From Vulcanimicrobiota bacterium (GTDB taxonomy: Bacteria > Vulcanimicrobiota > Vulcanimicrobiia > Vulcanimicrobiales > Vulcanimicrobiaceae): DNA of 64,000 nucleotides. Within the stretch, counting starts at the first letter, position 1; each line of letters begins with the position of its first letter. The notes beneath the pieces were generated by a model that searched no databases, was not told the DNA's origin, and saw only the letters and a list, made by a program, of their open reading frames with translations. Made by a program: the position numbers and the translations under genes. The DNA lies in the NCBI GenBank assembly GCA_027452165.1, contig DAIDGX010000019.1, forward strand, positions 62,001 through 126,000. The letters run 5' to 3'. Shown in pieces: positions 1-64,000 of this stretch.

Positions 1-630
1 CGCGAGCGGGCCGACGCGTCCATCGGGCCAAACGTAGGCATAGCCGACGCATTCCGAACGAAGGTAGAACGCCGTGCCACGTGCCGCTGCGGAGAATTGC
101 GCATGATCGTATGGCTTCGCGCTCCCGCGCGCCTCTCGATCGAGCGCGTCGAGTTGCTCGAAGCCCAGTGCCGCGTCGATCGGAACGCCTGCAAAGCGTT
201 CGCCGCTCGCCGCCATACGCACCAGATGCTCCTCGCGCGGAATCTCCCCGGCGATGCGTACGAGCGGAACGTGCGCGCCGAAGCCGCGACCCACGAGAAA
301 CCCGAGCGTGGCTGGGTCATTGGCGGCCACCACGCACGCGCGGCTGAGCTCGTCCGTATCGCGCGTCACCTCGCGCAGCAGCGCACTCCCAAGACCCGCA
401 TTTCGAAACGATGGCTCCACAAACAGTTCGCAGAGATAGAGTTCGAACTCGAAGGTTCGTGCAAAAGCGATGCCGATCGGCGTCCCGGCGTCGCGCGCGA
501 TCCACGCGCGTTCCCCGGCCTCTTCGGCGTAGGCGATGTAGAGGCGCCGCCCGATATCGTCATCGTGGCGGCGCGCGGCGAACGCACGCACGTCGTCCTC
601 GCTCGCTCGCACGATCTCCGGTGCGTTCAT
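1..630 (-). CDS. GNAT family N-acetyltransferase (partial, 3' end outside window)
   Basis: The reading frame starts at the ATG at 630 and runs off the left edge, so the C-terminus is missing. About 210 residues are visible. They show a GNAT core: an N-terminal segment (EIVRASEDDVRAFAARRH), beta strands with AWIARDAGTPIGIAF, and the acetyl-CoA pyrophosphate loop RNAGLGSALL, which fits the R/Q-x-x-G-x-G/A motif. Family members move an acetyl group from acetyl-CoA to an amine; the acceptor cannot be told. The start overlaps the rdgB stop by ATGA, so it is probably translated with rdgB. The part beyond the GNAT fold (about residue 115 on) is unrecognised. Confidence 0.75.
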   Translation of the reverse strand, partial: MNAPEIVRASEDDVRAFAARRHDDDIGRRLYIAYAEEAGERAWIARDAGTPIGIAFARTFEFELYLCELFVEPSFRNAGLGSALLREVTRDTDELSRACVVAANDPATLGFLVGRGFGAHVPLVRIAGEIPREEHLVRMAASGERFAGVPIDAALGFEQLDALDREARGSAKPYDHAQFSAAARGTAFYLRSECVGYAYVWPDGRVGPLA

Positions 631-1220
631 GAGGCACGCAGCGCAGCGAGCAGCGCATCGGCGGCGCGACGACGGTGGCTGCACCGGTTTTTCGCATCTG
701 GATCCATCTCGGCAAACGTTCTCTGCGCCGGCGCGTAATAGAAGACCGGATCGTAGCCGAATCCGCCGTCGCCGCACTCGCGCTCGGCGATGCAGCCCTC
801 GACGAAGCCCTCCGCCACGATCTCTTCGCCGGTGGGCAACATGAGCACGAGCACGCTGATGAAGCGCGCATTGCGTTTAACCGGGGGAACGTCACGTAGT
901 TCGTCAAGCAGCGCCCGACGACGCTGCGCCCAGGTTGCCTCAATTCCGGCGTAGCGCGCCGAGCGCACACCGGGACGCCCTCCTAGCGCCTCGACCTCCA
1001 AACCCGAATCGTCTGCGAGCACCGCGGCGTTGATGCCGGTTTCGAGCAGTTGCGCGCGAAGCGCACGCGCTTTGAGTCGCGCGTTGCCGAGGTAACTCTC
1101 TTCGTCTTCGACGACGTCGGCGTAACCCTCGAAGGTGGCGAGCGCAAGATGCCGGCCCTCGAACATGACTTCGAGTTCGGCGAGCTTGCCTTGATTTTTG
1201 GTCGCGACGTAGGTGATCAA
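627..1220 (-). CDS. rdgB: RdgB/HAM1 family XTP/dITP pyrophosphatase
   Basis: The protein has 197 residues, normal for the family. RdgB hydrolyses non-canonical purine nucleoside triphosphates (dITP, XTP) to the monophosphate and pyrophosphate, cleaning the nucleotide pool. The N-terminus ITYVATKNQGKLAEL holds the conserved (S/T)xNxxK substrate motif. ADDSGLEVEALGGRPGVRSARYAG is the metal-binding signature, and GDGGFGYDPVFYY and the C-terminal SHRRRA segment are also family-typical. It lies 15 bp downstream of lepA on the same strand and overlaps the following GNAT gene by 4 bp. Confidence 0.93.
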   Translation of the reverse strand: MITYVATKNQGKLAELEVMFEGRHLALATFEGYADVVEDEESYLGNARLKARALRAQLLETGINAAVLADDSGLEVEALGGRPGVRSARYAGIEATWAQRRRALLDELRDVPPVKRNARFISVLVLMLPTGEEIVAEGFVEGCIAERECGDGGFGYDPVFYYAPAQRTFAEMDPDAKNRCSHRRRAADALLAALRAS

Positions 1221-1235
1221 CGTGAAACGAACAGG

Positions 1236-3065
1236 CTAGTCTTCGAGTTTGAGGACGGCCATAAACGCCTCTTGTGGCAGCTCGACGCGCCCGACGCGTT
1301 TCATCCGCTCCTTGCCCGCCTTCTGCTTCTCCAACAGCTTGCGCTTACGCGTGATGTCACCGCCGTAACACTTGGCGAGGACGTTCTTGCGTTGGGCGCT
1401 GACCGTCTCGCGGGCAACGATTTTTCCGCCGATCGCGGCTTGAATCGGCACTTCGAACATCTGTCGCGGGATCAGCTCCTTGAGCTTCTCCGCAAGCGCA
1501 CGGCCGCGCGAGGCCGCTTTGTCACGTGCCACGATGAACGAGAGCGCATCGACAGCCTCCCCGTTGAGCAGTATCTCGAGCTTCACGAGATCGCCCTCGC
1601 GATACCCGATCACCTCGTAGTCGAGCGAAGCATATCCCTTCGTGCGCGACTTCAGTTGATCGAAGTAGTCGACGATCACTTCGATCAGCGGCATCTCGAA
1701 CGTAAGGATAACGCGACCGTCGTGCAGATACTCCATGTTCGCAAGCGTGCCACGTCGCGTGATCGTGATATCCATGATCGCGCCGACATAGTCTGGCGGT
1801 GTGATGATCGTCGCCTTCACGAACGGCTCTTCGATCGATTCGATCACGTTGCTCGCCGGCAGCTTTGAGGGGTTGTCGATCATCTCGATCTCGCTGTTGG
1901 TCTTGGTAACGCGAAAGACGACCGATGGGGACGTGGCGATCAAATCGAGGTTGAAATCGCGCTCCAGCCGCTCCTGCACGATCTCCATGTGCAAGAGGCC
2001 GAGGAAGCCGCACCGGAAACCGAAGCCAAGCGCCACCGACGTTTCGGGCTCATATGAGAGCGCCGCATCGTTGAGCTTCATCTTGTCGAGGGCATCGCGC
2101 AGGTCTTCGTACTCTGCGCCTTCGTTCGGGTAGAGACCACAATAGACCATCGGCACCGCCTTGCGGTAGCCCGCAAGCGCCACGTGCGCGGGGTTGTGCG
2201 ATTCTGTCAGCGTATCGCCGACGTCGATATCGCCGAGCGACTTGACGTTGGCGATCACGTAACCGACGCTGCCCAGACTCAGTTTACGGACCGGGCGCAT
2301 CTGCGGGCTAAACACACCGACTTCGGTGCATTCATACACTTTTTGATGCGCCATCGACATAAAGCGGCTGCCAGCGGTCAACTCACCGTCCACGACGCGA
2401 ACGTAGGAAACCACGCCACGGTAAGGGTCGAACTGCGCGTTGAATACGAGAGCTCGCAAGTGATCGTTGTGCCCCTTGGGCGGCGGAATGCGCGTGACGA
2501 TCGCTTCGAGAATTTCCTCGATGCCGATACCGTTCTTCGCGCTTGCGAGAATGCACTCGCTCTTTTCGATAATCAACAGCTCCTCGACCTCGCCCATCAC
2601 GCGTTCCGGATCGGCCGCGGGAAGATCGATCTTATTGATCACGGGAATGATGGTCAGCTCGTGCTCGAGCGCCAAATGGTAGTTCGCCAGCGTCTGAGCT
2701 TCGATGCCCTGGGCAGCGTCGATGATCAAGAGCGCGCCTTCGCACGCGGCGAGCGAGCGCGAGACTTCATATGAGAAATCGACGTGTCCCGGCGTATCTA
2801 TCAGGTTGAGTTCGAAGTCCTCGCCGTTCTTCGCGCGGTATTTGAGCGTCACCGGATGCATGCGGATCGTGATCCCGCGTTCGCGCTCCAAGTCCATCGC
2901 GTCGAGCGCCTGCTCTTCGAGGTCGCGCGACTCGATGGTCCTCGTGAGCTCGAGAAGGCGGTCGGAGAGCGTGGTCTTTCCGTGATCGATGTGCGCGATA
3001 ATACAGAAATTGCGCACGTTCGAGGCGACGTGGGTACGGTGAGGCGGCTCGGCCTTGCTCGTCAC
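1236..3065 (-). CDS. lepA: Elongation factor 4 (LepA), back-translocating ribosomal GTPase
   Basis: LepA is a ribosome-associated GTPase tied to translation fidelity and initiation. The G1 motif [14 protein letters not shown] and NKIDL are all present, followed by EF-G-like domains and the LepA C-terminal domain with [21 protein letters not shown]. The GTG at 3065 is chosen because AAGG lies 5 nt upstream and it avoids the yggT stop at 3073; this gives 609 residues. The ATG at 3098 adds 11 residues, overlaps yggT and lacks a ribosome-binding site. The gene is part of the M23 peptidase-yggT-lepA-rdgB run. Confidence 0.96.
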
Positions 3066-3072
3066 GATTGCC

Positions 3073-3360
3073 TTAATACCCGATGAAGCAGGCGGCATTC
3101 GCGGCGTGATAGAGAATCGGAACGATCGCGTAGTTTAGCACGAGGATCAGCACGAGGAACGCCATATCCAGTCCGCCGATCGGCGGAATGATGCGTCGTA
3201 CGGGCGCGAGCACGGGCTCCACGATCATCGCAAGGTAGCGCACCCATGGTCCCCGCAGATCGGGTAGCCACGAGAGGAGTGCGTACACGAAGAGCGCGAC
3301 CGAGTACGCGCGAGCCAGCAAGATGACCAGCTGATCAAGCCGGCAGAGAAGATCATTCAC
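3073..3360 (-). CDS. yggT: YggT family integral membrane protein
   Basis: A 95-residue membrane protein with two hydrophobic segments, [21 protein letters not shown] near the start and [18 protein letters not shown] near the end. Between them is the YggT loop [18 protein letters not shown], where P-x-R-R-x-x-P is the family hallmark. The family is widespread beside cell-division or septum genes, but its biochemical role is unknown. The stop lies a few bases before the chosen lepA start, so the two are probably co-transcribed. Confidence 0.88.
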
Positions 3361-3376
3361 GTCGGAGTTTGCCGTT

Positions 3377-4291
3377 CTATGGGAGCGAGGCTAAGACATT
3401 TGCGGGGACGCCGTGGAGATACGGCGCCGGGTTCACGGGCGTTCCATCGTACATCACTTGGTAGTGAAGATGCGGTCCGGTCGAAAATCCCGTTGACCCC
3501 ACCTCGCCGATCGTCTCGCCCTTATACACATGTTCGCCGACGTGTACTTCCACGCGTGAAAGGTGCGCGTACCACGTGTGGTACCCGTTTCCGTGGTCGA
3601 TGTCGATCTTGATGCCGTACCCGCCGTCGTACCCATCCGCCACAACCGTCCCCGCGGCGGCGGCGCGCACCGTGTCGCCGTAATCGGCGCCGAGATCGAC
3701 GCCCTCGTGAAACTCGACATCCGGATAGGTCCGGTAGCAGAAGCAGCCGGTTACGTCGGCGCCGGCAACCGGATCGATCGACGGGATCGCCGCCAGCATC
3801 TGCGCACGCGCGAGGCTACGCAGGTGGCGCATGTTCAATACGTGCATCGCCAAGCGTCGCACGCTGAGCGTTTCGCGCGCAACGGCCCTGCCCTCAAGGC
3901 TGAGAGCGCGAACGCGTTCGGCGACGGCCGGCAACGTATTGCCCCGCACCCACGATGTTTTTTGGATCGGATTTTTCGCCGGAGCCGGTGCGCCGATCAA
4001 TTGCCGAATCTCGACGTTCTGTCGCTGAACGCTCTGCAGTTGCTTGCGCAGTTGGCTCGTCTGCCGGTCGATCTGCCGCAGCGTCGCCTGCTGCTTCTCC
4101 GATTGCGCTTGCAAGTTCGCCACTTGAGCGTGCGCGCGCAGCACCGTGATGCCCGCAAAGATGAGCGAGCCCAGGATCACGAGCGCGAGCGCGCCGAGCG
4201 CGGCCATGATGTGCTGGCGGCGCACCTGAAAGCGATGGACCGTCTCGCCCTTGTGGGGGACGATCTTCACATAATACCGGTCGTCGATCAT
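3377..4291 (-). CDS. M23 family peptidoglycan metallopeptidase with N-terminal membrane anchor and coiled coil
   Basis: 304 residues. An N-terminal cytoplasmic tail is followed by a transmembrane helix (about 29-50, AALGALALVILGSLIFAGIT). A coiled coil rich in Gln follows (about 55-100), then a linker and a C-terminal LytM/M23 domain (about 190-290). The zinc ligands are visible: HEGVDLG supplies the first H-x3-D, and GPHLHYQV supplies the catalytic H-x-H. This makes it a likely active endopeptidase of peptide cross-links, acting outside the membrane. The coiled coil resembles EnvC/NlpD-type activators. It overlaps the DUF4446 gene by 4 bp. Confidence 0.92.
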   Translation of the reverse strand: MIDDRYYVKIVPHKGETVHRFQVRRQHIMAALGALALVILGSLIFAGITVLRAHAQVANLQAQSEKQQATLRQIDRQTSQLRKQLQSVQRQNVEIRQLIGAPAPAKNPIQKTSWVRGNTLPAVAERVRALSLEGRAVARETLSVRRLAMHVLNMRHLRSLARAQMLAAIPSIDPVAGADVTGCFCYRTYPDVEFHEGVDLGADYGDTVRAAAAGTVVADGYDGGYGIKIDIDHGNGYHTWYAHLSRVEVHVGEHVYKGETIGEVGSTGFSTGPHLHYQVMYDGTPVNPAPYLHGVPANVLASLP

Positions 4292-4785
4292 GCCCTTTTC
4301 GATCGCGCGTGCTCGATCGCACGCAGTTCTTCGTCGGAGGCGGCGACCGCCGGCGCGAACTTTGCGACGGCTTTGCCGTACGTGCGTGTGTCGCTACGCG
4401 AGTAGATGCTGGAGATCACAACCCCGTCCCCATCTCGGTTGAGCAGGGCGAGGGCGTACGAGAGTTCGGAGCCCGTATCGTCGTAGGCGTCGTACCGTAC
4501 GAACCCCACCCGCGAGAGGTCCACCTGCGACAGCGCTTCGAGTTCGCCCGTGCGTTCGGAGAGCCCCTGCAGGGCGGTCCGCTGGGCGCCGAGTTCGCGC
4601 TCGATGCCGTCCAAACGGGCCGAGGCGCCGGTACCGCCGCCGATCAGCTCGTCGTGGGTGGCCAGCTGCGTCGAAAGACGCTGCAGCGCCGGCCGCACCG
4701 CGGCGACGTGATAGACGTAGAGCGCGACGAGCGCTCCAAGCAGGGCCGCGGCTGCGGCGATGATCGCAAGTGTCGGCATGTTCAT
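4288..4785 (-). CDS. DUF4446 family membrane-anchored protein
   Basis: A membrane-anchored protein of about 165 residues: one N-terminal helix (TLAIIAAAAALLGALVALYVY), a short coiled region, then the DUF4446 core. The core signature VGFVRYDAYDDTGSELSYALALLN followed by DGVVISSIYSRSDTRTYGKAV matches the family closely. The family is common in Firmicutes and relatives and has no assigned function. The ATG at 4785 is preferred to GTG 4800 because it gives a compact N-terminus before the helix, but no clear ribosome-binding site decides. It lies immediately downstream of the SRP RNA and overlaps the M23 gene by 4 bp. Confidence 0.85.
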   Translation of the reverse strand: MNMPTLAIIAAAAALLGALVALYVYHVAAVRPALQRLSTQLATHDELIGGGTGASARLDGIERELGAQRTALQGLSERTGELEALSQVDLSRVGFVRYDAYDDTGSELSYALALLNRDGDGVVISSIYSRSDTRTYGKAVAKFAPAVAASDEELRAIEHARSKRA

Positions 4786-4804
4786 AAAATAAGGAACCAC
4801 GACG

Positions 4805-4908
<104 letters not shown>

Positions 4909-4920
4909 CATGGCCAGGGC

Positions 4921-6570
4921 ATGATACCACATCGGCGGACAACCTACTGCATGGGAGGTCTCTTGCTGCTTTTGTCGCTGTTAGCCGGCTTTACGATCGG
5001 TTCAAACACGAATTGGCGTCCGGATCCGGCCGGTTTCGGGGCCGCCTGCACGACCTCGGTACAGCGCTATCGCGCGGCGCTCTCCGGCCTCGCGACGAAC
5101 CAGCCGCCGACCTTTGCCTCGCTCGTCCTGCCCTTGGAAGCGGCTCAGGCGGGGCTCGACGACGCGACGGCGACCGCGCGCATCCTCGCGACGCGCGGGG
5201 CCACCCACGCACTGCGCGACGCCGCGACGGCGTGCGCGCTGCGTGCCCGCGCGGCGACCGCCCGTACCGAAGCCAGCCCGCATCTCTACCGCCGGCTGAA
5301 AGAGGTACTGCGCTCCGGGAGGTTCCGCGACGCGAGCGACCGCGCGCTCACCGAGCGCTGGATGCGCCTCCTGCGCGCAGGGGGCGCCGGCCTTGCCCCC
5401 GCTGGGCGCCGGGAACTGCAGCAACGTCGCGCCGAGCTTGCGACGATCGAGTATGCCTACGAACGCCGTCCGGATGCGACGCTCTTCGAACGCGCGGTTG
5501 CAACGCGCGATCGCATAGCGCATCTTCTGCGCTACGAGAGCTGGAGTGACGCCGCGCTTGCGCGCACGACCCTCGGGAGTACCGCACGAGCGCACAAGCT
5601 GCTCGAAGCGATCCTCGCGCGCACGCATCCGGCAACCGACGTTGCTCCCGAACGCACGATCGACGCGGCGCTCGTTGCAGCGCACTTTCCGCTTGCTACG
5701 ACGGTCTCGGGCGTGCTCGACGTCTTTGCACGCCTCTTCGCCGTTTCGATCGCGCGCAACGATGGCGCGAGCGCATGGTCGCGGCACGTGCGCGTGTACG
5801 ACGTCACCGATCCGGCGACGGGCTCGCTCCTTGGCACGTTATATCTCGAACTCGCCGCTCCCACGGCCGCCGGTCGCGCCGGCGCCTTCGTGTTGCAACC
5901 CGCGCGTGACGACGGCGCCGTGTTCTATCCACCGGCATCGCTTGCGTCGGTGCGCATCGCGGCCACCACGCAACGCGCACCCGCCGTCCTCACCCACGCA
6001 CAACTCCGCGCGCTCTTCGGTTCGGTCGGTAGCGCCCTTGCGATGCTCTTTGCGCGAACACCGTACGAACGTCTGAACCGCCTTACGCCCGAACTCGTGA
6101 GCGCATCGAGCGCTGCATTCTCGCAACTCGCGTGGGAGCCGTCGATCCTCGCTCGCCTAAGCGCGCACGACCCGCTTCCCTCCGCCGTGGTGAGACGGCT
6201 GCTCGCAACCCGTTCGAGCATCGGCGATCGCGCGCTCGTGCGAGCGGCGGAACTAGCCTCGGCGGATCTGAAGATCGACCAGCATGGAGTCTCGGCCGCG
6301 CGCGCGGCGTGGCCGGCGCTCGATCCGCACGAGCGAGCGCAGATCGTACGCGGCGAAGGCCGGCTTGCCGCGACACGCGCGCTTGCACTGCTCTACGGCG
6401 CCGATCTCTTCACGGCGTTCGAAGGGTCGCCCCTAGACCCCGCAGTAGGCCTGCGCTACCGCCAAGAACTCTTGGAGCCGGCGCGCAGCGACAGCCTGCT
6501 CGCGGAGATGCGCCGCTTTCTCGCACGCCCACCGCGCCTGCAAAGCGCCTTTATGGGGAGCCCGTTATGA
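4921..6570 (+). CDS. Exported M3-fold (thimet oligopeptidase-like) protein lacking the zinc-binding site
   Basis: About 549 residues with an N-terminal signal sequence (MIPHRR... GGLLLLLSLLAGFTIGSN). The body follows the M3 peptidase helical fold. In M3 enzymes the stretch LTHHEVETLFHEFGH carries the HExxH zinc site. Here the aligned stretch reads LTHAQLRALFGSVGSALAML, so both His and the catalytic Glu are replaced by Gly/Ser. The third ligand region (VELPSQ..ENW.WEP) is ELVSASSAAFSQLAWEPS, without the Glu. The upstream element RVYDVTDPATGSLLGTLYLEL matches the typical M3 strand. I infer a catalytically dead relative with a binding or structural role. ATG 4951 is an alternative start. It overlaps the next gene by ATGA. 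Confidence 0.75.
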   Translation: MIPHRRTTYCMGGLLLLLSLLAGFTIGSNTNWRPDPAGFGAACTTSVQRYRAALSGLATNQPPTFASLVLPLEAAQAGLDDATATARILATRGATHALRDAATACALRARAATARTEASPHLYRRLKEVLRSGRFRDASDRALTERWMRLLRAGGAGLAPAGRRELQQRRAELATIEYAYERRPDATLFERAVATRDRIAHLLRYESWSDAALARTTLGSTARAHKLLEAILARTHPATDVAPERTIDAALVAAHFPLATTVSGVLDVFARLFAVSIARNDGASAWSRHVRVYDVTDPATGSLLGTLYLELAAPTAAGRAGAFVLQPARDDGAVFYPPASLASVRIAATTQRAPAVLTHAQLRALFGSVGSALAMLFARTPYERLNRLTPELVSASSAAFSQLAWEPSILARLSAHDPLPSAVVRRLLATRSSIGDRALVRAAELASADLKIDQHGVSAARAAWPALDPHERAQIVRGEGRLAATRALALLYGADLFTAFEGSPLDPAVGLRYRQELLEPARSDSLLAEMRRFLARPPRLQSAFMGSPL

Positions 6571-7055
6571 TCGCCGCGATCTTTGCCCTCACGCTCGCAA
6601 GCAGCACGTTTCATGCCGGCGCGTACGTACCGGTGCGCATGGTTGCAAAGCCGTGCGGTGGCATGAATCGCTCGCCCGAACTGCACTGGTCCGGCGTTCC
6701 CCCGCAGGCAAAAAGTCTAGCGATCGTCATGCACGATCCCGACGCCCCGCATGCGGGCGACTTTTATCACTGGGCGCTCTACGATCTCGCGCCATCGGCC
6801 ACGTCGTTACCGGAAGCGGCAAGCGCAACGGGCGCCACCAGCGGGATCAACGACACCGGGGCAACCGGATTCTTTGGACCATGTCCACCTCCCGGGAAAG
6901 TCCATCACTATCACATCACGCTCTACGCGCTCGACGTCGCGCATCTCGGAGTTTCCCGGCCGCTGACCGCCGAAGCGCTCCTCGCGCGTATCAAGGGACA
7001 TGTCATCGCCAAGTCGACGTTGATCGGCCTCTACGCGACGACCGCGCCGCGCTAA
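6567..7055 (+). CDS. YbhB/YbcL family PEBP-like secreted protein
   Basis: 162 residues. An N-terminal hydrophobic stretch (MIAAIFALTLASSTFHAGA) is probably a signal peptide. The phosphatidylethanolamine-binding-protein fold follows, with ELHWSGVPPQAKSLAIVMHDPDAP, HWALYDLAP, the ligand-pocket segment GFFGPCPPPGKVHHYHITLYALD, and a C-terminal helix. Bacterial members are small-ligand binding proteins with no firm enzymatic role. The start is fixed by an ATGA overlap with the upstream M3-like gene, so the two are probably translated together. Confidence 0.88.
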   Translation: MIAAIFALTLASSTFHAGAYVPVRMVAKPCGGMNRSPELHWSGVPPQAKSLAIVMHDPDAPHAGDFYHWALYDLAPSATSLPEAASATGATSGINDTGATGFFGPCPPPGKVHHYHITLYALDVAHLGVSRPLTAEALLARIKGHVIAKSTLIGLYATTAPR

Positions 7056-7144
7056 CGCCCAAGCGACGTCGCTGGGATTCCGTGCTCAGCAAGGTACGGA
7101 TCGAACCGGAGTGCGCCGTAGCTGCGGCGAACCTCCCGCGTGTC

Positions 7145-7357
7145 ATGGATAACGTTCGAATAAAAGTTCGCGAGAATGGCCCGTACCTCGTGACCGGCGC
7201 CATCGAACTGATCGATGCCGACGGCAACCCCTACACCGCCGAGGGAAACGTCGTGTTGTGCCGCTGCGGTGGCTCCGCCTCAAAGCCGTTCTGCGACGGG
7301 TCGCATCGCACGAACGGGTTTACGGCAACCGAGCGTGCAACTGCGGTCGAGGAGTAG
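7145..7357 (+). CDS. CDGSH iron-sulfur domain protein
   Basis: A 70-residue protein with the CDGSH signature: CRCGGSASKPFCDGSH supplies three Cys and one His for a [2Fe-2S] cluster. The preceding strand region VRENGPYLVTGAIELIDADG is typical of stand-alone bacterial CDGSH proteins. These are small redox or cluster-handling proteins; the exact role is unknown. No ribosome-binding site is evident before ATG 7145. A GTG at 7082 would extend the frame by 21 residues. It lies 2 bp before hmgA. Confidence 0.85.
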   Translation: MDNVRIKVRENGPYLVTGAIELIDADGNPYTAEGNVVLCRCGGSASKPFCDGSHRTNGFTATERATAVEE

Positions 7358-7359
7358 TC

Positions 7360-8526
7360 ATGCCATCGTACGTTCGCGCCGGATCGCTTCCGCACAAGCG
7401 CCACATTCAATTCCGCCGGCCCGACGGTGGCCTCTACGCCGAGGAACTCTTCTCGACCAAGGGATTCGAAAGCATCTACTCGTTGCTCTACCACCTGCGC
7501 CCGCCTACGGCAACGCTCGAGGTGCGCGCGTGGCAGCGTCCGAGCGTCACGTGGATTCCGAACGATCCGCTGCGCAACCGTCACTTTAAGGCGGCTCAGG
7601 TGCAGACGGGCGGGGATGCGATCGAATCGCGTCGCGCACTGCTCGGAAACGACGACCTGTCGATCTCGATCGCACAGGCTGACGGGCCGATGGAGTATTG
7701 GTTTCGCAACACGGGTGGCGACGAGTTGCTCTTCATCCATCACGGTGCGGGCGTTATCGAGACGAACTTCGGCGAACTCGCCTACCGGCAACACGACTAT
7801 GTGATCGTTCCCACCGGCACCACCTATCGCGTCCTTCCTGCGGCGCCGACGCGCATGCTCGTGCACGAATCGTCGGGTATGATAACGATTCCGCGAAAGT
7901 ATCGCAACGAGTTTGGGCAACTCGAAGAGCACGCGCCGTACTACGAGCGCGATTTTCGCGTGCCGGTTCTCAAAGCTCCGGTCGATGCTCGCGGGGCCTA
8001 CGAGATCCGGGTTACAAACCGCGGACGAAACGCCGTGTACGTGGTTCAAAACCATCCGTGCGACGTGATCGGATGGGATGGGTACTGCTATCCGTACGCG
8101 TTCAACATCGAAGAGTTTGCGCCGGTCACGGGCAAGCTGCATCAGCCGCCGACCGCGCACGCCACCTTCGAGGCGCCCGGCGCGGCGTTTTGTGCGTTCG
8201 TGCCGCGGCTCTTCGATTATCACCCGCTCGCGATACCGGTGCCGTACAATCATTCAAGCGTTGACTGCGACGAAGTGCTCTACTACGTAAGCGGAAACTT
8301 CATGAGCCGTCGCGGCGTCGAAGAGGGCTCGGTCACCTTACATGCGGCTGGGGCTCCGCACGGCCCGCAACCGGGCGCGGTCGAGAGCAGCCTCGGCAAG
8401 ACCGCGACCGACGAGATCGCCGTCATGGTGGATACGTTCAAGCCGTTGCACGTAGCGCAGAGTGCGATCGCGGTCGAGGACACCGAGTACTATCGCTCGT
8501 GGATCGAGGCGCCCACCACGCGCTAG
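7360..8526 (+). CDS. hmgA: Homogentisate 1,2-dioxygenase
   Basis: 388 residues, slightly shorter than the usual 430. The enzyme opens the aromatic ring of homogentisate to maleylacetoacetate with a non-haem Fe(II). The iron ligands sit in PYNHSSVDCDEVLYY (His and Glu) and the second His in HAAGAPHGPQPG. LLFIHHGAGVIETNFGEL and DYVIVPTGTTYRV are also typical. ATG 7360 is preceded by GAGGAG with a 5-nt spacer. Together with fahA and hpd nearby it gives tyrosine breakdown to fumarate and acetoacetate. No maleylacetoacetate isomerase is seen in the window. Confidence 0.95.
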   Translation: MPSYVRAGSLPHKRHIQFRRPDGGLYAEELFSTKGFESIYSLLYHLRPPTATLEVRAWQRPSVTWIPNDPLRNRHFKAAQVQTGGDAIESRRALLGNDDLSISIAQADGPMEYWFRNTGGDELLFIHHGAGVIETNFGELAYRQHDYVIVPTGTTYRVLPAAPTRMLVHESSGMITIPRKYRNEFGQLEEHAPYYERDFRVPVLKAPVDARGAYEIRVTNRGRNAVYVVQNHPCDVIGWDGYCYPYAFNIEEFAPVTGKLHQPPTAHATFEAPGAAFCAFVPRLFDYHPLAIPVPYNHSSVDCDEVLYYVSGNFMSRRGVEEGSVTLHAAGAPHGPQPGAVESSLGKTATDEIAVMVDTFKPLHVAQSAIAVEDTEYYRSWIEAPTTR

Positions 8527-8529
8527 GGG

Positions 8530-9798
8530 CTAGTTAGCCGGTTGAATCGTTCCGGTCGCGTGGCCAAAACCCACGCGAAACTCGCCCACTTCGCACCATC
8601 CGCGTAACGCAACCGTATCGCCATCTTCCAAAAAACGTCGCTCGTCGCCGCCCGGCAGCGCGATCGGACGTTCGCCGTTCCACGTGAGCTCGATGAAGCT
8701 TCCGTAGCTGTCAGGGGTCGAGCCGCTGATCGTGCCGGATGCGTAGAGGTCGCCCGGGCGTGTCTTCGTGCCGTTGATCGTCACATGCGCGAGTTGCTGC
8801 GCCATGTTCCAGTACATCTCTTTATAGTTCGTGCGCGAGATCGTTTGCGGCGCGATGCCGCGCTCGCGCATCCGCCGAGTCTGCAGATCGACGGCGAGCG
8901 CGATGTCGATCGCCCACCGGTCGTGCGTGCGCAGATACTCGAGCGGATATGGATCCTGACGCGGACCCGCGGTCGCAAAAGGTTCGAGCGCGTCGAGCGT
9001 AACGATCCACGGCGAGATCGTGGTCGCAAACGACTTGCCCAGAAACGGGCCGAGCGGCTGATACTCCCACGCCTGGATATCGCGAGCGCTCCAATCGTTG
9101 ACGAGGACGAGCCCAAAGATGTGGTCGCGCGCCTTCGACGTGGGGATCGATTCTCCAAGTGCGTTGCCGGGGCCGGTAACGAAACCGATCTCGAGTTCGA
9201 TGTCGAGCTTCGTTGTCGGCCCGAAAACCGGAACGTCGCTCTGTGGCGGCTTGCGCTGGCCCTTGGGTCGCACGATCGGCGTGCCGTCGATCACGATCGT
9301 GCTCGAGCGTCCGTGATAGCCGATCGGGATATGGCGCCAATTCGGCAACAGCGGATCGCCGTTCGGTCGAAAGAGTTTTCCGAGATTCGTCGCGTGCTCG
9401 AGCGACGCATAGAAATCGACGTAGTCGCCGACCTTCATGGGGACGGCCATCTGCGTCACGCGCTGCTCCACGAAGAAGCGTTCGGCGTCCAACTCGCGCA
9501 GACGTCCGTCTGCGGCGTCATCGGTGCGCAACAACGCCGCTATGCGTAAGCGGGTCTTCTTCCACACGTCGCGCCCGAGGGCAAGAAACGGGTTGAGCAC
9601 CGGCGCGAGAAAGACGCTGCGATCGCAGATGTCATCCAGCAATCCCGCCGACGCGAGCGCATGCAGATCGAGGATCTTTTCACCGATCGCGATGCCGAGG
9701 TGCTGCGCGTTGCCCCTGCGGAAGGCGCCATACGGCAGGTTATAGATGGAAAAATCGCTCCCGCGCGGCACGGGAATCCACGAAACGATCTGCGGCAC
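8530..9798 (-). CDS. fahA: Fumarylacetoacetase
   Basis: 422 residues, full family length. It hydrolyses fumarylacetoacetate to fumarate and acetoacetate, the last step of tyrosine breakdown. Visible hallmarks: SWIPVPRGSDFSIYNLPYGAF at the N-terminus, DFYASLEHATNLG with metal and substrate residues, HIPIGYHGRSSTIVIDGTPI, ELEIGFVTGPGN (Glu ligands) and LVNDWSARDIQAWEYQPLGPFLGKSF. The GTG at 9798 lies just after the stop of the upstream gene at 9801. It is convergent with hmgA, 3 bp apart. Confidence 0.95.
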   Translation of the reverse strand: MPQIVSWIPVPRGSDFSIYNLPYGAFRRGNAQHLGIAIGEKILDLHALASAGLLDDICDRSVFLAPVLNPFLALGRDVWKKTRLRIAALLRTDDAADGRLRELDAERFFVEQRVTQMAVPMKVGDYVDFYASLEHATNLGKLFRPNGDPLLPNWRHIPIGYHGRSSTIVIDGTPIVRPKGQRKPPQSDVPVFGPTTKLDIELEIGFVTGPGNALGESIPTSKARDHIFGLVLVNDWSARDIQAWEYQPLGPFLGKSFATTISPWIVTLDALEPFATAGPRQDPYPLEYLRTHDRWAIDIALAVDLQTRRMRERGIAPQTISRTNYKEMYWNMAQQLAHVTINGTKTRPGDLYASGTISGSTPDSYGSFIELTWNGERPIALPGGDERRFLEDGDTVALRGWCEVGEFRVGFGHATGTIQPAN

Positions 9799-9800
9799 GA

Positions 9801-10748
9801 TCAGGCGCCCGCCAGAATGCCGAGCGCCGTCAAGTCCTCGACCGGTTCGGAAAAACTGCAACTCCCGTACGCCACAAACGCCCCAGACCGCGCCCGCGCG
9901 ATCGACGATACGCCGGCACGGTGGACGCCTATCCGTAAGCCATCGGCCTCCAGAGCGACGGCCCGCGCGTCTTCCTGCGCGACGATCGCGCGAAGTTCTC
10001 CCTCATTGAGTTCGCCCGCGAGGGTTGCCGCCGCCAGCAGATTGAGAAAGCCATGCATCGGAAATCCGGTCTCGGCCTGCACGTGGCGGATTGGGTGGTG
10101 CAAACCCGCGGTCGCCTTGAACGCGAGCTTGTGCTCGTAGCACGCCGCGATGAAGGTCGCCACCTCGTCGACGCTCGGGAACGCTTCCCGGACCACGCCG
10201 CCGCAGCGCAGCTTTGCGTGCAGGCGGTAGCGTTCGAGCGCCGTGAGCGCGTTTTCGAGAAGCGCCACGTCGCGCGCACCCGAGGGGAGCTCGACGAAGA
10301 TGGGAAGATCGCGTAGTCCGTACTGCTGGGCAAGTGCCGCGCATTGACCGATCGTTGCGTCGTACGTGTCGCGCCCGCTTGCAAGCGGTGGGAGCGCCAG
10401 TTCGAGCGCCTCGATCGCGATCTCCGGAGCGCTTGGGCGCAGGGCACTCAGACGCTCGAACACCTGCGCCGTCGCGGCGAACCAGGAGCGCGCATCGCTG
10501 CCGCTATCGACGATCACGCTGAGCGCGATGGGACCGCGTCCGGCAAGGCAGGCGCGAAGCTCGCCGATGCGCGACGCCGGCACGATGAACCGTCCGAGCA
10601 TCCACGCATGGGCGCCCGCGCGCCCCTGCAGATATTCATCGAGTGCGGGTGCCATCTCCAGACGCGCCGGCGGAAAGAGGCCGGCGTAATCGATCAGTCG
10701 GCCAAGCGCTTGCGCGACGGCGGGAACGGCGTTCGTGGAGAGGCTCAT
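9801..10748 (-). CDS. Conserved hypothetical protein in tyrosine-catabolism cluster, TIM-barrel-like
   Basis: 315 residues, not assigned to a characterised family. The alternation of short hydrophobic strands and helices looks like a beta/alpha barrel. Conserved-looking elements are LIDYAGLFPPA near the start, LPIFVELPSG in the middle, the pair HAKLRCGGVVREAFP and FKATAGLHHPIRH, and a C-terminal YGSCSFSEPVEDL. The KLRCGG and KATAGLHH segments look like strand-end catalytic or phosphate-binding loops, but that is inference. It is directly upstream of fahA (next start 3 bp after its stop), so a role in aromatic amino-acid breakdown is plausible. No signal peptide. Confidence 0.7.
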   Translation of the reverse strand: MSLSTNAVPAVAQALGRLIDYAGLFPPARLEMAPALDEYLQGRAGAHAWMLGRFIVPASRIGELRACLAGRGPIALSVIVDSGSDARSWFAATAQVFERLSALRPSAPEIAIEALELALPPLASGRDTYDATIGQCAALAQQYGLRDLPIFVELPSGARDVALLENALTALERYRLHAKLRCGGVVREAFPSVDEVATFIAACYEHKLAFKATAGLHHPIRHVQAETGFPMHGFLNLLAAATLAGELNEGELRAIVAQEDARAVALEADGLRIGVHRAGVSSIARARSGAFVAYGSCSFSEPVEDLTALGILAGA

Positions 10749-10839
10749 TGTGGGGTGCTAGGTTAGTGACGCAGCCGCTTCGTTCATGCCGACGCCCCCA
10801 ACAGGGCCGCTCGCGCTGGTTCGCCAACCGGGCTACAGT

Positions 10840-11952
10840 ATGAGCACGACGACCTCCGCCCGCAATCCGCTTGCACGCATCGACTGGGACTATTTGGAGT
10901 TCTACGTCGGCAACGCCAAACAGGCGGCGCATTATTATATGTCTGCATTCGGCTTCGAACAGGTGGCGTATGCCGGCCCGGAGACCGGCGTGAAGGACCG
11001 CTGCAGCTACGTTCTGCAGCAGAACAAGCTGCGGTTCGTGCTCACCGCGAGCCTGGTGCCCGATGACGAGATCAGCCGCCACGTGATGCTCCACGGCGAT
11101 GGCATCAAAGACGTCGCCATTCTCGTCGAGGATGCGCGCGCAGCCTATGAAACGGCGCTCGCGGGCGGTGCATCGAGCGTGCTTGCGCCGACCGAATCGC
11201 GCGACGCCGGAGGGCGCGTGATCAAGGCCACCATCAAGACCTACGGCGATACGGTGCATTCGTTCGTTCAGCGCGACGGCTACACGGGCGCCTTCATGCC
11301 CGGTTTCGTCGCGGAGCATCGCGTCCTGCGCGGCTCCCAGGCTCCCGGGCTGCTCTTCGTCGATCATTGCGTGGGCAACGTGGGCTGGGGTGAGATGGAC
11401 CCCTGGGGAGATTTTTACGCGCGCGTCTTCGGGTTCTCGCAACTCGTCTCGTTCGATGACAAGGACATCTCGACCGAATATACCGCGCTCAAGTCGAAGG
11501 TGATGACCGACCCGCGTCATCAAGTGAAGTTCCCGATCAACGAACCCGCTCGCGGCAAAAAGAAATCGCAGATCGAGGAGTACCTGGATTTTTATCGCGG
11601 AGCCGGCGTGCAACACGTCGCCATTCGAACCGACGATATCGTCGCGACGATCGATGCGCTGCGAGCAAACGGCGTAGAGTTCCTCGACACCCCTGATTCC
11701 TACTACGATATGCTCGAAGAACGCGTCGGAAAGATCGACGAAGCGCTCGACGTGTTGCGCGCGCGTCGCATCCTCGTGGACCGTGACGATCTGGGCTACA
11801 TGCTGCAAATTTTCACGAAGCCGCTGCAGGATCGCCCGACCGTCTTTTTCGAGATCATTCAACGTAAGGGCAGTCTTTCGTTCGGTAAGGGCAACTTCAA
11901 GGCGCTCTTCGTATCGATCGAAAAGGAACAAGAAAAGCGCGGAACGCTGTGA
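10840..11952 (+). CDS. hpd: 4-hydroxyphenylpyruvate dioxygenase
   Basis: 370 residues, normal length. It converts 4-hydroxyphenylpyruvate to homogentisate with Fe(II) and oxygen. Two vicinal-oxygen-chelate halves are visible: DYLEFYVGNAKQAAHYY at the start and FVDHCVGNVGWGEMDPWGDFYARVFGF in the second half. The iron ligands are His in VDHCVGN, His in GVQHVAIRTDDI and Glu in VFFEIIQRKG. The C-terminal GKGNFKALF helix is family-typical. ATG 10840 fits the family N-terminus. It is divergent from the unknown gene and fahA, and overlaps deoC by GTGA. Confidence 0.95.
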   Translation: MSTTTSARNPLARIDWDYLEFYVGNAKQAAHYYMSAFGFEQVAYAGPETGVKDRCSYVLQQNKLRFVLTASLVPDDEISRHVMLHGDGIKDVAILVEDARAAYETALAGGASSVLAPTESRDAGGRVIKATIKTYGDTVHSFVQRDGYTGAFMPGFVAEHRVLRGSQAPGLLFVDHCVGNVGWGEMDPWGDFYARVFGFSQLVSFDDKDISTEYTALKSKVMTDPRHQVKFPINEPARGKKKSQIEEYLDFYRGAGVQHVAIRTDDIVATIDALRANGVEFLDTPDSYYDMLEERVGKIDEALDVLRARRILVDRDDLGYMLQIFTKPLQDRPTVFFEIIQRKGSLSFGKGNFKALFVSIEKEQEKRGTL

Positions 11953-12845
11953 TCACGCTCGTCGCGCCGCCGGTCAGCCTTGATGCCGTCATGCTCGAAG
12001 CGCGCGCCACCTCGCTTGCCAAGCGCTCGATAAAAAACGACGCCAAACGCGCCGGGATCGATCTTGCGATACGTTGCATCGATCTCACGACCCTCGAGGG
12101 GAAAGACTCGCCGGGCCGCGTTCGCTCCCTCTGCGCGAAGGCTCGCACGCCGCGCCCCGGATACCTCGACATTCCGAGTGTCGCCGCGGTGTGCGTCTAT
12201 CCGAATCTGGTTGCCGTCGCCAAAGACGCATTACGGGAAAGCGCCGTTCGCGTCGCCTCGGTCGCAACCGCATTCCCAAGCGGCCTCTCCGATATCGAGG
12301 TAAAGCTGGCCGACACGGCAGCCGCCATCGCTTCGGGCGCCGACGAAATCGATATGGTCATCGATCGCGGTGCGTTCCTGAGCGGCGACGAGCGTAAGGT
12401 CTTCGACGAGATCGCCGCCGTCAAGCGGCTCTGCGGCCCCATCCACCTCAAGGTGATCCTCGAGACCGGGGAGCTGGGTACCTACGACAACATCCGGCGC
12501 GCGAGCGACCTCGCGCTCGAAGCCGGAGCCGACGTAATCAAAACCTCGACCGGAAAGGTCGGCACGAACGCGACGTTTCCGAGCGCGCTTGCGATGTGCG
12601 AGGCGCTGCGCGACTACGCCCGTCGGACCGGCGAACGCCGCGGGCTAAAAGTTGCCGGCGGCATCCGTACCACGAAACAGGCGATGACGTATCTGGTGAT
12701 CGTCAAGGAGACGCTCGGGGACGCGTGGCTAACCCCGGAGCTGTTCCGCATCGGCGCGAGTTCGCTTCTCGACGACCTGTTGATGCAACGCGAAAAACTC
12801 GACACCGGGCGCTATGCCGGCGCCGATTACATTCCAAAGGATTGA
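11949..12845 (+). CDS. deoC: Deoxyribose-phosphate aldolase
   Basis: 298 residues, with an N-terminal extension relative to the short 220-residue form. It cleaves 2-deoxyribose-5-phosphate to acetaldehyde and glyceraldehyde-3-phosphate in nucleoside salvage. The Schiff-base lysine lies in ADVIKTSTGK; DEIDMVIDRGAFLSG, LKVILETGELG and KVAGGIRT are the other active-site loops. GTG 11949 overlaps the hpd stop. The next gene, an aldehyde dehydrogenase, overlaps by TGATG; it may oxidise the acetaldehyde, a pairing also known in actinobacterial deoC loci. Confidence 0.94.
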   Translation: MITLVAPPVSLDAVMLEARATSLAKRSIKNDAKRAGIDLAIRCIDLTTLEGKDSPGRVRSLCAKARTPRPGYLDIPSVAAVCVYPNLVAVAKDALRESAVRVASVATAFPSGLSDIEVKLADTAAAIASGADEIDMVIDRGAFLSGDERKVFDEIAAVKRLCGPIHLKVILETGELGTYDNIRRASDLALEAGADVIKTSTGKVGTNATFPSALAMCEALRDYARRTGERRGLKVAGGIRTTKQAMTYLVIVKETLGDAWLTPELFRIGASSLLDDLLMQREKLDTGRYAGADYIPKD

Positions 12846-14284
12846 TGATGACGACGTTCGAGTACGCGCCAGCCCCCGAGAGCGTCCGGCCGCAGATTCG
12901 TGAACGCTATGGGCTCTTTATCGACGGCGCGTGGACGGCCGCACACGCCGATCGCACCTTCACGACGATCGATCCCGCGACGGAGAACCGATTGGCCGAA
13001 GTAGCCTACGCCTCGCCGGAAGATGTGGATCGAGCGGTCCGCGCGGCGCGAAAGGCGTACGACAAGTATTGGCGCAAGATCAAACCTGCCGATCGCGCCA
13101 AATACCTGTACCGCATCGCACGCGCAATCACCGAGCGCAGCCGTGAACTCGCCGTGCTGGAGACGCTCGATGGCGGCAAGCCGATCAAGGAGTCTCGCGA
13201 TTTCGACATTCCGGCGAGCGCCGCGCACTTCTTCTACCACGCCGGATGGGCCGATAAGCTCGAGTGGGCAGTGCGCGCCGGCCGGACGCCTGAACCGATC
13301 GGCGTCTGCGGACAGATCGTGCCTTGGAACTTCCCGCTCCTCATGGCCGCATGGAAGATCGCTCCGGCGCTCGCCTGCGGCAATACCGTGGTGCTCAAAC
13401 CGGCCGAAACAACGCCGCTCACCGCGCTCGCGCTCGCGCAGATCGTCCAAGAAGCCGATCTTCCGCCGGGCGTTGTCAACGTACTCACCGGTGACGGCGC
13501 AACCGGCGCGGCGCTCGTTGCACATGCCGGCGTCGATAAGCTCGCGTTTACTGGATCCACCGAGGTCGGCAAGACGATCGCTCGCACGATCGCCGGCAGC
13601 GGCAAGCGGCTCACGCTCGAGCTGGGTGGAAAGGCTGCGCACATCGTCTTTGCCGATGCGCCGCTCGATCAAGCCGTCGAAGGCGTCGTCAACGGCATCT
13701 ACTTCAACCAAGGCCACGTCTGTTGCGCCGGGTCGCGCCTCCTCGTTGAGGAACGCGTGCACGATGAGATCGTTGCGCGATTGACGGAACGCATCGCCAC
13801 GTTGCGCTTGGGAGATCCGCTCGATAAGAACACCGACATCGGCGCGATCAACTCGCGCGCGCAGCTCGAGAAGATCGAAGAGCTCGTGCGTAGCGGCATC
13901 GCCGAAGGTGCGACGCTCGTGCAAGCACCGTGCACGCTTCCCGGTCGCGGATTCTTCTTTCCGGCCTCCCTTTTCGTCAACGTCCATCAGTCGCATCGCA
14001 TTGCCCGCGAAGAGATCTTCGGTCCCGTCCTCTCGGTGCTCACCTTCCGCACGCCCGACGAAGCGGTTGAAAAAGCGAATAACACCCCCTACGGGCTCTC
14101 GGCCGGGGTGTGGACGGACAAAGGCAGTAAGAATATGTGGGTGGCGCAGCGCCTGCGTGCCGGGGTCGTATGGTGTAACACCTATAACCAGTTCGACCCG
14201 AGCTCGCCGTTCGGCGGCTACCGGGAATCGGGCTTTGGGCGCGAGGGTGGCGTCCACGGACTCTATGAATATATGGCCGGCTAG
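12845..14284 (+). CDS. NAD(P)-dependent aldehyde dehydrogenase
   Basis: 479 residues, a complete ALDH. The Rossmann part carries PWNFPLLMAAWKIAPALACGNTVVLKPAE and FTGSTEVGK. The general-base Glu is in LELGGK, the catalytic Cys in GHVCCAGSR, and the C-terminal EEIFGPVLSV and FGGYRESGFGREGG are typical. Coupled to deoC, it probably oxidises acetaldehyde or another short aldehyde; substrate specificity cannot be read. ATG 12845 overlaps the deoC stop, and ATG 12848 is equally possible. A related half-length protein lies at 25402-26286. Confidence 0.92.
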   Translation: MMTTFEYAPAPESVRPQIRERYGLFIDGAWTAAHADRTFTTIDPATENRLAEVAYASPEDVDRAVRAARKAYDKYWRKIKPADRAKYLYRIARAITERSRELAVLETLDGGKPIKESRDFDIPASAAHFFYHAGWADKLEWAVRAGRTPEPIGVCGQIVPWNFPLLMAAWKIAPALACGNTVVLKPAETTPLTALALAQIVQEADLPPGVVNVLTGDGATGAALVAHAGVDKLAFTGSTEVGKTIARTIAGSGKRLTLELGGKAAHIVFADAPLDQAVEGVVNGIYFNQGHVCCAGSRLLVEERVHDEIVARLTERIATLRLGDPLDKNTDIGAINSRAQLEKIEELVRSGIAEGATLVQAPCTLPGRGFFFPASLFVNVHQSHRIAREEIFGPVLSVLTFRTPDEAVEKANNTPYGLSAGVWTDKGSKNMWVAQRLRAGVVWCNTYNQFDPSSPFGGYRESGFGREGGVHGLYEYMAG

Positions 14285-14299
14285 CCGATAGCCATACAT

Positions 14300-17206
14300 A
14301 TGCTAGGCGAACGCGAACTCGCTTCCCTCGACGATCTGCTCGTGCGTTCGCCCCTGGCCCTCATTGCGTGGGACGCATCGCACCGGGTCTCCTTTTGGTC
14401 GCAACGCGCACAGGCGATGTTCGGCTATCGGCCCGAGGACGTCATCGGTAAAACCGTCGATGAAATTGGTTTCGTCGAGGAGTCCGCCGTTCTCGCAATT
14501 CGTAAAACGCAAGCGCTGATCGATAGCGGCGTTGCCGACCGCGCCTTCGTCAACGTCAACCGCAACATCTGTAAAGACGGGCAGGTGCGGACGTGCCGCT
14601 GGACCACGTTTGCGGTGCAAGACGACGATCGCTTCCACACGTTATCGTATTCCGAGGACATTACCGAAGCGGTCGATGCACAAGCCGCGCTCGCCGATAG
14701 CGAAGAGCGTTTCCGCTCGCTCTTTGAATACAATCCGGATATCGTCATTTTTTTCTCGCCCGACGGTCGCGTGGTCGATACGAACGGCGCCATCAGCCGC
14801 TTCGGAAACGTACCCCGCGAAAATTTAATCGGCATGCATTTCAGCGTCTTTCTCGATCCCGACGAAGCGCCCAAACACGAACAATATCTCAAGCGCGCGA
14901 TGGCCGGCGAAACGTTACACTACGATGCGCGGGCACATGCCCTTGACGGGAGCGAGCTTCAGGTCGCGATCACGACGGTTCCGGTGTACCGCGAGGGCAA
15001 GATCGACGGGGTTTTTTCGATCATTCGCGACGAGACCGACCGGCGTGCCGCCCAGGCGCACATCGAGCGCCAAGAGCGGGCGCTCGCCGATAACGAAGCC
15101 CGCCTGCGTTCGCTCTTCGAGTTCAACCCGGACGGCGTGCTCGCCATTACACCCGATGGAACGATTGTCGATGTCAACGAAGCCTGCCTGAAGCTCGGGA
15201 ACTTCCCACGCGAAGCGGTAATTGGCGAGCCATTTCATCGTTTTTTGCCGCCCCACGAAGTCGAACGCATCGATCGCGCCTTCAAGCGCGCCCTGCTCGG
15301 CGAACAGGTATCCCTGACGATGGAATCGTTTCGCATCGACGGCGCGCCGCTCGAACTCGAGGCCACATTGCTTCCCCAGTTTTCAGGTGGCGAACTCGTG
15401 GGCGTGTACTCGATTTTGCAGGATGTGACCGAACGCCGGATCGCCGAGCGTCGCGCCGAGATGCAAAGTCGACGCATTCGCAACCTGTACTTCATTTCGG
15501 CAAGCGGGGATTACCCCGACGTGCGCATGCGTGCGTCACTCGAGATGGGATGCCAGGCTTTCGAGCTCACCGTGGGTGCCGTCGTGGAGCATACGGAGAG
15601 CGAGACACGGATCGAGGCCGTGTACCGCGATCCAAACTCAGAGAGCGTCAGCGACGAGGAAATCCTCGCGATGGCGGCTCGCGCGTGCGCTCTGGGCGGC
15701 AGCCCCCTCCCCGTCCTCTTCGACAACGGTGTCGCATTACGCATCGACGTTTCCGGCGATCCCTACGGCGCGCTCGTCTTTGCAACGCCGCCCGGAAGCA
15801 ATCGCGATCTCTCATCCACGGACGGCGATTTGCTTGGCCTGATCGCCATGTTGATCGCGGGAACGATCGACCGGACGCGTCAACGCGCGCGTCTGCGTGC
15901 GATGGCGTACTACGACACCTTGACGGGATTGGCCAATCGAACCTTTCTTGCCGAGAAGCTGCGCGACGCGATCGAGGTCGCACAGTCGCGGATGTCGCGC
16001 GTCGCAGTGCTCTTTTTCGATCTGGACCGTTTCAAAGACGTCAACGACACGCTCGGTCACGCCCGCGGAGATCGCCTCCTGCAACTCGTCGCCGAGCGCC
16101 TGGCAAACGAACTAGACGATCACGCGACGATCGCGCGCATGGGCGGGGACGAGTTCGTCATCTTGCTCACCGATTGTCGCGATGCCGACCATGCCCGCGA
16201 CGTCGCCGAGAGCGTGATCGCGGCCATCAGCGATCCGTTCCCGCTCGATGAATACGAGCAGTTCATCTCCACGAGCATCGGCATCGCCATCTATCCCGAA
16301 GACGGGCGCGACGATCAGACACTCATCAAGAACGCCGACATCGCCATGTATCGCGCGAAAGATCGCGGACGAAACGGCTACTATTTCTACAACCCGACGC
16401 TCGAGGCGCCGATTCACATGCGGCTCTCACAAGAGAAGCTGTTGCGGCGCGCGCTCGAACTCGGGGAGTTCGTCGTGTACTATCAGCCGCAACTGGATCT
16501 GCGCACCGGCGAGGTCGTCAGCGTGGAGGCGCTCGTGCGCTGGAATCACGCCAAGAGCGGCCTGATCGAACCGTCGCACTTTATTCCAAGCGCCGAACTT
16601 TCGGGGCTGATCGTCCCGCTTGGGGATTGGGTGCTCTCGACCGCCGCAAAGCAAGTGCGCGATTGGCAAACAACGCTTGGACCGATGCGTCTCGCGGTGA
16701 ACCTTTCGGGACGGCAGTTCCATCAGCGCGACTTGCGCCATCGCGTTTTGCAACGGCTCGAGGAGGCCCAGCTCGATCCGGCGCTGCTTGAGGTGGAGAT
16801 TACCGAGAGCGTCGCCATGTCCGACGCAGCGCAAACCGTCGGCATCGTACGCGACCTCAAGGCCTCCGGCATTCGCATAGCGGTCGATGACTTTGGTACC
16901 GGGTACTCCTCCCTCGCCTACCTGCGACGCTTCGCGCTCGACGTGCTGAAGATCGACGGTTCCTTCGTTATCGGCGTCGGACACGAGAGTTTCGACGAGA
17001 CGATCGTGAAGACGGTGATCGGCATGGCGCACAGCCTTGGGCTCGAGGTGGTCGCCGAGGGCGTGGAGACGCGCGATCAACTGACCTTCCTGACCGACCA
17101 CGCATGCGACATCGTGCAAGGATATGCAATTTCACCGGCGCTTCCGGCCGACGAATTCGAGCGGTTTATCGCGCGTCGCCGGGAGAAGCAGGCAGCATCC
17201 GGGTAG
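14300..17206 (+). CDS. PAS-PAS-PAS-GAF-like-GGDEF-EAL cyclic di-GMP signalling protein
   Basis: 968 residues, no transmembrane helices, so a cytoplasmic sensor. In order: three PAS domains (about 10-125, 135-255, 262-385), a GAF-like segment (395-530), a GGDEF domain (535-695, intact motif MGGDEF near 615) and an EAL domain (715-955, motif VEALVRW near 741). The EAL part keeps ITESVAM, DDFGTGYSSL and EGVET, as in active phosphodiesterases. No RxxD inhibitory site precedes the GGDEF motif. Both activities look possible; which dominates is unknown. EAL sequence is close to the stand-alone protein at 26857. Confidence 0.93.
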   Translation: MLGERELASLDDLLVRSPLALIAWDASHRVSFWSQRAQAMFGYRPEDVIGKTVDEIGFVEESAVLAIRKTQALIDSGVADRAFVNVNRNICKDGQVRTCRWTTFAVQDDDRFHTLSYSEDITEAVDAQAALADSEERFRSLFEYNPDIVIFFSPDGRVVDTNGAISRFGNVPRENLIGMHFSVFLDPDEAPKHEQYLKRAMAGETLHYDARAHALDGSELQVAITTVPVYREGKIDGVFSIIRDETDRRAAQAHIERQERALADNEARLRSLFEFNPDGVLAITPDGTIVDVNEACLKLGNFPREAVIGEPFHRFLPPHEVERIDRAFKRALLGEQVSLTMESFRIDGAPLELEATLLPQFSGGELVGVYSILQDVTERRIAERRAEMQSRRIRNLYFISASGDYPDVRMRASLEMGCQAFELTVGAVVEHTESETRIEAVYRDPNSESVSDEEILAMAARACALGGSPLPVLFDNGVALRIDVSGDPYGALVFATPPGSNRDLSSTDGDLLGLIAMLIAGTIDRTRQRARLRAMAYYDTLTGLANRTFLAEKLRDAIEVAQSRMSRVAVLFFDLDRFKDVNDTLGHARGDRLLQLVAERLANELDDHATIARMGGDEFVILLTDCRDADHARDVAESVIAAISDPFPLDEYEQFISTSIGIAIYPEDGRDDQTLIKNADIAMYRAKDRGRNGYYFYNPTLEAPIHMRLSQEKLLRRALELGEFVVYYQPQLDLRTGEVVSVEALVRWNHAKSGLIEPSHFIPSAELSGLIVPLGDWVLSTAAKQVRDWQTTLGPMRLAVNLSGRQFHQRDLRHRVLQRLEEAQLDPALLEVEITESVAMSDAAQTVGIVRDLKASGIRIAVDDFGTGYSSLAYLRRFALDVLKIDGSFVIGVGHESFDETIVKTVIGMAHSLGLEVVAEGVETRDQLTFLTDHACDIVQGYAISPALPADEFERFIARRREKQAASG

Positions 17207-17219
17207 AACGTTCCTCATC

Positions 17220-18485
17220 ATGGCCGCCATCACCGAACCGGGACTCGATCGCGACGGGCTCCTTGCATGGTACCGGCGTAATCGCGAGCGCACCGCATCG
17301 CTCTTTGCCCTCATCGATGACGATGCGTATGTGGCGCAGCCGATTCCCTTACGCCATCCGTTCGTCTTTTACGACGGTCACCTACCGGCGTTTAGCCTCC
17401 TGACGCTCAACGAGCGTGCGCTTGGCGAAGAACCCGTCGATCCGGCGCTCGAGCGTTTGTTCGAGCGCGGCATCGATCCCGAATCGGCCCATGCTGCGGC
17501 AAGCCTGACCCGCACGGATTGGCCCTCACGCGCGGCGGTGGAAGCGTTCGCTCGGGCATGCGATGAGCGCGTAGAACGTGCGATCGCGCACGGTCGCATC
17601 GTCGATGCAGAGATGCCACGGCTGGCGCGCGGACAGGCCGTCTTCACGCTGCTCGAACACGAGCAGATGCATCACGAGACCTTGGCGTACATCGTGCACC
17701 GCCTCGATGAAGCATCGAAGGGTCGCGTGCGCCAGGAGCATCACGATGGTGCCCTCGCTGCGCCCCGGATGCGCACCGTCGATGCCGGCGTCGCGACCCT
17801 GGGCGCGCAGCGCGATGCTATCCCGTTCGGGTGGGACAACGAGTTTGGATGCCACGAAGTAGACGTCCCCGCCTTCTCGATGCAGCATCGCCCTGTAACC
17901 AACGGCGACTGGCTCACGTTCGTGGCCGCAGGAGGGCCGGTGCCGCCATTCTGGGTGCGGCGCGATGGCGAGTTTTTTCTGCGCGCGATGTTCGATGAGT
18001 TGCCGCTGCCGCGATCGTGGCCGGTGTACGTCACGCACCGCGATGCTGCGGCCTACGCGGCGTGGAAACGCATGCGTCTCCCGACCGAGGCAGAGTTCCA
18101 CCGTGCCGCGTTTGCAACGCCGCACGGTCACGACCGCCCCTATCCCTGGGGCGATGGCGCTCCCAACCCGATGTATGGGAATTTTGATTTCGAACGCTTT
18201 GATCCCGAACCCGTCGATGCGCATCCGGCCGGAACGAGCGCGTGGGGGATCGACGATCTCATCGGCAACGGTTGGGAGTGGACCGCCACGCCGTTCCAGC
18301 CCTTCCCCGGCTTCGAGCCGATGGCGTCCTATCCGCAGTATTCGGCCGATTTTTTTGACGGAAAGCACTACGTGCTCAAAGGTGCCTCTCCCGTCACCGG
18401 ACGCGAGTTGATCCGTCGCTCGTTTCGAAATTGGTTCTATGCCGACTATCCCTACCTGTTTGCGAAGTTCCGCCTCGTCGCATGA
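17220..18485 (+). CDS. egtB: EgtB-type sulfoxide synthase (DinB-like plus formylglycine-enzyme-like domains)
   Basis: 421 residues. An N-terminal DinB_2 four-helix domain carries the iron motif HEQMHHETL (H-x3-H-x-E). The C-terminal FGE-sulfatase domain has FGWDNEFGCHEVDVPAF, RLPTEAEFHRAAF, GNGWEWTATPF and RRSFRNWFY. EgtB enzymes couple a thiol to trimethylhistidine with O2 in ergothioneine synthesis. No egtD or other ergothioneine gene is visible nearby, so a related sulfoxide or selenoxide synthase is possible. ATG 17220 sits 13 bp after the upstream stop. Confidence 0.85.
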   Translation: MAAITEPGLDRDGLLAWYRRNRERTASLFALIDDDAYVAQPIPLRHPFVFYDGHLPAFSLLTLNERALGEEPVDPALERLFERGIDPESAHAAASLTRTDWPSRAAVEAFARACDERVERAIAHGRIVDAEMPRLARGQAVFTLLEHEQMHHETLAYIVHRLDEASKGRVRQEHHDGALAAPRMRTVDAGVATLGAQRDAIPFGWDNEFGCHEVDVPAFSMQHRPVTNGDWLTFVAAGGPVPPFWVRRDGEFFLRAMFDELPLPRSWPVYVTHRDAAAYAAWKRMRLPTEAEFHRAAFATPHGHDRPYPWGDGAPNPMYGNFDFERFDPEPVDAHPAGTSAWGIDDLIGNGWEWTATPFQPFPGFEPMASYPQYSADFFDGKHYVLKGASPVTGRELIRRSFRNWFYADYPYLFAKFRLVA

Positions 18486-18559
18486 CGGGGGGGCCGCTAC
18501 GCGAGCGCGAACCCGCCGGGTTCGACACGTTTCATTCCCTTGATGCGAAGGAGCCTTCG

Positions 18560-20020
18560 TTGACCACTCCCACCACGGCAAAAAAAGTTCCCATCACCGT
18601 CGCGCACGGTGACGGTATTGGACCAGAGATCATGGATGCGACGCTGCGCATCATCCTCGCGGCCGGTGCGCAACTCGACATCGAGGAGATCGCGATCGGC
18701 GAGTCCGTGTACAATCGCGGGCTCCAGAGCGGCATCGAGCCCGCGTCGTGGGAGTCGCTACGCCGTACGAAGGTGTTCCTGAAGGCGCCCATAACCACGC
18801 CGCAAGGCGGCGGCTTCAAGAGCCTCAACGTGACCGTCCGCAAGACGCTCGGCATGTATGCAAACGTTCGCCCGTGCGCATCGCTGCATCCGTTCGTGGC
18901 GACGAAGCACCCGAACATGGATATCGTAATCGTCCGCGAGAACGAAGAGGACGTCTACGGCGGTATCGAGCACCGCCAGACGAATCAAGTCGCACAGTGC
19001 CTGAAACTCATCTCGCGCCCCGGCAGCAAGCGGATCGTCCGCTACGCGTTTGAATACGCGCGCGCGAACAAGCGTAAAAAAGTGACGTGCTTCACCAAAG
19101 ACAACATCATGAAGATCACGGATGGCTTGTTTCATCGCACGTTTGAAGAGATCGCGAAAGAATACCCCGAGATCGAGAGCGAGCATTGGATCGTCGATAT
19201 CGGCGCCGCAAAAATGGCCGATACGCCCGAAGCTTTCGACGTGATCGTGATGCCGAATCTCTACGGCGACGTACTCTCGGACGTCGCTGCACAGATCACC
19301 GGATCGGTCGGCTTAGCGGGCTCCGCGAACATCGGCGATCACTGCTCGATGTTCGAAGCGATTCACGGCTCGGCGCCGCGTCGCGCGGGTCAAAACCTCG
19401 CGAATCCTTCGGGACTGCTGCATGGAGCGATCCTGATGCTCGTGCACATCGGGCAGTCGAAGACGGCCGAGGCCGTGCACAACGCCTGGCTCAAAACGAT
19501 CGAGGACGGCATCCACACCTACGACATCTACACGGAGGGCGTTTCGAAGCAAAAAGTGGGCACGCGCGAGTTCGCGGATGCCGTGATCGCCCGGCTTGGA
19601 AAGCGCCCGTCGCAGTTGAAGCCCGTGGAGTACGCCGAAGATGCCGTGATGAATCTTGCGATTCGCCCGGCCGGCAAACCGCCGATGAAGGTGCGCGTTG
19701 GCGTCGATATCTTCATCGATCGTCGCGACGGAAACCCCGATCACATCGCTGAACTCATGCAAAAGTTCAACGTGCCCGGCACGAAGCTCACCGTCATCGC
19801 GAACCGCGGTACCAAGGTGTGGCCGAACGGCAATCCCGACACCTATTGGAGCGATCACTGGTCGTGCCGGTTCGAAGGTGACGGCGATGGACTCTTTACG
19901 CAAGAGCACGTGGTCAAGTTGCTCGAAGTCGCCGCCAAGGCCGGCTTCGACGTGGTGAAGACCGAGGGGCTCTTCACGTTTAACGGTGAGCGCGGCTACT
20001 CGCTCGCACAGGGACAGTAG
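18560..20020 (+). CDS. icd: Isocitrate dehydrogenase, Thermus-type with C-terminal extension
   Basis: 486 residues. It oxidises isocitrate to 2-oxoglutarate in the TCA cycle. The catalytic beta-decarboxylating core shows HGDGIGPEI, LNVTVRKTLGMYANVRPC, VIVRENEEDVYGGIEH, the metal site NLYGDVLSDVAAQITGSVGLAGSANIG and FEAIHGSAPRRAGQNLANP. A C-terminal domain of about 140 residues follows (VGVDIFIDRRDGN..), as in the Thermus enzyme. The TTG at 18560 is chosen because a strong AAGGAG lies 7 nt upstream. Cofactor preference is not obvious. Confidence 0.92.
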   Translation: MTTPTTAKKVPITVAHGDGIGPEIMDATLRIILAAGAQLDIEEIAIGESVYNRGLQSGIEPASWESLRRTKVFLKAPITTPQGGGFKSLNVTVRKTLGMYANVRPCASLHPFVATKHPNMDIVIVRENEEDVYGGIEHRQTNQVAQCLKLISRPGSKRIVRYAFEYARANKRKKVTCFTKDNIMKITDGLFHRTFEEIAKEYPEIESEHWIVDIGAAKMADTPEAFDVIVMPNLYGDVLSDVAAQITGSVGLAGSANIGDHCSMFEAIHGSAPRRAGQNLANPSGLLHGAILMLVHIGQSKTAEAVHNAWLKTIEDGIHTYDIYTEGVSKQKVGTREFADAVIARLGKRPSQLKPVEYAEDAVMNLAIRPAGKPPMKVRVGVDIFIDRRDGNPDHIAELMQKFNVPGTKLTVIANRGTKVWPNGNPDTYWSDHWSCRFEGDGDGLFTQEHVVKLLEVAAKAGFDVVKTEGLFTFNGERGYSLAQGQ

Positions 20021-20034
20021 CTCCCAGCCGCGCT

Positions 20035-20664
20035 TTACCCCCGAAAGCGAAACCCTTCGTTCACGAAGGTTGCATAGCCGCCCGCGCGCCGGAACAATCC
20101 CTGCGCGCGGGCGGTGATGCGTCCGTGCGTAACGAGCCAGTACGCACCCACACGCCCGAAGTCAAGCGCGATCGAGTCGCGCCCCCGATAGCTCAGCACC
20201 GCTCGGCGAATGAGATCGGTACGTTCATCGACGTAGAGGTCGGTAAGCCGCTGTGTGGTTTGCCGATGGCGCGTACGCAAGCGCAGGTGAAAGCACGGCG
20301 CTCCATCGACCGTAGCCTCGCCGGCCGGTGTCATGCGATATTCGCCCGCGCGCGGGGTCGCGTGCATCATCGACCACGAGGCGCTCCAGTAGATGCGCCG
20401 GTCGGGAAAGACCGCGCGCGTATCTTCGTCGGTCGTTCGATCGATACCGTACGCGTCGTCTTCTTCAACCCGAAACGCCGCCGACGTTGAGAGGTCGTTC
20501 GTCACGGCAAGGTACGGCTCGGTGTCACCGTATGCGTCACCGACGATGCGCACCGTGACGCCGCGTCCATCGAGCAGTTGTGTGAACTCCATCGCAGGCG
20601 GGCGTACCTGCATCTGCATCGCGTGCGCCGCCCGCGCGTAGATTGTTGCCGCACTTGGAACCAT
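20035..20664 (-). CDS. Hypothetical protein, LolA-like outer-surface or periplasmic fold
   Basis: 209 residues with no assigned family. The pattern is mostly short beta strands, and the opening ATIYARAAHAMQMQVRPPAMEFTQLLDG followed by RVGAYWLVTHGRITARAQGL resembles lipoprotein-carrier-like (LolA/outer-membrane sorting) proteins. That is a structural impression only. No clear signal peptide is present with the ATG at 20664; the N-terminus is only weakly hydrophobic. It resembles in style the secreted protein at 36047-36949. It is convergent with icd, with 14 bp between stops. Confidence 0.6.
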   Translation of the reverse strand: MVPSAATIYARAAHAMQMQVRPPAMEFTQLLDGRGVTVRIVGDAYGDTEPYLAVTNDLSTSAAFRVEEDDAYGIDRTTDEDTRAVFPDRRIYWSASWSMMHATPRAGEYRMTPAGEATVDGAPCFHLRLRTRHRQTTQRLTDLYVDERTDLIRRAVLSYRGRDSIALDFGRVGAYWLVTHGRITARAQGLFRRAGGYATFVNEGFRFRG

Positions 20665-20701
20665 GCTCTCTCTACGAATGGGCGCCGCCGGGAGTTTCGT
20701 T

Positions 20702-21445
20702 CTAAACGCGTACCGAGAGAACCAGGAGCATCACCACCTCGCAAACCACAACGAGTGCCCCGTACACGTCACCGGTGAGTCCACCACCAAGGCGCCGGCT
20801 CGCCCACCACCCAAGGCCGAGTGCAACGGCCAGGGCGACGCCAAGGGCAATGTACCCGCCCGCGCCGAGCAACCACGCGCCTGCCACGAGTGCCACCGCA
20901 CATACGGCGACGATCGCCACGCTCGGACGCGACGTAAACGAGCGCGTTGCGGCGCCTGCCCGTGCATACGGGTAGCGCCAGGCGTTGAGGATCGCGCAGA
21001 GCCGCGCGCACGCACCCGTGAACGCAAAGAGCGCAATCCACCGTGCCGGCGCAATCGCAACGATCGCTGCGATCCACAGCGCAGCGAGCATCGCCATTCC
21101 CACCACGGCAAACGTACCATGACGCGGGTCACGCAAGATTTCAAGCCGCCGTTCGACCGGTGCCGTTACGAGCAAGCCGTCGCACGCGTCGAGAAAGCCG
21201 TCAACGTGAATCGCTCCCGTTAACGCGATCGCAAGCGCCCATGCCACGACCCCCGCCACGACGAGCGGTACGTGCGACGAGAGGATCCAGCCGGCGAGAC
21301 CCGCCACGGCACCGACCAGCGCGCCCACGAGCGGGAGAAACGAGAGCGCGAACGCGTCGGGTGCGGGACCTGCGGCCAAGCGGCCGAGCGGTATGACCGT
21401 AAAGTAGCTGACGGCACTAGCAAGCGCGGCGAGCGCGCGCTTCAC
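20702..21445 (-). CDS. cobS: Adenosylcobinamide-GDP ribazoletransferase (cobalamin synthase)
   Basis: 247 residues, a polytopic membrane protein. It joins adenosylcobinamide-GDP to alpha-ribazole (phosphate), the last step of cobalamin assembly. The signatures are YFTVIPLGRLA at the start, GAIHVDGFLDACDGLLVTAPVERRLEILRDPRHGTFAVVG with acidic metal-binding residues, and the C-terminal GGLTGDVYGALVVVCEVVML. The GTG at 21445 overlaps the cobT stop (GTGA), showing coupling. The product probably supplies the cofactor of the NrdJ reductase at 29563. Confidence 0.93.
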   Translation of the reverse strand: MKRALAALASAVSYFTVIPLGRLAAGPAPDAFALSFLPLVGALVGAVAGLAGWILSSHVPLVVAGVVAWALAIALTGAIHVDGFLDACDGLLVTAPVERRLEILRDPRHGTFAVVGMAMLAALWIAAIVAIAPARWIALFAFTGACARLCAILNAWRYPYARAGAATRSFTSRPSVAIVAVCAVALVAGAWLLGAGGYIALGVALAVALGLGWWASRRLGGGLTGDVYGALVVVCEVVMLLVLSVRV

Positions 21446-22494
21446 GCTTCGATCTGCGCGTTTGCCGTCGCAACTCCCGCCTGCGCGAACGTCTTCATCT
21501 CGCGCACCATGCGGGCCGCAGCCTCGCAGAGCGGAAGCGCGAGTGCGGCGCCGCTCGCTTCTCCCAAGCGCAAATCGAGATCGAGCAGCGGTACGAGGCC
21601 GAGATGACGCAACGCGATCGCGTGCCCGAGTTCGCGCGAGCGATGAGCGGCGATGCAGTACCCGAGCGCGCTCGGCTCGATCTGCTGCGCAACGAGCGCC
21701 GCAGCCGAAACGATGAAGCCGTCCAGGACCACGGGCACGCGCGCTTGCGCCGCTGCGAGCAACACGCCCGCCAGGCCCACTATTTCGTATCCGCCGAGTT
21801 CGGCCACCACCGTACGCCAATCGGCGCCACGTACCCGCTCCACCGCGTCGGCGACCACGCGTTGCTTGCGCTGCAAGCCGCCGTCGTCCACGCCGGTTCC
21901 GCGACCGACGACCTCGCACGCGTCGGCGCCGGTGAACGCACAGATCAGCGCCGCCGCGCTCGTCGAGTTGCCGATGCCCATCTCACCGAGCGCGACGATC
22001 TCCGGATGCACGCGCGCATCCACGTCGGCAAAGACCCGTATCCCGGCGTCGATCGCGGCATCCACGTGTTCGTCCGGCATCGCCGCTTCACGGGCGAGAT
22101 TTCGCGTTCCGCGCGCGATGTTGCGATCGAGCAACCGCGGATGCTGCGGGAGCGAACCCGTCACCCCGAAATTGGCAACGAAAACCTCCGCCCGCGCCAC
22201 GCGCGCAAAGGCGTTGATCGCCGCAAACTCACCGAGAAACGCACCGACCATCTGCGGCGTTACCTCGCTCGGGTAGGCGCTCACGCCCTCGGCCGTCACG
22301 CCGTGATCGCCGGCCCCGACAACGATTGCGCGCCGCTCGTAGAGCGGCGGCAAGCCCCCGTGCATGCCGGCAAGGCGCTCGGCGAGCTCTTCGATGCGGC
22401 CGAGGCTGCCGACCGGCTTCGTTAACTGATCGATGCGTTCGCGCGCCGCATGTGCGGCTGCGGTATCAAGCGGTGGGATCGAGATGGGCAACAT
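21442..22494 (-). CDS. cobT: Nicotinate-nucleotide-dimethylbenzimidazole phosphoribosyltransferase
   Basis: 350 residues, normal length. It makes alpha-ribazole phosphate from a benzimidazole base and nicotinate mononucleotide. Family motifs: LTKPVGSLGRIEELAERLAG, VVGAGDHGVTAEGVSAYP, GEMGIGNSTSAAALICAFTG, VVGRGTGVDDGGLQRK, VVLDGFIVSAAALVA and the catalytic Glu region LDLRLGEASGAALALPL. The 5' end overlaps the phosphatase gene by 29 bp if ATG 22494 is used. It sits between cobC-like and cobS genes. Confidence 0.95.
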   Translation of the reverse strand: MLPISIPPLDTAAAHAARERIDQLTKPVGSLGRIEELAERLAGMHGGLPPLYERRAIVVGAGDHGVTAEGVSAYPSEVTPQMVGAFLGEFAAINAFARVARAEVFVANFGVTGSLPQHPRLLDRNIARGTRNLAREAAMPDEHVDAAIDAGIRVFADVDARVHPEIVALGEMGIGNSTSAAALICAFTGADACEVVGRGTGVDDGGLQRKQRVVADAVERVRGADWRTVVAELGGYEIVGLAGVLLAAAQARVPVVLDGFIVSAAALVAQQIEPSALGYCIAAHRSRELGHAIALRHLGLVPLLDLDLRLGEASGAALALPLCEAAARMVREMKTFAQAGVATANAQIEA

Positions 22495-23083
22495 GATTCA
22501 CCATGATTATCCGCGCACGGTCGCCGTCCATGGCGATCTCGGTCACGCTCGCCGGATTGAAGCTCAGACTCATCGCGTCGCCCCGGCGGTCGGCAACCCG
22601 GTTGCCGAGCACCTCGAACGCGGCGTGGAGCACGCCCGCATGCGTGACCACGAGCACGTTGGGCGCCCCTTCGCCACGCACCATCTCCAAAAACGAAGCG
22701 ACGCGCGCGCACACCTGCTCGAACGATTCACCGCCCTCGGGAGCGTAGTACTTGGCCGCGGTGCTGCCATGGTCACGCAACTCCGGCCACCGCTCGGTGA
22801 TCTCGTTCCACGTGAGCCCCTCCCAGGCGCCAAAATTAAATTCGCGCAACCGGGCGTCCGGCGTCACCGTGATGCCATGTGGCTCGGCGATCGCGCCCGC
22901 GGTCTCCATCGCCCGGGCAAGATCGCTTGCATAGGCACGGTCGAACGTGCGTCCGCGCAAAAACGTGGCGAGGGCTTGGGCTTGCGCGCGTCCTTCGGCC
23001 GAGAGAGGGATATCCGTATGTCCTTGAAACCGGCGGGACGCGTTCCATTGCGTGCGTCCATGCCGAACCAACACGAGGTTAAT
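22466..23083 (-). CDS. cobC: Histidine phosphatase, probable alpha-ribazole phosphatase (CobC-like)
   Basis: About 205 residues with LVRHGRTQWNASRRFQGHTD, LREFNFGAWEGLTWNEI and LVVTHAGVLHAAF, so the RHG phospho-histidine site and second catalytic His are intact. Next to cobT and cobS, it probably removes the 5'-phosphate of alpha-ribazole phosphate. The start is unclear. AAAGGA precedes an ATT codon at 23083 by 8 nt, giving the family-typical (M)NLVLVRHG. The first canonical codon is GTG at 23074, too close to the motif and 17 nt from the ribosome-binding site. Other canonical starts would overlap the upstream gene deeply. Confidence 0.8.
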   Translation of the reverse strand: MNLVLVRHGRTQWNASRRFQGHTDIPLSAEGRAQAQALATFLRGRTFDRAYASDLARAMETAGAIAEPHGITVTPDARLREFNFGAWEGLTWNEITERWPELRDHGSTAAKYYAPEGGESFEQVCARVASFLEMVRGEGAPNVLVVTHAGVLHAAFEVLGNRVADRRGDAMSLSFNPASVTEIAMDGDRARIIMVNHVAHLDPTA

Positions 23084-23124
23084 CGCGTACGTCCTTTCCG
23101 CGATGATGCTACGAACCGTGGTGC

Positions 23125-23754
23125 TTAGAGCGCCTGCCCGGCGCTCTCGACGATTAGGTCTCCCAGGTGCGCGTCGATGCATTCGTCGAGCAGCCTCCAG
23201 CGTCCGTCCGCAACCGCGAACCTGGCATAGCCGCCATTGACGACGCGCGGTTCCCAGAACCGCGCGAGCGGGCGATCCGTTGCGCTGAGAATCGCACACC
23301 GCACGAGCACGTCGTGCGTGAGGATCACCGTTTCATCGTTGCGCTCGTCGAGTTCCGCCACGAACGCGAGAAAGCGCGTCTGGACGTCGCGCAGCGATTC
23401 GCCACCGTCGAAACGTACGCGCTCGGGTTCGTTTCGCCAGCGCAGCATGGTCACGGGGTCGTCGCGCTCGATCTCTGTACGCAGCCGCCCCTCCCACGTT
23501 CCGTGGCTGATCTCGATCAAGCGCTCGTCGGTTGCAATGTCGAGTCCACGCGCGTGTGCGAGCGGGCGCGTGGTCGCGATGCAGCGTTCGAGCGGGCTCG
23601 AGACGACGCGTTCGATCGGCTGCGAGGCGAGCGCGAGCGCGAGCGCTTTCGCTTGTGCGCTGCCTAGCTCCGTCAACTGCGACTCGCGCTGTCCCTGATA
23701 ACGCCCCTCGCGATTCCAATCCGTCTCGCCGTGTCGCGCCACGTACACGATCAC
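23125..23754 (-). CDS. Histidine phosphatase, candidate metal-independent phosphoserine phosphatase
   Basis: 209 residues of the phosphoglycerate-mutase-like superfamily: VARHGETDWNREGRYQGQ carries the catalytic His, VVSSPLERCIATTRP and GGESLRDVQTRF are typical, and TVILTHDVLVRCAIL holds the second His. GTG 23754 overlaps the serA stop by GTGA. Histidine-phosphatase-type phosphoserine phosphatases (iPSP) are known in Hydrogenobacter and Chloroflexus, and the coupling to serA makes that role likely here. This is inference; alpha-ribazole or broad phosphatase activity are alternatives. Confidence 0.82.
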   Translation of the reverse strand: MIVYVARHGETDWNREGRYQGQRESQLTELGSAQAKALALALASQPIERVVSSPLERCIATTRPLAHARGLDIATDERLIEISHGTWEGRLRTEIERDDPVTMLRWRNEPERVRFDGGESLRDVQTRFLAFVAELDERNDETVILTHDVLVRCAILSATDRPLARFWEPRVVNGGYARFAVADGRWRLLDECIDAHLGDLIVESAGQAL

Positions 23755-25349
23755 AGGCGAACCACGCGAACCGAACGCATCCCCTCGCATGCGGCGATCG
23801 CCTCGACGACGCTACGATCCACGTCGCGATCGACCTCGAGCACCATCATCGCATCACCGCCGCGTTCGCCACGCGCCACCTGCATGGTGGAGATGTTGAC
23901 CGCGGCATCGCCCAAGATCGTGCCGATGCGCCCCACCATGCCGGGAATATCACGATGGCGCGTGACCAGCATGGTGCCCTCGGCGATCGCATCGACTTCG
24001 AAGCCGTCGAGTTCGACGATCCGCGAGCCGTGCGGCAGGACCGTGCCGGCCACGCGATGCTCTCCAGCCGCGATGACGATGCGCGCACGAAAGGGCTCGG
24101 CGCCACGCTCGCGTGTGACGGCCGTGCGCACGCCGAGGGCCTGCGCGAGCGTCAGTGCATTCACGGGCGTCACCCGGCGATCGGTGACGAAGGGGAGCGC
24201 CCCCGCGAGCAATGCCGAGATGAACGGTTGTGCGTCGAGTTCGTGAATTTCGCCCTGCAGCACCACCGCAATCTCGTGGTGCAGCGCTTCGTCGAAGAGT
24301 TGCGGCATCAGACAACCCAAGCGAAACGCGACATCGACGAAACCGCCAGCGCGTTCGGCGTCGGCGCCGGAGAGCGCGGGCACGTTGACGGCGCCGCTCG
24401 CGGGTCTTCCGCCGAGCACGCGCACCACGTCGTGGGCGAGTTCGAGGGCGATACGCTCCAACGCTTCGAAGGTGGAGCCGCCGAGGTGCGGCGTGGCGAC
24501 GACGCGCGGATGCACGAGCAGGCCTGCCGATGCCGAGCCGGGCGGCGGTGGCTCCTCAGGAACGACGTCGATGGCGACGGCGCGCAAGCCACCAGCGTTC
24601 ACGTGGGCGAGCAACGCGTCGGCATCGATCACCGCGCCGCGCGCGCAATTCACGAGCACCGCGGACGCGCGCATCCGCGCGAGCGCACGCGCATCGATCA
24701 TGCCGCGCGTCTGCGGGGTGAGCGGCACGTGGAGGGTTACCACGTCGGCGCGCTCGAGCAACGCGTCGAACTCCATCAGCTCGACGCCGAGTGCGCCGGC
24801 GCGCGATGCCGGAATGAACGGATCGTAGGCGATCACCGTCATGCCGAAGGCCGCGGCACGCGCGGCGACGCCGCTTCCGATGCGGCCGAGGCCGACGATG
24901 CCGAGCGTCTTCCCCGCAAGCTCGTAACCGATGAAGGGTTTGCGATCCCACGCCCCGGCATGCACGCTCGCGTGCGCTTGCGGAATGTTGCGCATCGCAG
25001 CCAGGAGCAACGCGAAGGTCTGTTCGGTCGCGGCGAGGGTGTTGGCAGCAGGCGTGTTCACCACCACGATACCGGCATTCGTTGCCGCATCGACGTCGAT
25101 CGCATCGACCCCGACGCCGGCACGGGCGACCACCTCGAGGCGCGGTGCCACCTGCAGCAGCGCACGATCGACGCGCGTCTCCGAGCGCACGATCAGCCCG
25201 CGGGCCTCGCGCAGGGCGTTGTGAAGCGCTTCCCGGGGCTTTCCCACCACCGAGATCACCTCGGCGCCGGCCTGGCGCAGTACCTCGAGGCCACGTTCGT
25301 CGAACGGCTCCGCCACGACGACCCGGCCTAGCTTCGATTCCTCGACCAT
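23751..25349 (-). CDS. serA: D-3-phosphoglycerate dehydrogenase, long form with ASB and ACT domains
   Basis: 532 residues, matching the long SerA form. It oxidises 3-phosphoglycerate to 3-phosphohydroxypyruvate, the first step of serine synthesis. Substrate domain: VARAGVGVDAIDVDAATN. NAD domain: GIVGLGRIGSGVAARAAAFGMTVIAYDPF. Catalytic residues lie in NCARGAVID, VVPEEPP and TPHLGGST. An intervening ASB domain and a C-terminal ACT domain (PGMVGRIGTILGDAAVNISTMQVAR) suggest serine feedback. ATG 25349 gives the expected N-terminus; GTG 25346 is an alternative. It heads the serA-phosphatase-cobC-cobT-cobS run. Confidence 0.95.
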   Translation of the reverse strand: MVEESKLGRVVVAEPFDERGLEVLRQAGAEVISVVGKPREALHNALREARGLIVRSETRVDRALLQVAPRLEVVARAGVGVDAIDVDAATNAGIVVVNTPAANTLAATEQTFALLLAAMRNIPQAHASVHAGAWDRKPFIGYELAGKTLGIVGLGRIGSGVAARAAAFGMTVIAYDPFIPASRAGALGVELMEFDALLERADVVTLHVPLTPQTRGMIDARALARMRASAVLVNCARGAVIDADALLAHVNAGGLRAVAIDVVPEEPPPPGSASAGLLVHPRVVATPHLGGSTFEALERIALELAHDVVRVLGGRPASGAVNVPALSGADAERAGGFVDVAFRLGCLMPQLFDEALHHEIAVVLQGEIHELDAQPFISALLAGALPFVTDRRVTPVNALTLAQALGVRTAVTRERGAEPFRARIVIAAGEHRVAGTVLPHGSRIVELDGFEVDAIAEGTMLVTRHRDIPGMVGRIGTILGDAAVNISTMQVARGERGGDAMMVLEVDRDVDRSVVEAIAACEGMRSVRVVRL

Positions 25350-25401
25350 TGCCGCAGCTTCGCCCGAGGGCTCACCCCCCCTTGCGTCGTAGCCGTTCCC
25401 A

Positions 25402-26286
25402 GTGTCGAAACATGACGATTTGCGGCTCGACGTGCGCAAGATGTACAAGCTCTACATCAACGGTGCGTTCGTTCGCTCGGAGTCGGGCCGCAGCGATCCG
25501 ATCTGGGATGGCAAAACGTTCGGAGCCAACATCGCGCGTGCATCGCGCAAAGATGCACGCGACGCGGTCGTGGCGGCTCGTGCCGCCCAAGCCACGTGGT
25601 GGAACACCGCCCCGGGCACGCGCGGCCTGATCATCTATCGTCTCGCCGAGATGATGGACGCGCGCCGGACGGAGTTGATCGAGCGCGTGCGCGAAGGAGC
25701 GAATCTTTCGCAGAACGAGGCCGAACGCGAGACCAACGCGGCAATCGATCGCACCGTCTGGTATGCCGGATGGTGCGATAAATTCAACGCGTTGCTCTCG
25801 ACGCGCAATCCGGTGAGCGGCCCGCACTTCAATTTTTCTACCGCCGAGCCGACCGGCGTGGTCGTAACGCTCGCGCCCGAGCGTCCCTCGCTGCTCGGGC
25901 TCGTCTCGGTGCTTCTTCCGCCGCTCGTTGCCGGAAACGCCGTCGTGCTGCTCGCCTCGGAACACGATCCGCGTAGCGCGATCGCGTTTGCGGAGGCGCT
26001 CGCAACGAGCGACATACCCGCCGGCACCGTGAATATTCTCACCGGCGTGCGTAGCGAGATCGCGCCCGTGATGGCCAAGCATATGGACGTCAACGCAATC
26101 GCGATCGCGAACGGCGACGATGCTCTTGTCGCAACCATCGAACGCGAAGCGGCCGAGAACGTCAAGCGCGTGCATCGCTATCCGGATCGAACGCGCGAGG
26201 AGTGGTTTTCAAAGGACGCGCAGAGCCTCGACGACATCGAAGCCTTCTGCGAGATCAAGACGATCTGGCATCCCGCCGGTGTCTGA
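25402..26286 (+). CDS. Half-length aldehyde dehydrogenase-like protein without catalytic domain
   Basis: 294 residues matching only the NAD-binding half of ALDH: MYKLYINGAFVRSESGR, ARAAQATWWNTAPGTRGLIIYRLAEMM and PLVAGNAVVLLASEHDPRSAIAFAEALATSDIPAGTVNILTG. The usual PWNxP motif is degenerate (APERPSLLG). The catalytic-Cys domain is absent and the frame closes normally with a short acidic tail. Actinobacterial deoC loci carry a second ALDH with a similar N-terminus, so this may be a recognised accessory form, here separated from deoC by about 13 kb. GTG 25402 is chosen to keep the conserved N-terminus. The downstream aldolase start overlaps its stop. Confidence 0.8.
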   Translation: MSKHDDLRLDVRKMYKLYINGAFVRSESGRSDPIWDGKTFGANIARASRKDARDAVVAARAAQATWWNTAPGTRGLIIYRLAEMMDARRTELIERVREGANLSQNEAERETNAAIDRTVWYAGWCDKFNALLSTRNPVSGPHFNFSTAEPTGVVVTLAPERPSLLGLVSVLLPPLVAGNAVVLLASEHDPRSAIAFAEALATSDIPAGTVNILTGVRSEIAPVMAKHMDVNAIAIANGDDALVATIEREAAENVKRVHRYPDRTREEWFSKDAQSLDDIEAFCEIKTIWHPAGV

Positions 26287-26860
26287 CGACCGCGAACGCC
26301 GCGAGATCGCCGCTTTCTGCCGGCGTTTGTGGGAGCGCGGCCTCACGAGCGGTTCGAGCGGCAACGTGAGCCTACGTCTCGACGACGGTGATCTGCTCGT
26401 GACACCCTCGGGACGTTCGCTTGCGACGCTTACGCCCGGGGATATCGTACGTCTTGCGCCCGACGGCACGCCACGGTCGCCGGGCGAGCGCGCAACAAGC
26501 GAATTGCCACTGCATCTTGCGGCGTATCGCGTCCGTAGCGATATACGCTGCGTGGTGCACACGCATCCGACCTTTTCGGTCGTGTGGTCGAAGACGGGCA
26601 CGCTTTTTGCGTGCGATACCGTGGGCGCGAGCGAAGGCCTGCGCGCATGCGCGTGGACCCCATATCGAAAGAACGGCACCCAGGAACTCGCCGACCTGTG
26701 CGCGCACGAGTTCGCGCGCGGCATCGACGTCGTGGTGATGGAACGCCACGGGCTCTCGGTGGTCGCTTGTGATTTCGAGGATGCGTTCGTGCAAACGGAG
26801 CACGCCGAAGAGGCCGCAAAGATCGCACTCTATAGCACCCTACTCCCGGAGCGTGCATGA
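26279..26860 (+). CDS. Class II aldolase/adducin family protein (fuculose-phosphate aldolase-like)
   Basis: 193 residues, close to the usual 200-215. Motifs: LTSGSSGNVSLRL for phosphate binding, TSELPLHLAAYR with the catalytic Glu, the zinc ligands HTH in VVHTHPTFSV, and a third His in MERHGLSVVA. The family covers L-fuculose- and L-ribulose-phosphate aldolases/epimerases and methylthioribulose-1-phosphate dehydratase; the substrate cannot be told. GTG 26279 overlaps the stop of the half-ALDH gene, and its own stop overlaps the EAL gene by ATGA. The three are probably one transcript. Confidence 0.87.
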   Translation: MSDDRERREIAAFCRRLWERGLTSGSSGNVSLRLDDGDLLVTPSGRSLATLTPGDIVRLAPDGTPRSPGERATSELPLHLAAYRVRSDIRCVVHTHPTFSVVWSKTGTLFACDTVGASEGLRACAWTPYRKNGTQELADLCAHEFARGIDVVVMERHGLSVVACDFEDAFVQTEHAEEAAKIALYSTLLPERA

Positions 26861-27633
26861 GCTACCGACTCCCGATGCATCAGCGGCTCGCAAACGCGCT
26901 GAGCTACAATGAGTTTCGCCTCTATTATCAACCGGTCGTCGATCTGCGTTCCGGAAGCATCATCGGTGTCGAAGCGCTGTGCCGGTGGCCGCAGCGCGAC
27001 GACTCTTTCGCTCCGCCCGAAACCTTCATCTCGCAGGCTGAAACCTCGGGATTCATCATTCAACTCGGCGACTGGGTGCTGCGCACCGCCCTCGATCAAG
27101 TACGCGCCTGGGAACGCGAACTCGGCCATCGCCTCAACGTAGCCGTCAACCTTTCAGGACGGCAATTTCTCCACCACGGGCTCATGCGCTCGATCGAAGA
27201 CGCCGTGCGTTCCTCGGGCCTCGCGACCGACGCCATCGAGTTCGAGATCACCGAAAGCGTCGCGATGCATAATGCCGAGGATTCGATCGGCATCATGCGC
27301 CAGATCAAGAGCCTGGGGATGGATCTCGCGCTCGACGACTTCGGAACCGGCTACTCATCGCTCGCCTATCTCAAACGCTTCCCCATCGACAAGCTGAAGA
27401 TCGACAAGGCCTTCGTGCGCGACATTCCCGCCGACGGCAACGATCTGGCCATCGTCTCGGCGATCATCTCGATGGCGCACGCGCTCGGACTCGAAGTGCA
27501 GGCCGAAGGCGTCGAGACCGCCGCGCAAGCCGAATTCTTGGCGGAATGCGGCTGCGAATACGCCCAGGGCTATCTGTACGGGCGCGCCTTGCCCGCCGAC
27601 GACCTCGCCGCGCTCCTCGCCGCCTCCGTGTAG
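26857..27633 (+). CDS. Stand-alone EAL-domain cyclic di-GMP phosphodiesterase
   Basis: 258 residues, a single EAL domain with no sensor or membrane part. Catalytic signatures are complete: VEALCRW, NLSGRQF, EFEITESVAM, LALDDFGTGYSSLAYL, LKIDKAFVRDI and QAEGVETAAQAEFL. It should hydrolyse cyclic di-GMP to pGpG. It closely resembles the EAL part of the protein at 14300-17206, suggesting duplication. The ATGA overlap with the class II aldolase is an odd partnership for a signalling enzyme. Confidence 0.92.
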   Translation: MSYRLPMHQRLANALSYNEFRLYYQPVVDLRSGSIIGVEALCRWPQRDDSFAPPETFISQAETSGFIIQLGDWVLRTALDQVRAWERELGHRLNVAVNLSGRQFLHHGLMRSIEDAVRSSGLATDAIEFEITESVAMHNAEDSIGIMRQIKSLGMDLALDDFGTGYSSLAYLKRFPIDKLKIDKAFVRDIPADGNDLAIVSAIISMAHALGLEVQAEGVETAAQAEFLAECGCEYAQGYLYGRALPADDLAALLAASV

Positions 27634-27675
27634 GACAAGCCACCACGGAAAGCCAACCGAGAGCGTCGCCCATAC

Positions 27676-27763
27676 GGAGAGGTGGTCGAGCGGTTGAAGG
27701 CACTCGCTTGGAAAGCGAGCAGACGTGACAAGCGTCTCGAGGGTTCGAATCCCTCCCTCTCCG
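27676..27763 (+). tRNA. tRNA-Ser (GGA anticodon)
   Basis: An 88-nt cloverleaf with a long variable arm, as expected of tRNA-Ser. Acceptor arms GGAGAGG and CCTCTCC pair; the anticodon loop is TTGGAAA between CTCGC-type stem arms, giving GGA. The T-loop GGTTCGAATCC is present. CCA is not encoded. A run of six T follows within a few bases, which may help end transcription. Confidence 0.95.
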
Positions 27764-27774
27764 GGTTTTTTGCC

Positions 27775-28080
27775 CTACCGATGCTCGGCCAGACGCCAGA
27801 CGCCGCGTAGACGCACCCAGCGATCCACCGCGTTTGCGTTGTGCCCGTGCCAACCGACGTAGTGCGCGTGCACCTCGAGCGAACCGTCGCGCAGGACGAC
27901 GATCTTCTGCACCATCACCGCAAGCGGATCGAGTTCGAATGTTGCTAAGCGCGGATGCCCACGATCGACGAAGCGCGGGGCCAAGATCGCGCGCTCGTCG
28001 CGTGTGTCGCCGTGCTGCATCGCCGTAGCCAACTCCGCATACCGCTGCGCAATCGCCGCCTGCGTATCGATCGAAACCAT
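27775..28080 (-). CDS. Small SnoaL/NTF2-like hypothetical protein
   Basis: 101 residues: an N-terminal helix (VSIDTQAAIAQRYAELATAMQ), a short loop, then beta strands ending in VDRWVRLRGVWRLAEHR. This order and the closing W-R-L strand suggest a SnoaL/NTF2-like cone fold, but no specific family is recognised. ATG 28080 overlaps the aroE stop (ATGA), so it is the last gene of the yqeG-aroE run. The opposite end lies 11 bp from tRNA-Ser. Confidence 0.65.
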   Translation of the reverse strand: MVSIDTQAAIAQRYAELATAMQHGDTRDERAILAPRFVDRGHPRLATFELDPLAVMVQKIVVLRDGSLEVHAHYVGWHGHNANAVDRWVRLRGVWRLAEHR

Positions 28081-28826
28081 CACACGGGGGTTTCCGGCGC
28101 TACGCCGTCGATATGGGCGAGCCAGAAATCGAACGACGCGTGTGCTTGTGCTTCGAGCATCGCGTCGCCGGGAACGATCTCGCGTTCGAGTTGACGGCGC
28201 AGCGTCGCGCGTTCTCCGTAGTTCGCGTCCATCACGATATCGGCGCGCATGAGCGCATCGAGCATCGGCGGCTCGAAGCGCACGTGCGGCGGTAGGGTGC
28301 TGATCACGATCTCCGGCGGGCTCTCGTAGGGAAAGGGCTGCGCGTCGTAGCGTTCGCATGCGGCCTGTACTTTGGCGTCGTCCCTTCCCCACACGAAGAC
28401 GTAGGCGTCGCATTCGGAAAAATGCGCCATGATCGCGCGTGCGGTCGCACCGTACCCGAGCACGCCGATGCGCTTGAGCGCGATCGGCTCGTCGAGCAAG
28501 GTCTCGAGCGCCGAGCGCGCACCGATACCGTCGGTGTTGTGCCCCACGATTTCAGGGCCGAAAAACACCGTATTGACGGCCTCGGCATGCTGCGCTTCGT
28601 CGGTAAGCTTGTCGCAGGCGCGCAGCGCCTCTTCTTTGAGCGGGTAGGTGATATTGCAGCCGGTGTATCCGTCGAGTCGCATGCGACGAATCACCGCGAT
28701 CGCGTTTCCGCCTGGAACGCGGATGGCCACGTAGCTTCCGTCGATTTCCGCATCACGTAAAAATGCTCGATGCAGGCCGGGTGAACGGCTGTGTTCGACC
28801 GGATCGCCGATCACCGCGAGCTTCAC
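28080..28826 (-). CDS. aroE: Shikimate dehydrogenase
   Basis: 248 residues, slightly short. It reduces 3-dehydroshikimate to shikimate with NADPH. The N-terminus KLAVIGDPVEHSRSPGLHRAFL holds the shikimate-binding S-x-S. NITYPLKEEAL contains the catalytic Lys (N-x-T-x-P-x-K), and HNTDGIG and VLGYGATARAIMAHF are the substrate and NADP loops. The C-terminal EAQAHASFDFWL is also typical. GTG 28826 overlaps the yqeG stop. Confidence 0.93.
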   Translation of the reverse strand: MKLAVIGDPVEHSRSPGLHRAFLRDAEIDGSYVAIRVPGGNAIAVIRRMRLDGYTGCNITYPLKEEALRACDKLTDEAQHAEAVNTVFFGPEIVGHNTDGIGARSALETLLDEPIALKRIGVLGYGATARAIMAHFSECDAYVFVWGRDDAKVQAACERYDAQPFPYESPPEIVISTLPPHVRFEPPMLDALMRADIVMDANYGERATLRRQLEREIVPGDAMLEAQAHASFDFWLAHIDGVAPETPV

Positions 28827-29305
28827 GCTCCGCGCTCCGGCAGCATCAAGCGCTCGAAGAACCGGAAGATTTTGGTGATCGGAAAATCCTTGGCTTCGAT
28901 CGGCTCGGTGAGGATCGTGTAGAGCCCGCACAACTTGCCCGAAAGCACGTCGGTGAACAGTTGATCGCCTACGACCGCAATCTCTTCGCGCGGCACCTCG
29001 AGCATGCGAATCGCACGCATCACCCCAAAGGGCAGGGGCTTGAGAGCGTTCGGAACGCACGGGATGCGCAGTTGGCTCGCGATGCCGGTGACCCGCTCGG
29101 TGAAGTTGTTCGAAACCATCACCATGCGAAAGCCGCGCGCGTGGGCCCGCTCGCACCACGCCAGGTGCTCCTTGCACAGCTCGGTCTGCCGGAACCCCAT
29201 GAGGGTGTTGTCGAGATCGACGATGAGGCCGCGCTTCCCCATGCCCTCGAGCTCCTCGTGGGCGATGTCGGCCAAGCGCGATACGAAGCGATCGGGTCCA
29301 AACAT
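28823..29305 (-). CDS. yqeG: YqeG family HAD phosphatase (subclass IIIA)
   Basis: 160 residues. HAD motif I is VDLDNTLMGF, motif II VMVSNNF, and motif III/IV AVVGDQLFTDVLSG, so the nucleophile Asp and metal ligands are intact. The family includes phosphatidylglycerophosphate phosphatase-like enzymes, but the bacterial substrate is not firmly known. The yqeG-aroE order is found in Firmicutes as well. ATG 29305. The divergent nrdJ promoter region lies upstream. Confidence 0.88.
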   Translation of the reverse strand: MFGPDRFVSRLADIAHEELEGMGKRGLIVDLDNTLMGFRQTELCKEHLAWCERAHARGFRMVMVSNNFTERVTGIASQLRIPCVPNALKPLPFGVMRAIRMLEVPREEIAVVGDQLFTDVLSGKLCGLYTILTEPIEAKDFPITKIFRFFERLMLPERGA

Positions 29306-29407
29306 GAGTGGGAAGGCTTCCGCGCCCTTATCCTCAGGTCATCCACGTGGTCTCCTCCGATATTTCTCGCAACTCACAGCAAAATCACAAGGACTTGAAA
29401 CTCCCAA

Positions 29408-29452
29408 CCCCAATATCTTGTGTCAGGAAGGTCGGTGTGACACAATTGGTGT
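29408..29452 (+). promoter_or_regulatory. Possible NrdR box pair upstream of nrdJ
   Basis: CCCCAATATCTTGTGT at 29408-29423 matches the NrdR consensus ACACAATATATTGTGT in 13 of 16 positions. A weaker element ACACAATTGGTGT lies at 29440-29452, about three helical turns away centre to centre. Paired NrdR boxes in front of ribonucleotide reductase genes are common. The second box is short and imperfect, so this is moderate evidence. Confidence 0.45.
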
Positions 29453-29483
29453 CCCGCCGATGCTTGCGTCTCTCGGACACAGG

Positions 29484-29499
29484 TCGAACAGGTGTTCGA
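29484..29499 (+). promoter_or_regulatory. LexA-type SOS box upstream of nrdJ
   Basis: TCGAACAGGTGTTCGA is a near-perfect palindrome (7 of 8 arm positions). It fits the Gram-positive consensus CGAACRNRYGTTCG at every fixed position and is close to the actinobacterial box TCGAACATATGTTCGA. It sits 63 bp before the nrdJ start codon. lexA itself is not in the window. Confidence 0.6.
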
Positions 29500-29562
29500 T
29501 GGAGAACCAAGCCGGTCCGAAACGTTACCGCGCGCACTCTACAAGCGAGCAAGGAGCAGCTC

Positions 29563-32500
29563 ATGAAATTTCGCCGCCTCTACTCCGCCCCGGGCGACCC
29601 GTACGCGGGCCTGAACTTCGAGCCGCGCACCTCGCGCATCGTCAATCCCGACGGCTCGGTGATTTTCGAGGCCAAGGACGTGATGGTGCCGGTGGCCTGG
29701 AGCCAGGTGGCGGTCGATGTGCTCGCTCAGAAGTACTGCCGCAAGGCGGGCGTCCCCGACAAGACCGTGCGCGTGCCCGAGGACGGGGTGCCCGAATGGC
29801 TCTGGCGATCGGAGGCGGCGTCGGATGCCACCTTCGGCCCCGAGCGCGACGCGCGCGGTGTGTTCGAACGCCTGGCCGGCTGCTGGGCGTACTGGGGCTG
29901 GAAGTACGGCTATTTTGACACCGAAGAAGACGCCAAGATCTACCGCGACGAGATGTGCTCCATGCTCGCGCGTCAGGTCGGCGCGCCGAATTCGCCGCAG
30001 TGGTTCAACACCGGCCTGCACTGGGCGTACGGCATTTCGGGCCCGGCGCAGGGCCACTACTACGTCGATCCACGCACGAACGAGGTGTTGAAGTCGGCGA
30101 ATGCCTACGAGCACCCGCAAGTCTCGGCATGCTTCATCCTCTCGATCGAAGACGATCTCGTGAACGAGGGCGGCATCTTCGACGGGCTCGTGCGCGAGGC
30201 ACGCATCTTCAAAGGCGGCTCGGGTTCGGGTGCCAACTTCTCCAAGATCCGTAGCTCCGGCGAAAAGCTCACCGGCGGCGGCACATCGAGCGGCTTGATG
30301 TCGTTTTTAAAGGTGTTCGATCGCGCCGCGGGAGCGATCAAATCGGGCGGCACCACGCGCCGCGCGGCCAAGATGGTGGTGCTCAACGCCGATCACCCCG
30401 ACATCGAAGAGTTCGTGTCGTGGAAGGTGCGCGAGGAGCGCAAAGTCGCCGACTTGGTGATCGGTTCGCGCATCCTGCAAGAGCAACTGAACAACATCGT
30501 GCACGCCGCGCATGACACGCGGATTCCCGAAGCCGCGCGTTTGGATCTCGCGCTCAACCCGCACCTGCGCGAAGCGTTGCGCAAAGCAGTTGCCATGGGA
30601 GTGCCGAGCGGTGCGACGCAGCAAGCGCTCGACTACGCGCGTCAGGGATACGCCCACATCGAGATCGATCGGTACGACACCGCCTGGGATTCCGAGGCCT
30701 ACGGCACCGTCGCGGGGCAGAATTCGAACAACTCGGTGCGACTGCCCAACAGCTTCTTCGGCAAGCTCGACCGGAATGAAGATTGGGAACTGATCTCGCG
30801 CACCAAAGGCACCGTTGCCAAGACGATCAAGACGGCGGATCTGTGGGAGCAGATCGGTCTTGCGGCCTGGCAGTGCGCCGATCCGGGATTGCAATTCGAC
30901 GACACGATCCAAGAGTGGCACACCTGCTCGAACGACGACCGCATCAACGCGACAAACCCGTGCTCGGAGTACGTCTTCATCGACGACACCGCATGCAATC
31001 TAGCCTCGATGAACCTCGTCACGTTCCTCAAGGATGACGATACCTTCGATGCCCAGCGCTTTGCCGCAGCATCGCGCATCTGGACGACGACGCTCGAAAT
31101 CTCCGTGACGATGGGCCAGATGCCATCGAAGACGATCGCTGAAAAGAATCACGGCTATCGTACGCTCGGCCTCGGCTACGCGAACATGGGCACTCTGCTC
31201 ATGCGCATGGGCCTGCCCTACGATTCCGAAGAGGCCTTCGGCTGGTGCGCAGCGATCTCGGCGCTGATGACGGGCTCGGCCTACCGCGCCTCAGCCGAGA
31301 TGGCACAACAGCTGGGCGCGTTCGCGCGCTTCGAGAACAACCGCGAACCGATGCTGCGCGTCATCCGCAACCATCGCCGCGCCGCGTACAACGCGTCGAA
31401 CGACGAATACGAAGGCCTGAGCGTCAAACCGGTGACGCATGCGCCGACGCTCTTCACGCAAGAGACCTGGGCGCTTGCGCGCCGCATGTGGGATGACGCG
31501 CTCGCCATCGGCGAAGTCTCGGGCTTCCGCAACGCCCAGACCGTGGTCATCGCGCCGACCGGCACGATCGGCCTCGTGATGGATTGCGACACCACCGGCA
31601 TCGAGCCCGATTTCGCGCTCGTGAAGTTCAAAAAGCTCGCCGGCGGCGGCTACTTCAAGATTGTCAACCAATCGGTCGAGCCCGCGCTACGCAAGCTCGG
31701 CTATAGCGAAGAACAGATCGCCGCGATCGAAGCCTATGCGAAGGGCACGGGTACCCTCGAGAGCGCACCGCACGTGAACCGCGCGACGCTCAAAGCCAAG
31801 GGCTTCGATGACGAGGCGATCGCGCGCATCGAGCAGTCGCTGCCGGGCGCCTTCGAGCTGCCCTTCGTGTTCAATAAATTCGTCCTGGGCGAAGAGTTCT
31901 GCAAAAACAAACTCGGGCTCACCGACGAGCAATTAAACGATTGGAACTTCTCGCTCCTACGCGACGGCCTTGGCTTCTCGCTGCAGCAGATCGAGGAGGC
32001 ATCGGCGCACATCTGCGGTCGCATGACGCTCGAAGGCGCACCGTATCTAAAGGACGATCACCTCGCGGTGTTCGACTGCGCAACGCCGTGCGGCAAGTTC
32101 GGGACGCGCTACATTCGCCCGCTCGCGCACGTCGATATGATGGCGGCTGCACAACCGTTCGTTTCGGGCGCAATCTCGAAGACGATCAACCTTCCACAGA
32201 CCGCATCGATTGCCGACGTCAAGGAAGCTTATCGCTACAGCTGGGAGCGCATGATCAAAGCGGTCGCGCTCTATCGCGACGGATCGAAGCTCTCGCAGCC
32301 GCTTGCGGCGAGCTACGATCTGGGCGGCGACGTCGGCGACGAAGAGGGTACGCTCGTGGCCGCTCCGCAGGCGTATGCCCAACCGTTGCAGATCGCCGAG
32401 AAGATCGTGTATCGCTACATCGCCAAGCGCCGCCGTATGCCGGAACGCCGCAGCGGCTACACGCAAAAGGCGATCATCGGCGGTCATAAAGTCTATCTTC

Positions 32501-33183
32501 GCACCGGCGAATACGAAAATGGGCAGCTCGGTGAGATCTTCATCGACATGCACAAAGAGGGCGCCGCATTCCGTTCGCTTATGAACAACTTCGCGATCGC
32601 CGTCTCGATCGGTCTGCAGTACGGCGTGCCGCTCGAAGAGTACGTGGAGGCCTTCACCTTCACGCGCTTCGAGCCCAACGGCCCGGTGGTAGGTCATCAG
32701 AATATCAAGATGGCGACCTCTTTGCTCGACTACATCTTCCGCGAACTTGCGGTGAGCTACCTCGGCCGCTACGAGCTCGCGCACGTCCAGCCGTCGATGG
32801 AGATGGATGCGATGGGCGTGGAAGCCGGCGACAAAGCCGACTATCTGGCCGAGGAAGATGGGCCGACGCGCGTGCGCCCGGCCGGCATGGCAGAGCAATT
32901 CCATCCCGTCTCACCGCACCTGCACCCCGGTACCGAAGGCGCGCAGGCAAGTGCAACGCTCGCACCACCAAGCGCCCCGCACGCACCCGCTATGCACGAT
33001 ACGCAGAGGGGCACGGCGACAACGACGATGACCGCTACGATTTCCAAAACCGACGCGATCAACGCCGCCAAGGCCAAAGGGTACACCGGCAACGCCTGTG
33101 GCGAATGTGGCCAGCTCACGATGGTGCGCAACGGCGCCTGCGAAAAATGCGACAACTGCGGTGCAACGTCGGGATGCAGCTAA
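29563..33183 (+). CDS. nrdJ: Vitamin B12-dependent (class II) ribonucleoside-diphosphate reductase
   Basis: 1206 residues. It reduces ribonucleotides to deoxyribonucleotides with adenosylcobalamin. Seen: [52 protein letters not shown] with the active-site Cys, [12 protein letters not shown], and [30 protein letters not shown]. The C-terminus has [33 protein letters not shown], a Cys-rich redox or zinc tail typical of class II enzymes. ATG 29563 has AAGGAG 7 nt upstream. Cobalamin assembly genes are at 20.7-23 kb. Confidence 0.96.
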
Positions 33184-33201
33184 ACAGCTAAACTGTTGTG
33201 G

Positions 33202-33298
33202 TAACGTTTTACACCTTAAACCGTGTAATTCGCTACTTTCGGTTCGGTCGAGCGAGATAACGTTACTCACGACAGATAACGTTACTTACAACCGAAAG
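33202..33298. repeat. AT-rich intergenic element with TAACGTTA repeats inside an inverted repeat
   Basis: Two direct copies of AGATAACGTTACT lie at 33255-33267 and 33274-33286 (19 bp apart); each contains the palindrome TAACGTTA. A third partial copy, TAACGTTT, is at 33202-33209. The pair is enclosed by an inverted repeat, CTTTCGGTT (33236-33244) and AACCGAAAG (33290-33298). A separate dyad TTACAC/GTGTAA lies at 33209-33228. The stretch is clearly less GC-rich than its surroundings. Role unknown: operator cluster, RNA structure or old insertion site. Confidence 0.6.
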
Positions 33299-33311
33299 CC
33301 ATAGGCAAAAG

Positions 33312-33344
33312 AAAAAGCCGACTAAAAAACGTCGGCTTTTTTTT
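33312..33344 (+). terminator. Rho-independent terminator after nrdJ (bidirectional)
   Basis: AAGCCGAC and GTCGGCTT form an 8-bp stem around a TAAAAAAC loop. They are flanked by AAAAA on the left and a run of eight T on the right, so the hairpin can act in both directions. It lies 130 bp after the nrdJ stop. Confidence 0.85.
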
Positions 33345-33685
33345 CATGCCTAAAGAACTAGGCCGGGCTCAAGCCAAACGTCAACGTGTACATCATCAGT
33401 TTCACGTCGAAGCCGCCTGCAACGAGCGGTTCGCCCCCCGAGCGCACAGGTTTCTCGTAGGCCATTACTAAAGCGCAATTTCGGTATCGGCCTACTCTTT
33501 ACCCATGTTCGGAAATCCAAGCGAAGCACAAATCTCCATACCAGGACATTTGGATTATTGTGAAGGCGAGGCTATAGCGTTCAGCCACTCGATAGTGCCG
33601 CTCATGCGTACGTGAGCGATCCGTTTGGTAACCGGCTCGAACGTATCGAGTCGATCACCGGCTAAGCGTTTGTCCGCGACGATCC
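33345..33685. other. Intergenic stretch without a confident gene
   Basis: No recognisable gene lies between the terminator and the cyclase stop. Base composition is less GC-rich than in the flanking genes. Only very short frames exist: a 35-codon frame on the minus strand (listed separately) and a 37-codon plus-strand frame at 33505-33618 starting MFGNPSEAQISI, neither with a ribosome-binding site. It could be decayed sequence. Confidence 0.5.
33358..33465 (-). CDS. Possible 35-residue peptide gene with a YEKP-type leader
   Basis: A minus-strand frame from ATG 33465 to TAG 33358 encodes MAYEKPVRSGGEPLVAGG followed by a hydrophobic tail ending in TFGLSPA. The YxxP motif near the start is reminiscent of RiPP leaders such as those of lasso peptides. 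No ribosome-binding site is seen, and no modification or protease gene is nearby, so this may be chance. It reads toward the bidirectional terminator at 33312-33344. Confidence 0.2.
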   Translation of the reverse strand: MAYEKPVRSGGEPLVAGGFDVKLMMYTLTFGLSPA

Positions 33686-35011
33686 TTACTTGATATCGAT
33701 TCGCTCGACCCCGTCGAATTCTGAGACCCGATCGATCAGCACCGATTTAGCACAGCTGTCGCGATAGTACTTCGCGACGCTATCGAGCGGGTTCACCTGC
33801 TCCACGCGTAGGAACGCGCGCTGGGCGCTCAACAGCAGCCCCTTACGGAATTCGGCAACGGCGCTTGCAAACAGGTCCGCCGTCCGTAGCTTCAGTTCTC
33901 GTTGCTCGAGGCTGTCAACGTCGAAGCACTCGTAAATCTCGACGCTCTTGCTCTTCCCCTTCGCCTGGATGGCCCCGAGATGGCGCAGATTGAAGCCGTG
34001 CCCCTCCGGCAAGCCATCGACAACCGGCTTGCTTACTAGAAGCGAGACCCCGAACGTCTTCGTCAACCCCTCGATGCGCGACGCCACGTTCACCGCATCC
34101 GAAATCACGGTCGTCTGCATACGTTCCGGCTCGCCGATCGTGCCCAGGATCAACTCGCCTCGGTGCATGCCGATACCGATACGGATCGGTGTGTAACCCG
34201 CCTTTTTCCGCCCCGCATTATACTCAACGAGTCCTTGTAAAATAGCGACCGCCGCGCGTAGCGCATGCACCGGTTCCTCGGGGAAGAGCGCCATGATCGC
34301 ATCGCCGATATACTTATCAACGAAGCCGCCATTCGCACGAATCACGGGCGTCGCGGTGCGCAAGTACGAGTTCAGAAACCGGAAGTTCTCTTGCGGCGAC
34401 ATCGCTTCGGAGAGCGACGTAAAGTCTCGAATGTCGCTAAAGAAGACCGTCATCTCTCGCTGCACGTGATCGCCAAGCTCCACCTCGGCGATCGTTTCCC
34501 GCCCTAGGTGATTCAAGAACTCGCGCGGAACGAATTTGCGCGACGCCTGCGAGTATAACTCAACGACCGCCGTTTCGTTGATCTCCGGCTTTGCCGCGCG
34601 CAAGCGGACGGTAAACTCGCGTAGATGCTTGCGTTGCAGGGCAAGCTCGATGCGCCGCGTCACGACGAGCCCATGCGAAGGATCAAACGGTGTGAGCACG
34701 TAGTCCTCGGCGCCCCGATGCAGACACGCGTCGATGCGATCGGTCACGGTATCTGGCCCCGTTACGATCACCGGGACGCGGCTCGTCCTGCCCGTCGCGG
34801 GTGCCGCCGCGCGTAGCAGCGTGAAGACGTCGTTACTCGGGAGGAGCAGGTCGAGCAGCAACAGATCGACCTCGCGTGCGGTGATCGGTTCGAGCGCATC
34901 GGTAGCCGTGGCGAAGCGGACGTCGCTGTAGCCGGCGTCCCGCATTAGCGTTTCGAGTGTCGTGAAATCGGTCTCGCTTCCGCCGACACGCAGAATCCGC
35001 GCTGCGCTCAC
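33686..35011 (-). CDS. Class III adenylate/guanylate cyclase with degenerate receiver domain
   Basis: 441 residues. Residues 1-125 have a response-regulator fold with the phospho-acceptor position in LLLLDLLLP. The acidic pair near the start is missing (VGGSETD) and the conserved KP is TP, so phosphorylation is doubtful. The cyclase domain (about 180-370) keeps both metal Asp residues (FFSDIRDFTSL and YIGDAIMALF), the Lys in VDKYIGD and the transition-state Asn/Arg in DAVNVASRIEGL. A C-terminal helical tail follows. GTG 35011 has GGAGG 7 nt upstream. Product probably cAMP; nucleotide preference unproved. Confidence 0.9.
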   Translation of the reverse strand: MSAARILRVGGSETDFTTLETLMRDAGYSDVRFATATDALEPITAREVDLLLLDLLLPSNDVFTLLRAAAPATGRTSRVPVIVTGPDTVTDRIDACLHRGAEDYVLTPFDPSHGLVVTRRIELALQRKHLREFTVRLRAAKPEINETAVVELYSQASRKFVPREFLNHLGRETIAEVELGDHVQREMTVFFSDIRDFTSLSEAMSPQENFRFLNSYLRTATPVIRANGGFVDKYIGDAIMALFPEEPVHALRAAVAILQGLVEYNAGRKKAGYTPIRIGIGMHRGELILGTIGEPERMQTTVISDAVNVASRIEGLTKTFGVSLLVSKPVVDGLPEGHGFNLRHLGAIQAKGKSKSVEIYECFDVDSLEQRELKLRTADLFASAVAEFRKGLLLSAQRAFLRVEQVNPLDSVAKYYRDSCAKSVLIDRVSEFDGVERIDIK

Positions 35012-35111
35012 ACAGTATCCTCCGGGACGCACCTTCGATCTCGGCGAAGATGAAATCCCTGGTTTTTACGCCAGCTTTACGAACGGCCGCCACAGTGGGG
35101 AAACGTCGCGC

Positions 35112-36032
35112 GTGACACTAGTTTTGCCTATCCTGGTACGGGACGACGTGCGAGATGCCGTTGCGACCGGTCGTCCGGTCGTGGCGCTCGAAACGACGAT
35201 TCTCTCCCACGGGATGCCGTACCCGCACAATCTCGCGACCGCGCGCGACGTGGAACAGATCGTACGCGCGCACGGCGCCGTGCCCGCAACCATCGCCGTG
35301 CTCGACGGCGCGATCCGCGTCGGTTTGCAGGACGAAGAGCTCACGCGTCTTGCGACCGCCCAACACGTGCTGAAACTCAGTCGCGCCGATCTGGCGTACG
35401 CACTTGCCACGCGGCGTGACGGTGCGACGACTGTCGCCGCAACCATGCTGTGCGCGCATCTCGCGGGGATTGCGGTCTTTGCAACGGGCGGCATCGGCGG
35501 CGTGCATCGCGGTGCCGAGGACACGTTCGACGTCTCCGCCGATCTACACGAACTCGCGCGCACGCCGGTCGCCGTCATCTGCGCCGGCGCGAAGGCGGTG
35601 CTCGATCTTGCAAAAACGTTCGAGCTTTTGGAAACGCTCGGCGTGCCGGTTATCGCCTATGGAAGCGACGAACTCCCGGCGTTTTGGAGCCGCAGCAGCG
35701 GGCTTCCCGCACCGATGCGCTTTGACGACCCAACAAGCGTTGCGCGATTCATCCGCACCACGCGCGATTTGCGCCTGCCGTGCGGAACACTCGTTTCGCA
35801 ACCGATCCCACAACCCGACGAGATCGACCGCGCTACGATGAACGGTTATATCGAGCAAGCGCTCGATGACTCGGTGCGTGCTGGCATCACGGGGAAGGCC
35901 GTCACCCCGTGGCTGCTCGATCGGCTCTTCACGCTCAGTCACGGCCGCAGTCTCGACGCCAACATCGCCCTCGTCAAGAACAACGCCAAGCTTGCCGCGC
36001 AGATCGCCTGCGCGCTTGCGAGCGACACCTAA
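35112..36032 (+). CDS. psuG: Pseudouridine-5'-phosphate glycosidase
   Basis: 306 residues, normal length. It reversibly splits pseudouridine-5'-phosphate into uracil and ribose-5-phosphate. Signatures: VVALETTILSHGMPYPHNLATA, GAVPATIAVLDGAIRVGL, ATGGIGGVHRGAEDTFDVSADL, VICAGAKAVLDLAKT and LVKNNAKLAAQIA. The catalytic Glu (VVALET) and Lys are present. A kinase partner (psuK) is not seen here. GTG 35112 is chosen; TTG 35124 is possible. It is divergent from the cyclase and convergent with the secreted protein that follows. Confidence 0.94.
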   Translation: MTLVLPILVRDDVRDAVATGRPVVALETTILSHGMPYPHNLATARDVEQIVRAHGAVPATIAVLDGAIRVGLQDEELTRLATAQHVLKLSRADLAYALATRRDGATTVAATMLCAHLAGIAVFATGGIGGVHRGAEDTFDVSADLHELARTPVAVICAGAKAVLDLAKTFELLETLGVPVIAYGSDELPAFWSRSSGLPAPMRFDDPTSVARFIRTTRDLRLPCGTLVSQPIPQPDEIDRATMNGYIEQALDDSVRAGITGKAVTPWLLDRLFTLSHGRSLDANIALVKNNAKLAAQIACALASDT

Positions 36033-36046
36033 CGCGCGCAAACACG

Positions 36047-36949
36047 CTATTCGGGCGCGTCGTTGATGTGCTGCGCGTAGTCGTGCGGGTTGAAGTACCA
36101 CGCCGGCAAGGTGCGAGGAAAACTTACGTGCTTGAACCAGTAATCCACGATCTGCCCGTCGCCGCCGTACCCTCCGTACACCACGCCATGAATCGTCGTG
36201 ATGATCGGGATGCCTTCAAGCATGCTGAAGTTGACGGTGAAGAGCACCGGATAGACCGGGCCGTGCTGCACGAAAAGCTTGTCGGTGGCCACCAATTTCT
36301 TGAGCTCGAGGGTCTTGGCGTCCACCCAGAGTTGACGCAAACGATTGCGCTCGGGATCGCGCCGCGGCTGCAGCGTCAGATGGATCTCGTTGCCCTCGCG
36401 TTGCACGCTCGTCACGCGGTAGTCGAACTCGCCGCGTACGTGGATCACCGCGATCGTAGGCGGCATCGAGGCCTCCGGCGTCGGAATGAAGTTTGCCGGC
36501 AGCGGGTGCGCGGGCGCGGGTTCGAACACGTCGGCGGTCGGCGGTCCAGGGTCGGTATCCTGATTGAACATCGGACGCATGAACTCCAGGTACCCCTCGT
36601 CGCCAAGCTCGGTGACCTTGCGTTCGAGTGCCGCGTGATCGTAGGAACGATACCAAATGTGGTACGTGTAGCTATTCGCGTAATCCGGATAGCCGTAGTT
36701 GGTATTTTGCTTGCGTATGAGTGTGTACACCTCATACGGCGGCGGTGGACGGTGTGAGCGGAACTTGTTGCGAATCATCGCCAGCAGGTCGTCCGGTGAG
36801 GGCAGCGGCGTGGGCGTCCGCGTCGCCGCCAGGATTGCAGCCGTGCCGTCTTCTCGCGCGATCCGCGCCTGCGCCGGCCGGCTCGTTGCCAGCGCCAGGA
36901 TCACGCTCGCGCTTGCAAAGAGCGCTGCGAGCAGCCGAATTCGCACCAT
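36047..36949 (-). CDS. Secreted hypothetical protein
   Basis: About 300 residues. The N-terminal MVRIRLLAALFASASVILALATSRPAQA is a clear signal peptide with an AxA cleavage site. The mature part has a Pro-rich linker (TRTPTPLPSPDDLLAMIRNKF), then beta-rich sequence with many Tyr (YEVYTLIRKQNTNYGYPDYANSYTY, VVYGGYGGDGQIVDYWF). No family assigned; the layout resembles lipoprotein-carrier-like proteins and the protein at 20035. ATG 36949 has AAGGGA just upstream; an in-frame ATG at 36961 is the alternative. Confidence 0.72.
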   Translation of the reverse strand: MVRIRLLAALFASASVILALATSRPAQARIAREDGTAAILAATRTPTPLPSPDDLLAMIRNKFRSHRPPPPYEVYTLIRKQNTNYGYPDYANSYTYHIWYRSYDHAALERKVTELGDEGYLEFMRPMFNQDTDPGPPTADVFEPAPAHPLPANFIPTPEASMPPTIAVIHVRGEFDYRVTSVQREGNEIHLTLQPRRDPERNRLRQLWVDAKTLELKKLVATDKLFVQHGPVYPVLFTVNFSMLEGIPIITTIHGVVYGGYGGDGQIVDYWFKHVSFPRTLPAWYFNPHDYAQHINDAPE

Positions 36950-37083
36950 GGATCCCTTCATACGTCGTGTCGCTCAAGGCCCCCTGAGAAAACGAACACG
37001 CGTCCACCGCAGTTCGTGACGCCCATATCGATTAACCCAGGTCACCACCGCTCCCTGGTCTCCGCGCTCATCCGCGAGCGCTC

Positions 37084-37749
37084 ATGCAGCGTTCTCTCAA
37101 GCGTATGACACGCATCATCGCGCGCTTGACGATCGCAAGCCTGCTCATCTTCTCCTCGCTTACCGCCGTGGCCGCGGCCGCAACCGAGCACGTCGTGCTT
37201 GCCGGAGGCTGTTTTTGGGGCATGCAAGCGGTTTTCGAGTCGCTACGCGGCGTCACGCGCGTCGTCGCGGGTTATTCGGGCGGCAGCGCCGCGACCGCCC
37301 ACTACGAGATCGTCAGTACCGGCATGACCGGCCATGCCGAATCGGTCGATATCAGCTTCGATCCGGCCAAGATCAGTTTCGCGAACCTCTTGCGCGTCTA
37401 TTTCCTCGTCGCGCACGATCCAACCGAACTCGATCGTCAAGGCCCCGACGACGGCACGCAGTATCGCTCGGAGATCTTCTATACGAACAACGAACAGCGC
37501 GTACGGGCCCTGCGTATGATCGCCGCCCTCACGCGCAAACACCTTTTCTCCGCCCCGATCGTCACGCAACTCGCGCCGCTTCACGCTTTCTACCCTGCCG
37601 AGCGCTACCATCAGAACTTTCTCGTGAAGAACCCGAACAATCCGTACATCGTCTTCAACGATATCCCGAAGCTCAAGGCGCTTCGCGCGAAGTTCCCGCG
37701 ACTCACCCGCATGAGCGCTCCACCGATGCGCGTCGCTTTTGGCGGCTAA
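37084..37749 (+). CDS. msrA: Exported peptide methionine sulfoxide reductase A
   Basis: 221 residues: a signal peptide (IIARLTIASLLIFSSLTAVAAAA) followed by a full MsrA domain. The catalytic Cys is in AGGCFWGMQAVF; GYSGGSAATAHYEIVSTGMTGHAESV and DDGTQYRSEIFY are the substrate and dimethyl-sulfoxide-binding motifs, and AERYHQNFL is the terminal element. It repairs S-methionine sulfoxide in exported or envelope proteins. No MsrB or thioredoxin-like partner is adjacent. The stop overlaps that of the opposite CoA-transferase gene. Confidence 0.94.
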   Translation: MQRSLKRMTRIIARLTIASLLIFSSLTAVAAAATEHVVLAGGCFWGMQAVFESLRGVTRVVAGYSGGSAATAHYEIVSTGMTGHAESVDISFDPAKISFANLLRVYFLVAHDPTELDRQGPDDGTQYRSEIFYTNNEQRVRALRMIAALTRKHLFSAPIVTQLAPLHAFYPAERYHQNFLVKNPNNPYIVFNDIPKLKALRAKFPRLTRMSAPPMRVAFGG

Positions 37750-38588
37750 CGCACCGCCGCCATCGGAATATCGTGTTCTAATGCGAGGCGCTCCCACTCG
37801 GCGGCGCTTCGCTGAACGAACACGTCGCGCAACGATTCGTGGGTAAGATTCGCAACGCCGGTCAACTCTTGCAGGCGCGCGATGAACTGCGGTTCGAGCA
37901 CGCCTACGGCGATCCACGCATCCGACGTCGGGTAGATCGCGTAGGTCGCAAGCGCCCCTCCAAGCGAGCCGTCCTCGCGCGTGAGACCATACCGATAGGG
38001 CTCGGCAAAGGTTGCGGCGGCGTCGGTGATGCTGACGTTCACCCGCACGGAGCGCCCCGTCCGTTTGCGCAAGAGCAATGCGCCGAGCATCGCGCCCACC
38101 GCGCGCTCGGCCGCCGCCATGTCACCGACGAGCGTGCGCGGCATCAGCGGCGGCGCGATCATTCCCGCGCGTGCTTGGTAGGTTAGGTCGTGGCCCGCAC
38201 GATCGTCGTTCGGCGGTGCCTCACCGCTAATTGCGACGTGCACGAGACGAGGATAGCGTGTGTGCAGCGACTCCCACGTGAGTCCGATGCGTTCGAGCGT
38301 GCTCGCGCGTACCGACGTGAGCAGGCCGTCGGCCTCACCGAGCAAGGCATCGAGCGTCGAGAGCGCGCCGTGCGCGCGCAGATCCAAGCGCAACACCTCG
38401 ACGCCCGCGCACAGCGCGCGATACCATGCGGGCGACGCATGCTCCAGCGCGTCGCCGCGTAGCGGTTCGATCTTGGTTACACGCGCACCCAGAGCACGTA
38501 ACCGCGATGCGGCGAGTGGGCCGGGAATATTCGTGGCAAGCGCCACAACGTGCATTCCGTCGAGGGTACCTGCGAGGGCATCGAGCAT
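37746..38588 (-). CDS. Short CaiB/BaiF family III CoA-transferase
   Basis: 280 residues versus about 380-400 for the family. Seen: VVALATNIPGPLAASRLRALGARVTKIEPLRGD, a Rossmann-like N-terminus, then TLVGDMAAAERAVGAMLGALLLRKRTGRSVRVNVSITDAAA, which includes the GD-M segment and is the most conserved stretch. The protein ends where other members have roughly 100 more residues. It may be an alpha-methylacyl-CoA racemase or CoA-transferase variant, or a truncated gene. ATG 38588 is 18 bp after the upstream stop, without a clear ribosome-binding site. Confidence 0.8.
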   Translation of the reverse strand: MLDALAGTLDGMHVVALATNIPGPLAASRLRALGARVTKIEPLRGDALEHASPAWYRALCAGVEVLRLDLRAHGALSTLDALLGEADGLLTSVRASTLERIGLTWESLHTRYPRLVHVAISGEAPPNDDRAGHDLTYQARAGMIAPPLMPRTLVGDMAAAERAVGAMLGALLLRKRTGRSVRVNVSITDAAATFAEPYRYGLTREDGSLGGALATYAIYPTSDAWIAVGVLEPQFIARLQELTGVANLTHESLRDVFVQRSAAEWERLALEHDIPMAAVR

Positions 38589-38605
38589 GCTGCGGGGATT
38601 CGCCG

Positions 38606-39055
38606 TTACGCGCGTCGTTCGCTGCGTGCCAGATAGAGCGCAACCGGCACCATATAGAACACGATATGTGCAAGCAAGCCGCCCACAAACGCGGGTCCAA
38701 AGGGTGCGCCCGTCTTCAGGAGCAGCAAAAGTTGCATACCGGCATCGACGACGACGCCCCAGACGAGTGCGCCCAAGATCCAATTTTTGAGCTGTCCGAA
38801 GGATCCCCAGATCGCAGCGTACGCAATGGCCCACACGATCGACACGATGAAATGCACCAGAAAACCGAGCACCGCGTAGGCGGGGCTTGCAAAGGCACCC
38901 TTCCCCACGATGGTCGAGGCAACGTACTGCCAGATCGACACGGGCGACGTGTGCATCGCGAGCGAGAGGAATGCGTCGACCACCACACCGCCGAGGATGC
39001 CCGCCACCACGGCCGGCATCAGGTCGAGACGCTTGGATGAAGCCTGGGTTGTCAT
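38606..39055 (-). CDS. Four-helix integral membrane protein (YagU/DUF1440-like)
   Basis: 149 residues with four hydrophobic segments: AVVAGILGGVVVDAFLSLAM, AVLGFLVHFIVSIVWAIAYAAIW, WILGALVWGVVVDAGMQLLLLL and FVGGLLAHIVFYMVPVALYLA. The repeated G-x-V-V-D motif at the start of helices 1 and 3 suggests internal duplication. It resembles YagU/DUF1440 proteins, function unknown. ATG 39055 has GGAGG 6 nt upstream, a strong ribosome-binding site. It precedes the CoA-transferase gene by 18 bp. Confidence 0.72.
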   Translation of the reverse strand: MTTQASSKRLDLMPAVVAGILGGVVVDAFLSLAMHTSPVSIWQYVASTIVGKGAFASPAYAVLGFLVHFIVSIVWAIAYAAIWGSFGQLKNWILGALVWGVVVDAGMQLLLLLKTGAPFGPAFVGGLLAHIVFYMVPVALYLARSERRA

Positions 39056-39095
39056 GGGTAACCTCCGAACGTTTAACGCTTACTAGTAATTGCCA

Positions 39096-39112
39096 GCATA
39101 CCTATCGTATGC
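39096..39112. promoter_or_regulatory. Perfect dyad in the divergent promoter region
   Basis: GCATAC, five bases, then GTATGC: a perfect 6-bp inverted repeat between the minus-strand membrane-protein gene (start 39055) and the plus-strand deacetylase gene (start 39155). Size and position fit a repressor operator; the binding protein is unknown. Confidence 0.35.
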
Positions 39113-39154
39113 ATGTAGGTCAAGGCCTCCGGGACGCACAATCGTCGCGACGTC

Positions 39155-40099
39155 GTGCCGAAGCGTAAACCCTCGCGGCGTCGTGCCGCCCGCTCCTCCC
39201 AGTTGCTCGCCGCACTGCTGCTCGTGCTCGCCGCGCTCCTCGGCTGGCTCCTCTTGCGCCCTCTGCGTCACACCGTGCGGCCCGCGCGCCCGATGGCCAC
39301 CGCCACGCCCACGCAACCGCCCGTCGCGACGGCCGCGCCGACGGCCACGCCGGCCGCCTCACCGACGGCAAGCCCCACGCCGGCGGCATCGGCCGCGCCG
39401 AGCGCAAGCGCCGCGGTCGCGCCTACCGCACTTCCCGGCGGCCCCAAACTCGCGCTGATCATCGATGATTGCGGCCAATGGGTGCAGACGGAGCGCGGAT
39501 TCATCGCGCTGCCGATTCCGATCACGCTCGCAATTCTGCCCGACGTACATGCGACGTCGCTGATCATGCACGAAGCCGCTGCCGCGGGTAAGGGCATCAT
39601 GCTGCATCTTCCGATGGAGACGATCTCCGGCCTCAACCCTGGTCCCGGCAAGGTAACGACCGAGATGACCGATGCGCAGATCACGCACCAAGTCGAAGCG
39701 GATCTCGCGCAAGTTCCGCTTGCGCAAGGCGTCAACAATCACGAAGGCAGCAAAGCCACGGCCGATCCCCGCGTGATGCGCGACGTCGCGCGCGTGCTCG
39801 CCTCGCACGGGCACCTCTTCTTCATCGATTCACGAACGATCGCCACCACCGTTGCCGCCAAAGAGGCGGCGGCGGCCGGTATCCCGAGCGCATCGCGCAA
39901 CGTTTTTCTCGATAACAAAGAGACCGTTGCATACACCGAGGGGCAGCTTCGCGAGGCCGCTGCCATTGCAAAACGCACCGGTAGCGCGATCGCGATCGGT
40001 CACCCCAGGCCGAGCACGCTCGCCGCGGTCCGCGCGATGATCCCCAAGCTTCAGGCCGAGGGCATCACCTTCGTATTCGTCAAATCGCTCACGCGCTAG
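39155..40099 (+). CDS. Divergent polysaccharide deacetylase family protein (YibQ-like)
   Basis: 314 residues: basic N-terminus, one transmembrane anchor (about 17-36, LLAALLLVLAALLGWLLL), an Ala/Pro/Thr-rich linker of about 60 residues, then the YibQ/DUF610 domain. The domain shows LALIIDDCGQW (metal Asp pair), ITLAILPDVHATS, KGIMLHLPMETI, QGVNNHEGSKATAD and LFFIDSRTIA. The family belongs to the carbohydrate esterase 4 superfamily; substrates are unproved. GTG 39155. Its 3' end overlaps the convergent hxlR gene by 11 bp. Confidence 0.9.
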   Translation: MPKRKPSRRRAARSSQLLAALLLVLAALLGWLLLRPLRHTVRPARPMATATPTQPPVATAAPTATPAASPTASPTPAASAAPSASAAVAPTALPGGPKLALIIDDCGQWVQTERGFIALPIPITLAILPDVHATSLIMHEAAAAGKGIMLHLPMETISGLNPGPGKVTTEMTDAQITHQVEADLAQVPLAQGVNNHEGSKATADPRVMRDVARVLASHGHLFFIDSRTIATTVAAKEAAAAGIPSASRNVFLDNKETVAYTEGQLREAAAIAKRTGSAIAIGHPRPSTLAAVRAMIPKLQAEGITFVFVKSLTR

Positions 40100-40439
40100 C
40101 GGGCTCAGCCTCGATCCAACGCTCCGCCCACTGACCGATCGCGTCCATGGCGGCCTCGAGCTCCGCGCCCGCGCAGGTGAGTTCGTACACCACCTTCACG
40201 GGCGAACCCGGCTCGACGTGGCGCACGATCAAGCCCGCGCTCTCGAGCTCGCGCAGCCGCTCGGTGAGCAGGCGGTCGGAAATGCCGGGAATGAGCCCGA
40301 GCAGTTCGTTGAAGCGCCGCGGTCCGCCGAGCAGGACCTTGATCACGGCGCCGGTCCAACGGCGGCCGATGAGTTCCACGGCGCGGTGGAACCGCGGGCA
40401 GAGCCGTACGTCAAGATGCTGGGGAGTGGTCTGCTTCAT
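40089..40439 (-). CDS. HxlR family winged-helix transcriptional regulator
   Basis: 116 residues. Family signatures: CPRFHRAVELIGRRWTGAVIKVLLGGPRRFNELLGLIPGISDRLLTERLRELESAGLIVR, then VVYELTCAGAELEAAMDAIGQWAERW. The N-terminal Cys at about residue 14 is at the place used for redox sensing by YodB/HypR-type members. It is divergent from a beta-hydroxyacid-dehydrogenase-like gene, with two dyads between, so it probably controls itself and that gene. Confidence 0.92.
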   Translation of the reverse strand: MKQTTPQHLDVRLCPRFHRAVELIGRRWTGAVIKVLLGGPRRFNELLGLIPGISDRLLTERLRELESAGLIVRHVEPGSPVKVVYELTCAGAELEAAMDAIGQWAERWIEAEPASA

Positions 40440-40460
40440 ATCGATAGTCGTCCTATGCAG

Positions 40461-40492
40461 GGAACTCGTTCCTTAAACTTACCATAAGTAAG
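40461..40492. promoter_or_regulatory. Two dyads between hxlR and the divergent dehydrogenase gene
   Basis: GGAACTCGTTCC (40461-40472) is a perfect inverted repeat with a 2-nt centre, and CTTAC-CATAA-GTAAG (40478-40492) a perfect one with a 5-nt centre. They lie in the 137-bp divergent spacer and are likely HxlR-type operators. Confidence 0.45.
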
Positions 40493-40576
40493 CTTCGGCT
40501 GTAAACGCTGTCCTCCCGCTCCCGTGGCGCCGGCGAAGCGAAACCCGATGGCGCTTGGCCCCGTCATGGCTGCGGT

Positions 40577-41419
40577 ATGGAGATTCGCACCGTTGCCTTT
40601 TATGGAGCCGGACTGCTCGGCTCCGGGTTCGTCACGTCGCTGCGCCGTCAGGGGTACGGCGTACACGTTTGGAACCGCAGCCCAGAGAAAGCCTTCGCCC
40701 TCGAAGCTGTCGGGGCGCGCGCCTTTCGCGATGCGGCCGAAGCTGCGCAGGGCGCGCATATCGTCCACCTGTGCGTGCGCGACGACGATGCCGTGGATCG
40801 CATTCTCGATGCGGCGCTTCCCGGCATGCGCGACGGCATACCGATCGTCGATCACACGACGGTGCTGCCCCAAGGCGTCGTCGCCCGCGCCCAGCGCCTC
40901 GCAGCCGCGCATCATCCGTTTCTTCATGCGCCGGTCTTCATGGGTCCGCCGCAAGCGGAGAGCGCAACGGGAACGATGCTCGCGGCCGGGCCGCAAGAGC
41001 ACTTCCGCGCGCTCGAACGGCACCTCGCCCAGATGACCGGCAGGGTGATCTATCTCGGTGAACGCGCCGATCTTGCAGCCGTCTATAAACTCATGGGCAA
41101 CTTGCTGATTCTCGCGACGATCGGCGGCCTCTCCGATCTCTACAGCTTCGCACAAGCAAATGGGTTGAGCAAAACGGAAGCCTACAAACTCTTCGACTTC
41201 TACAGCCCCCAAGGTCAACTCGATGGGCGCGGCAAGAAGATGGCGCATGACGACTTTCACACCATGTGGAGCGTGGCGATGGCGCTCAAGGACGCAAACC
41301 TCATGCGCGATGGGGCTCCGGGTGCAGCGCTCAGCGTTGTCGATGCGGTGGTGGGCAAGCTCGAGACCGCGATCGCGCGCGGCGACGCGCAACTCGATCT
41401 CGGCGCGATCGCACGTTAG
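40577..41419 (+). CDS. NAD(P)-dependent beta-hydroxyacid dehydrogenase family oxidoreductase
   Basis: 280 residues. N-terminal Rossmann motif VAFYGAGLLGSGFVTSLRRQGYGVHVWNRSPEK, then HLCVRDDDAVDRIL and the substrate loop DHTTVLPQGV. FLHAPVFMGPPQAESATGTMLAAG is the glycine-rich active-site stretch, and the catalytic Lys is in AAVYKLMGNLLIL. The family includes 3-hydroxyisobutyrate and tartronate semialdehyde reductases and imine reductases. The usual substrate Ser motif (D-A-P-V-S-G-G) is HAPVFMGP here, so specificity is unclear. Likely regulated by the divergent HxlR protein. Confidence 0.88.
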   Translation: MEIRTVAFYGAGLLGSGFVTSLRRQGYGVHVWNRSPEKAFALEAVGARAFRDAAEAAQGAHIVHLCVRDDDAVDRILDAALPGMRDGIPIVDHTTVLPQGVVARAQRLAAAHHPFLHAPVFMGPPQAESATGTMLAAGPQEHFRALERHLAQMTGRVIYLGERADLAAVYKLMGNLLILATIGGLSDLYSFAQANGLSKTEAYKLFDFYSPQGQLDGRGKKMAHDDFHTMWSVAMALKDANLMRDGAPGAALSVVDAVVGKLETAIARGDAQLDLGAIAR

Positions 41420-41913
41420 CGTCGCGGTGACGTACTCGGCGCCTCATACGGGAGCGGCGTCCGGCGCGGCAACGGCGAGCCGGTCCACACCGGACGTGGG
41501 GTAGGCGGCACCGTGGGCGTAAACACGACGCGTGGCGCCAGTGTCGGCGCTCCCAGCGGATACGGCGTGGGCGATCCCATAACATGGGCTGGCGGCAGCG
41601 TCACTTCCAGCGTCCTGATCCGAGCCTCATAGCTCACGTACGCGCCAAGCGCCCGCATCACCGCGGCAAGGGGCACGTACACACGGTCTAGCGCACGCGT
41701 GGAATGCGGCAAAAGTCGCACGGTGACGCTACGGCCATCGCGACGGATGATCGCCACGCCGTGCGTCACGCGAACATGATCGGCAATCGCCGTTACAAAA
41801 GGCGCAAGCGGGCCCACGACGCGCCCGTCCCGAGCGAACGCACGATTGTATGCGGCAAGGCGGCGCCCGTCGATGCAGACGGTAATGGCCGGCGACGGAG
41901 GGTATGCGGTCAC
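41416..41913 (-). CDS. Copper amine oxidase N-terminal (stalk)-like domain protein
   Basis: 165 residues. Residues 8-105 match the copper-amine-oxidase N-terminal stalk domain: ITVCIDGRRLAAYNRAFARDGRVVGPLAPFVTAIA and RVYVPLAAVMRALGAYVSYEARIRTLEVTLP. The rest is a Pro-rich tail (SPTPYPLGAPTLAP...). These domains are normally extracellular, yet no signal peptide is visible from GTG 41913, so export or start is uncertain. It is divergent from the BrkB gene with 23 bp between starts. Confidence 0.68.
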   Translation of the reverse strand: MTAYPPSPAITVCIDGRRLAAYNRAFARDGRVVGPLAPFVTAIADHVRVTHGVAIIRRDGRSVTVRLLPHSTRALDRVYVPLAAVMRALGAYVSYEARIRTLEVTLPPAHVMGSPTPYPLGAPTLAPRVVFTPTVPPTPRPVWTGSPLPRRTPLPYEAPSTSPRR

Positions 41914-41936
41914 GTGTGCGCGATATACGGGTTGCG

Positions 41937-42797
41937 ATGTCGCGACTCATCTCGGCCCTGCGCGAGGCAGGGCTCCGCTTCTCTCGAGACGGCTGCGCCT
42001 TTCTGGCGCAGGCGGTTGCCTTCAACGCGATCTTCGCGCTCTTTCCATTGGCCGTCCTCATGCTCTCGGCCGCGTCGTACGTGTATCCCTCGGCACCGGC
42101 TCGCGTGCTCGCGCTCTTCGACAACATTAGCCCGACGCTGCATCAGTTCGTAGCCACGAACCTGGCCTCGTATATTTACGGCCGCGGCATCTCGAGCGTC
42201 ATCGCGCTCGTCGTGCTCGTGTGGTCGGGCAAGAACCTCTTCATGGGTCTCGCGTTCGCGCTCGACCGCGCGCTCGGCGTTCCGAAGGGACGCCCGTTCA
42301 TCCATAACGTCGCGCTCTCGATCGTGATGCTCCCCGCCATGTCGGTGCTCATCCTCGTTGCGGTCGCGTTGCCGGTGATTCTCTCGATCGTGATGTTCGT
42401 CGCCGACGTGCCCGATCGCCAAAACCTCACGCACCTCTCGGCGTACCTGGTCTCGATTCTGCTCGTCTTCGTCTCGTCGATGGTGCTCTACCACTTCTTG
42501 CCAAACCGGCGTGTGTCGTGGCAATTCTCCGTTCCGGGCGCCGCCGTCGTCGCGATCCTATGGCCGCTCGTGCAATATGCGTTTACGCAGTACACGCTCC
42601 ACGTAAACTTCACCGAGATCTACGGAGCGCTCTCCGTACCGCTCGCCCTGCTGCTCTGGTTTTACGTGCTGGGATCGACCTTCTTCTACGGGGCTGAGTT
42701 TTCAGCGGCGTGGGCCGCGCATAGCGGCCGCGACCGCATTCCGCTCGTCGTCGATGTGATCGAGCCCGACCCCAGTACCGCCGCTCTCGAACGATAG
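41937..42797 (+). CDS. YihY/BrkB family inner membrane protein
   Basis: 286 residues with six predicted membrane helices. Typical elements: FLAQAVAFNAIFALFPLAVLMLSAASYV at the first helix, ALVVLVWSGKNLFMGLAFALDRALGV, FLPNRRVSWQFSVPGAAVVAILWPLVQYAFTQY, and YGALSVPLALLLWFYVLGSTFFYGAEFSAAW at the end. Once called ribonuclease BN, the family has no proven enzymatic role and may be a transporter. ATG 41937; 7 bp before the hydrolase gene. Confidence 0.92.
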   Translation: MSRLISALREAGLRFSRDGCAFLAQAVAFNAIFALFPLAVLMLSAASYVYPSAPARVLALFDNISPTLHQFVATNLASYIYGRGISSVIALVVLVWSGKNLFMGLAFALDRALGVPKGRPFIHNVALSIVMLPAMSVLILVAVALPVILSIVMFVADVPDRQNLTHLSAYLVSILLVFVSSMVLYHFLPNRRVSWQFSVPGAAVVAILWPLVQYAFTQYTLHVNFTEIYGALSVPLALLLWFYVLGSTFFYGAEFSAAWAAHSGRDRIPLVVDVIEPDPSTAALER

Positions 42798-42804
42798 GAA
42801 CCCG

Positions 42805-43488
42805 ATGCCGATCCTCTGCTTCATCCACGGTGCCGGCTGCACCGCCGAGGTCTTCGCCGCGCAACGCGCGGCCTTTCCCGATGCGCTTGTGCTGACGCTT
42901 CCCGGTCATACGATCGCCGGTTCCCCGGACAGCATCGGCGCGTTTGCCGATGCCGTAGGCGCCGAACTCGATGCGCGCGGCGCGACCGACGTCGTACTCT
43001 GCGGAAGTTCGATGGGCGGCGCGATCGCACTCGAGCTCGCGCTCCGCAAACTTCCGCCGGTGCGCGGCGTGGTGCTGATCGGCTCGGGCGCGCGGCTGCG
43101 CGTGGCGCCCGCCATTTTTGAAGCGATCGAGCGCGACTTTCCGGCGGCCGCCCGCATGCTGGCAGGCTACTTTTTCGCCGAACCCTCGCAAGCGCTCATC
43201 GATGCCGCCGTGGCCACGATGCTCGCCGTCGGAGCCGAGCAAACGACGCGTGACTTCCACGCTTGCAACGCCTTCGACGTCACCGAGCGCCTGGGGGAGA
43301 TCGCGGTGCCACTGCTGGCCCTCGTCGGCGATCGCGACGTGATGATGCCGCCGAAGTTCTCGCAATTCGTGGCCGACCGGGTCTCCGGCGCCGAAGTGCG
43401 AATACTCGAAGGCGCGGGTCACCTCGCCATGCTCGAAGCCCCGGACGCAGCGAACGAAGCACTGCGCTCGTTCGTTACCCACTTGTAG
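42805..43488 (+). CDS. Alpha/beta hydrolase
   Basis: 227 residues. The fold starts with LCFIHGAGCTAEVF (oxyanion loop HGAG); the nucleophile Ser is in CGSSMGGAIALEL, the acid in LVGDRDVMMPP and the His in GAGHLAMLEAP. It is a complete catalytic triad for an esterase, lipase or related hydrolase; the substrate is unknown. It follows the BrkB gene by 7 bp and probably shares its transcript. Confidence 0.9.
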   Translation: MPILCFIHGAGCTAEVFAAQRAAFPDALVLTLPGHTIAGSPDSIGAFADAVGAELDARGATDVVLCGSSMGGAIALELALRKLPPVRGVVLIGSGARLRVAPAIFEAIERDFPAAARMLAGYFFAEPSQALIDAAVATMLAVGAEQTTRDFHACNAFDVTERLGEIAVPLLALVGDRDVMMPPKFSQFVADRVSGAEVRILEGAGHLAMLEAPDAANEALRSFVTHL

Positions 43489-43513
43489 TCACCCACCCGA
43501 AAAAAGGAGTGCC

Positions 43514-44536
43514 GTGCGCCGCCTCGTTGGTGTTGTTCTGTTCTGTTCTACCCTCGCCCTGATCGCGGCTACTCCCGCCCCCAAGGCGACGCCCGCTCCC
43601 AAAGCCGCTTCCGTTACCAAGCCCGCCGCCGTACCGAGTGCCACCCCGGTGCCGACCGGTCCCAAGGTCGTCATCTTCGACTTCGAGACCAATGGACTCG
43701 ACCAAAAGTACGGTGACGCGGTGGCGCAAGTGTACGCTCAGGTGCTCACCCAGGTGGGTGGCGTTCGCGTGCTGCCGATTCCAAAGAACATCAAGCGCGA
43801 AGATTACGCCAAGTACGCGCATTCACGCGGCGCCGATTATTACATCAGCGGCTACCTGCAGCCGATCGGCGACACGGCTGCGATCGTCTCGCAGATCTAC
43901 GACGTCAACAACGACATCAGCGTCTATTCGCAGACGAGCCAAGTAACCTCGATGCAAGACGTCGGTTCACAAGCGCTCAAGGCACACGACCTGATCTTAC
44001 AAGCCGCGGGCATCGACCGTCCGACGATCGTCGCGCCGAAGGCAACGCCGACGCCAAGTTCCTCCACGGGCGCATCGGTCTCGATCACAAACGTTTTCAG
44101 CAATCTTTTCAAGGGCAAAGCAAAGCCGCACGCAACGCCCACCGCGACGCCCGTAGCGAAGCCTTCGCGCGGCGTGTTGATCGCGCACCTCTACGGCAAC
44201 GCGGCAACGAACGACCTCCAGACCGATACCGACGAGCTCTATCGTGCGATGAACGAGCATTTTCGCACGCAGATGACCGGTATCAACAGCATCGCCGCCG
44301 CCAAGGAAGCGACGACGGCATGCGGCGTTCATCGCGATAACACGGTCGCCGGCGGTCGCCTCGACGTTACGCACGTGGGTGGATTCCATGCGCACAACGA
44401 CTACACGTTCACGCTCGACGTCTATACCTGTTTCGGCGCGAAGCTCTTCACCGTCACGAAGACGGACCCGGATTACCTCAAGGTGATTTACGAAGCGGTC
44501 GCAGAGTACGTCGCCGCGCACCCGCAAAACTTCTAG
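43514..44536 (+). CDS. Secreted hypothetical protein with TolB/CsgG-like N-terminal domain
   Basis: 340 residues. A signal peptide (LVGVVLFCSTLALIAATPA) is followed by an Ala/Pro/Lys/Thr linker. The first folded part, VVIFDFETNGLDQKYGDAVAQVYAQVL then ADYYISGYLQPIGDTAAIVSQIYD, resembles the domain of TolB, CsgG and FlgT proteins. A second part (about 210-340) repeats a similar strand pattern (VLIAHLYGNA..., FTLDVYTCFGAKLFTVTK). Function unknown. The GTG start has AAAGGAG just upstream. Convergent with rimM. Confidence 0.72.
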   Translation: MRRLVGVVLFCSTLALIAATPAPKATPAPKAASVTKPAAVPSATPVPTGPKVVIFDFETNGLDQKYGDAVAQVYAQVLTQVGGVRVLPIPKNIKREDYAKYAHSRGADYYISGYLQPIGDTAAIVSQIYDVNNDISVYSQTSQVTSMQDVGSQALKAHDLILQAAGIDRPTIVAPKATPTPSSSTGASVSITNVFSNLFKGKAKPHATPTATPVAKPSRGVLIAHLYGNAATNDLQTDTDELYRAMNEHFRTQMTGINSIAAAKEATTACGVHRDNTVAGGRLDVTHVGGFHAHNDYTFTLDVYTCFGAKLFTVTKTDPDYLKVIYEAVAEYVAAHPQNF

Positions 44537-44552
44537 TCGAGTTCAGCGTGAT

Positions 44553-45059
44553 TTAAAGGCTATTGTCGTCGAGGAGGCCAGGCGGGACGTCGATAACGAT
44601 GCGCTTGGCCTCCACGTCGATCTCGCGAATGAAGACGTGCACCATCGGCACCATTCGTCCGTTGACGATTAGCATGTCGCTTGCGGGGTAGTGCTCGACA
44701 CGCTCGACCGCTCCATAGACTCGGCCATCCACGGCCGCAACGGTACAGCCGATGAGATCGACATCTAAGTACTCGTCGTCGGCCACATCGAGCTCCTCGC
44801 GCGTGGCGTAGAACACGCCGCCGACATAGCGCTGCGCGGCGGTCGCGTCCGGCACGCCCTCAAAGCCGATCAGCAAGCGCCCACCGTGTTCGCGCACGCT
44901 CGCGAGACGTACGATCTCGCTGTGGCCGCCGGCCTCCAGGCGCAGCGCGGCACCGCGAGAAAAGACGGCGCGACCCGCGCTGGTCGGGTCGCACTTGAGC
45001 TCACCACGAATGCCGAACAGGCCGGCGATGCGGCCGATCGGATGATCGTTACTCGTCGT
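44553..45059 (-). CDS. rimM: 16S rRNA processing protein RimM (non-canonical start)
   Basis: About 168 residues, normal length. RimM assists 30S maturation by binding S19 and pre-16S rRNA. The N-terminal domain signature IGRIAGLFGIRGELKCDPTS is intact, as are DEYLDVDLIGCTV, GRVYGAVERVEHYPASDMLIV and the C-terminal VHVFIREIDVEAKRIVIDVPPGLLD. No ATG, GTG or TTG exists in frame upstream of 44897, which would delete the signature. GAAGG lies 8 nt before an ACG codon at 45059; CTG at 45065 is the other option. It overlaps the KH-protein stop. trmD is not found nearby. Confidence 0.87.
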   Translation of the reverse strand, partial: TTSNDHPIGRIAGLFGIRGELKCDPTSAGRAVFSRGAALRLEAGGHSEIVRLASVREHGGRLLIGFEGVPDATAAQRYVGGVFYATREELDVADDEYLDVDLIGCTVAAVDGRVYGAVERVEHYPASDMLIVNGRMVPMVHVFIREIDVEAKRIVIDVPPGLLDDNSL

Positions 45060-45582
45060 CTTCAGCGCCTTCGTCGTACGCGGCCGCTTCTTCTTTATCG
45101 AGAATATCGACCGAGACGCGTCCCTCTGCGGTCGCGCGCACGATCGTACGCAGCGCTTGCGCCACGCGACCGTTACGGCCGATCACCTTTCCCAGATCCT
45201 CCGGATCGACGACGAGTTCGATCACGGGCTTTCCCTCTTCGTCGATGAAGAGTTCGGTCGAGGTCTCTTCGGGCTTCTGTACGAGCTTCTTCGCAAGAAA
45301 ATCGAGCAGTTCCGTGGCGCGCCGTTGCGACGCCCACGGATCGCTCGGTTGACGGCCACGCTCGCGCGCAACGCCACCGCTCCGCCGGCCGCCTTGGTCA
45401 CCGCGTGGTTTACCGCCGCCCCGTTGCGGACGCTCCGGGCGCGGCTGACGCGCCTCCTCGGGCTCGATCTCGTCGATGATCTTCTCGTTCGAGGCGATCT
45501 TGCGAGCGCCAAGCGACGAACGGCGCTCGTTCTCTTCGGTTTCCTCGCCGAAGAGGCCGAACTCGTCATCGAACGCGCTCAT
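45049..45582 (-). CDS. khpA: KH-domain RNA-binding protein (KhpA-like with long disordered N-terminus)
   Basis: 177 residues. The C-terminal 80 residues form the KhpA core: TELLDFLAKKLVQKPEET, VIELVVDPEDLGKVIGRNGRVAQALRTIVRA with the GxxG loop (GRNG). About 95 residues before it are charged and low-complexity, rich in Arg/Gly/Glu (RPERPQRGGGKPRGDQGGRR), which is unusual since KhpA is normally about 76 residues. Position between rpsP and rimM is the classical one. Its stop lies inside the rimM start region, and its start overlaps the rpsP stop. Confidence 0.88.
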   Translation of the reverse strand: MSAFDDEFGLFGEETEENERRSSLGARKIASNEKIIDEIEPEEARQPRPERPQRGGGKPRGDQGGRRSGGVARERGRQPSDPWASQRRATELLDFLAKKLVQKPEETSTELFIDEEGKPVIELVVDPEDLGKVIGRNGRVAQALRTIVRATAEGRVSVDILDKEEAAAYDEGAEDDE

Positions 45583-45875
45583 TACTCTTTGCCTTCGTTT
45601 TTCGGTTTACGTTTGGTCGTCGGAATCGGTCCGCGATCCATGATGCCCTTTTCGGCAAAGAGGCGTCGAACGGTTTCGCTCGGCTGCGCGCCCTTGGCGA
45701 GCCACTCTTTGGCCTTCTCGGCGTTCACCTCGAGCGTCTTCGGCTCCGTACGGGGGTTGTAGTGGCCGAGGATCTCGATGAATTTACCATCGCGCGGCGA
45801 GCGCGAGTCGGCGACGACGAAGCGGTACGTCGGTTGTTTCTTCGCGCCCATGCGGCGCAGTCTGATCTTCACCAT
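45582..45875 (-). CDS. rpsP: 30S ribosomal protein S16
   Basis: 97 residues. The N-terminus [40 protein letters not shown] is the S16 signature. The C-terminus is basic and slightly extended. It follows a good promoter at 45918-45946 and starts the rpsP-khpA-rimM run. Confidence 0.97.
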
Positions 45876-45917
45876 GATTGTTACGAACGTTCTTTCTTTG
45901 TGCTGTGCGAAAGACGC

Positions 45918-45946
45918 GTTATAGCACGCGACAAGCTAGAGAGCAA
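45918..45946 (-). promoter_or_regulatory. Sigma70-type promoter of the rpsP operon
   Basis: On the minus strand TTGCTC (45946-45941) and TATAAC (45923-45918) are separated by 17 bp, with an extended TGC before the -10. It lies between ffh and rpsP, 43 bp before the rpsP start codon. Confidence 0.6.
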
Positions 45947-45988
45947 CGGCACCGGAGTCATCCGCACATACCCCGAGCCGAATTCTTA

Positions 45989-47338
45989 TCATTTAAACAT
46001 GCCCATCGGCAGGCGCGGCCGTTTCGCGCCCTTTGCGCCGCCGAGCTGTTTCATCATCTTCTGCGCGCCTTCGAAATTCTTGATCAAGCGATTGATATCC
46101 GAGACCTGGGTTCCGGAGCCGATCGCGATGCGCTTGCGGCGCGATCCGTTGAGCAGCGCCGGATTGCGCCGTTCGGCACGCGTCATCGAGCAGATGATCG
46201 CTTCAACGCGCTTAAGATCGCTCTCGGGAAGTTCGAAGTCTTTGGGTAAGGCGCGCGAAACGCCGGGCAACATCTTGAGCAGGTCGGTCATCGAGCCGAG
46301 CTTCTTCATCTGGCGCATCTGCTCGAGAAAATCGTCGAGGGTGAAACTGTTTTTTCGCAGCTTCTCTTCGAGCGTCTTCGCCTGCTCCTGCGAATAAAGA
46401 TTCTGCGTCTTCTCGATCAACGTCAGGACGTCGCCCATGCCGAGGATACGCGAGGCCAGGCGATCGGGGTAGAACGGTTCGAGGGCCGAGAGCTTTTCGC
46501 CGACGCCGACGAATTTGATCGGTGCGCCCGTCTCGTTGAAGATCGAGAGCGCGGCGCCGCCGCGCGCGTCACCATCCATCTTCGTGAGAATCACGCCCGT
46601 GATCGCGAGCCGCTCGTTGAAGCTCTTCGCGACGTTGGTCGCCTCTTGTCCCGTCATCGCGTCGGCGACGAAGAGAATTTCTTTGGGGTTGACGGCAGCT
46701 TTGATGCGCTCGAGCTCCTGCATGAGCGCATCGTCGATCTGAAGACGTCCGGCGGTGTCGATGATGACGGTCGAGATGCCTAGGCGCTTCGCCTCGTTCA
46801 CACCCTCGCGCGCAATCTTGACCGGGTCTTCGGCTGCGCCGCTCTGCGCGTGCTGCAGCGCAAACACCGGCAGATCGACCTGTTTGCCGAGCGTCTGCAA
46901 CTGCGCGATGGCGGCGGGCCGATAGACATCGGCGGCGACCAGCAACGAGCGGCGCCCCTGCTCCTTTAGCCGCAGCGCCAGCTTACCGGCCTGCGTCGTC
47001 TTGCCGGAGCCTTGTAATCCGACCAGCATGATGATCGACGGCGGCGCGTCCGAGAACTGCAGGCGCGCCTCGGCGCCGCCGAGCAGCGTGACGAGTTCGT
47101 CGTGGACGATCTTGACGATCGTCTGCGCCGGAGTGAGCGACGCCAACACGTCGGCACCGAGCGCCTTTTCCTTGACGCGCGCGACAAACGCCTTGGCCGC
47201 CGCAAGCGAGACATCGGCCTCGAGCAATGCGATGCGCACTTCGCGCATCGCATCGTTGACGTCGGACTCGCCGATCTTGCCGCGACCGGTCAGGCGCGAA
47301 AAGATCGCGCCTAGCCGATCGCTGAGCTGGTCAAACAT
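45989..47338 (-). CDS. ffh: Signal recognition particle protein Ffh (SRP54)
   Basis: 449 residues. N domain (1-85), G domain with GLQGSGKTTQAGKLA, AADVYRPAAIAQL, DTAGRLQIDD, TKMDGDARGG and GVGEKLSALEPF, then the Met-rich M domain (about 300-449, with SMTDLLKMLPG and GSGTQVSDINRLIKNF). It binds signal sequences and the SRP RNA encoded at 4805-4908. It lies 12 bp downstream of acpP, an arrangement without the usual rnc/smc/ftsY genes between. Confidence 0.97.
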   Translation of the reverse strand: MFDQLSDRLGAIFSRLTGRGKIGESDVNDAMREVRIALLEADVSLAAAKAFVARVKEKALGADVLASLTPAQTIVKIVHDELVTLLGGAEARLQFSDAPPSIIMLVGLQGSGKTTQAGKLALRLKEQGRRSLLVAADVYRPAAIAQLQTLGKQVDLPVFALQHAQSGAAEDPVKIAREGVNEAKRLGISTVIIDTAGRLQIDDALMQELERIKAAVNPKEILFVADAMTGQEATNVAKSFNERLAITGVILTKMDGDARGGAALSIFNETGAPIKFVGVGEKLSALEPFYPDRLASRILGMGDVLTLIEKTQNLYSQEQAKTLEEKLRKNSFTLDDFLEQMRQMKKLGSMTDLLKMLPGVSRALPKDFELPESDLKRVEAIICSMTRAERRNPALLNGSRRKRIAIGSGTQVSDINRLIKNFEGAQKMMKQLGGAKGAKRPRLPMGMFK

Positions 47339-47350
47339 GCGGTGTGCGCT

Positions 47351-47590
47351 TTACGCTCCTGCGGTTGCCTGATCGATGCGCGTGACGGCGTCACCGACGG
47401 TCTTGATCTTCTCGGCCTCTTCGTCCGGAATGTCGATGTTGAACTCCGTCTCGAATGCCATGACCAACTCGACTTGATCGAGCGAGTCAGCTCCGAGATC
47501 ATCGGTGATCGAGGCTTCGAGCGTGACTTCCGATTCGTCAACGCCGAGCTGCTCGACGATGATCTTCTTGACTTTGTCGAACGTGGACAT
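47351..47590 (-). CDS. acpP: Acyl carrier protein
   Basis: 79 residues, acidic. The phosphopantetheine Ser is in [15 protein letters not shown]. The ATG has AAGGAG 5 nt upstream. It follows fabG in the fatty-acid cluster and carries growing acyl chains as thioesters. Confidence 0.97.
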
Positions 47591-47642
47591 TACAGCTCCT
47601 TATTTCCGTAGTGTTCGTTTGAGAGTGGGTGAGGCCGCAGCC

Positions 47643-48389
47643 TTACATGATCACGCCACCGTCAACCACGATGGTTTGACCGGTGACGTATGCGGCAGCA
47701 TCTGAACAGAGAAACGCGACGACCCCTCCGATGTCCTCGGGACGTCCGGCTCGACCGAGCGCGGACTGTTTGACGAGAGCCTCTTTAGCGGCGTCGGGCA
47801 TCTTTTCGGTCATCGCCGTCTCGATGAGACCCGGCGCGACGGCGTTGACTCTTATGTTCCTCGAACCCAACTCCTTTGCAAGCGACTTCGCTAGCGCAAG
47901 AAGTCCGGCTTTCGAGGCGGCGTAGGCGGCCTGACCGGCATTCCCGGTGATGCCCACGATGCTGGAGATGAGCACAATCGATCCGGCCCGTTGCTTCATC
48001 ATCGGCTTCGCAACCGCGCCGCACAAGTAGAACGCCGACTTGAGGTTCACGTCGAGCATCTGATCGATCACCTCGGGTTTGAGGCGCAACAGCAGGGCAT
48101 CGATCGACTGACCCGCATTCGCGACCGCAAAATCAACGCGGCCGAAGCGCTCCATCGTCTCGTTGACGACCGCTTCCATCGCGGATTGATCGGCCACGTT
48201 GGCGGTGATCACGTGCGCGACCGCGCCGATACGCGCACCGACGCAGGCCTCGGCCGTCTCATCGAGCGAGGCGCGATCGCGCCCCACGAGCACGACGTCC
48301 GCGCCGCCCTTGCACAGCTCGACCGCGATCGCACGCCCGATCCCGCGGCTTGCCCCGGTAATCAGCGCCACCTTCCCGTCAAATCTCAT
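47643..48389 (-). CDS. fabG: 3-oxoacyl-[acyl-carrier-protein] reductase
   Basis: 248 residues. Short-chain dehydrogenase with cofactor loop [11 protein letters not shown] in AVANAGQS, catalytic Ser in LISSIVG, and Tyr/Lys in YAASKAG. The C-terminal [14 protein letters not shown] is typical of FabG. It reduces 3-oxoacyl-ACP with NADPH. The start overlaps the fabD stop by ATGA. Confidence 0.95.
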
Positions 48390-49375
48390 GCGCGCACCCC
48401 TGCAGTATCACCGGCAGCCCCAGAGGCGTCGCCCTGCGAAGCTGCCAGGGTATTACGCAACTTCTGCACGCCGGCAAAATCGCTCACCACCATCACCTGC
48501 GGTGCGTCCGGCAAGCGCTTCACGAGCGGCCCGAGAACGCCGCTCGCGCCGAACTCGACGACCAGGTCCAGCTTTTCATCGAGCATGCGGAGCGCCGTTT
48601 CGTGCCAGCGCACTTCGTGCGTAATCGACGTGACGAGATTGCGCTGCATCGACGCGACGTCGCGATAGGGCTGCGCATCGACGTTCGACACCACGTCGAA
48701 TGCCGGCATCGTAAAGGAGCCGCTTTCGACGGCGACGGCAAAGCGTTCGATCGCGGGCTGCATCAGCTCCGAGTGCCACGCTCCCGAGACATTGAGCGGC
48801 ACCACGCGCTTCGCGCCCGCGGCAAGCATCGCGTCGCCCGCCGCCACGATGGCTTCGAGATCGCCCGAGATGACGATCTGAGCCAGCGAGTTGAAATTCG
48901 CCAGCGTGATGCGCTTGCCGGTTGACGCACGCACATCATCGACCACGCGACGAATAGCATCGGCATCGAGGCCGAGCACCGCCGACATGCCGCCGGGAGC
49001 GAGCTCGGCCGCGTATTGCATCGCCTTGCCGCGTTCATCCACGATGCGCAGTGCGTCGTCGAACTCGAGTGCCTGTGCGGCAACCAGGCTGCAAAACTCA
49101 CCGAACGAGTGGCCCGCGCTCACAACCGGCTGCAAGAGCTCACCGACTGCGGCGTAGAGCGCCACGTTCGTTGTAAAGATCGCCGGTTGGCTATATTGCG
49201 TCTCGCGAAGTTTCTCTTCCGGGCCGTTCTGCGCAAGTGCGAGCAGGTCGTATCCGAGAATCGACGCGGCGCGATCGAAGAGCGCGCGCGCCTGCGGCGA
49301 CTGTGCCGCGACATCGACGCCCATACCAAGCGCCTGCGAACCCTGCCCGGGAAAGACCACCCCAACGCGCATCAT
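48386..49375 (-). CDS. fabD: Malonyl-CoA:ACP transacylase
   Basis: 329 residues. It loads malonyl groups onto ACP. Signature [14 protein letters not shown], the nucleophile Ser in [10 protein letters not shown], an Arg for the carboxylate in the ERGKAMQ helix, and the catalytic His in [11 protein letters not shown] 49375 has GGAAG 5 nt upstream and overlaps the fabH stop; ATG 49372 is the alternative. Part of the fabH-fabD-fabG-acpP run. Confidence 0.95.
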
Positions 49376-50352
49376 GCCCACTTCCAAACGACGGCACCCC
49401 ACGAGAGACCCGCACCGAATCCGACAAAGACGATCACGTCGCCCGGCTTTACACGGCCGGCGTTGACCGCCTCGGAGAGCGCGATCGGAATCGACGCGGC
49501 CGACGTGTTACCGTACTCCTGGATGTTCACCATGCAGCGTTCTGGCGGAATGTCGAGATATTTCATCGCTGCATCGATAATCCGTTTGTTCGCTTGGTGC
49601 GGGATCAGCACGTTGACGTCAGATTTTGCAATGCCCGCCTTCGCAAGCGCCGCGTCGGTCGCGGAGATCATCTTCGTCACTGCAAACTTGAAGACTTCGC
49701 GCCCTTCCATGTGGATGCGGTCGGCGCGTTCGTCTAATGCGCGTTCGTCGAGCGGGCGACGCGAACCACCGGCCTTCACGAGCAGAATCGAGGGATTGCT
49801 ACCGTCCGATCCGAGCTCGGAGGCAAGAAACGAGTCCTGCTCCGCGGCTTCCAGGATCACCGCCCCCGCACCGTCGCCGAAGAGCACCGCGGTGCCGCGG
49901 TCTTCACGATCGACGAGCTTCGAAAGCGTCTCCGCACCAATCAGCATGACGCGTTTGTACACGCCGGAGCGCACGAGCGCCGACGTAACGGTCAAGCCGT
50001 AGATGAAGCCGCTACAACCGATCTCTATGTCGAACGCGGCCTTATCAACCGCGCCGAGTCGAGAGGCAACGATGCACGCCGTGGCGGGAAAAAGATAGTC
50101 GGGATAGACCGTCGCGACGACGTAGGCGTCGATGTCCTTCGGTTCGAGCCGTGCGTGGGCGAGCGCCATGCGGGCCGCACCCAATGCCAAATCACTGGTC
50201 GCTTCGTTCTCCGAAGTCCAGTGCCGGCGTTTCATTCCGGTACGCGACGTAATCCACTCGTCCGACGTGTCGAACCAGGTTTCGAGTTCCTGATTATCGA
50301 CGATGCGTTCGGGCGCGTAATGCCCGACGCCGACGATTTTTACCCCGGTCAA
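49372..50352 (-). CDS. fabH: 3-oxoacyl-[acyl-carrier-protein] synthase III
   Basis: 326 residues. It starts fatty-acid synthesis by condensing acyl-CoA with malonyl-ACP. The triad is visible: Cys in DIEIGCSGFIYGL, His in LIPHQANKRII, Asn in YGNTSAASIP. The N-terminus VKIVGVGHYAPERIVDNQELE and TSDEWITSRTG are typical. The only in-frame start is TTG 50352. plsX, usually beside fabH, is missing here; rpmF lies 39 bp upstream. Confidence 0.95.
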   Translation of the reverse strand: MTGVKIVGVGHYAPERIVDNQELETWFDTSDEWITSRTGMKRRHWTSENEATSDLALGAARMALAHARLEPKDIDAYVVATVYPDYLFPATACIVASRLGAVDKAAFDIEIGCSGFIYGLTVTSALVRSGVYKRVMLIGAETLSKLVDREDRGTAVLFGDGAGAVILEAAEQDSFLASELGSDGSNPSILLVKAGGSRRPLDERALDERADRIHMEGREVFKFAVTKMISATDAALAKAGIAKSDVNVLIPHQANKRIIDAAMKYLDIPPERCMVNIQEYGNTSAASIPIALSEAVNAGRVKPGDVIVFVGFGAGLSWGAVVWKWA

Positions 50353-50390
50353 GACGCGTTCGCCGCCTTCATGCGCACCGTGCGCATCCG

Positions 50391-50597
50391 TTACGCGTGA
50401 TCGTGTCCGGCGTGTTCGTCGCGGATCTCGACGACCTGACGGCCGTCATACATTCCGCACGTGCCGCACGTAAAATGCGGGCGCTTGGGCTGATGGCACT
50501 GGGGGCACTCAACCGTGGTCACCGGGTTGAGCTTCCAGTTGGCCGCACGTCGGCTGCGCGTCTTGCTGCGCGGCGTTTTCCACTTCAGGTTAGCCAC
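50391..50597 (-). CDS. rpmF: 50S ribosomal protein L32
   Basis: 68 residues. Basic N-terminus (KWKTPRSKTRSRRAANWKL) followed by the zinc-ribbon CPQCHQPKRPHFTCGTCGMYDGRQV, so this is the zinc-binding C+ form. The C-terminus ends in an unusual His-rich tail (DEHAGHDHA). GTG 50597. It follows yceD by 6 bp, the standard yceD-rpmF pair. Confidence 0.95.
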   Translation of the reverse strand: MANLKWKTPRSKTRSRRAANWKLNPVTTVECPQCHQPKRPHFTCGTCGMYDGRQVVEIRDEHAGHDHA

Positions 50598-50603
50598 TGT
50601 AAC

Positions 50604-51065
50604 TTACTCTCCAACACACGAGCACGTGCTCGCGTTCAAATTTGTACCGCAGGTTCCGCACAGGCCTTTGCAGCCGTCGCCACAACGCACGCCCATCGGC
50701 ATCGCGCTCAGCACCAACTGCTGTGCCAGGTCGGCAACATCTAAACGGTCGCCCGTAAAGACGTTGTTCTCTCCGAACGGGTCTCCGTCGCCTCCGGCGT
50801 GCGGGTCGAACCGCTCGTCGATATCGACGTGAACCTCACGCACGACATCTTCCAAGCACGAGTCACAATGGCCCTCCGCCCGAACGTCGATCGTTCCTTC
50901 TATATGGAGCAGCCGGTCCACGTAGCGCATCTCCAGATGCACCGCAGCCGGCTTGGGGAACGCTATCCCCTCGAACTCCTCGATGGAGACCTGGTCGTCA
51001 ACCACCAGGATCTGGCGGCCGCCGCCCAGGAGTCCGCTGATATCGACTTTGTGCGAACGAGTCAT
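50604..51065 (-). CDS. yceD: YceD/DUF177 family protein with zinc-ribbon-like C-terminus
   Basis: 153 residues. DUF177 core with LEMRYVDRLLHIEGTIDVRAEGHCDSCLEDVVREVHVDIDERF, then the terminal cluster RCGDGCKGLCGTCGTNLNASTCSC. The family is linked to 23S rRNA accumulation in plants and bacteria and is almost always upstream of rpmF. ATG 51065. Confidence 0.92.
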   Translation of the reverse strand: MTRSHKVDISGLLGGGRQILVVDDQVSIEEFEGIAFPKPAAVHLEMRYVDRLLHIEGTIDVRAEGHCDSCLEDVVREVHVDIDERFDPHAGGDGDPFGENNVFTGDRLDVADLAQQLVLSAMPMGVRCGDGCKGLCGTCGTNLNASTCSCVGE

Positions 51066-51084
51066 TGTGAATCGGTCTCAGGAT

Positions 51085-51113
51085 GAGGGCCCCGCCACAG
51101 CGGCGGAGCCCTC
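51085..51113 (-). other. GC-rich hairpin in the yceD leader
   Basis: GAGGGC (51085-51090) pairs with GCCCTC (51108-51113), and CCGCC with GGCGG inside, closing a 5-nt loop. It lies 20 bp upstream of the yceD start codon. No T run follows on either strand, so it is not a normal terminator. It could be a leader structure of the yceD-rpmF operon. Confidence 0.5.
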
Positions 51114-51190
51114 TTCCATAACGACTACGAGATTGTAGATTCCCGGCCGGGTCTTGTCAAACGCATTGGACCGCGGGATGGCCCGGCACG

Positions 51191-51877
51191 ATGCAGCTTA
51201 CCACCGACCCGGTCGCCGCCAGCCTGGCCGCCCACGGCGTGGCCTTCGCCCCGCAGATCGCGCGCGCCGCCGAACGCCACGGCCTCAGCCCCACACTCCT
51301 TGCAGCCGTCGCCGCCCAAGAGACCGGCGGCCCCGGGAGCAATGCCGGCCACAATGTCGTCGGCGACGGCGGACACGGCCACGGGCTCTTCCAGATCGAC
51401 GACCGCTGGCATGCCTTTGCCAGATCGCCGGCCGCCATGGACCCCGCAAAGAACGCCGACTATGCGGCCGGCATGCTTTCCGGGTTGCTCAAACGCTATG
51501 GCGGCAACCTGCACGCCGCCCTCTCGGCTTACAACGCCGGCAGCCCGAACGCTACCGGTACCACCACCACCTGGAGAAACGGCCAAACCCTCGGCTACGC
51601 CGACTCCGTGCTCCAGCACGCCTCCGCGCTTGGCGGCACAAGCCTGCTTGCCGAGGCTCAAGCCGAGCGCAGTACCGCAGCCGAGAACGCCACCGGGCCG
51701 CTGCTCGCCATGGCTACCCTCGCCCAGGGCATTGGCCAGCCGCCGAGCCCGCCACCACCACCTTCGACACCCTGGCAGCCCTCGACGCCCGGCGTGGACG
51801 CGACCGGACACCGTAAGGGCCAACCAACTGATTACGACGCCTACGTAAACGGCACGTCCGGTGCGCCAGCGGCCTAG
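51191..51877 (+). CDS. Lytic transglycosylase-like (SLT domain) protein with Pro-rich tail
   Basis: 228 residues. An SLT/lysozyme-like domain lies at about 20-145: SPTLLAAVAAQETGG with the catalytic Glu, GGHGHGLFQIDDRWH, and LHAALSAYNAGSPNAT. It should cleave peptidoglycan glycan strands. There is no signal peptide, so export would need another route. A C-terminal region is Pro-rich (GQPPSPPPPPSTPWQPSTPG). It heads a small run with two unknown genes, a layout seen with phage or secretion-system peptidoglycan hydrolases. Confidence 0.82.
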   Translation: MQLTTDPVAASLAAHGVAFAPQIARAAERHGLSPTLLAAVAAQETGGPGSNAGHNVVGDGGHGHGLFQIDDRWHAFARSPAAMDPAKNADYAAGMLSGLLKRYGGNLHAALSAYNAGSPNATGTTTTWRNGQTLGYADSVLQHASALGGTSLLAEAQAERSTAAENATGPLLAMATLAQGIGQPPSPPPPPSTPWQPSTPGVDATGHRKGQPTDYDAYVNGTSGAPAA

Positions 51878-51947
51878 TGATTCCGCCGGAATCGCGTGAT
51901 CGAGCATCAGCATCACCCTTGCCCCCATCTCATAAGGAGAGCTTTCC

Positions 51948-52274
51948 ATGGGTTTCCTCGTTCCGGCCCTCGAGGCCGCGGCGCCATCGATTCTCGGCGG
52001 CCTGCTTGGCGGCGGCGCGAACGCCGTGCTCGGCGGGTCGAACGGCGCGCTCAGCGGCATGCTCGCCGAGAACAATATCTTCCAGACCGGCCTGATGGGC
52101 CAAGAGATGGCCGCCCAACAGGGCCTAGACCTTCAGGCAACCGTCTTTGACGAAGCCATGAATCAGCAAGCCGAAAACATGCGCGAAGTCAACACGTTGC
52201 GCGATGCCCAAATGGCCCAGCGCAAGGCGGACGACACCATCACGAAAAAATTCATCCAGACGATCAGCGAATGA
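51948..52274 (+). CDS. Small protein with Gly-rich hydrophobic N-terminus and helical C-terminus
   Basis: 108 residues, unrecognised. The N-terminal half is hydrophobic and Gly-rich (APSILGGLLGGGANAVLGG, a glycine-zipper-like pattern). The C-terminal half is a Gln/Met-rich amphipathic helix (NQQAENMREVNTLRDAQMAQ) ending TITKKFIQTISE. AAGGAG lies 7 nt before the ATG. Its stop overlaps the next gene by ATGA. Layout suggests a membrane-inserting or filament-forming small protein; that is inference. Confidence 0.65.
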   Translation: MGFLVPALEAAAPSILGGLLGGGANAVLGGSNGALSGMLAENNIFQTGLMGQEMAAQQGLDLQATVFDEAMNQQAENMREVNTLRDAQMAQRKADDTITKKFIQTISE

Positions 52275-52510
52275 AGACCTCTGCCGTCGGTACGGCGCGC
52301 GGCACCCGCGCGCCCCACCCCGTCGCCCCCTCGCCCGATCCTGCCGCCACGGCACAACAGCAGGCGCTCGCGGCGCAGCATCAAGCCTTCGACCTGGAGA
52401 CCGCCGAAAGCGCGGAGCTCGAACGCGAGCGCGAGGCTCTCGAAGAGCTCATGCTCGCGCAATTAAAAGACGAGGACGAGGTAGTAAAAAAGATGATTGC
52501 GATGATCTAA
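52271..52510 (+). CDS. Small coiled-coil hypothetical protein
   Basis: 79 residues, unrecognised. A Pro-rich N-terminus (TRAPHPVAPSPDPAATA) is followed by a charged helix (FDLETAESAELERERE then LMLAQLKDEDEVVKKMIAMI) likely to form a coiled coil. The ATGA overlap with the preceding gene argues for joint translation. It ends 61 bp before tRNA-Ile. Confidence 0.6.
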   Translation: MKTSAVGTARGTRAPHPVAPSPDPAATAQQQALAAQHQAFDLETAESAELEREREALEELMLAQLKDEDEVVKKMIAMI

Positions 52511-52550
52511 CGGAGGCAGGCTTTTCCTGTCCCGAGGGACTTGCGCTCTG

Positions 52551-52559
52551 TGCTATACT
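52551..52559 (+). promoter_or_regulatory. Extended -10 promoter of tRNA-Ile
   Basis: TGCTATACT, an extended -10 (TGn-TATACT), lies 12 bp before the mature tRNA end. No good -35 is visible. The same nonamer precedes rnpB. Confidence 0.5.
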
Positions 52560-52571
52560 CTCTTCTTGTCC

Positions 52572-52648
52572 GGGCCATTAGCTCAGCTGGTTAGAGCGCA
52601 TGCTTGATAAGCATGAGGTCCCAAGTTCGAACCTTGGATGGCCCACCA
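52572..52648 (+). tRNA. tRNA-Ile (GAT anticodon)
   Basis: 77 nt including encoded CCA. Acceptor GGGCCAT pairs with ATGGCCC; the anticodon loop TTGATAA gives GAT; T-loop GTTCGAA present. Confidence 0.96.
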
Positions 52649-52655
52649 TTACGAA

Positions 52656-52680
52656 AGCCCCGATGGAAATCGGGGTTTTT
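52656..52680 (+). terminator. Rho-independent terminator after tRNA-Ile
   Basis: CCCCGAT and ATCGGGG form a 7-bp stem with a GGAA loop followed by five T, 8 bp downstream of the tRNA. Confidence 0.85.
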
Positions 52681-52782
52681 CTTTCATGCCCGTTTTGCGT
52701 TCTGCTGACACCGGGCCAGAGACACCCTTACCGGACCTCCGCTGCCGGCGGTAGCCGCTGAGCCCCGGGCCGACGAAGCGTC

Positions 52783-53946
52783 TCAGAACTTGAAATAGAC
52801 GAATGGCGTTGTGTCGGGATGCACCGCGAAGAATTGAAAAACGAAGAGCATCGCCGCCAGGATCGCCACCTGCGCCGGGGCGGAAAGCGCCGACTAGCGT
52901 GGCGGCCTATCCATGCGCTCGTACGCGAAGAACACGATACCGAGGGCAACGACGCCAAACGTCAGCATCCAGGGCCACGCAGTAAGTAACGGTGCCGACG
53001 GCGTGGCGGAGACGAGGGCACGCGCGATGACCAGCACTTCACCGAAACTCGTAGCCCTGCACAACGCCCAACCAACAACCGCGAGCACAAAGGTCACGAG
53101 CACGCGCATTGCGTTGAGCGCGACCGAACGCACGTGCAAGCGAGCGATGCCCGTCACTCGCTCGACGCACAACAGCATCCCATGATATGCGCCCCAGGCC
53201 ACGAACGTCCAGTTTGCTCCGTGCCAAAGGCCCCCGAGTAGCATGGTCACCACGATGCTACGCAACGTGGCCCGGAGGCCATCTCGATTTCCGCCGAGCG
53301 GAATATACAAGTAATCACGCAACCATTGCGACAGCGTGATATGCCAGCGATGCCAGAATTCGGTAATACTGACCGCAAGATACGGCCGTGCAAAATTCCT
53401 CGGGAAAACAAAGCCCAGCAGACGCGCGCAGCCGATTGCAATATCGCTGTAGCCCGAGAAGTCAAAATAGATTTGCATGGCAAATGCGAGCAGGGCGGCC
53501 CACGCGTCGATTGCCCCTGGAAAGCGCGATGGGTCGCGAAAATAGCGATCGACGATCGGCGCAAACTGATCGGCGATCACGATCTTCTTCACCAGGCCCG
53601 CGACGGTGCGCATCATGCCGTAGCTCACATCCGCTCCATCCGGCGCTCGCCATCCGATGTACTCTGAGAAAAACATCTCGGCGCGCACGATGGGTCCCGC
53701 AAGGAGCTGCGGGAAAAACGCTAAGCCGATCACCAGAACGTCACGCAGCGGGTTCGTGTGGAGCGCCGACATTTCTGAGACGGTATCTTCAAAGCTCCCG
53801 GCGCGCGAGAGCGGATCGAGAATAGACCGGTAGAGATCGGTATGAAAAACCAGCAGGTCACCTACCCCACAGAGCAGCAGCGCGAGCACTCCGATGAGGA
53901 GAGTATGAATGGGTCTCGTCACGTTGCCCAACGAAGCGACACCCAT
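52783..53946 (-). pseudogene. Decayed MBOAT O-acyltransferase (AlgI-like), N-terminally short with an in-frame TAG
   Basis: The open part (52894-53946, 350 residues) holds the MBOAT core: FFPQLLAGPIVRAEMF, IYFDFSGYSDIAIGCARLLGF, SITEFWHRWHITLSQWLRDYLYIPLGGNR and GGLWHGANWTFVAWGAYHG with the conserved His. The N-terminal helices of a normal 470-520-residue enzyme are missing. At 52894-52896 a TAG stops the frame after DRPPR. The same frame then continues for 36 codons ending TTPFVYFKF, matching the usual MBOAT C-terminal PFxYFxF. No partner gene is adjacent. The 134 bp between the tRNA terminator and this end hold nothing recognisable. Confidence 0.75.
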
Positions 53947-54021
53947 GAGGGCTCTCTCCTGCCGTACCTATTACATGGTGCGAACACGGAGTTCACGCAT
54001 CACATGGCGTAGCTCGCGACC

Positions 54022-55029
54022 ATGGTTGACGCCAGCATCGAGGCGCTGCTCGCGTTCGCGGGCAACGGCTTTGCCGATGCGACGCACACAGCGCGTTTCT
54101 CGCGTACTGCGGGTTTCTCGGGCCCGCAGGAGACGCACGCGGGCAACGTATTTGGCCATGCGATCGTCGCTGAGGCGTTGGCGAGCGTACTCGATCGCGC
54201 GCCGCATGTGGAACCGGTTGTCGAGCGAGAACTCACGCATCTCTTGAGCCTGCGGCGCAACGATCGTTCCGGTTGGGCCTACTATCCGCACCTGCGCGAG
54301 CTCCCCGCCGATGCCGACTGCCTGGCCGCGACGCTTCGCGCGCTCGTCCGCGCCCATGGCCGCAGTTACGCAGCCGCTCAAACCCACGAGCCGCTCTTTC
54401 GTTGGCTTGCCGGCGTCCCGTCCGATGGGAATGTCTCGACGTGGATTCCTTCGAGCGACCCTGAGTTGGCACGGCTCCAAACGACGTGGATCGAGAGCAT
54501 GTGGGGTGATTCGTACGATGTGGCGGTCTGCGCCCACATGGTGCTGGCGCTTGTCGATCTTGGGGGAACGGGCGCCGCCATCGACGCGGTGCGCGCCGCA
54601 ATCGCTCGTGCCCAACAGCCCGACGGCACCTGGACGAGCTCGCTGCATCGCACGCCCTGGTATGCAACGATGATTGCCTGTCTTGCGCTGCACACCGATC
54701 CCGGCTATGCCGAGGCGCTCCAGCGCGCCTTCACAGCGCTCGCCGCGTCCCGCGCGCCTGACGGCGGATGGGCGGCGCGCGGCCGCACGAGCGACGCGCT
54801 CACGACGTCCTTCGCCTTGCTCGCACTCGATGCGATCGCTGCACGCGCGCCGTCGCTGCCGGTGCAGGGCCTTGCACTTGCGGCGCTGCGCTGCCTTGCG
54901 GCCCTGCGACGCGAACGCACCGCGACGCTCGTGCCGTTCTTGCGCAACGAAGCCACCAGCGCATCGATCACCGTCGCCTACTCGCTGAAGGCGGCCCTCG
55001 TGTGGGAGCCGGTCGTTTCGCTTGAGTAA
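54022..55029 (+). CDS. Prenyltransferase/squalene-cyclase-repeat alpha-toroid protein
   Basis: 335 residues, half the size of a squalene-hopene cyclase. It has alpha-toroid repeats with QW-like motifs: QQPDGTWTSSLHRTPWYATMIACLAL, then SRAPDGGWAARGRTSDALTTSFALLALD. Near residue 97 ELPADADCLAATLRAL resembles the DxDD-type segment of class II terpene cyclases with the last Asp replaced by Cys. Cyclase activity is therefore doubtful; a binding or prenyl-handling role is possible. No isoprenoid gene adjacent. ATG 54022. Confidence 0.72.
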   Translation: MVDASIEALLAFAGNGFADATHTARFSRTAGFSGPQETHAGNVFGHAIVAEALASVLDRAPHVEPVVERELTHLLSLRRNDRSGWAYYPHLRELPADADCLAATLRALVRAHGRSYAAAQTHEPLFRWLAGVPSDGNVSTWIPSSDPELARLQTTWIESMWGDSYDVAVCAHMVLALVDLGGTGAAIDAVRAAIARAQQPDGTWTSSLHRTPWYATMIACLALHTDPGYAEALQRAFTALAASRAPDGGWAARGRTSDALTTSFALLALDAIAARAPSLPVQGLALAALRCLAALRRERTATLVPFLRNEATSASITVAYSLKAALVWEPVVSLE

Positions 55030-55094
55030 TCGCGCGATGGCGACATTTCACGCAAGGGAGGAACGCCGCCGCCACGAAGTCTCGGGATCGTTCC

Positions 55095-55170
55095 GGGGAC
55101 GTAGCTCAGCTGGTAGAGCGCCTGCTTTGCAAGCAGGATGTCAGGGGTTCGAGTCCCCTCGTCTCCACCA
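55095..55170 (+). tRNA. tRNA-Ala (TGC anticodon)
   Basis: 76 nt with encoded CCA. Acceptor GGGGACG pairs with CGTCTCC; the loop TTTGCAA gives TGC. 67 bp before the second tRNA-Ala. Confidence 0.96.
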
Positions 55171-55237
55171 CCACATCACGCGCAAGGGTTTCCACCCAAC
55201 CGCGTGAACTACCGCGAGTCGTCGCGCAACGGCACCC

Positions 55238-55313
55238 GGGGGCATAGCTCAGCTGGTAGAGCATCACGCTGGCAGCGTGAGGGTCAGGAGTTCGAGTCTC
55301 CTTGCCTCCACCA
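55238..55313 (+). tRNA. tRNA-Ala (GGC anticodon)
   Basis: 76 nt with encoded CCA. Acceptor GGGGGCA pairs with TGCCTCC; the anticodon stem TCACG/CGTGA closes loop CTGGCAG, giving GGC. Confidence 0.93.
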
Positions 55314-55322
55314 ATGTACAAC

Positions 55323-55355
55323 ACGGCTCGTCACACGACGGGCCGTTGTTTTTTT
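55323..55355 (+). terminator. Rho-independent terminator between tRNA-Ala and rnpB
   Basis: CGGCTCGTC pairs with GACGGGCCG around an ACAC loop, followed by TTGTTTTTTT. It ends the tRNA-Ala transcript; the rnpB -10 starts at its T run. Confidence 0.8.
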
Positions 55356-55363
55356 GCTATACT
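55355..55363 (+). promoter_or_regulatory. Extended -10 promoter of rnpB
   Basis: TGCTATACT, identical to the tRNA-Ile element. The predicted start about 7 nt later coincides with the rnpB 5' end. Confidence 0.55.
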
Positions 55364-55370
55364 GCGCGGG

Positions 55371-55958
55371 CGAAGTACGCTGGGCGATCGCACGGCACGT
55401 CGTATGGCGTGCGCGGGTGAGGAAAGTCCGGGCTTCACAGGGCAAGGTGCAGGATAACGTCCTGTCAGGGCAACCTGAAGGAAAGTGCCACAGAAACATA
55501 CCGCCTCAAGAACTGCTTGAAGTGCACAGGGAATCTCGGGGGCCCCGCGGTTGCGCGGGGGGCGCGCAGGTGCGAAGCACCGGAGTGTCTTTCAGACCGT
55601 CGGGGTCCCCAAGAACTGCTTGCAGTGCACAGGGAATCTCGGGGGCCCCGCGGTTGCGCGGGGGGCGCGCAGGTGCGAAGCACCGGAGTGCCTTTCAGAC
55701 CGTCGGGGTCCCCAAAAACTGCTTGCAGTTCTTGGGGTAAGGGTGAAATCGTGAGGTAAGAGCTCACGGAGTTCCACGGTGACGTGGGCTCGGGTAAACC
55801 CCACCTGAAGCAAGACCGCTCGACCTTGGGGCCACGTGCCCCCGGACGGCCCGTCCGAACGAGCTACGTTGCATCGAGGTATGCGGTGACGCATGCCCAA
55901 GAGAGATGATCGCCACGGCCGCAGGGCCGTACAGAATCCGGCTTACAGGCGTACTTCG
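55371..55958 (+). ncRNA. rnpB: RNase P RNA (type A) with a tandem duplication in P12
   Basis: The ends pair perfectly (CGAAGTACGC at 55371-55380 with GCGTACTTCG at 55949-55958). Conserved elements are GAGGAAAGTCCGGGCTTCACAG, GGATAACGTCC, AAGTGCCACAGAAACATACCGCC, GGGTAAGGGTGAAA, GGTAAGAGCTCACG and AGATGATCGCCACGG...ACAGAATCCGGCTTACAG. The P15 loop is also visible. Length is 588 nt versus about 350-420. The extra sequence sits between ACCGCC and GGGTGAAA, the P12 position, and consists of two copies of a 103-bp unit plus a partial third. RNase P trims tRNA 5' ends. Confidence 0.93.
55507..55729 (+). repeat. 103-bp tandem repeat (2.2 copies) inside rnpB
   Basis: Copy 1 starts at 55507, copy 2 at 55610 and a 17-nt third copy at 55713, an exact 103-bp period. 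Copies 1 and 2 differ at only two positions seen by eye (GAAGTG/GCAGTG and GTGTCT/GTGCCT). Each unit contains hairpins CCCCGCG-GTTG-CGCGGGG and GGTGC-GAA-GCACC. Outer arms CAAGAACTGC and GCAGTTCTTG close the whole as an extended P12. Confidence 0.92.
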
Positions 55959-56036
55959 CACGCTGTAACCGCAAGGGTGCCTTCCCGCGTTGTAGGGAAA
56001 GAATCTTCCGACTATTCCAAGGAGCCGTTGTACATC

Positions 56037-56447
56037 GTGACCACCATGCAGTTCACCCCCGAGATGACCGTCGATCAGGCGTTTGCCTTGCATGCGGGCG
56101 CTCGCCGCGTTTTCGCCCGCTTCCACCTGGGCGGATGCTCGAACTGCGCGATCAGCGAGACGCATACGATCGCGGGCATCAGCGAAGACTACGGCATCCC
56201 GCTGCCGATGCTGCTCGAAAGCTTGAACGCGCTCTTCACCGAGGGAGCCACGCTCGCTGTCGGCGACAAGGTGCGCATTCCCGACGAGATTCGCGCGAAG
56301 ATTCCACAACTCGCGAACGTGCCGGAGACCGGCGAGATCATGGCCGCCGAGAATGGCGCCTATACAGCCGAATTTGGGGACGTGCGCCTGCAGGGACTTG
56401 CCGAAGATTTTATACCGCTCGAAGCGACCGCAACACCGGCCAGCTAA
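56037..56447 (+). CDS. DUF1858 domain protein
   Basis: 136 residues. The first 70 residues are the DUF1858 domain: MTVDQAFALHAGARRVFARFHLGGCSNCAISETHTIAGISEDYGI, with the CxxC pair. The rest has a SpoVT- or adaptor-like strand pattern (LFTEGATLAVGDKVRIPDEIRAKI) without a clear name. DUF1858 domains occur with ScdA/Ric-type and redox proteins; role unknown. GTG 56037 follows AAGGAG by 12 nt; ATG 56046 and TTG 56028 are alternatives. Confidence 0.8.
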   Translation: MTTMQFTPEMTVDQAFALHAGARRVFARFHLGGCSNCAISETHTIAGISEDYGIPLPMLLESLNALFTEGATLAVGDKVRIPDEIRAKIPQLANVPETGEIMAAENGAYTAEFGDVRLQGLAEDFIPLEATATPAS

Positions 56448-56468
56448 CCGCGCGTCGGCGTCCGGCAT

Positions 56469-56867
56469 CTATGTGAGGGGTTTGCGATCAGCAAACCCCT
56501 CGCTCGTTCCATGCCAATGGGCAACAGCAGGTTCGCCAGCCTTCCAGCACAGCACGATCGGCTGGCCGTCGCGCACCGAGGGAAAATCGATGAGCCCGAG
56601 GTCCAGATCTTTGACGATGCCTCCGAATGACTCGATGCGATGGATCAAGCGCACGATCTCGCTCTTGAGTTCGCCGAAGCGAGGCACCGGCAACGGCGAA
56701 CGCGGTACAGCCAAGCGGGTGGTGCTCCCCGGCGGAGGAACCCGCAGCGCCGGATCGTGCTCGAGCAACTTGATCGCGAGGTCGCGCCGCTTACGCAACA
56801 GCTCCTCGACGAGCGGCGCCAACTTCGGGATAAGGGCGTTTGCGCGTTCGGGCGAAAAGGTCTTCAT
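56469..56867 (-). CDS. DUF2203 family protein
   Basis: 132 residues. DUF2203 signatures: KTFSPERANALIPKLAPLVEELLRKRRDL, RIESFGGIVKDLDLGLIDFPSVRDG and VLCWKAGEPAVAHWHGTSEGFADRKPL. Function unknown, mostly found in Firmicutes, Chloroflexi and relatives. A 22-residue Pro/Arg insert lies in the middle. The last codons form a perfect hairpin (56475-56501). It is convergent with the DUF1858 gene, with 22 bp between, and divergent from rapZ. Confidence 0.88.
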   Translation of the reverse strand: MKTFSPERANALIPKLAPLVEELLRKRRDLAIKLLEHDPALRVPPPGSTTRLAVPRSPLPVPRFGELKSEIVRLIHRIESFGGIVKDLDLGLIDFPSVRDGQPIVLCWKAGEPAVAHWHGTSEGFADRKPLT

Positions 56868-56894
56868 GCTCGTCTACCGCTCCCTGGATCGGCC

Positions 56895-57749
56895 ATGACC
56901 TCCGGTCGAATCGTCTTCGTCACCGGACTCTCCGGCGCCGGTAAAAGTCAGGCGATGAAGACCTTTGAGGATTTGGGCTTTTACTGCGTGGAGCACCTGC
57001 CCCCAGCGGCGCTCCAGGAAACGTTGCGGGTTCTGGACGCGGCGCGCATCGGCGACGTGGCGATCGCCCTCGACACGCACGCCGCCTCGAGCGTGGCCGA
57101 CGCTCTCCGCGCAATCGACCGCGCCGCGACCACGCGCGCAACCACCATGCTCTATCTCGAAGCACGCAACGACGCGCTCGTTCGTCGCTTCAGCGAAACG
57201 CGGCGGCGCCACCCGTTTGCGGGCCATGGCTCGCTGCGGGAGGCCATCGCCGCGGAACGCGAGGAACTTCTTGCGCTACGGGAACGCGCATCGATGACGA
57301 TCGACACAACAATGCTCACCCACGGCGCGCTCAAGGAACGCTTGGCGGCCGCATTCGCGCCCGAGGCACGCGCGCTACTCGCCTTAACGATCGTCGCCTT
57401 CGGCTTCAAGTATGGGTTGCCGCTCGACCTCGACATGCTTTTCGACGTGCGCTTCCTACGCAACCCGAATTACGACGACACCCTGCGTCCGCTCACGGGC
57501 GATGACGAGCGCGTCGCGGCGTTCATCCGTGAAGACGCAGCATGCGAGCCGTTTTTGGAGAAACTTTTCGACCTGATGGATTTTCTCGTACCGCGCACCA
57601 TCGCCGAGGGCAAGGCGCAGTTGACGGTGGGCATTGGGTGTACCGGCGGACATCACCGCTCGGTTTACGTTGCCCGCAGGCTTGCCGCGCACGTTTCTCG
57701 CGACGAGCGCATCGCGCTCGCGGTGGATCCGCGCGACGTGGGGCGCTGA
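56895..57749 (+). CDS. rapZ: RNase adapter protein RapZ (nucleotide-binding)
   Basis: 284 residues, normal length. Walker A GLSGAGKSQAMKTFEDLGFYCVEHLPP at the start, LEARNDALVRRFSETRRRHP, FGFKYGLPLDLDMLFDVRFLRNP and GIGCTGGHHRSVYVARRL, all family hallmarks. RapZ/YvcJ bind nucleotides and, in Enterobacteria, control GlmS sRNA decay; the role in this lineage is not known. It is followed at 2 bp by yvcK; whiA, often next, is missing. Confidence 0.95.
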   Translation: MTSGRIVFVTGLSGAGKSQAMKTFEDLGFYCVEHLPPAALQETLRVLDAARIGDVAIALDTHAASSVADALRAIDRAATTRATTMLYLEARNDALVRRFSETRRRHPFAGHGSLREAIAAEREELLALRERASMTIDTTMLTHGALKERLAAAFAPEARALLALTIVAFGFKYGLPLDLDMLFDVRFLRNPNYDDTLRPLTGDDERVAAFIREDAACEPFLEKLFDLMDFLVPRTIAEGKAQLTVGIGCTGGHHRSVYVARRLAAHVSRDERIALAVDPRDVGR

Positions 57750-57751
57750 CC

Positions 57752-59104
57752 GTGACACGCAAACTCATCGCACCGCTCCAGTGGCTTCTCCCGGGCCTCG
57801 GCGTCAAGCGCTGGCTCTTCATCGCCGTCGTCGGCATCTTGCTCGCGATCGACGGGATCGGGCGTTGGATGCTCGCCGAGGGTAGCGGACTGCACTGGAA
57901 CGAGTTGATCGACGGAATCGTAGACGACTATTTTTCGCCGTCGTATCTTGCCTATATCTTCGTCGCGCTCGGCACGGTGCTCACCTGGCTCGGCGTTCGT
58001 CAATGGTCGCGGGCCCTCGTGCGCGCAGTGTCGCGCGGCGATCATCGCGTCCTCGACTCGTTACTCGAACGGCGCCGCGCCCAGGGCTATAAGATTGTAG
58101 CGATCGGCGGCGGCACGGGCCTCTCAACGTTACTGCGTGGTCTCAAACATCACACCACGAATCTCACTGCCGTCGTCACCGTCAGCGACGACGGCGGTTC
58201 GTCGGGTCGCCTACAAAAGGAACTCGGCGTGCTTCCGCCCGGCGATGTACGCAATTGCCTCGTAGCGCTTGCCGACGATGAAGCGCTTGTCACCGACCTC
58301 TTCCGCTACCGCTTCGAAGAGGGCGAAGGACTCACCGGACATTCCTTCGGAAATCTTTTTCTCGCGGCGATGACCGGCATCACCGGCAACTTCGATCAAG
58401 CGATCAAAGCGTCGAGCCACGTGCTGAACATCGTGGGACGTGTGCTTCCGGCAACACTCTCGGTGGTGCAGCTCTGCGCCGAACTCGACGACGGCAGCAT
58501 CGTGGAAGGCGAATCGAACATTCCGCATTCGAAGCGACCGATTCGCCGCGTCTTTTTCTCTCCGAATTTGGTCGAACCGCTGGATGAGGTGATCGACGCG
58601 ATACGTGATGCCGACGCTATTGTGCTCGGACCGGGTTCGCTCTTCACCTCGATCCTGCCCAATCTCCTGATCGACCGCATCGCCCAGGAAGTCGCGCTCG
58701 CGCACGCCGTCAAATTGTACGTATGCAATGTGATGACGCAACCGGGTGAGACCGAAAACATGACCGCCGCCGATCATGTGGAAGCGCTCTTTGCGCACAC
58801 CGGCGCCCGCGTGTGCGATTACGTCGTCGTCAACGACCGCCCGCCTTCAAAGCTCCTGGCCAGCTATGCCGAAGAGGGTCAGATTCCGGTCGTGGCCGAT
58901 GTGGATCGCATCGCGGCGATGGGCTTAACGCCCGTTCATGCGGAGATGATCAGCGAGACGCAGACCGTTCGGCACGATCCGCAACGACTGGCCGAGACGG
59001 TCCTCGGTGTGATCGATCGTGCGGTCGCGGAGCGCGCTACGTTCGTGAAGCCGGCTGCGGCGTATGCGAAGGCGCAGCAGCCGATTGCTGCATCGCGACG
59101 TTGA
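57752..59104 (+). CDS. yvcK: YvcK family (gluconeogenesis factor/CofD-like) protein with N-terminal membrane helices
   Basis: 450 residues. Two N-terminal membrane segments (WLFIAVVGILLAIDGIGRW and PSYLAYIFVALGTVLTWLGV) precede the YvcK core. The core has VAIGGGTGLSTLLRGLKHHTTNLTAVVTVSDDGGSSGRLQKELGVLPPGDVRNCLVAL, GHSFGNLFLAAMTGITGNF and CNVMTQPGETENMTAADHVEAL. YvcK proteins bind UDP-sugars and affect cell-wall metabolism. GTG 57752. The membrane form is found in several phyla. The 3' end overlaps the opposite lipoprotein gene by 68 bp. Confidence 0.93.
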   Translation: MTRKLIAPLQWLLPGLGVKRWLFIAVVGILLAIDGIGRWMLAEGSGLHWNELIDGIVDDYFSPSYLAYIFVALGTVLTWLGVRQWSRALVRAVSRGDHRVLDSLLERRRAQGYKIVAIGGGTGLSTLLRGLKHHTTNLTAVVTVSDDGGSSGRLQKELGVLPPGDVRNCLVALADDEALVTDLFRYRFEEGEGLTGHSFGNLFLAAMTGITGNFDQAIKASSHVLNIVGRVLPATLSVVQLCAELDDGSIVEGESNIPHSKRPIRRVFFSPNLVEPLDEVIDAIRDADAIVLGPGSLFTSILPNLLIDRIAQEVALAHAVKLYVCNVMTQPGETENMTAADHVEALFAHTGARVCDYVVVNDRPPSKLLASYAEEGQIPVVADVDRIAAMGLTPVHAEMISETQTVRHDPQRLAETVLGVIDRAVAERATFVKPAAAYAKAQQPIAASRR

Positions 59105-59417
59105 GTTTAAACGGCTTCCCGGGATCGGCCGTTCCGGTCGCATTGACGTCGGTATATCCCTTCGCCTGAACGATGTAATCGACGATGCCGCTTGGCACCT
59201 TAGCGATCGAGAACGCACCATTTGCGTCCGTCGTCGCCACCAGGACCGTATCGACGATCACCGTGGCGCCTGCAATCGGCTGGTGCGTGCCGGCGTCGGT
59301 GACGACACCACTGAACGACGCAAAGGTCGTTGCCGGCGGTAGATCGCCGTTGTTACACGCGGTCAGCGAGAGAGCAAGGAGCGCGACGGCGCACGCTGCA
59401 CGTACGACTTTTATCAT
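59037..59417 (-). CDS. Lipoprotein with carboxypeptidase-regulatory-like domain
   Basis: 126 residues. Signal peptide with lipobox ACAVALLALSLTAC, then TTFASFSGVVTDAGTHQPIAGATVIVDTVLVATTDANGAFSIAKVPSG, a beta-sandwich CarboxypepD_reg-like repeat. It is anchored at the outer membrane or cell surface; function unknown. ATG 59417. Its last 23 codons overlap the end of yvcK in antisense. Confidence 0.8.
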   Translation of the reverse strand: MIKVVRAACAVALLALSLTACNNGDLPPATTFASFSGVVTDAGTHQPIAGATVIVDTVLVATTDANGAFSIAKVPSGIVDYIVQAKGYTDVNATGTADPGKPFKLNVAMQQSAAAPSHTPQPASRT

Positions 59418-59474
59418 CACCGGTATCGTTCGAGCGAGTAGGGCGCTCCCCTCGTGACGGGGAACCGGGCGAGC

Positions 59475-60875
59475 ATGTCCACGACCGTACCGCCCACCTC
59501 GCGAACCGGGCCCGAGTTCTGCGAGAACGCACTGCAAGCAATCGGCCATACGCCTCTGGTCAAGCTCAACAAGGTAACCGACGGAGCCGAGTGCCTCGTG
59601 CTCGCCAAGGTGGAGTACGTCAATCCCGGCGGCAGCGTCAAGGATCGCCCCGCGGTCGCCATGCTCGATGCAGCTGAACGAGCCGGCCTGCTCAAACCCG
59701 GCGGAACCATCGTCGAACCGACGAGCGGCAACACCGGCTCGGGCCTTGCAATGGCGGCCGCGATTCGCGGATACCGCTGCATTCTCGTCATGCCCGACAA
59801 GATGTCGAAAGAGAAAATCGATCTCTTGAAGGCCTACGGCGCCGAGGTCGTCGTCACGCCGACCAACGTTCCGTCCGATTCGCCCGAATCATATTACGGC
59901 GTGGCGAACCGGCTCGCGGCCGAGATTCCCGGCGCATTTCAACCCAACCAATTTCACAACCACCACAACCCCGATGCGCACTACGCGACGACGGGCCCCG
60001 AGATCTGGGAACAGACGCGTGGCACGTTGACGCATTTCGTCGCCGGCTTGGGTACGGGCGGTACGATCTCGGGTACGGCGCGTTACCTCAAGGAACGTAA
60101 CGCGAACATTCACGTCGTCGGTGCCGATCCCGAAGGATCGATCTATTCCGGCGATACGCCGAAATCGTACGCGGTCGAAGGAATCGGCATGAACTACCTG
60201 CCCGAAACCGTCGATTTGAAGGTGATCGACGAGATGGTGCGTGTCTCAGACCGCGAGTCGTTCCTCATGGCACGACGCATCGCGCGTGAAGAGGGGCTGC
60301 TCGTCGGCGGTTCGTCTGGCACTGCGGCCGTCGCCGCGATCAAGCTCGCCAAAACACTGCCGAAAGACGCCATCGTCGTCGTGATCTTCCCCGACTCAGG
60401 CCGCGGCTACATGTCGAAAATTTTCAACGATGACTGGATGATCGCAAACGGCTTCCTCGCCGAAGGCAAACGGAAGGCCACCGTCGGCGACGTGCTACGT
60501 GGCAAAACACCGTTACCTCCGATGATCACGGTCAGCCCGGACGACACGGTGAAGACCGCTCTCGATCTGCTTCGCACGTATGAAATTTCGCAGTTACCCG
60601 TCATGCGCGAACGCGAGATCGTCGGCAGCATCAACGACGTCGGCGTTATGCAGGCGGTGTTCGACCAGGCCGACGTGCTCCACAAGCCCGTCATCGATGT
60701 GATGGGCAGGCCGTTTCCGACGATCGAGCACGCGGCGGAGATCGAGCGCGCGTACAAGTTGCTCACGCTTGCAAATCCCGCACTCGTCGTCGTCGATGAG
60801 GACGAGCCGATCGGCGTCGTCACGCGCCACGACATTATCAGCTTCCTCTCCACCACGAGCGACGCCAAGAGCTAA
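59475..60875 (+). CDS. cbs: Cystathionine beta-synthase with C-terminal CBS pair
   Basis: 466 residues. The PLP lysine is in VNPGGSVKDRPA, the phosphate loop in PTSGNTGSGLAMAAA and GLGTGGTISGTARYL. The C-terminal CBS pair (about 350-460: TVKTALDLLRTYEISQLPVM, IERAYKLLTLANPALVVVDEDEPIGVVTRHD) may bind an adenosyl regulator. It condenses serine and homocysteine to cystathionine. ATG 59475 follows GGGCGAGC. The next gene is 2 bp downstream and completes transsulfuration. Confidence 0.93.
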   Translation: MSTTVPPTSRTGPEFCENALQAIGHTPLVKLNKVTDGAECLVLAKVEYVNPGGSVKDRPAVAMLDAAERAGLLKPGGTIVEPTSGNTGSGLAMAAAIRGYRCILVMPDKMSKEKIDLLKAYGAEVVVTPTNVPSDSPESYYGVANRLAAEIPGAFQPNQFHNHHNPDAHYATTGPEIWEQTRGTLTHFVAGLGTGGTISGTARYLKERNANIHVVGADPEGSIYSGDTPKSYAVEGIGMNYLPETVDLKVIDEMVRVSDRESFLMARRIAREEGLLVGGSSGTAAVAAIKLAKTLPKDAIVVVIFPDSGRGYMSKIFNDDWMIANGFLAEGKRKATVGDVLRGKTPLPPMITVSPDDTVKTALDLLRTYEISQLPVMREREIVGSINDVGVMQAVFDQADVLHKPVIDVMGRPFPTIEHAAEIERAYKLLTLANPALVVVDEDEPIGVVTRHDIISFLSTTSDAKS

Positions 60876-60877
60876 GC

Positions 60878-62032
60878 ATGCGATTCAGTACCAAAGCGAT
60901 TCATGTCGGCCAGGAAGCCGACACGGCGACCGGGGCCACGATCGTTCCCGTATATCAGACCTCGACCTACACGCAAGAGGCCGTCGGGCAACACAAGGGC
61001 TTCGATTATAGTCGAACCATCAATCCCACGCGCCTCGCGCTCGAGAAGCAACTTGCGGCGCTCGAAGGCGCCGAGTTCGGCTATGCGTTTGCAAGCGGCA
61101 TGGCCGCCACGGCTGCGGTGTTGAACCTGCTCTCGGCGGGCGATCACGCGGTCGTCACCGACGATCTCTACGGCGGAACGTATCGCCTCTTCTCGCGCGT
61201 GTTGGAACGCTACGGCCTGTCATTCACCTACGTGGATATGAGCGACCTTGCTGCCGTGCGCGCCGCCGTGCGACCGAACACCAAGCTCTTCTGGATCGAG
61301 ACCCCTACCAATCCACTCTTGAAGTTGATCGATATCGCCGGGGTCGCGTCGGTTCGCACCGAGGCTGCCTCGAGCGCCACCGTCGTCGTCGATAATACGT
61401 TTGCGTCGCCATACTTCCAGCAACCGCTCGCGCTCGGCGCCGACGTCGTCGTTCATTCGACGACAAAATACATCGGCGGGCATTCCGACGTTGTCGGCGG
61501 CATCGCGATCACCAAAGACGCGGCGATCGCCGACGTCATCAAATTCCATCAGAATGCGGTTGGCGGCGTTCCCGGCCCGCACGATGCCTGGCTCACCATG
61601 CGCGGGGCGAAGACCCTCGCGCTACGCATGCGGCAGCACGCCGAGAACGCAGGCGTCGTCGCCGAATTTTTGGAGCGGCATCCCGAAGTCGCTCGCGTGT
61701 ATTATCCGGGTCTTGTCTCGCACCCGCAGCACGAACTCGCAAAGCGGCAAATGAGCGGGTTCGGCGGCATGGTGTCGTTCGTACTCAAAGGCGAGCAGCA
61801 GCGCGCCATCGACTTCGCAAACCGACTCACCTACTTCAGCCTTGCCGAGAGCTTGGGTGGGGTCGAATCGCTCATCTGTCATCCGGCGCGCATGACGCAC
61901 GGATCGATTCCCAAAGAAGACCGGGAACGCCGCGGCGTCACCGACGGACTCTTGCGACTCTCGGTCGGCGTCGAAGACGTTGAGGACCTGCTCGACGACT
62001 TGAGCCGCGCGCTCTCAGTAGTCCCGGCCTAG
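60878..62032 (+). CDS. Cystathionine gamma-synthase/lyase (Cys/Met metabolism PLP enzyme)
   Basis: 384 residues. PLP enzyme with YSRTINPTRLALEKQLAALEGAEFGYAFASGMAA, DDLYGGTYRLF, WIETPTNPLLKLIDI, VVDNTFASPYFQQPLALGADVVVHSTTKYIGGHSD (PLP Lys in STTKY) and the C-terminal ESLGGVESLICHPARMTHGSIP. Next to cbs it is probably a cystathionine gamma-lyase (reverse transsulfuration: homocysteine to cysteine), though gamma-synthase cannot be ruled out. The 3' end overlaps the opposite gene by 18 bp. Confidence 0.93.
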   Translation: MRFSTKAIHVGQEADTATGATIVPVYQTSTYTQEAVGQHKGFDYSRTINPTRLALEKQLAALEGAEFGYAFASGMAATAAVLNLLSAGDHAVVTDDLYGGTYRLFSRVLERYGLSFTYVDMSDLAAVRAAVRPNTKLFWIETPTNPLLKLIDIAGVASVRTEAASSATVVVDNTFASPYFQQPLALGADVVVHSTTKYIGGHSDVVGGIAITKDAAIADVIKFHQNAVGGVPGPHDAWLTMRGAKTLALRMRQHAENAGVVAEFLERHPEVARVYYPGLVSHPQHELAKRQMSGFGGMVSFVLKGEQQRAIDFANRLTYFSLAESLGGVESLICHPARMTHGSIPKEDRERRGVTDGLLRLSVGVEDVEDLLDDLSRALSVVPA

Positions 62033-62590
62033 CGGATACGCCGTCGCCGAAGCACGCTTAAAGACCGCTTCGGCCGTGTTGATATCGAGATCGCCGAGCC
62101 GCGCGCTCATCACGAGGGCCACACCACGTGCACCGTCGATCCAGATACAGACGAAGATCTTCATGGTGGAGAACCCATCGCCGGAGGTTACCTCGAGTAC
62201 CTCCGCGGGCATACCGTTCGAGAGCGTGAACGGGTGCTTTCCGCGTACGATCGCGTCTTTGAGTTGCGAACGCAGTTGCTGTTCGTACACGCTGTCGAAT
62301 CCGTCGAGATTGCCATTGTAAGCCTGAAGTTGCACCAGAAGCGCCTTCGGCGCCCCGTCGCCCTTGGTAGCCCATCCGGCTACCACGAGCGGGTCTTGGG
62401 GGAGCTTATCGACCGTGACGTGACGCTGCGGCGAGATGGGAAACCAACCGGCGGGAACCTGGATGCGCATCGCCGGATCGCGATAGATTAGCGTCTCCGG
62501 CGCAGGCGTTGGGGCCGGCACCTGCGCGGCAGCGATCGACGGGAGCAACAGCGCCGCCGCGAATGCGACCAAAATCGACGTACGTTTCAT
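62015..62590 (-). CDS. Secreted hypothetical protein
   Basis: 191 residues. Signal peptide TSILVAFAAALLLPSIAAAQ, a short Pro/Ala linker, then a folded part beginning TLIYRDPAMRIQVPAGWFPIS, which looks like the opening of PsbP- or DUF1795-like periplasmic proteins. Further elements are KALLVQLQAYNGNLDGFDSVYEQQLRSQLK and TMKIFVCIWIDGARGVALVMSARLG. Function unknown. It is downstream of the esterase gene with 1 bp between the esterase stop and its start side. Confidence 0.7.
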   Translation of the reverse strand: MKRTSILVAFAAALLLPSIAAAQVPAPTPAPETLIYRDPAMRIQVPAGWFPISPQRHVTVDKLPQDPLVVAGWATKGDGAPKALLVQLQAYNGNLDGFDSVYEQQLRSQLKDAIVRGKHPFTLSNGMPAEVLEVTSGDGFSTMKIFVCIWIDGARGVALVMSARLGDLDINTAEAVFKRASATAYPLGRDY

Positions 62591-63625
62591 TTAAGCCTTG
62601 TCGAGGACGGCGGCGAGCGCCGGGAGCGAGATTTCGTATCGGTAGCCGACGTTGCGGTGATCGTCGTCGAATTCCTCGTGACGGACCTCGAGTCCACACG
62701 CACGCATGCGCTCGGCGAGGACCCGAGCGCCGATATCGAGCCCGTATTCGTCGCGACGCCCACAGTCCAGGTAACGAAGGCGCAAGCGCGCGAGTTCCGC
62801 GACGCGTCCGTCCACGCGCTCCACGGGATCGAACGCGAGCCACCGGGCGAAAATCTCATCGCGCACCTCCCCCGTACGTAGATCGAACGGGAGATCGAGA
62901 TCGAACGAAGCAGCCGACCGCGGCGAGTAGGCCGCTGCGTAGCCGAGCATCTCCATCGTCTCGTAGTCGCTCTGCGCTCGCTTGTGCTTCGCTTCGAATG
63001 CCTCCACAAATGCCTGCAGCGAAAACGCGTGGCGTTCGAGCGTGCGTTGCGTGGATTTGAACGCACCCGTAACCGCGTAGCGAAAGTAGGCATCGCCGCT
63101 GTGCGACGCATACGCTCCAAAAACGCCCGGATGCTCCATCACCAGGTGAATCGCGCCGAAACCGCCCGACGACTTCCCGAATACAGCTCGTCCACCTTCG
63201 CGTGGAAGCGTGCGATACCGCGCATCCACATGGGCGACAACATCACGCACGACGTAGGTGGCGTAGGAACCGTTATGTACCGAGTTCACGTACTGCGAGC
63301 CGCCAAGCCGCGTGAATCCATCGACGAGCACGACGAGCGCGGCGGGCATGCGCTTTTTCGCGATCAAATCGTCAGCCCATTGCACCAAATTTCGCTCCCA
63401 GGCACGTCCCGCAACGAGTCCGAGCGCGTTCCCTGTATATCCGTGCAGACAGTAGAGCACGGGATACCGCTGCGAGCCTTCCGGGTCGTACCCCGGCGGC
63501 AGATAGGTGACCACCGGGCGACGCGATGGGTCGCCCAACGGATTTCCCGCGAGCGCCTCACTCTCGAGTGTTTCGAAGCAGAGCGATCCGCGTAGGCCGA
63601 GGAGTTCGGCGTAGCTCGATTCCAT
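62591..63625 (-). CDS. Esterase of the S-formylglutathione hydrolase/Fes type (alpha/beta hydrolase)
   Basis: About 344 residues. PVVTYLPPGYDPEGSQRYPVLYCLHGYTGN is the esterase-D-like opening; the nucleophile Ser is in FGKSSGGFGAIHL, an Asp in LDCGRRDEYGLDIGARV and the His in FDDDHRNVGYRYE. The family covers FrmB, enterochelin and feruloyl esterases; the substrate is unknown. No signal peptide. ATG 63625 is chosen; GTG 63634 adds three residues. Confidence 0.86.
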   Translation of the reverse strand: MESSYAELLGLRGSLCFETLESEALAGNPLGDPSRRPVVTYLPPGYDPEGSQRYPVLYCLHGYTGNALGLVAGRAWERNLVQWADDLIAKKRMPAALVVLVDGFTRLGGSQYVNSVHNGSYATYVVRDVVAHVDARYRTLPREGGRAVFGKSSGGFGAIHLVMEHPGVFGAYASHSGDAYFRYAVTGAFKSTQRTLERHAFSLQAFVEAFEAKHKRAQSDYETMEMLGYAAAYSPRSAASFDLDLPFDLRTGEVRDEIFARWLAFDPVERVDGRVAELARLRLRYLDCGRRDEYGLDIGARVLAERMRACGLEVRHEEFDDDHRNVGYRYEISLPALAAVLDKA

Positions 63626-63680
63626 GATAGCCACGTTCGCCGCGAGGGGTGGCCGTTACCGCACGCCAACTCGCCCGGAC

Positions 63681-64000
63681 ATGCGCCTTCTTCGAATCGC
63701 GTTCGTCTGCATCGGCGCGCTCATCGCGCTCTCCGCGCACCCGGCGCGTGCCGCCGGCACTTGGAGCACCTGGGACACGTCACGCATCATACGCGCTGGA
63801 GCGGTGCCGGTCTTTACCGTTGACGGCAAACCGTTTTACGTGTACGGCGCTGCTTTTTTCTACGAGCGCATTCCACGCGACCGGTGGCGCATCGATCTCG
63901 AACGTTACAAGACGCTCGGCATCAACACGATCGACCTGTATCTGATTTGGAACTGGCACGAACCCGCCCCGAACGTCGTTGATTTCGACGGGCATACCAA
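63681..64000 (+). CDS. Secreted GH35-type beta-galactosidase (partial, 5' end only)
   Basis: 106 residues are visible before the window ends. A signal peptide (LLRIAFVCIGALIALSAHPARAA) is followed by the glycoside hydrolase 35 opening: FTVDGKPFYVYGAAFFYERIPRDRWRIDLERYKTLGINTIDLYLIWNWHEPAPNVVDFDGHT. The TYxxWNxHEP-like segment IWNWHEP is the GH35 hallmark. The catalytic Glu residues lie beyond the edge. Divergent from the esterase, 55 bp apart. Confidence 0.82.
   Translation, partial: MRLLRIAFVCIGALIALSAHPARAAGTWSTWDTSRIIRAGAVPVFTVDGKPFYVYGAAFFYERIPRDRWRIDLERYKTLGINTIDLYLIWNWHEPAPNVVDFDGHT

Follow-up and report, generated by a model that had tools for sequence, protein, structure and literature searches.

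A dispersed three-hairpin element, probably inserted and then duplicated in the P12 helix of RNase P RNA of a Vulcanimicrobiota bacterium

Rickettsia palindromic elements are palindromic repeats that enter genes and are tolerated there. STRR sequences are runs of short, 7-nt repeats; those residing in rnpB reportedly lengthen the P12 helix of RNase P RNA, vary among closely related strains and can be dispensed with for activity in vitro. Vioque 1997 (NAR 25:3471), cited by both PMC4046671 and PMC2858038, deals with STRR repeats within rnpB of heterocyst-forming cyanobacteria; PMC2858038, where it cites this work, describes P12 as sometimes dispensable. REP sequences and REPINs, which go with RAYT transposases, are short dispersed hairpin repeats, non-autonomous and sometimes arranged in tandem (PMC3116915). 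Our searches of the literature on rnpB and palindromic elements, or on repeats in Eremiobacterota, returned nothing on the element described here, and no paper linking Rickettsia palindromic elements to rnpB was found in the literature searched.

Of these systems, the STRR repeats in rnpB of heterocystous cyanobacteria are the closest precedent for our locus. Both kinds of repeat are dispersed in the genome and both enlarge P12. The STRR repeats, however, form short tandem arrays of about 7 nt, whereas here a 103-bp unit is present in 2.2 copies, the element is about 100 nt long with three hairpins, and the host belongs to another phylum. REPINs are like the element in being short, dispersed, hairpin-forming and sometimes in tandem, but they differ from it in size and sequence, and the RAYT (Y1) transposase that defines the REPIN system is absent from the genome carrying our locus. 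Rickettsia palindromic elements, judged by their description, resemble it in size and in their tolerated entry into genes; here, however, the insertion site is an RNA gene. Repeat invasion of P12 is a known phenomenon, carried out in this case by a repeat family of which we found no description in the literature searched.

All coordinates in Table 1 follow the numbering of the window, the whole 64,000-nt stretch of DNA that was analysed. The genome carrying it (G000; other genomes and loci are given as G and L numbers) is a MAG of 27 contigs and 2.64 Mb, and a search of it in full found a single rnpB. A preceding sequence-only reading of the window had proposed a search with the type-A RNase P model. 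The match to RF00010 is full-length (model positions 1-367 of 367, 228.7 bits against a gathering threshold of 100) with a conserved core, and it sets the RNA length, put at about 588 nt in that reading, at 590 nt. The alignment to RF00010 maps the extra letters of this rnpB to P12. At the same place, TRF reported an array (55507-55729, period 103, 2.2 copies, 97% matches, score 425) which is by a wide margin the strongest in the window. Both programs agree with what had been noticed before, namely two near-identical 103-bp units and a partial third within P12 of a complete rnpB. The two units differ at 2 of 103 positions (A/C at 55520 and T/C at 55588), and the 17-nt partial third unit contains one difference. 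Chance is excluded as the origin of the array.

Table 1. Features of rnpB and of its P12 insert, in window coordinates
Feature	Positions	Strand	Basis
rnpB, type-A RNase P RNA, complete	55372..55961	+	590 nt; RF00010 228.7 bits, model 1-367
Outer P12 helix, 5' strand	55504..55516	+	13/13 pairs with 55725-55737
103-bp unit 1	55507..55609	+	TRF, sequence
Element copy 1, core: GGGGG, H1, H2, linker, GGGGTCCCC	55538..55610	+	R1 match, 77.4 bits
103-bp unit 2	55610..55712	+	2 differences from unit 1 (TRF, sequence)
Element copy 2, with complete H3	55641..55737	+	R1 match 55631-55737, 97 bits
H2 of copy 2: GGCGC GCA GGTGC GAA GCACC GGA GTGCC	55664..55692	+	sequence, helix covariation
H3 of copy 2: CCCC AAAAACTGC TTGC AGTTCTT GGGG	55710..55737	+	sequence, helix covariation
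Partial third unit: left arm and loop of H3	55713..55729	+	TRF, sequence
Outer P12 helix, 3' strand; also right arm of element H3	55725..55737	+	pairing

Alignment of the unit's matches outside rnpB delimits an element of about 100 nt with three hairpins, arranged in the order GGGGG, H1 (CCCC...GGGG), H2, a linker, GGGGT and H3 (CCCC AAAA...TTTT GGGG). Its covariance model, R1, matches both copies within rnpB. The match for copy 1 lies at G000:C19:117528-117634, and H3 of this copy is degenerate; H3 of copy 2, when folded locally, contains an A55716-C55731 mismatch. The element is apparently non-coding, and Rfam gave no match to it in nine loci at E<=0.1.

The fold was examined for covariation in 92 element copies, 90 of them distinct. 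Standard pairs occupy 96.6% of cells in this alignment, compared with 41-58% paired in slid controls, and two-sided changes occur at 26 of the 27 base pairs. Such changes number 533, against 153 in shuffles, and the observed covariation was not equalled in any of 500 shuffles. Although the copies were fitted to the R1 model, which favours structure, the excess is far beyond what we would expect a model-fitted alignment to give. The loop of H2 has the form C(GNA)G in 67 of the 92 copies, reading GCGNAGC, which we take to be an unusually stable DNA mini-hairpin.

Next, we examined how widely the element is distributed. With the 103-nt unit as DNA query, 41 genomes were searched, and relatives proved to have matches in both orientations at places other than rnpB. 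R1 matches ten times in G000, both units included, and at E<=0.01 is present in 47 of 61 sampled genomes of the family. In a sample of 148 genomes from the phylum, all 56 genomes matching R1 at E<=1e-4 fall in this family. When one genome per species was scanned for the exact pattern, across about 85,000 species, 20 stretches were retrieved, only from Eremiobacterota-type MAGs (14 from Candidatus Eremiobacterota, three from bacterium isolate REEB354 and three from UBP12_UBA5184). Viral contigs contained no exact match to the element pattern, and plasmids no match to the P12 insert. Direct tandem arrays of the element are also found outside rnpB, at L103 (G069) and L104 (G019), so tandem duplication recurs for this element. 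At L103 (253-422, G069:C67), the direct tandem pair is immediately preceded by an M-box (magnesium) riboswitch. At three loci in three genera (L044, L047 and L091 in G011, G015 and G000), the element is located at the 3' end of seemingly the same gene; on the far side of the element, L044 and L091 carry a duplicate of about 47 bp of the gene end.

The outer arms of P12 still pair, as the sequence-only reading had stated. Their 13 consecutive pairs (55504-55516 with 55725-55737) are present in the predicted folds of both the region and the whole RNA, and C55731, mismatched in the local hairpin, forms in this long-range helix a standard pair with G55510. In every complete P12 carrier, the final GGGG of a same-orientation element copy constitutes the P12 3' strand, and the 5' arm of P12 resembles a diverged left arm of H3. 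Across nine sequences, pairing of the P12 arms is better with the proper partner than with partners taken from other genomes (permutation p = 0.0027, indicative only, as the sequences are non-independent). It is likely that H3 rebuilds P12 and leaves the ribozyme core untouched, the 3' strand being provided by the last hairpin of the element (CCCCAAAA...TTTTGGGG). Since the element consists of hairpins, the last of which supplies this strand, insertion would extend P12 without disrupting it and would be tolerated. The full-length RF00010 match and the paired arms are consistent with the earlier view that the insert lengthens P12 and spares the ribozyme; the RNase P RNA is presumably functional and the insert near-neutral.

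Taken together, we consider it probable, at about 0.8, that a dispersed three-hairpin element of about 100 nt was inserted in P12 of rnpB in this genus and that the unit was then duplicated. The dispersed element would first enter P12. In the inserted state, the P12/H3-arm direct repeats CAAGAACTGCTTG and CAAAAACTGCTTG would flank the element core, and slippage or unequal exchange between them would double the 103-bp unit; a single insertion flanked in this manner would give a unit of exactly this length. Besides the element, the units share a P12-arm-like stretch: 30 nt of P12-arm sequence fall within the 103 bp over which they are 98% identical. Unequal exchange between the P12-arm repeats is probably how the duplication took place, and slippage may have made the second unit. 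The rnpB copies themselves presumably arrived by the same insertion process as the other copies. The element cores of units 1 and 2 are 99% identical, while their identity to other copies compared from the genus is 78-86%; as had been suspected, the tandem duplication appears to be recent. The repeat within P12 had thus been recognised correctly from the sequence alone; its origin from a dispersed element, with later duplication, had not been foreseen.

Relatives differ considerably in P12, which we measured as the interval from CCACAGAAA to GGTGAAA. In the first element-free relatives that we looked at, the interval amounts to 39-65 nt; in two further ones, which carry another dispersed repeat there, it is 74 and 81 nt. 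It reaches 261 nt in G000 and 251 nt in G002; in G001, where rnpB is present as two fragments, it measures 250 and 149 nt. G002 carries two inverted elements, about 79% alike, as does one of the G001 fragments; the other fragment contains one. Since both G001 fragments lie on contigs ending inside the gene, this MAG may be mixed. As anticipated in the sequence-only reading, unit number varies among related genomes, and so does arrangement: a single copy, an inverted pair and a direct pair all occur. Long, unrelated, repeat-free P12 sequences, which that reading had named as evidence against itself, are absent from the genus, where P12 is either short or element-bearing; the few P12s of intermediate length, found in other genera, bear another dispersed repeat. 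Two above-cut-off rnpB matches, located on different contigs, were obtained in each of G004 (L003, L035) and G063; they may reflect mixed MAGs or genuine second copies.

In most relatives, P12 is short and lacks the element. Among 99 genomes of the family, the other P12 carriers are G109, G137 and G114, from one genus, and G130 and G074, from another; G143 bears the element in P3 of rnpB, not in P12. In a tree of the rnpB core, where many forks are weak and G114 was left out, P12 carriers fall into three separate groups, one of them inside a supported clade that also contains non-carriers. The simplest reading is that of three or more independent insertions in rnpB. A single old insertion in the family ancestor, followed by many losses, appears rather unlikely to us. 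It would agree with the same-orientation final GGGG that ends P12 in all complete P12 carriers, and also with P12 of G126 (CCCCAAAAC...TTTTTGGGG), which resembles a bare H3 and looks like its remnant, the state expected after deletion of the core between flanking repeats. Yet the carrier groups are split by non-carriers, even if support is weak at many forks, and the element of G143 occupies a different helix.

P12 has also received a repeat of another kind. In G048 it carries CTTCGACARGCTCAGNNTGAC, an unrelated dispersed repeat that matches this genome exactly at 25 places, including one inside rnpB; judged by sequence, the same repeat is in P12 of G119 and G140, and a variant in G122. Like the element, CTTCGACARGCTCAGNNTGAC is dispersed and is found in P12 in the same bacterial family, but the two are unrelated in sequence and the conserved motif of CTTCGACARGCTCAGNNTGAC is much shorter. 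As both have been found there, P12 is a recurrent landing place for repeats in the family. CTTCGACARGCTCAGNNTGAC is very abundant in family genomes (for example G052, with 370 exact matches, G001 and G068), and the reversed-pattern control for it gave no matches. Between P15 and P18, the rnpB of G048 (L192, 453-878) contains a further insertion, GGTCCTGAGC...AGTCGAAGGGCC, which may be a variant of CTTCGACARGCTCAGNNTGAC.

In search of traces of insertion, we scored direct repeats common to both flanks of 87 element copies against swapped flanks. Fourteen copies exceeded the 99th percentile of the control, where less than one was expected. We set aside L064 and L068 (neighbouring tRNA-Ala genes), L080 and L156 (tandem element copies) and L159, whose repeats are 40-63 nt away from the element. 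The remaining flank repeats, nine clear (L084, L151, L032, L178, L044, L091, L101, L096, L097) and one weak (L083), are of variable length, 13-78 bp, and start 1-5 nt past the final GGGG; about 77 of the 87 copies have no direct flanking repeat above control. At L097, beside a gene start in G002, the filled site shows a 13-bp duplication and the corresponding site is uninterrupted in G000 and G001, a presence/absence difference at the one orthologous site tested. In rnpB, the flanking repeats are H3-like, and a target duplication is therefore inseparable there from later copying or from selection for pairing.

Twenty of 90 element copies are located at most 150 bp from a tRNA gene, the expectation being about 1% at roughly 50 tRNA genes per genome (an estimate) and about 4% at the tRNA density of the window. 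Two tRNA-Ala genes (TGC, 55095-55170; GGC, 55238-55313) lie in the window just upstream of rnpB, and this neighbourhood contains the element in G001, G011, G020 and G071. At L032 (157-320, G001:C67), the element is followed by a 5'-truncated copy of tRNA-Ala(GGC), 55 nt long; this partial tRNA is a product of the flanking duplication of the neighbouring tRNA-Ala(GGC).

Regarding candidate mobilisers, Y1 transposase (PF01797) was detected in two and reverse transcriptase (PF00078) in four of 61 family genomes, neither of them in G000. We rejected both as general mobilisers because their distributions do not track the element. Flank repeats of variable length, as observed at about 10 of the 87 copies, would suit a SINE-like retroelement but can arise by other routes as well. 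Classification as a MITE was rejected too, since the element ends, GGGGG... and ...GGGG, are not inverted repeats and the flank repeats span 13-78 bp instead of a fixed 2-14 bp. It is conceivable, if doubtful, that the element represents an undescribed class of mobile nucleic acid of Eremiobacterota, one that would need neither Y1 transposase nor reverse transcriptase, might move as a folded single strand, and would generate long target duplications of variable length on insertion, often landing next to tRNA genes and within RNase P RNA.

The very strong covariation could alternatively mean that the copies are selected functional RNA structures, for example in intercistronic processing or attenuation or as a protein-binding module, in which case the P12 copies would equip RNase P RNA with a new arm for localisation or for protein binding, the latter having been suggested as an alternative in the sequence-only reading. 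Copies common to the same site across genera (L044, L047, L091), and those at L093 and L100, which precede the same gene in two congeners, fit such a role. A fold required for mobility would, however, also yield covariation. Most relatives do without the element in rnpB, both orientations occur within one rnpB, and the empty site matched by a filled one with target duplication indicates insertion. We consider selected function quite unlikely as the explanation.

Still less credible is that short-read metagenome assembly collapsed or expanded the repeats. The two-unit count does rest on a 27-contig MAG, and the two rnpB fragments of the congener G001 stop at contig ends inside the gene, but the two units are not identical, differing at two positions, and several independent assemblies have the element in P12; an artefact could alter the number of units, not create an element in P12. 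That an ordinary P12 helix was simply duplicated in place, as proposed from the sequence alone and with no dispersed element, is extremely improbable. The near identity of the units, P12 arm included, means that a local duplication step did occur, but such a step does not by itself give the single copy or the inverted pair of congeners, and the dispersal of the unit's family in G000 and relatives refutes it as a full explanation and leaves it as the second step after insertion of the dispersed element.

Insertion followed by duplication would imply that a peripheral helix (P12 and, in one case, P3) of an essential single-copy ribozyme can take up a dispersed element again and again and even amplify it, a hairpin of the element itself likely rebuilding the helix of its host. 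For a poorly studied phylum, it also provides a well-defined family of structured repeats, with target duplications, tRNA-gene neighbours and no recognised mobiliser, and owing to these properties the mode of movement of such repeats becomes testable.
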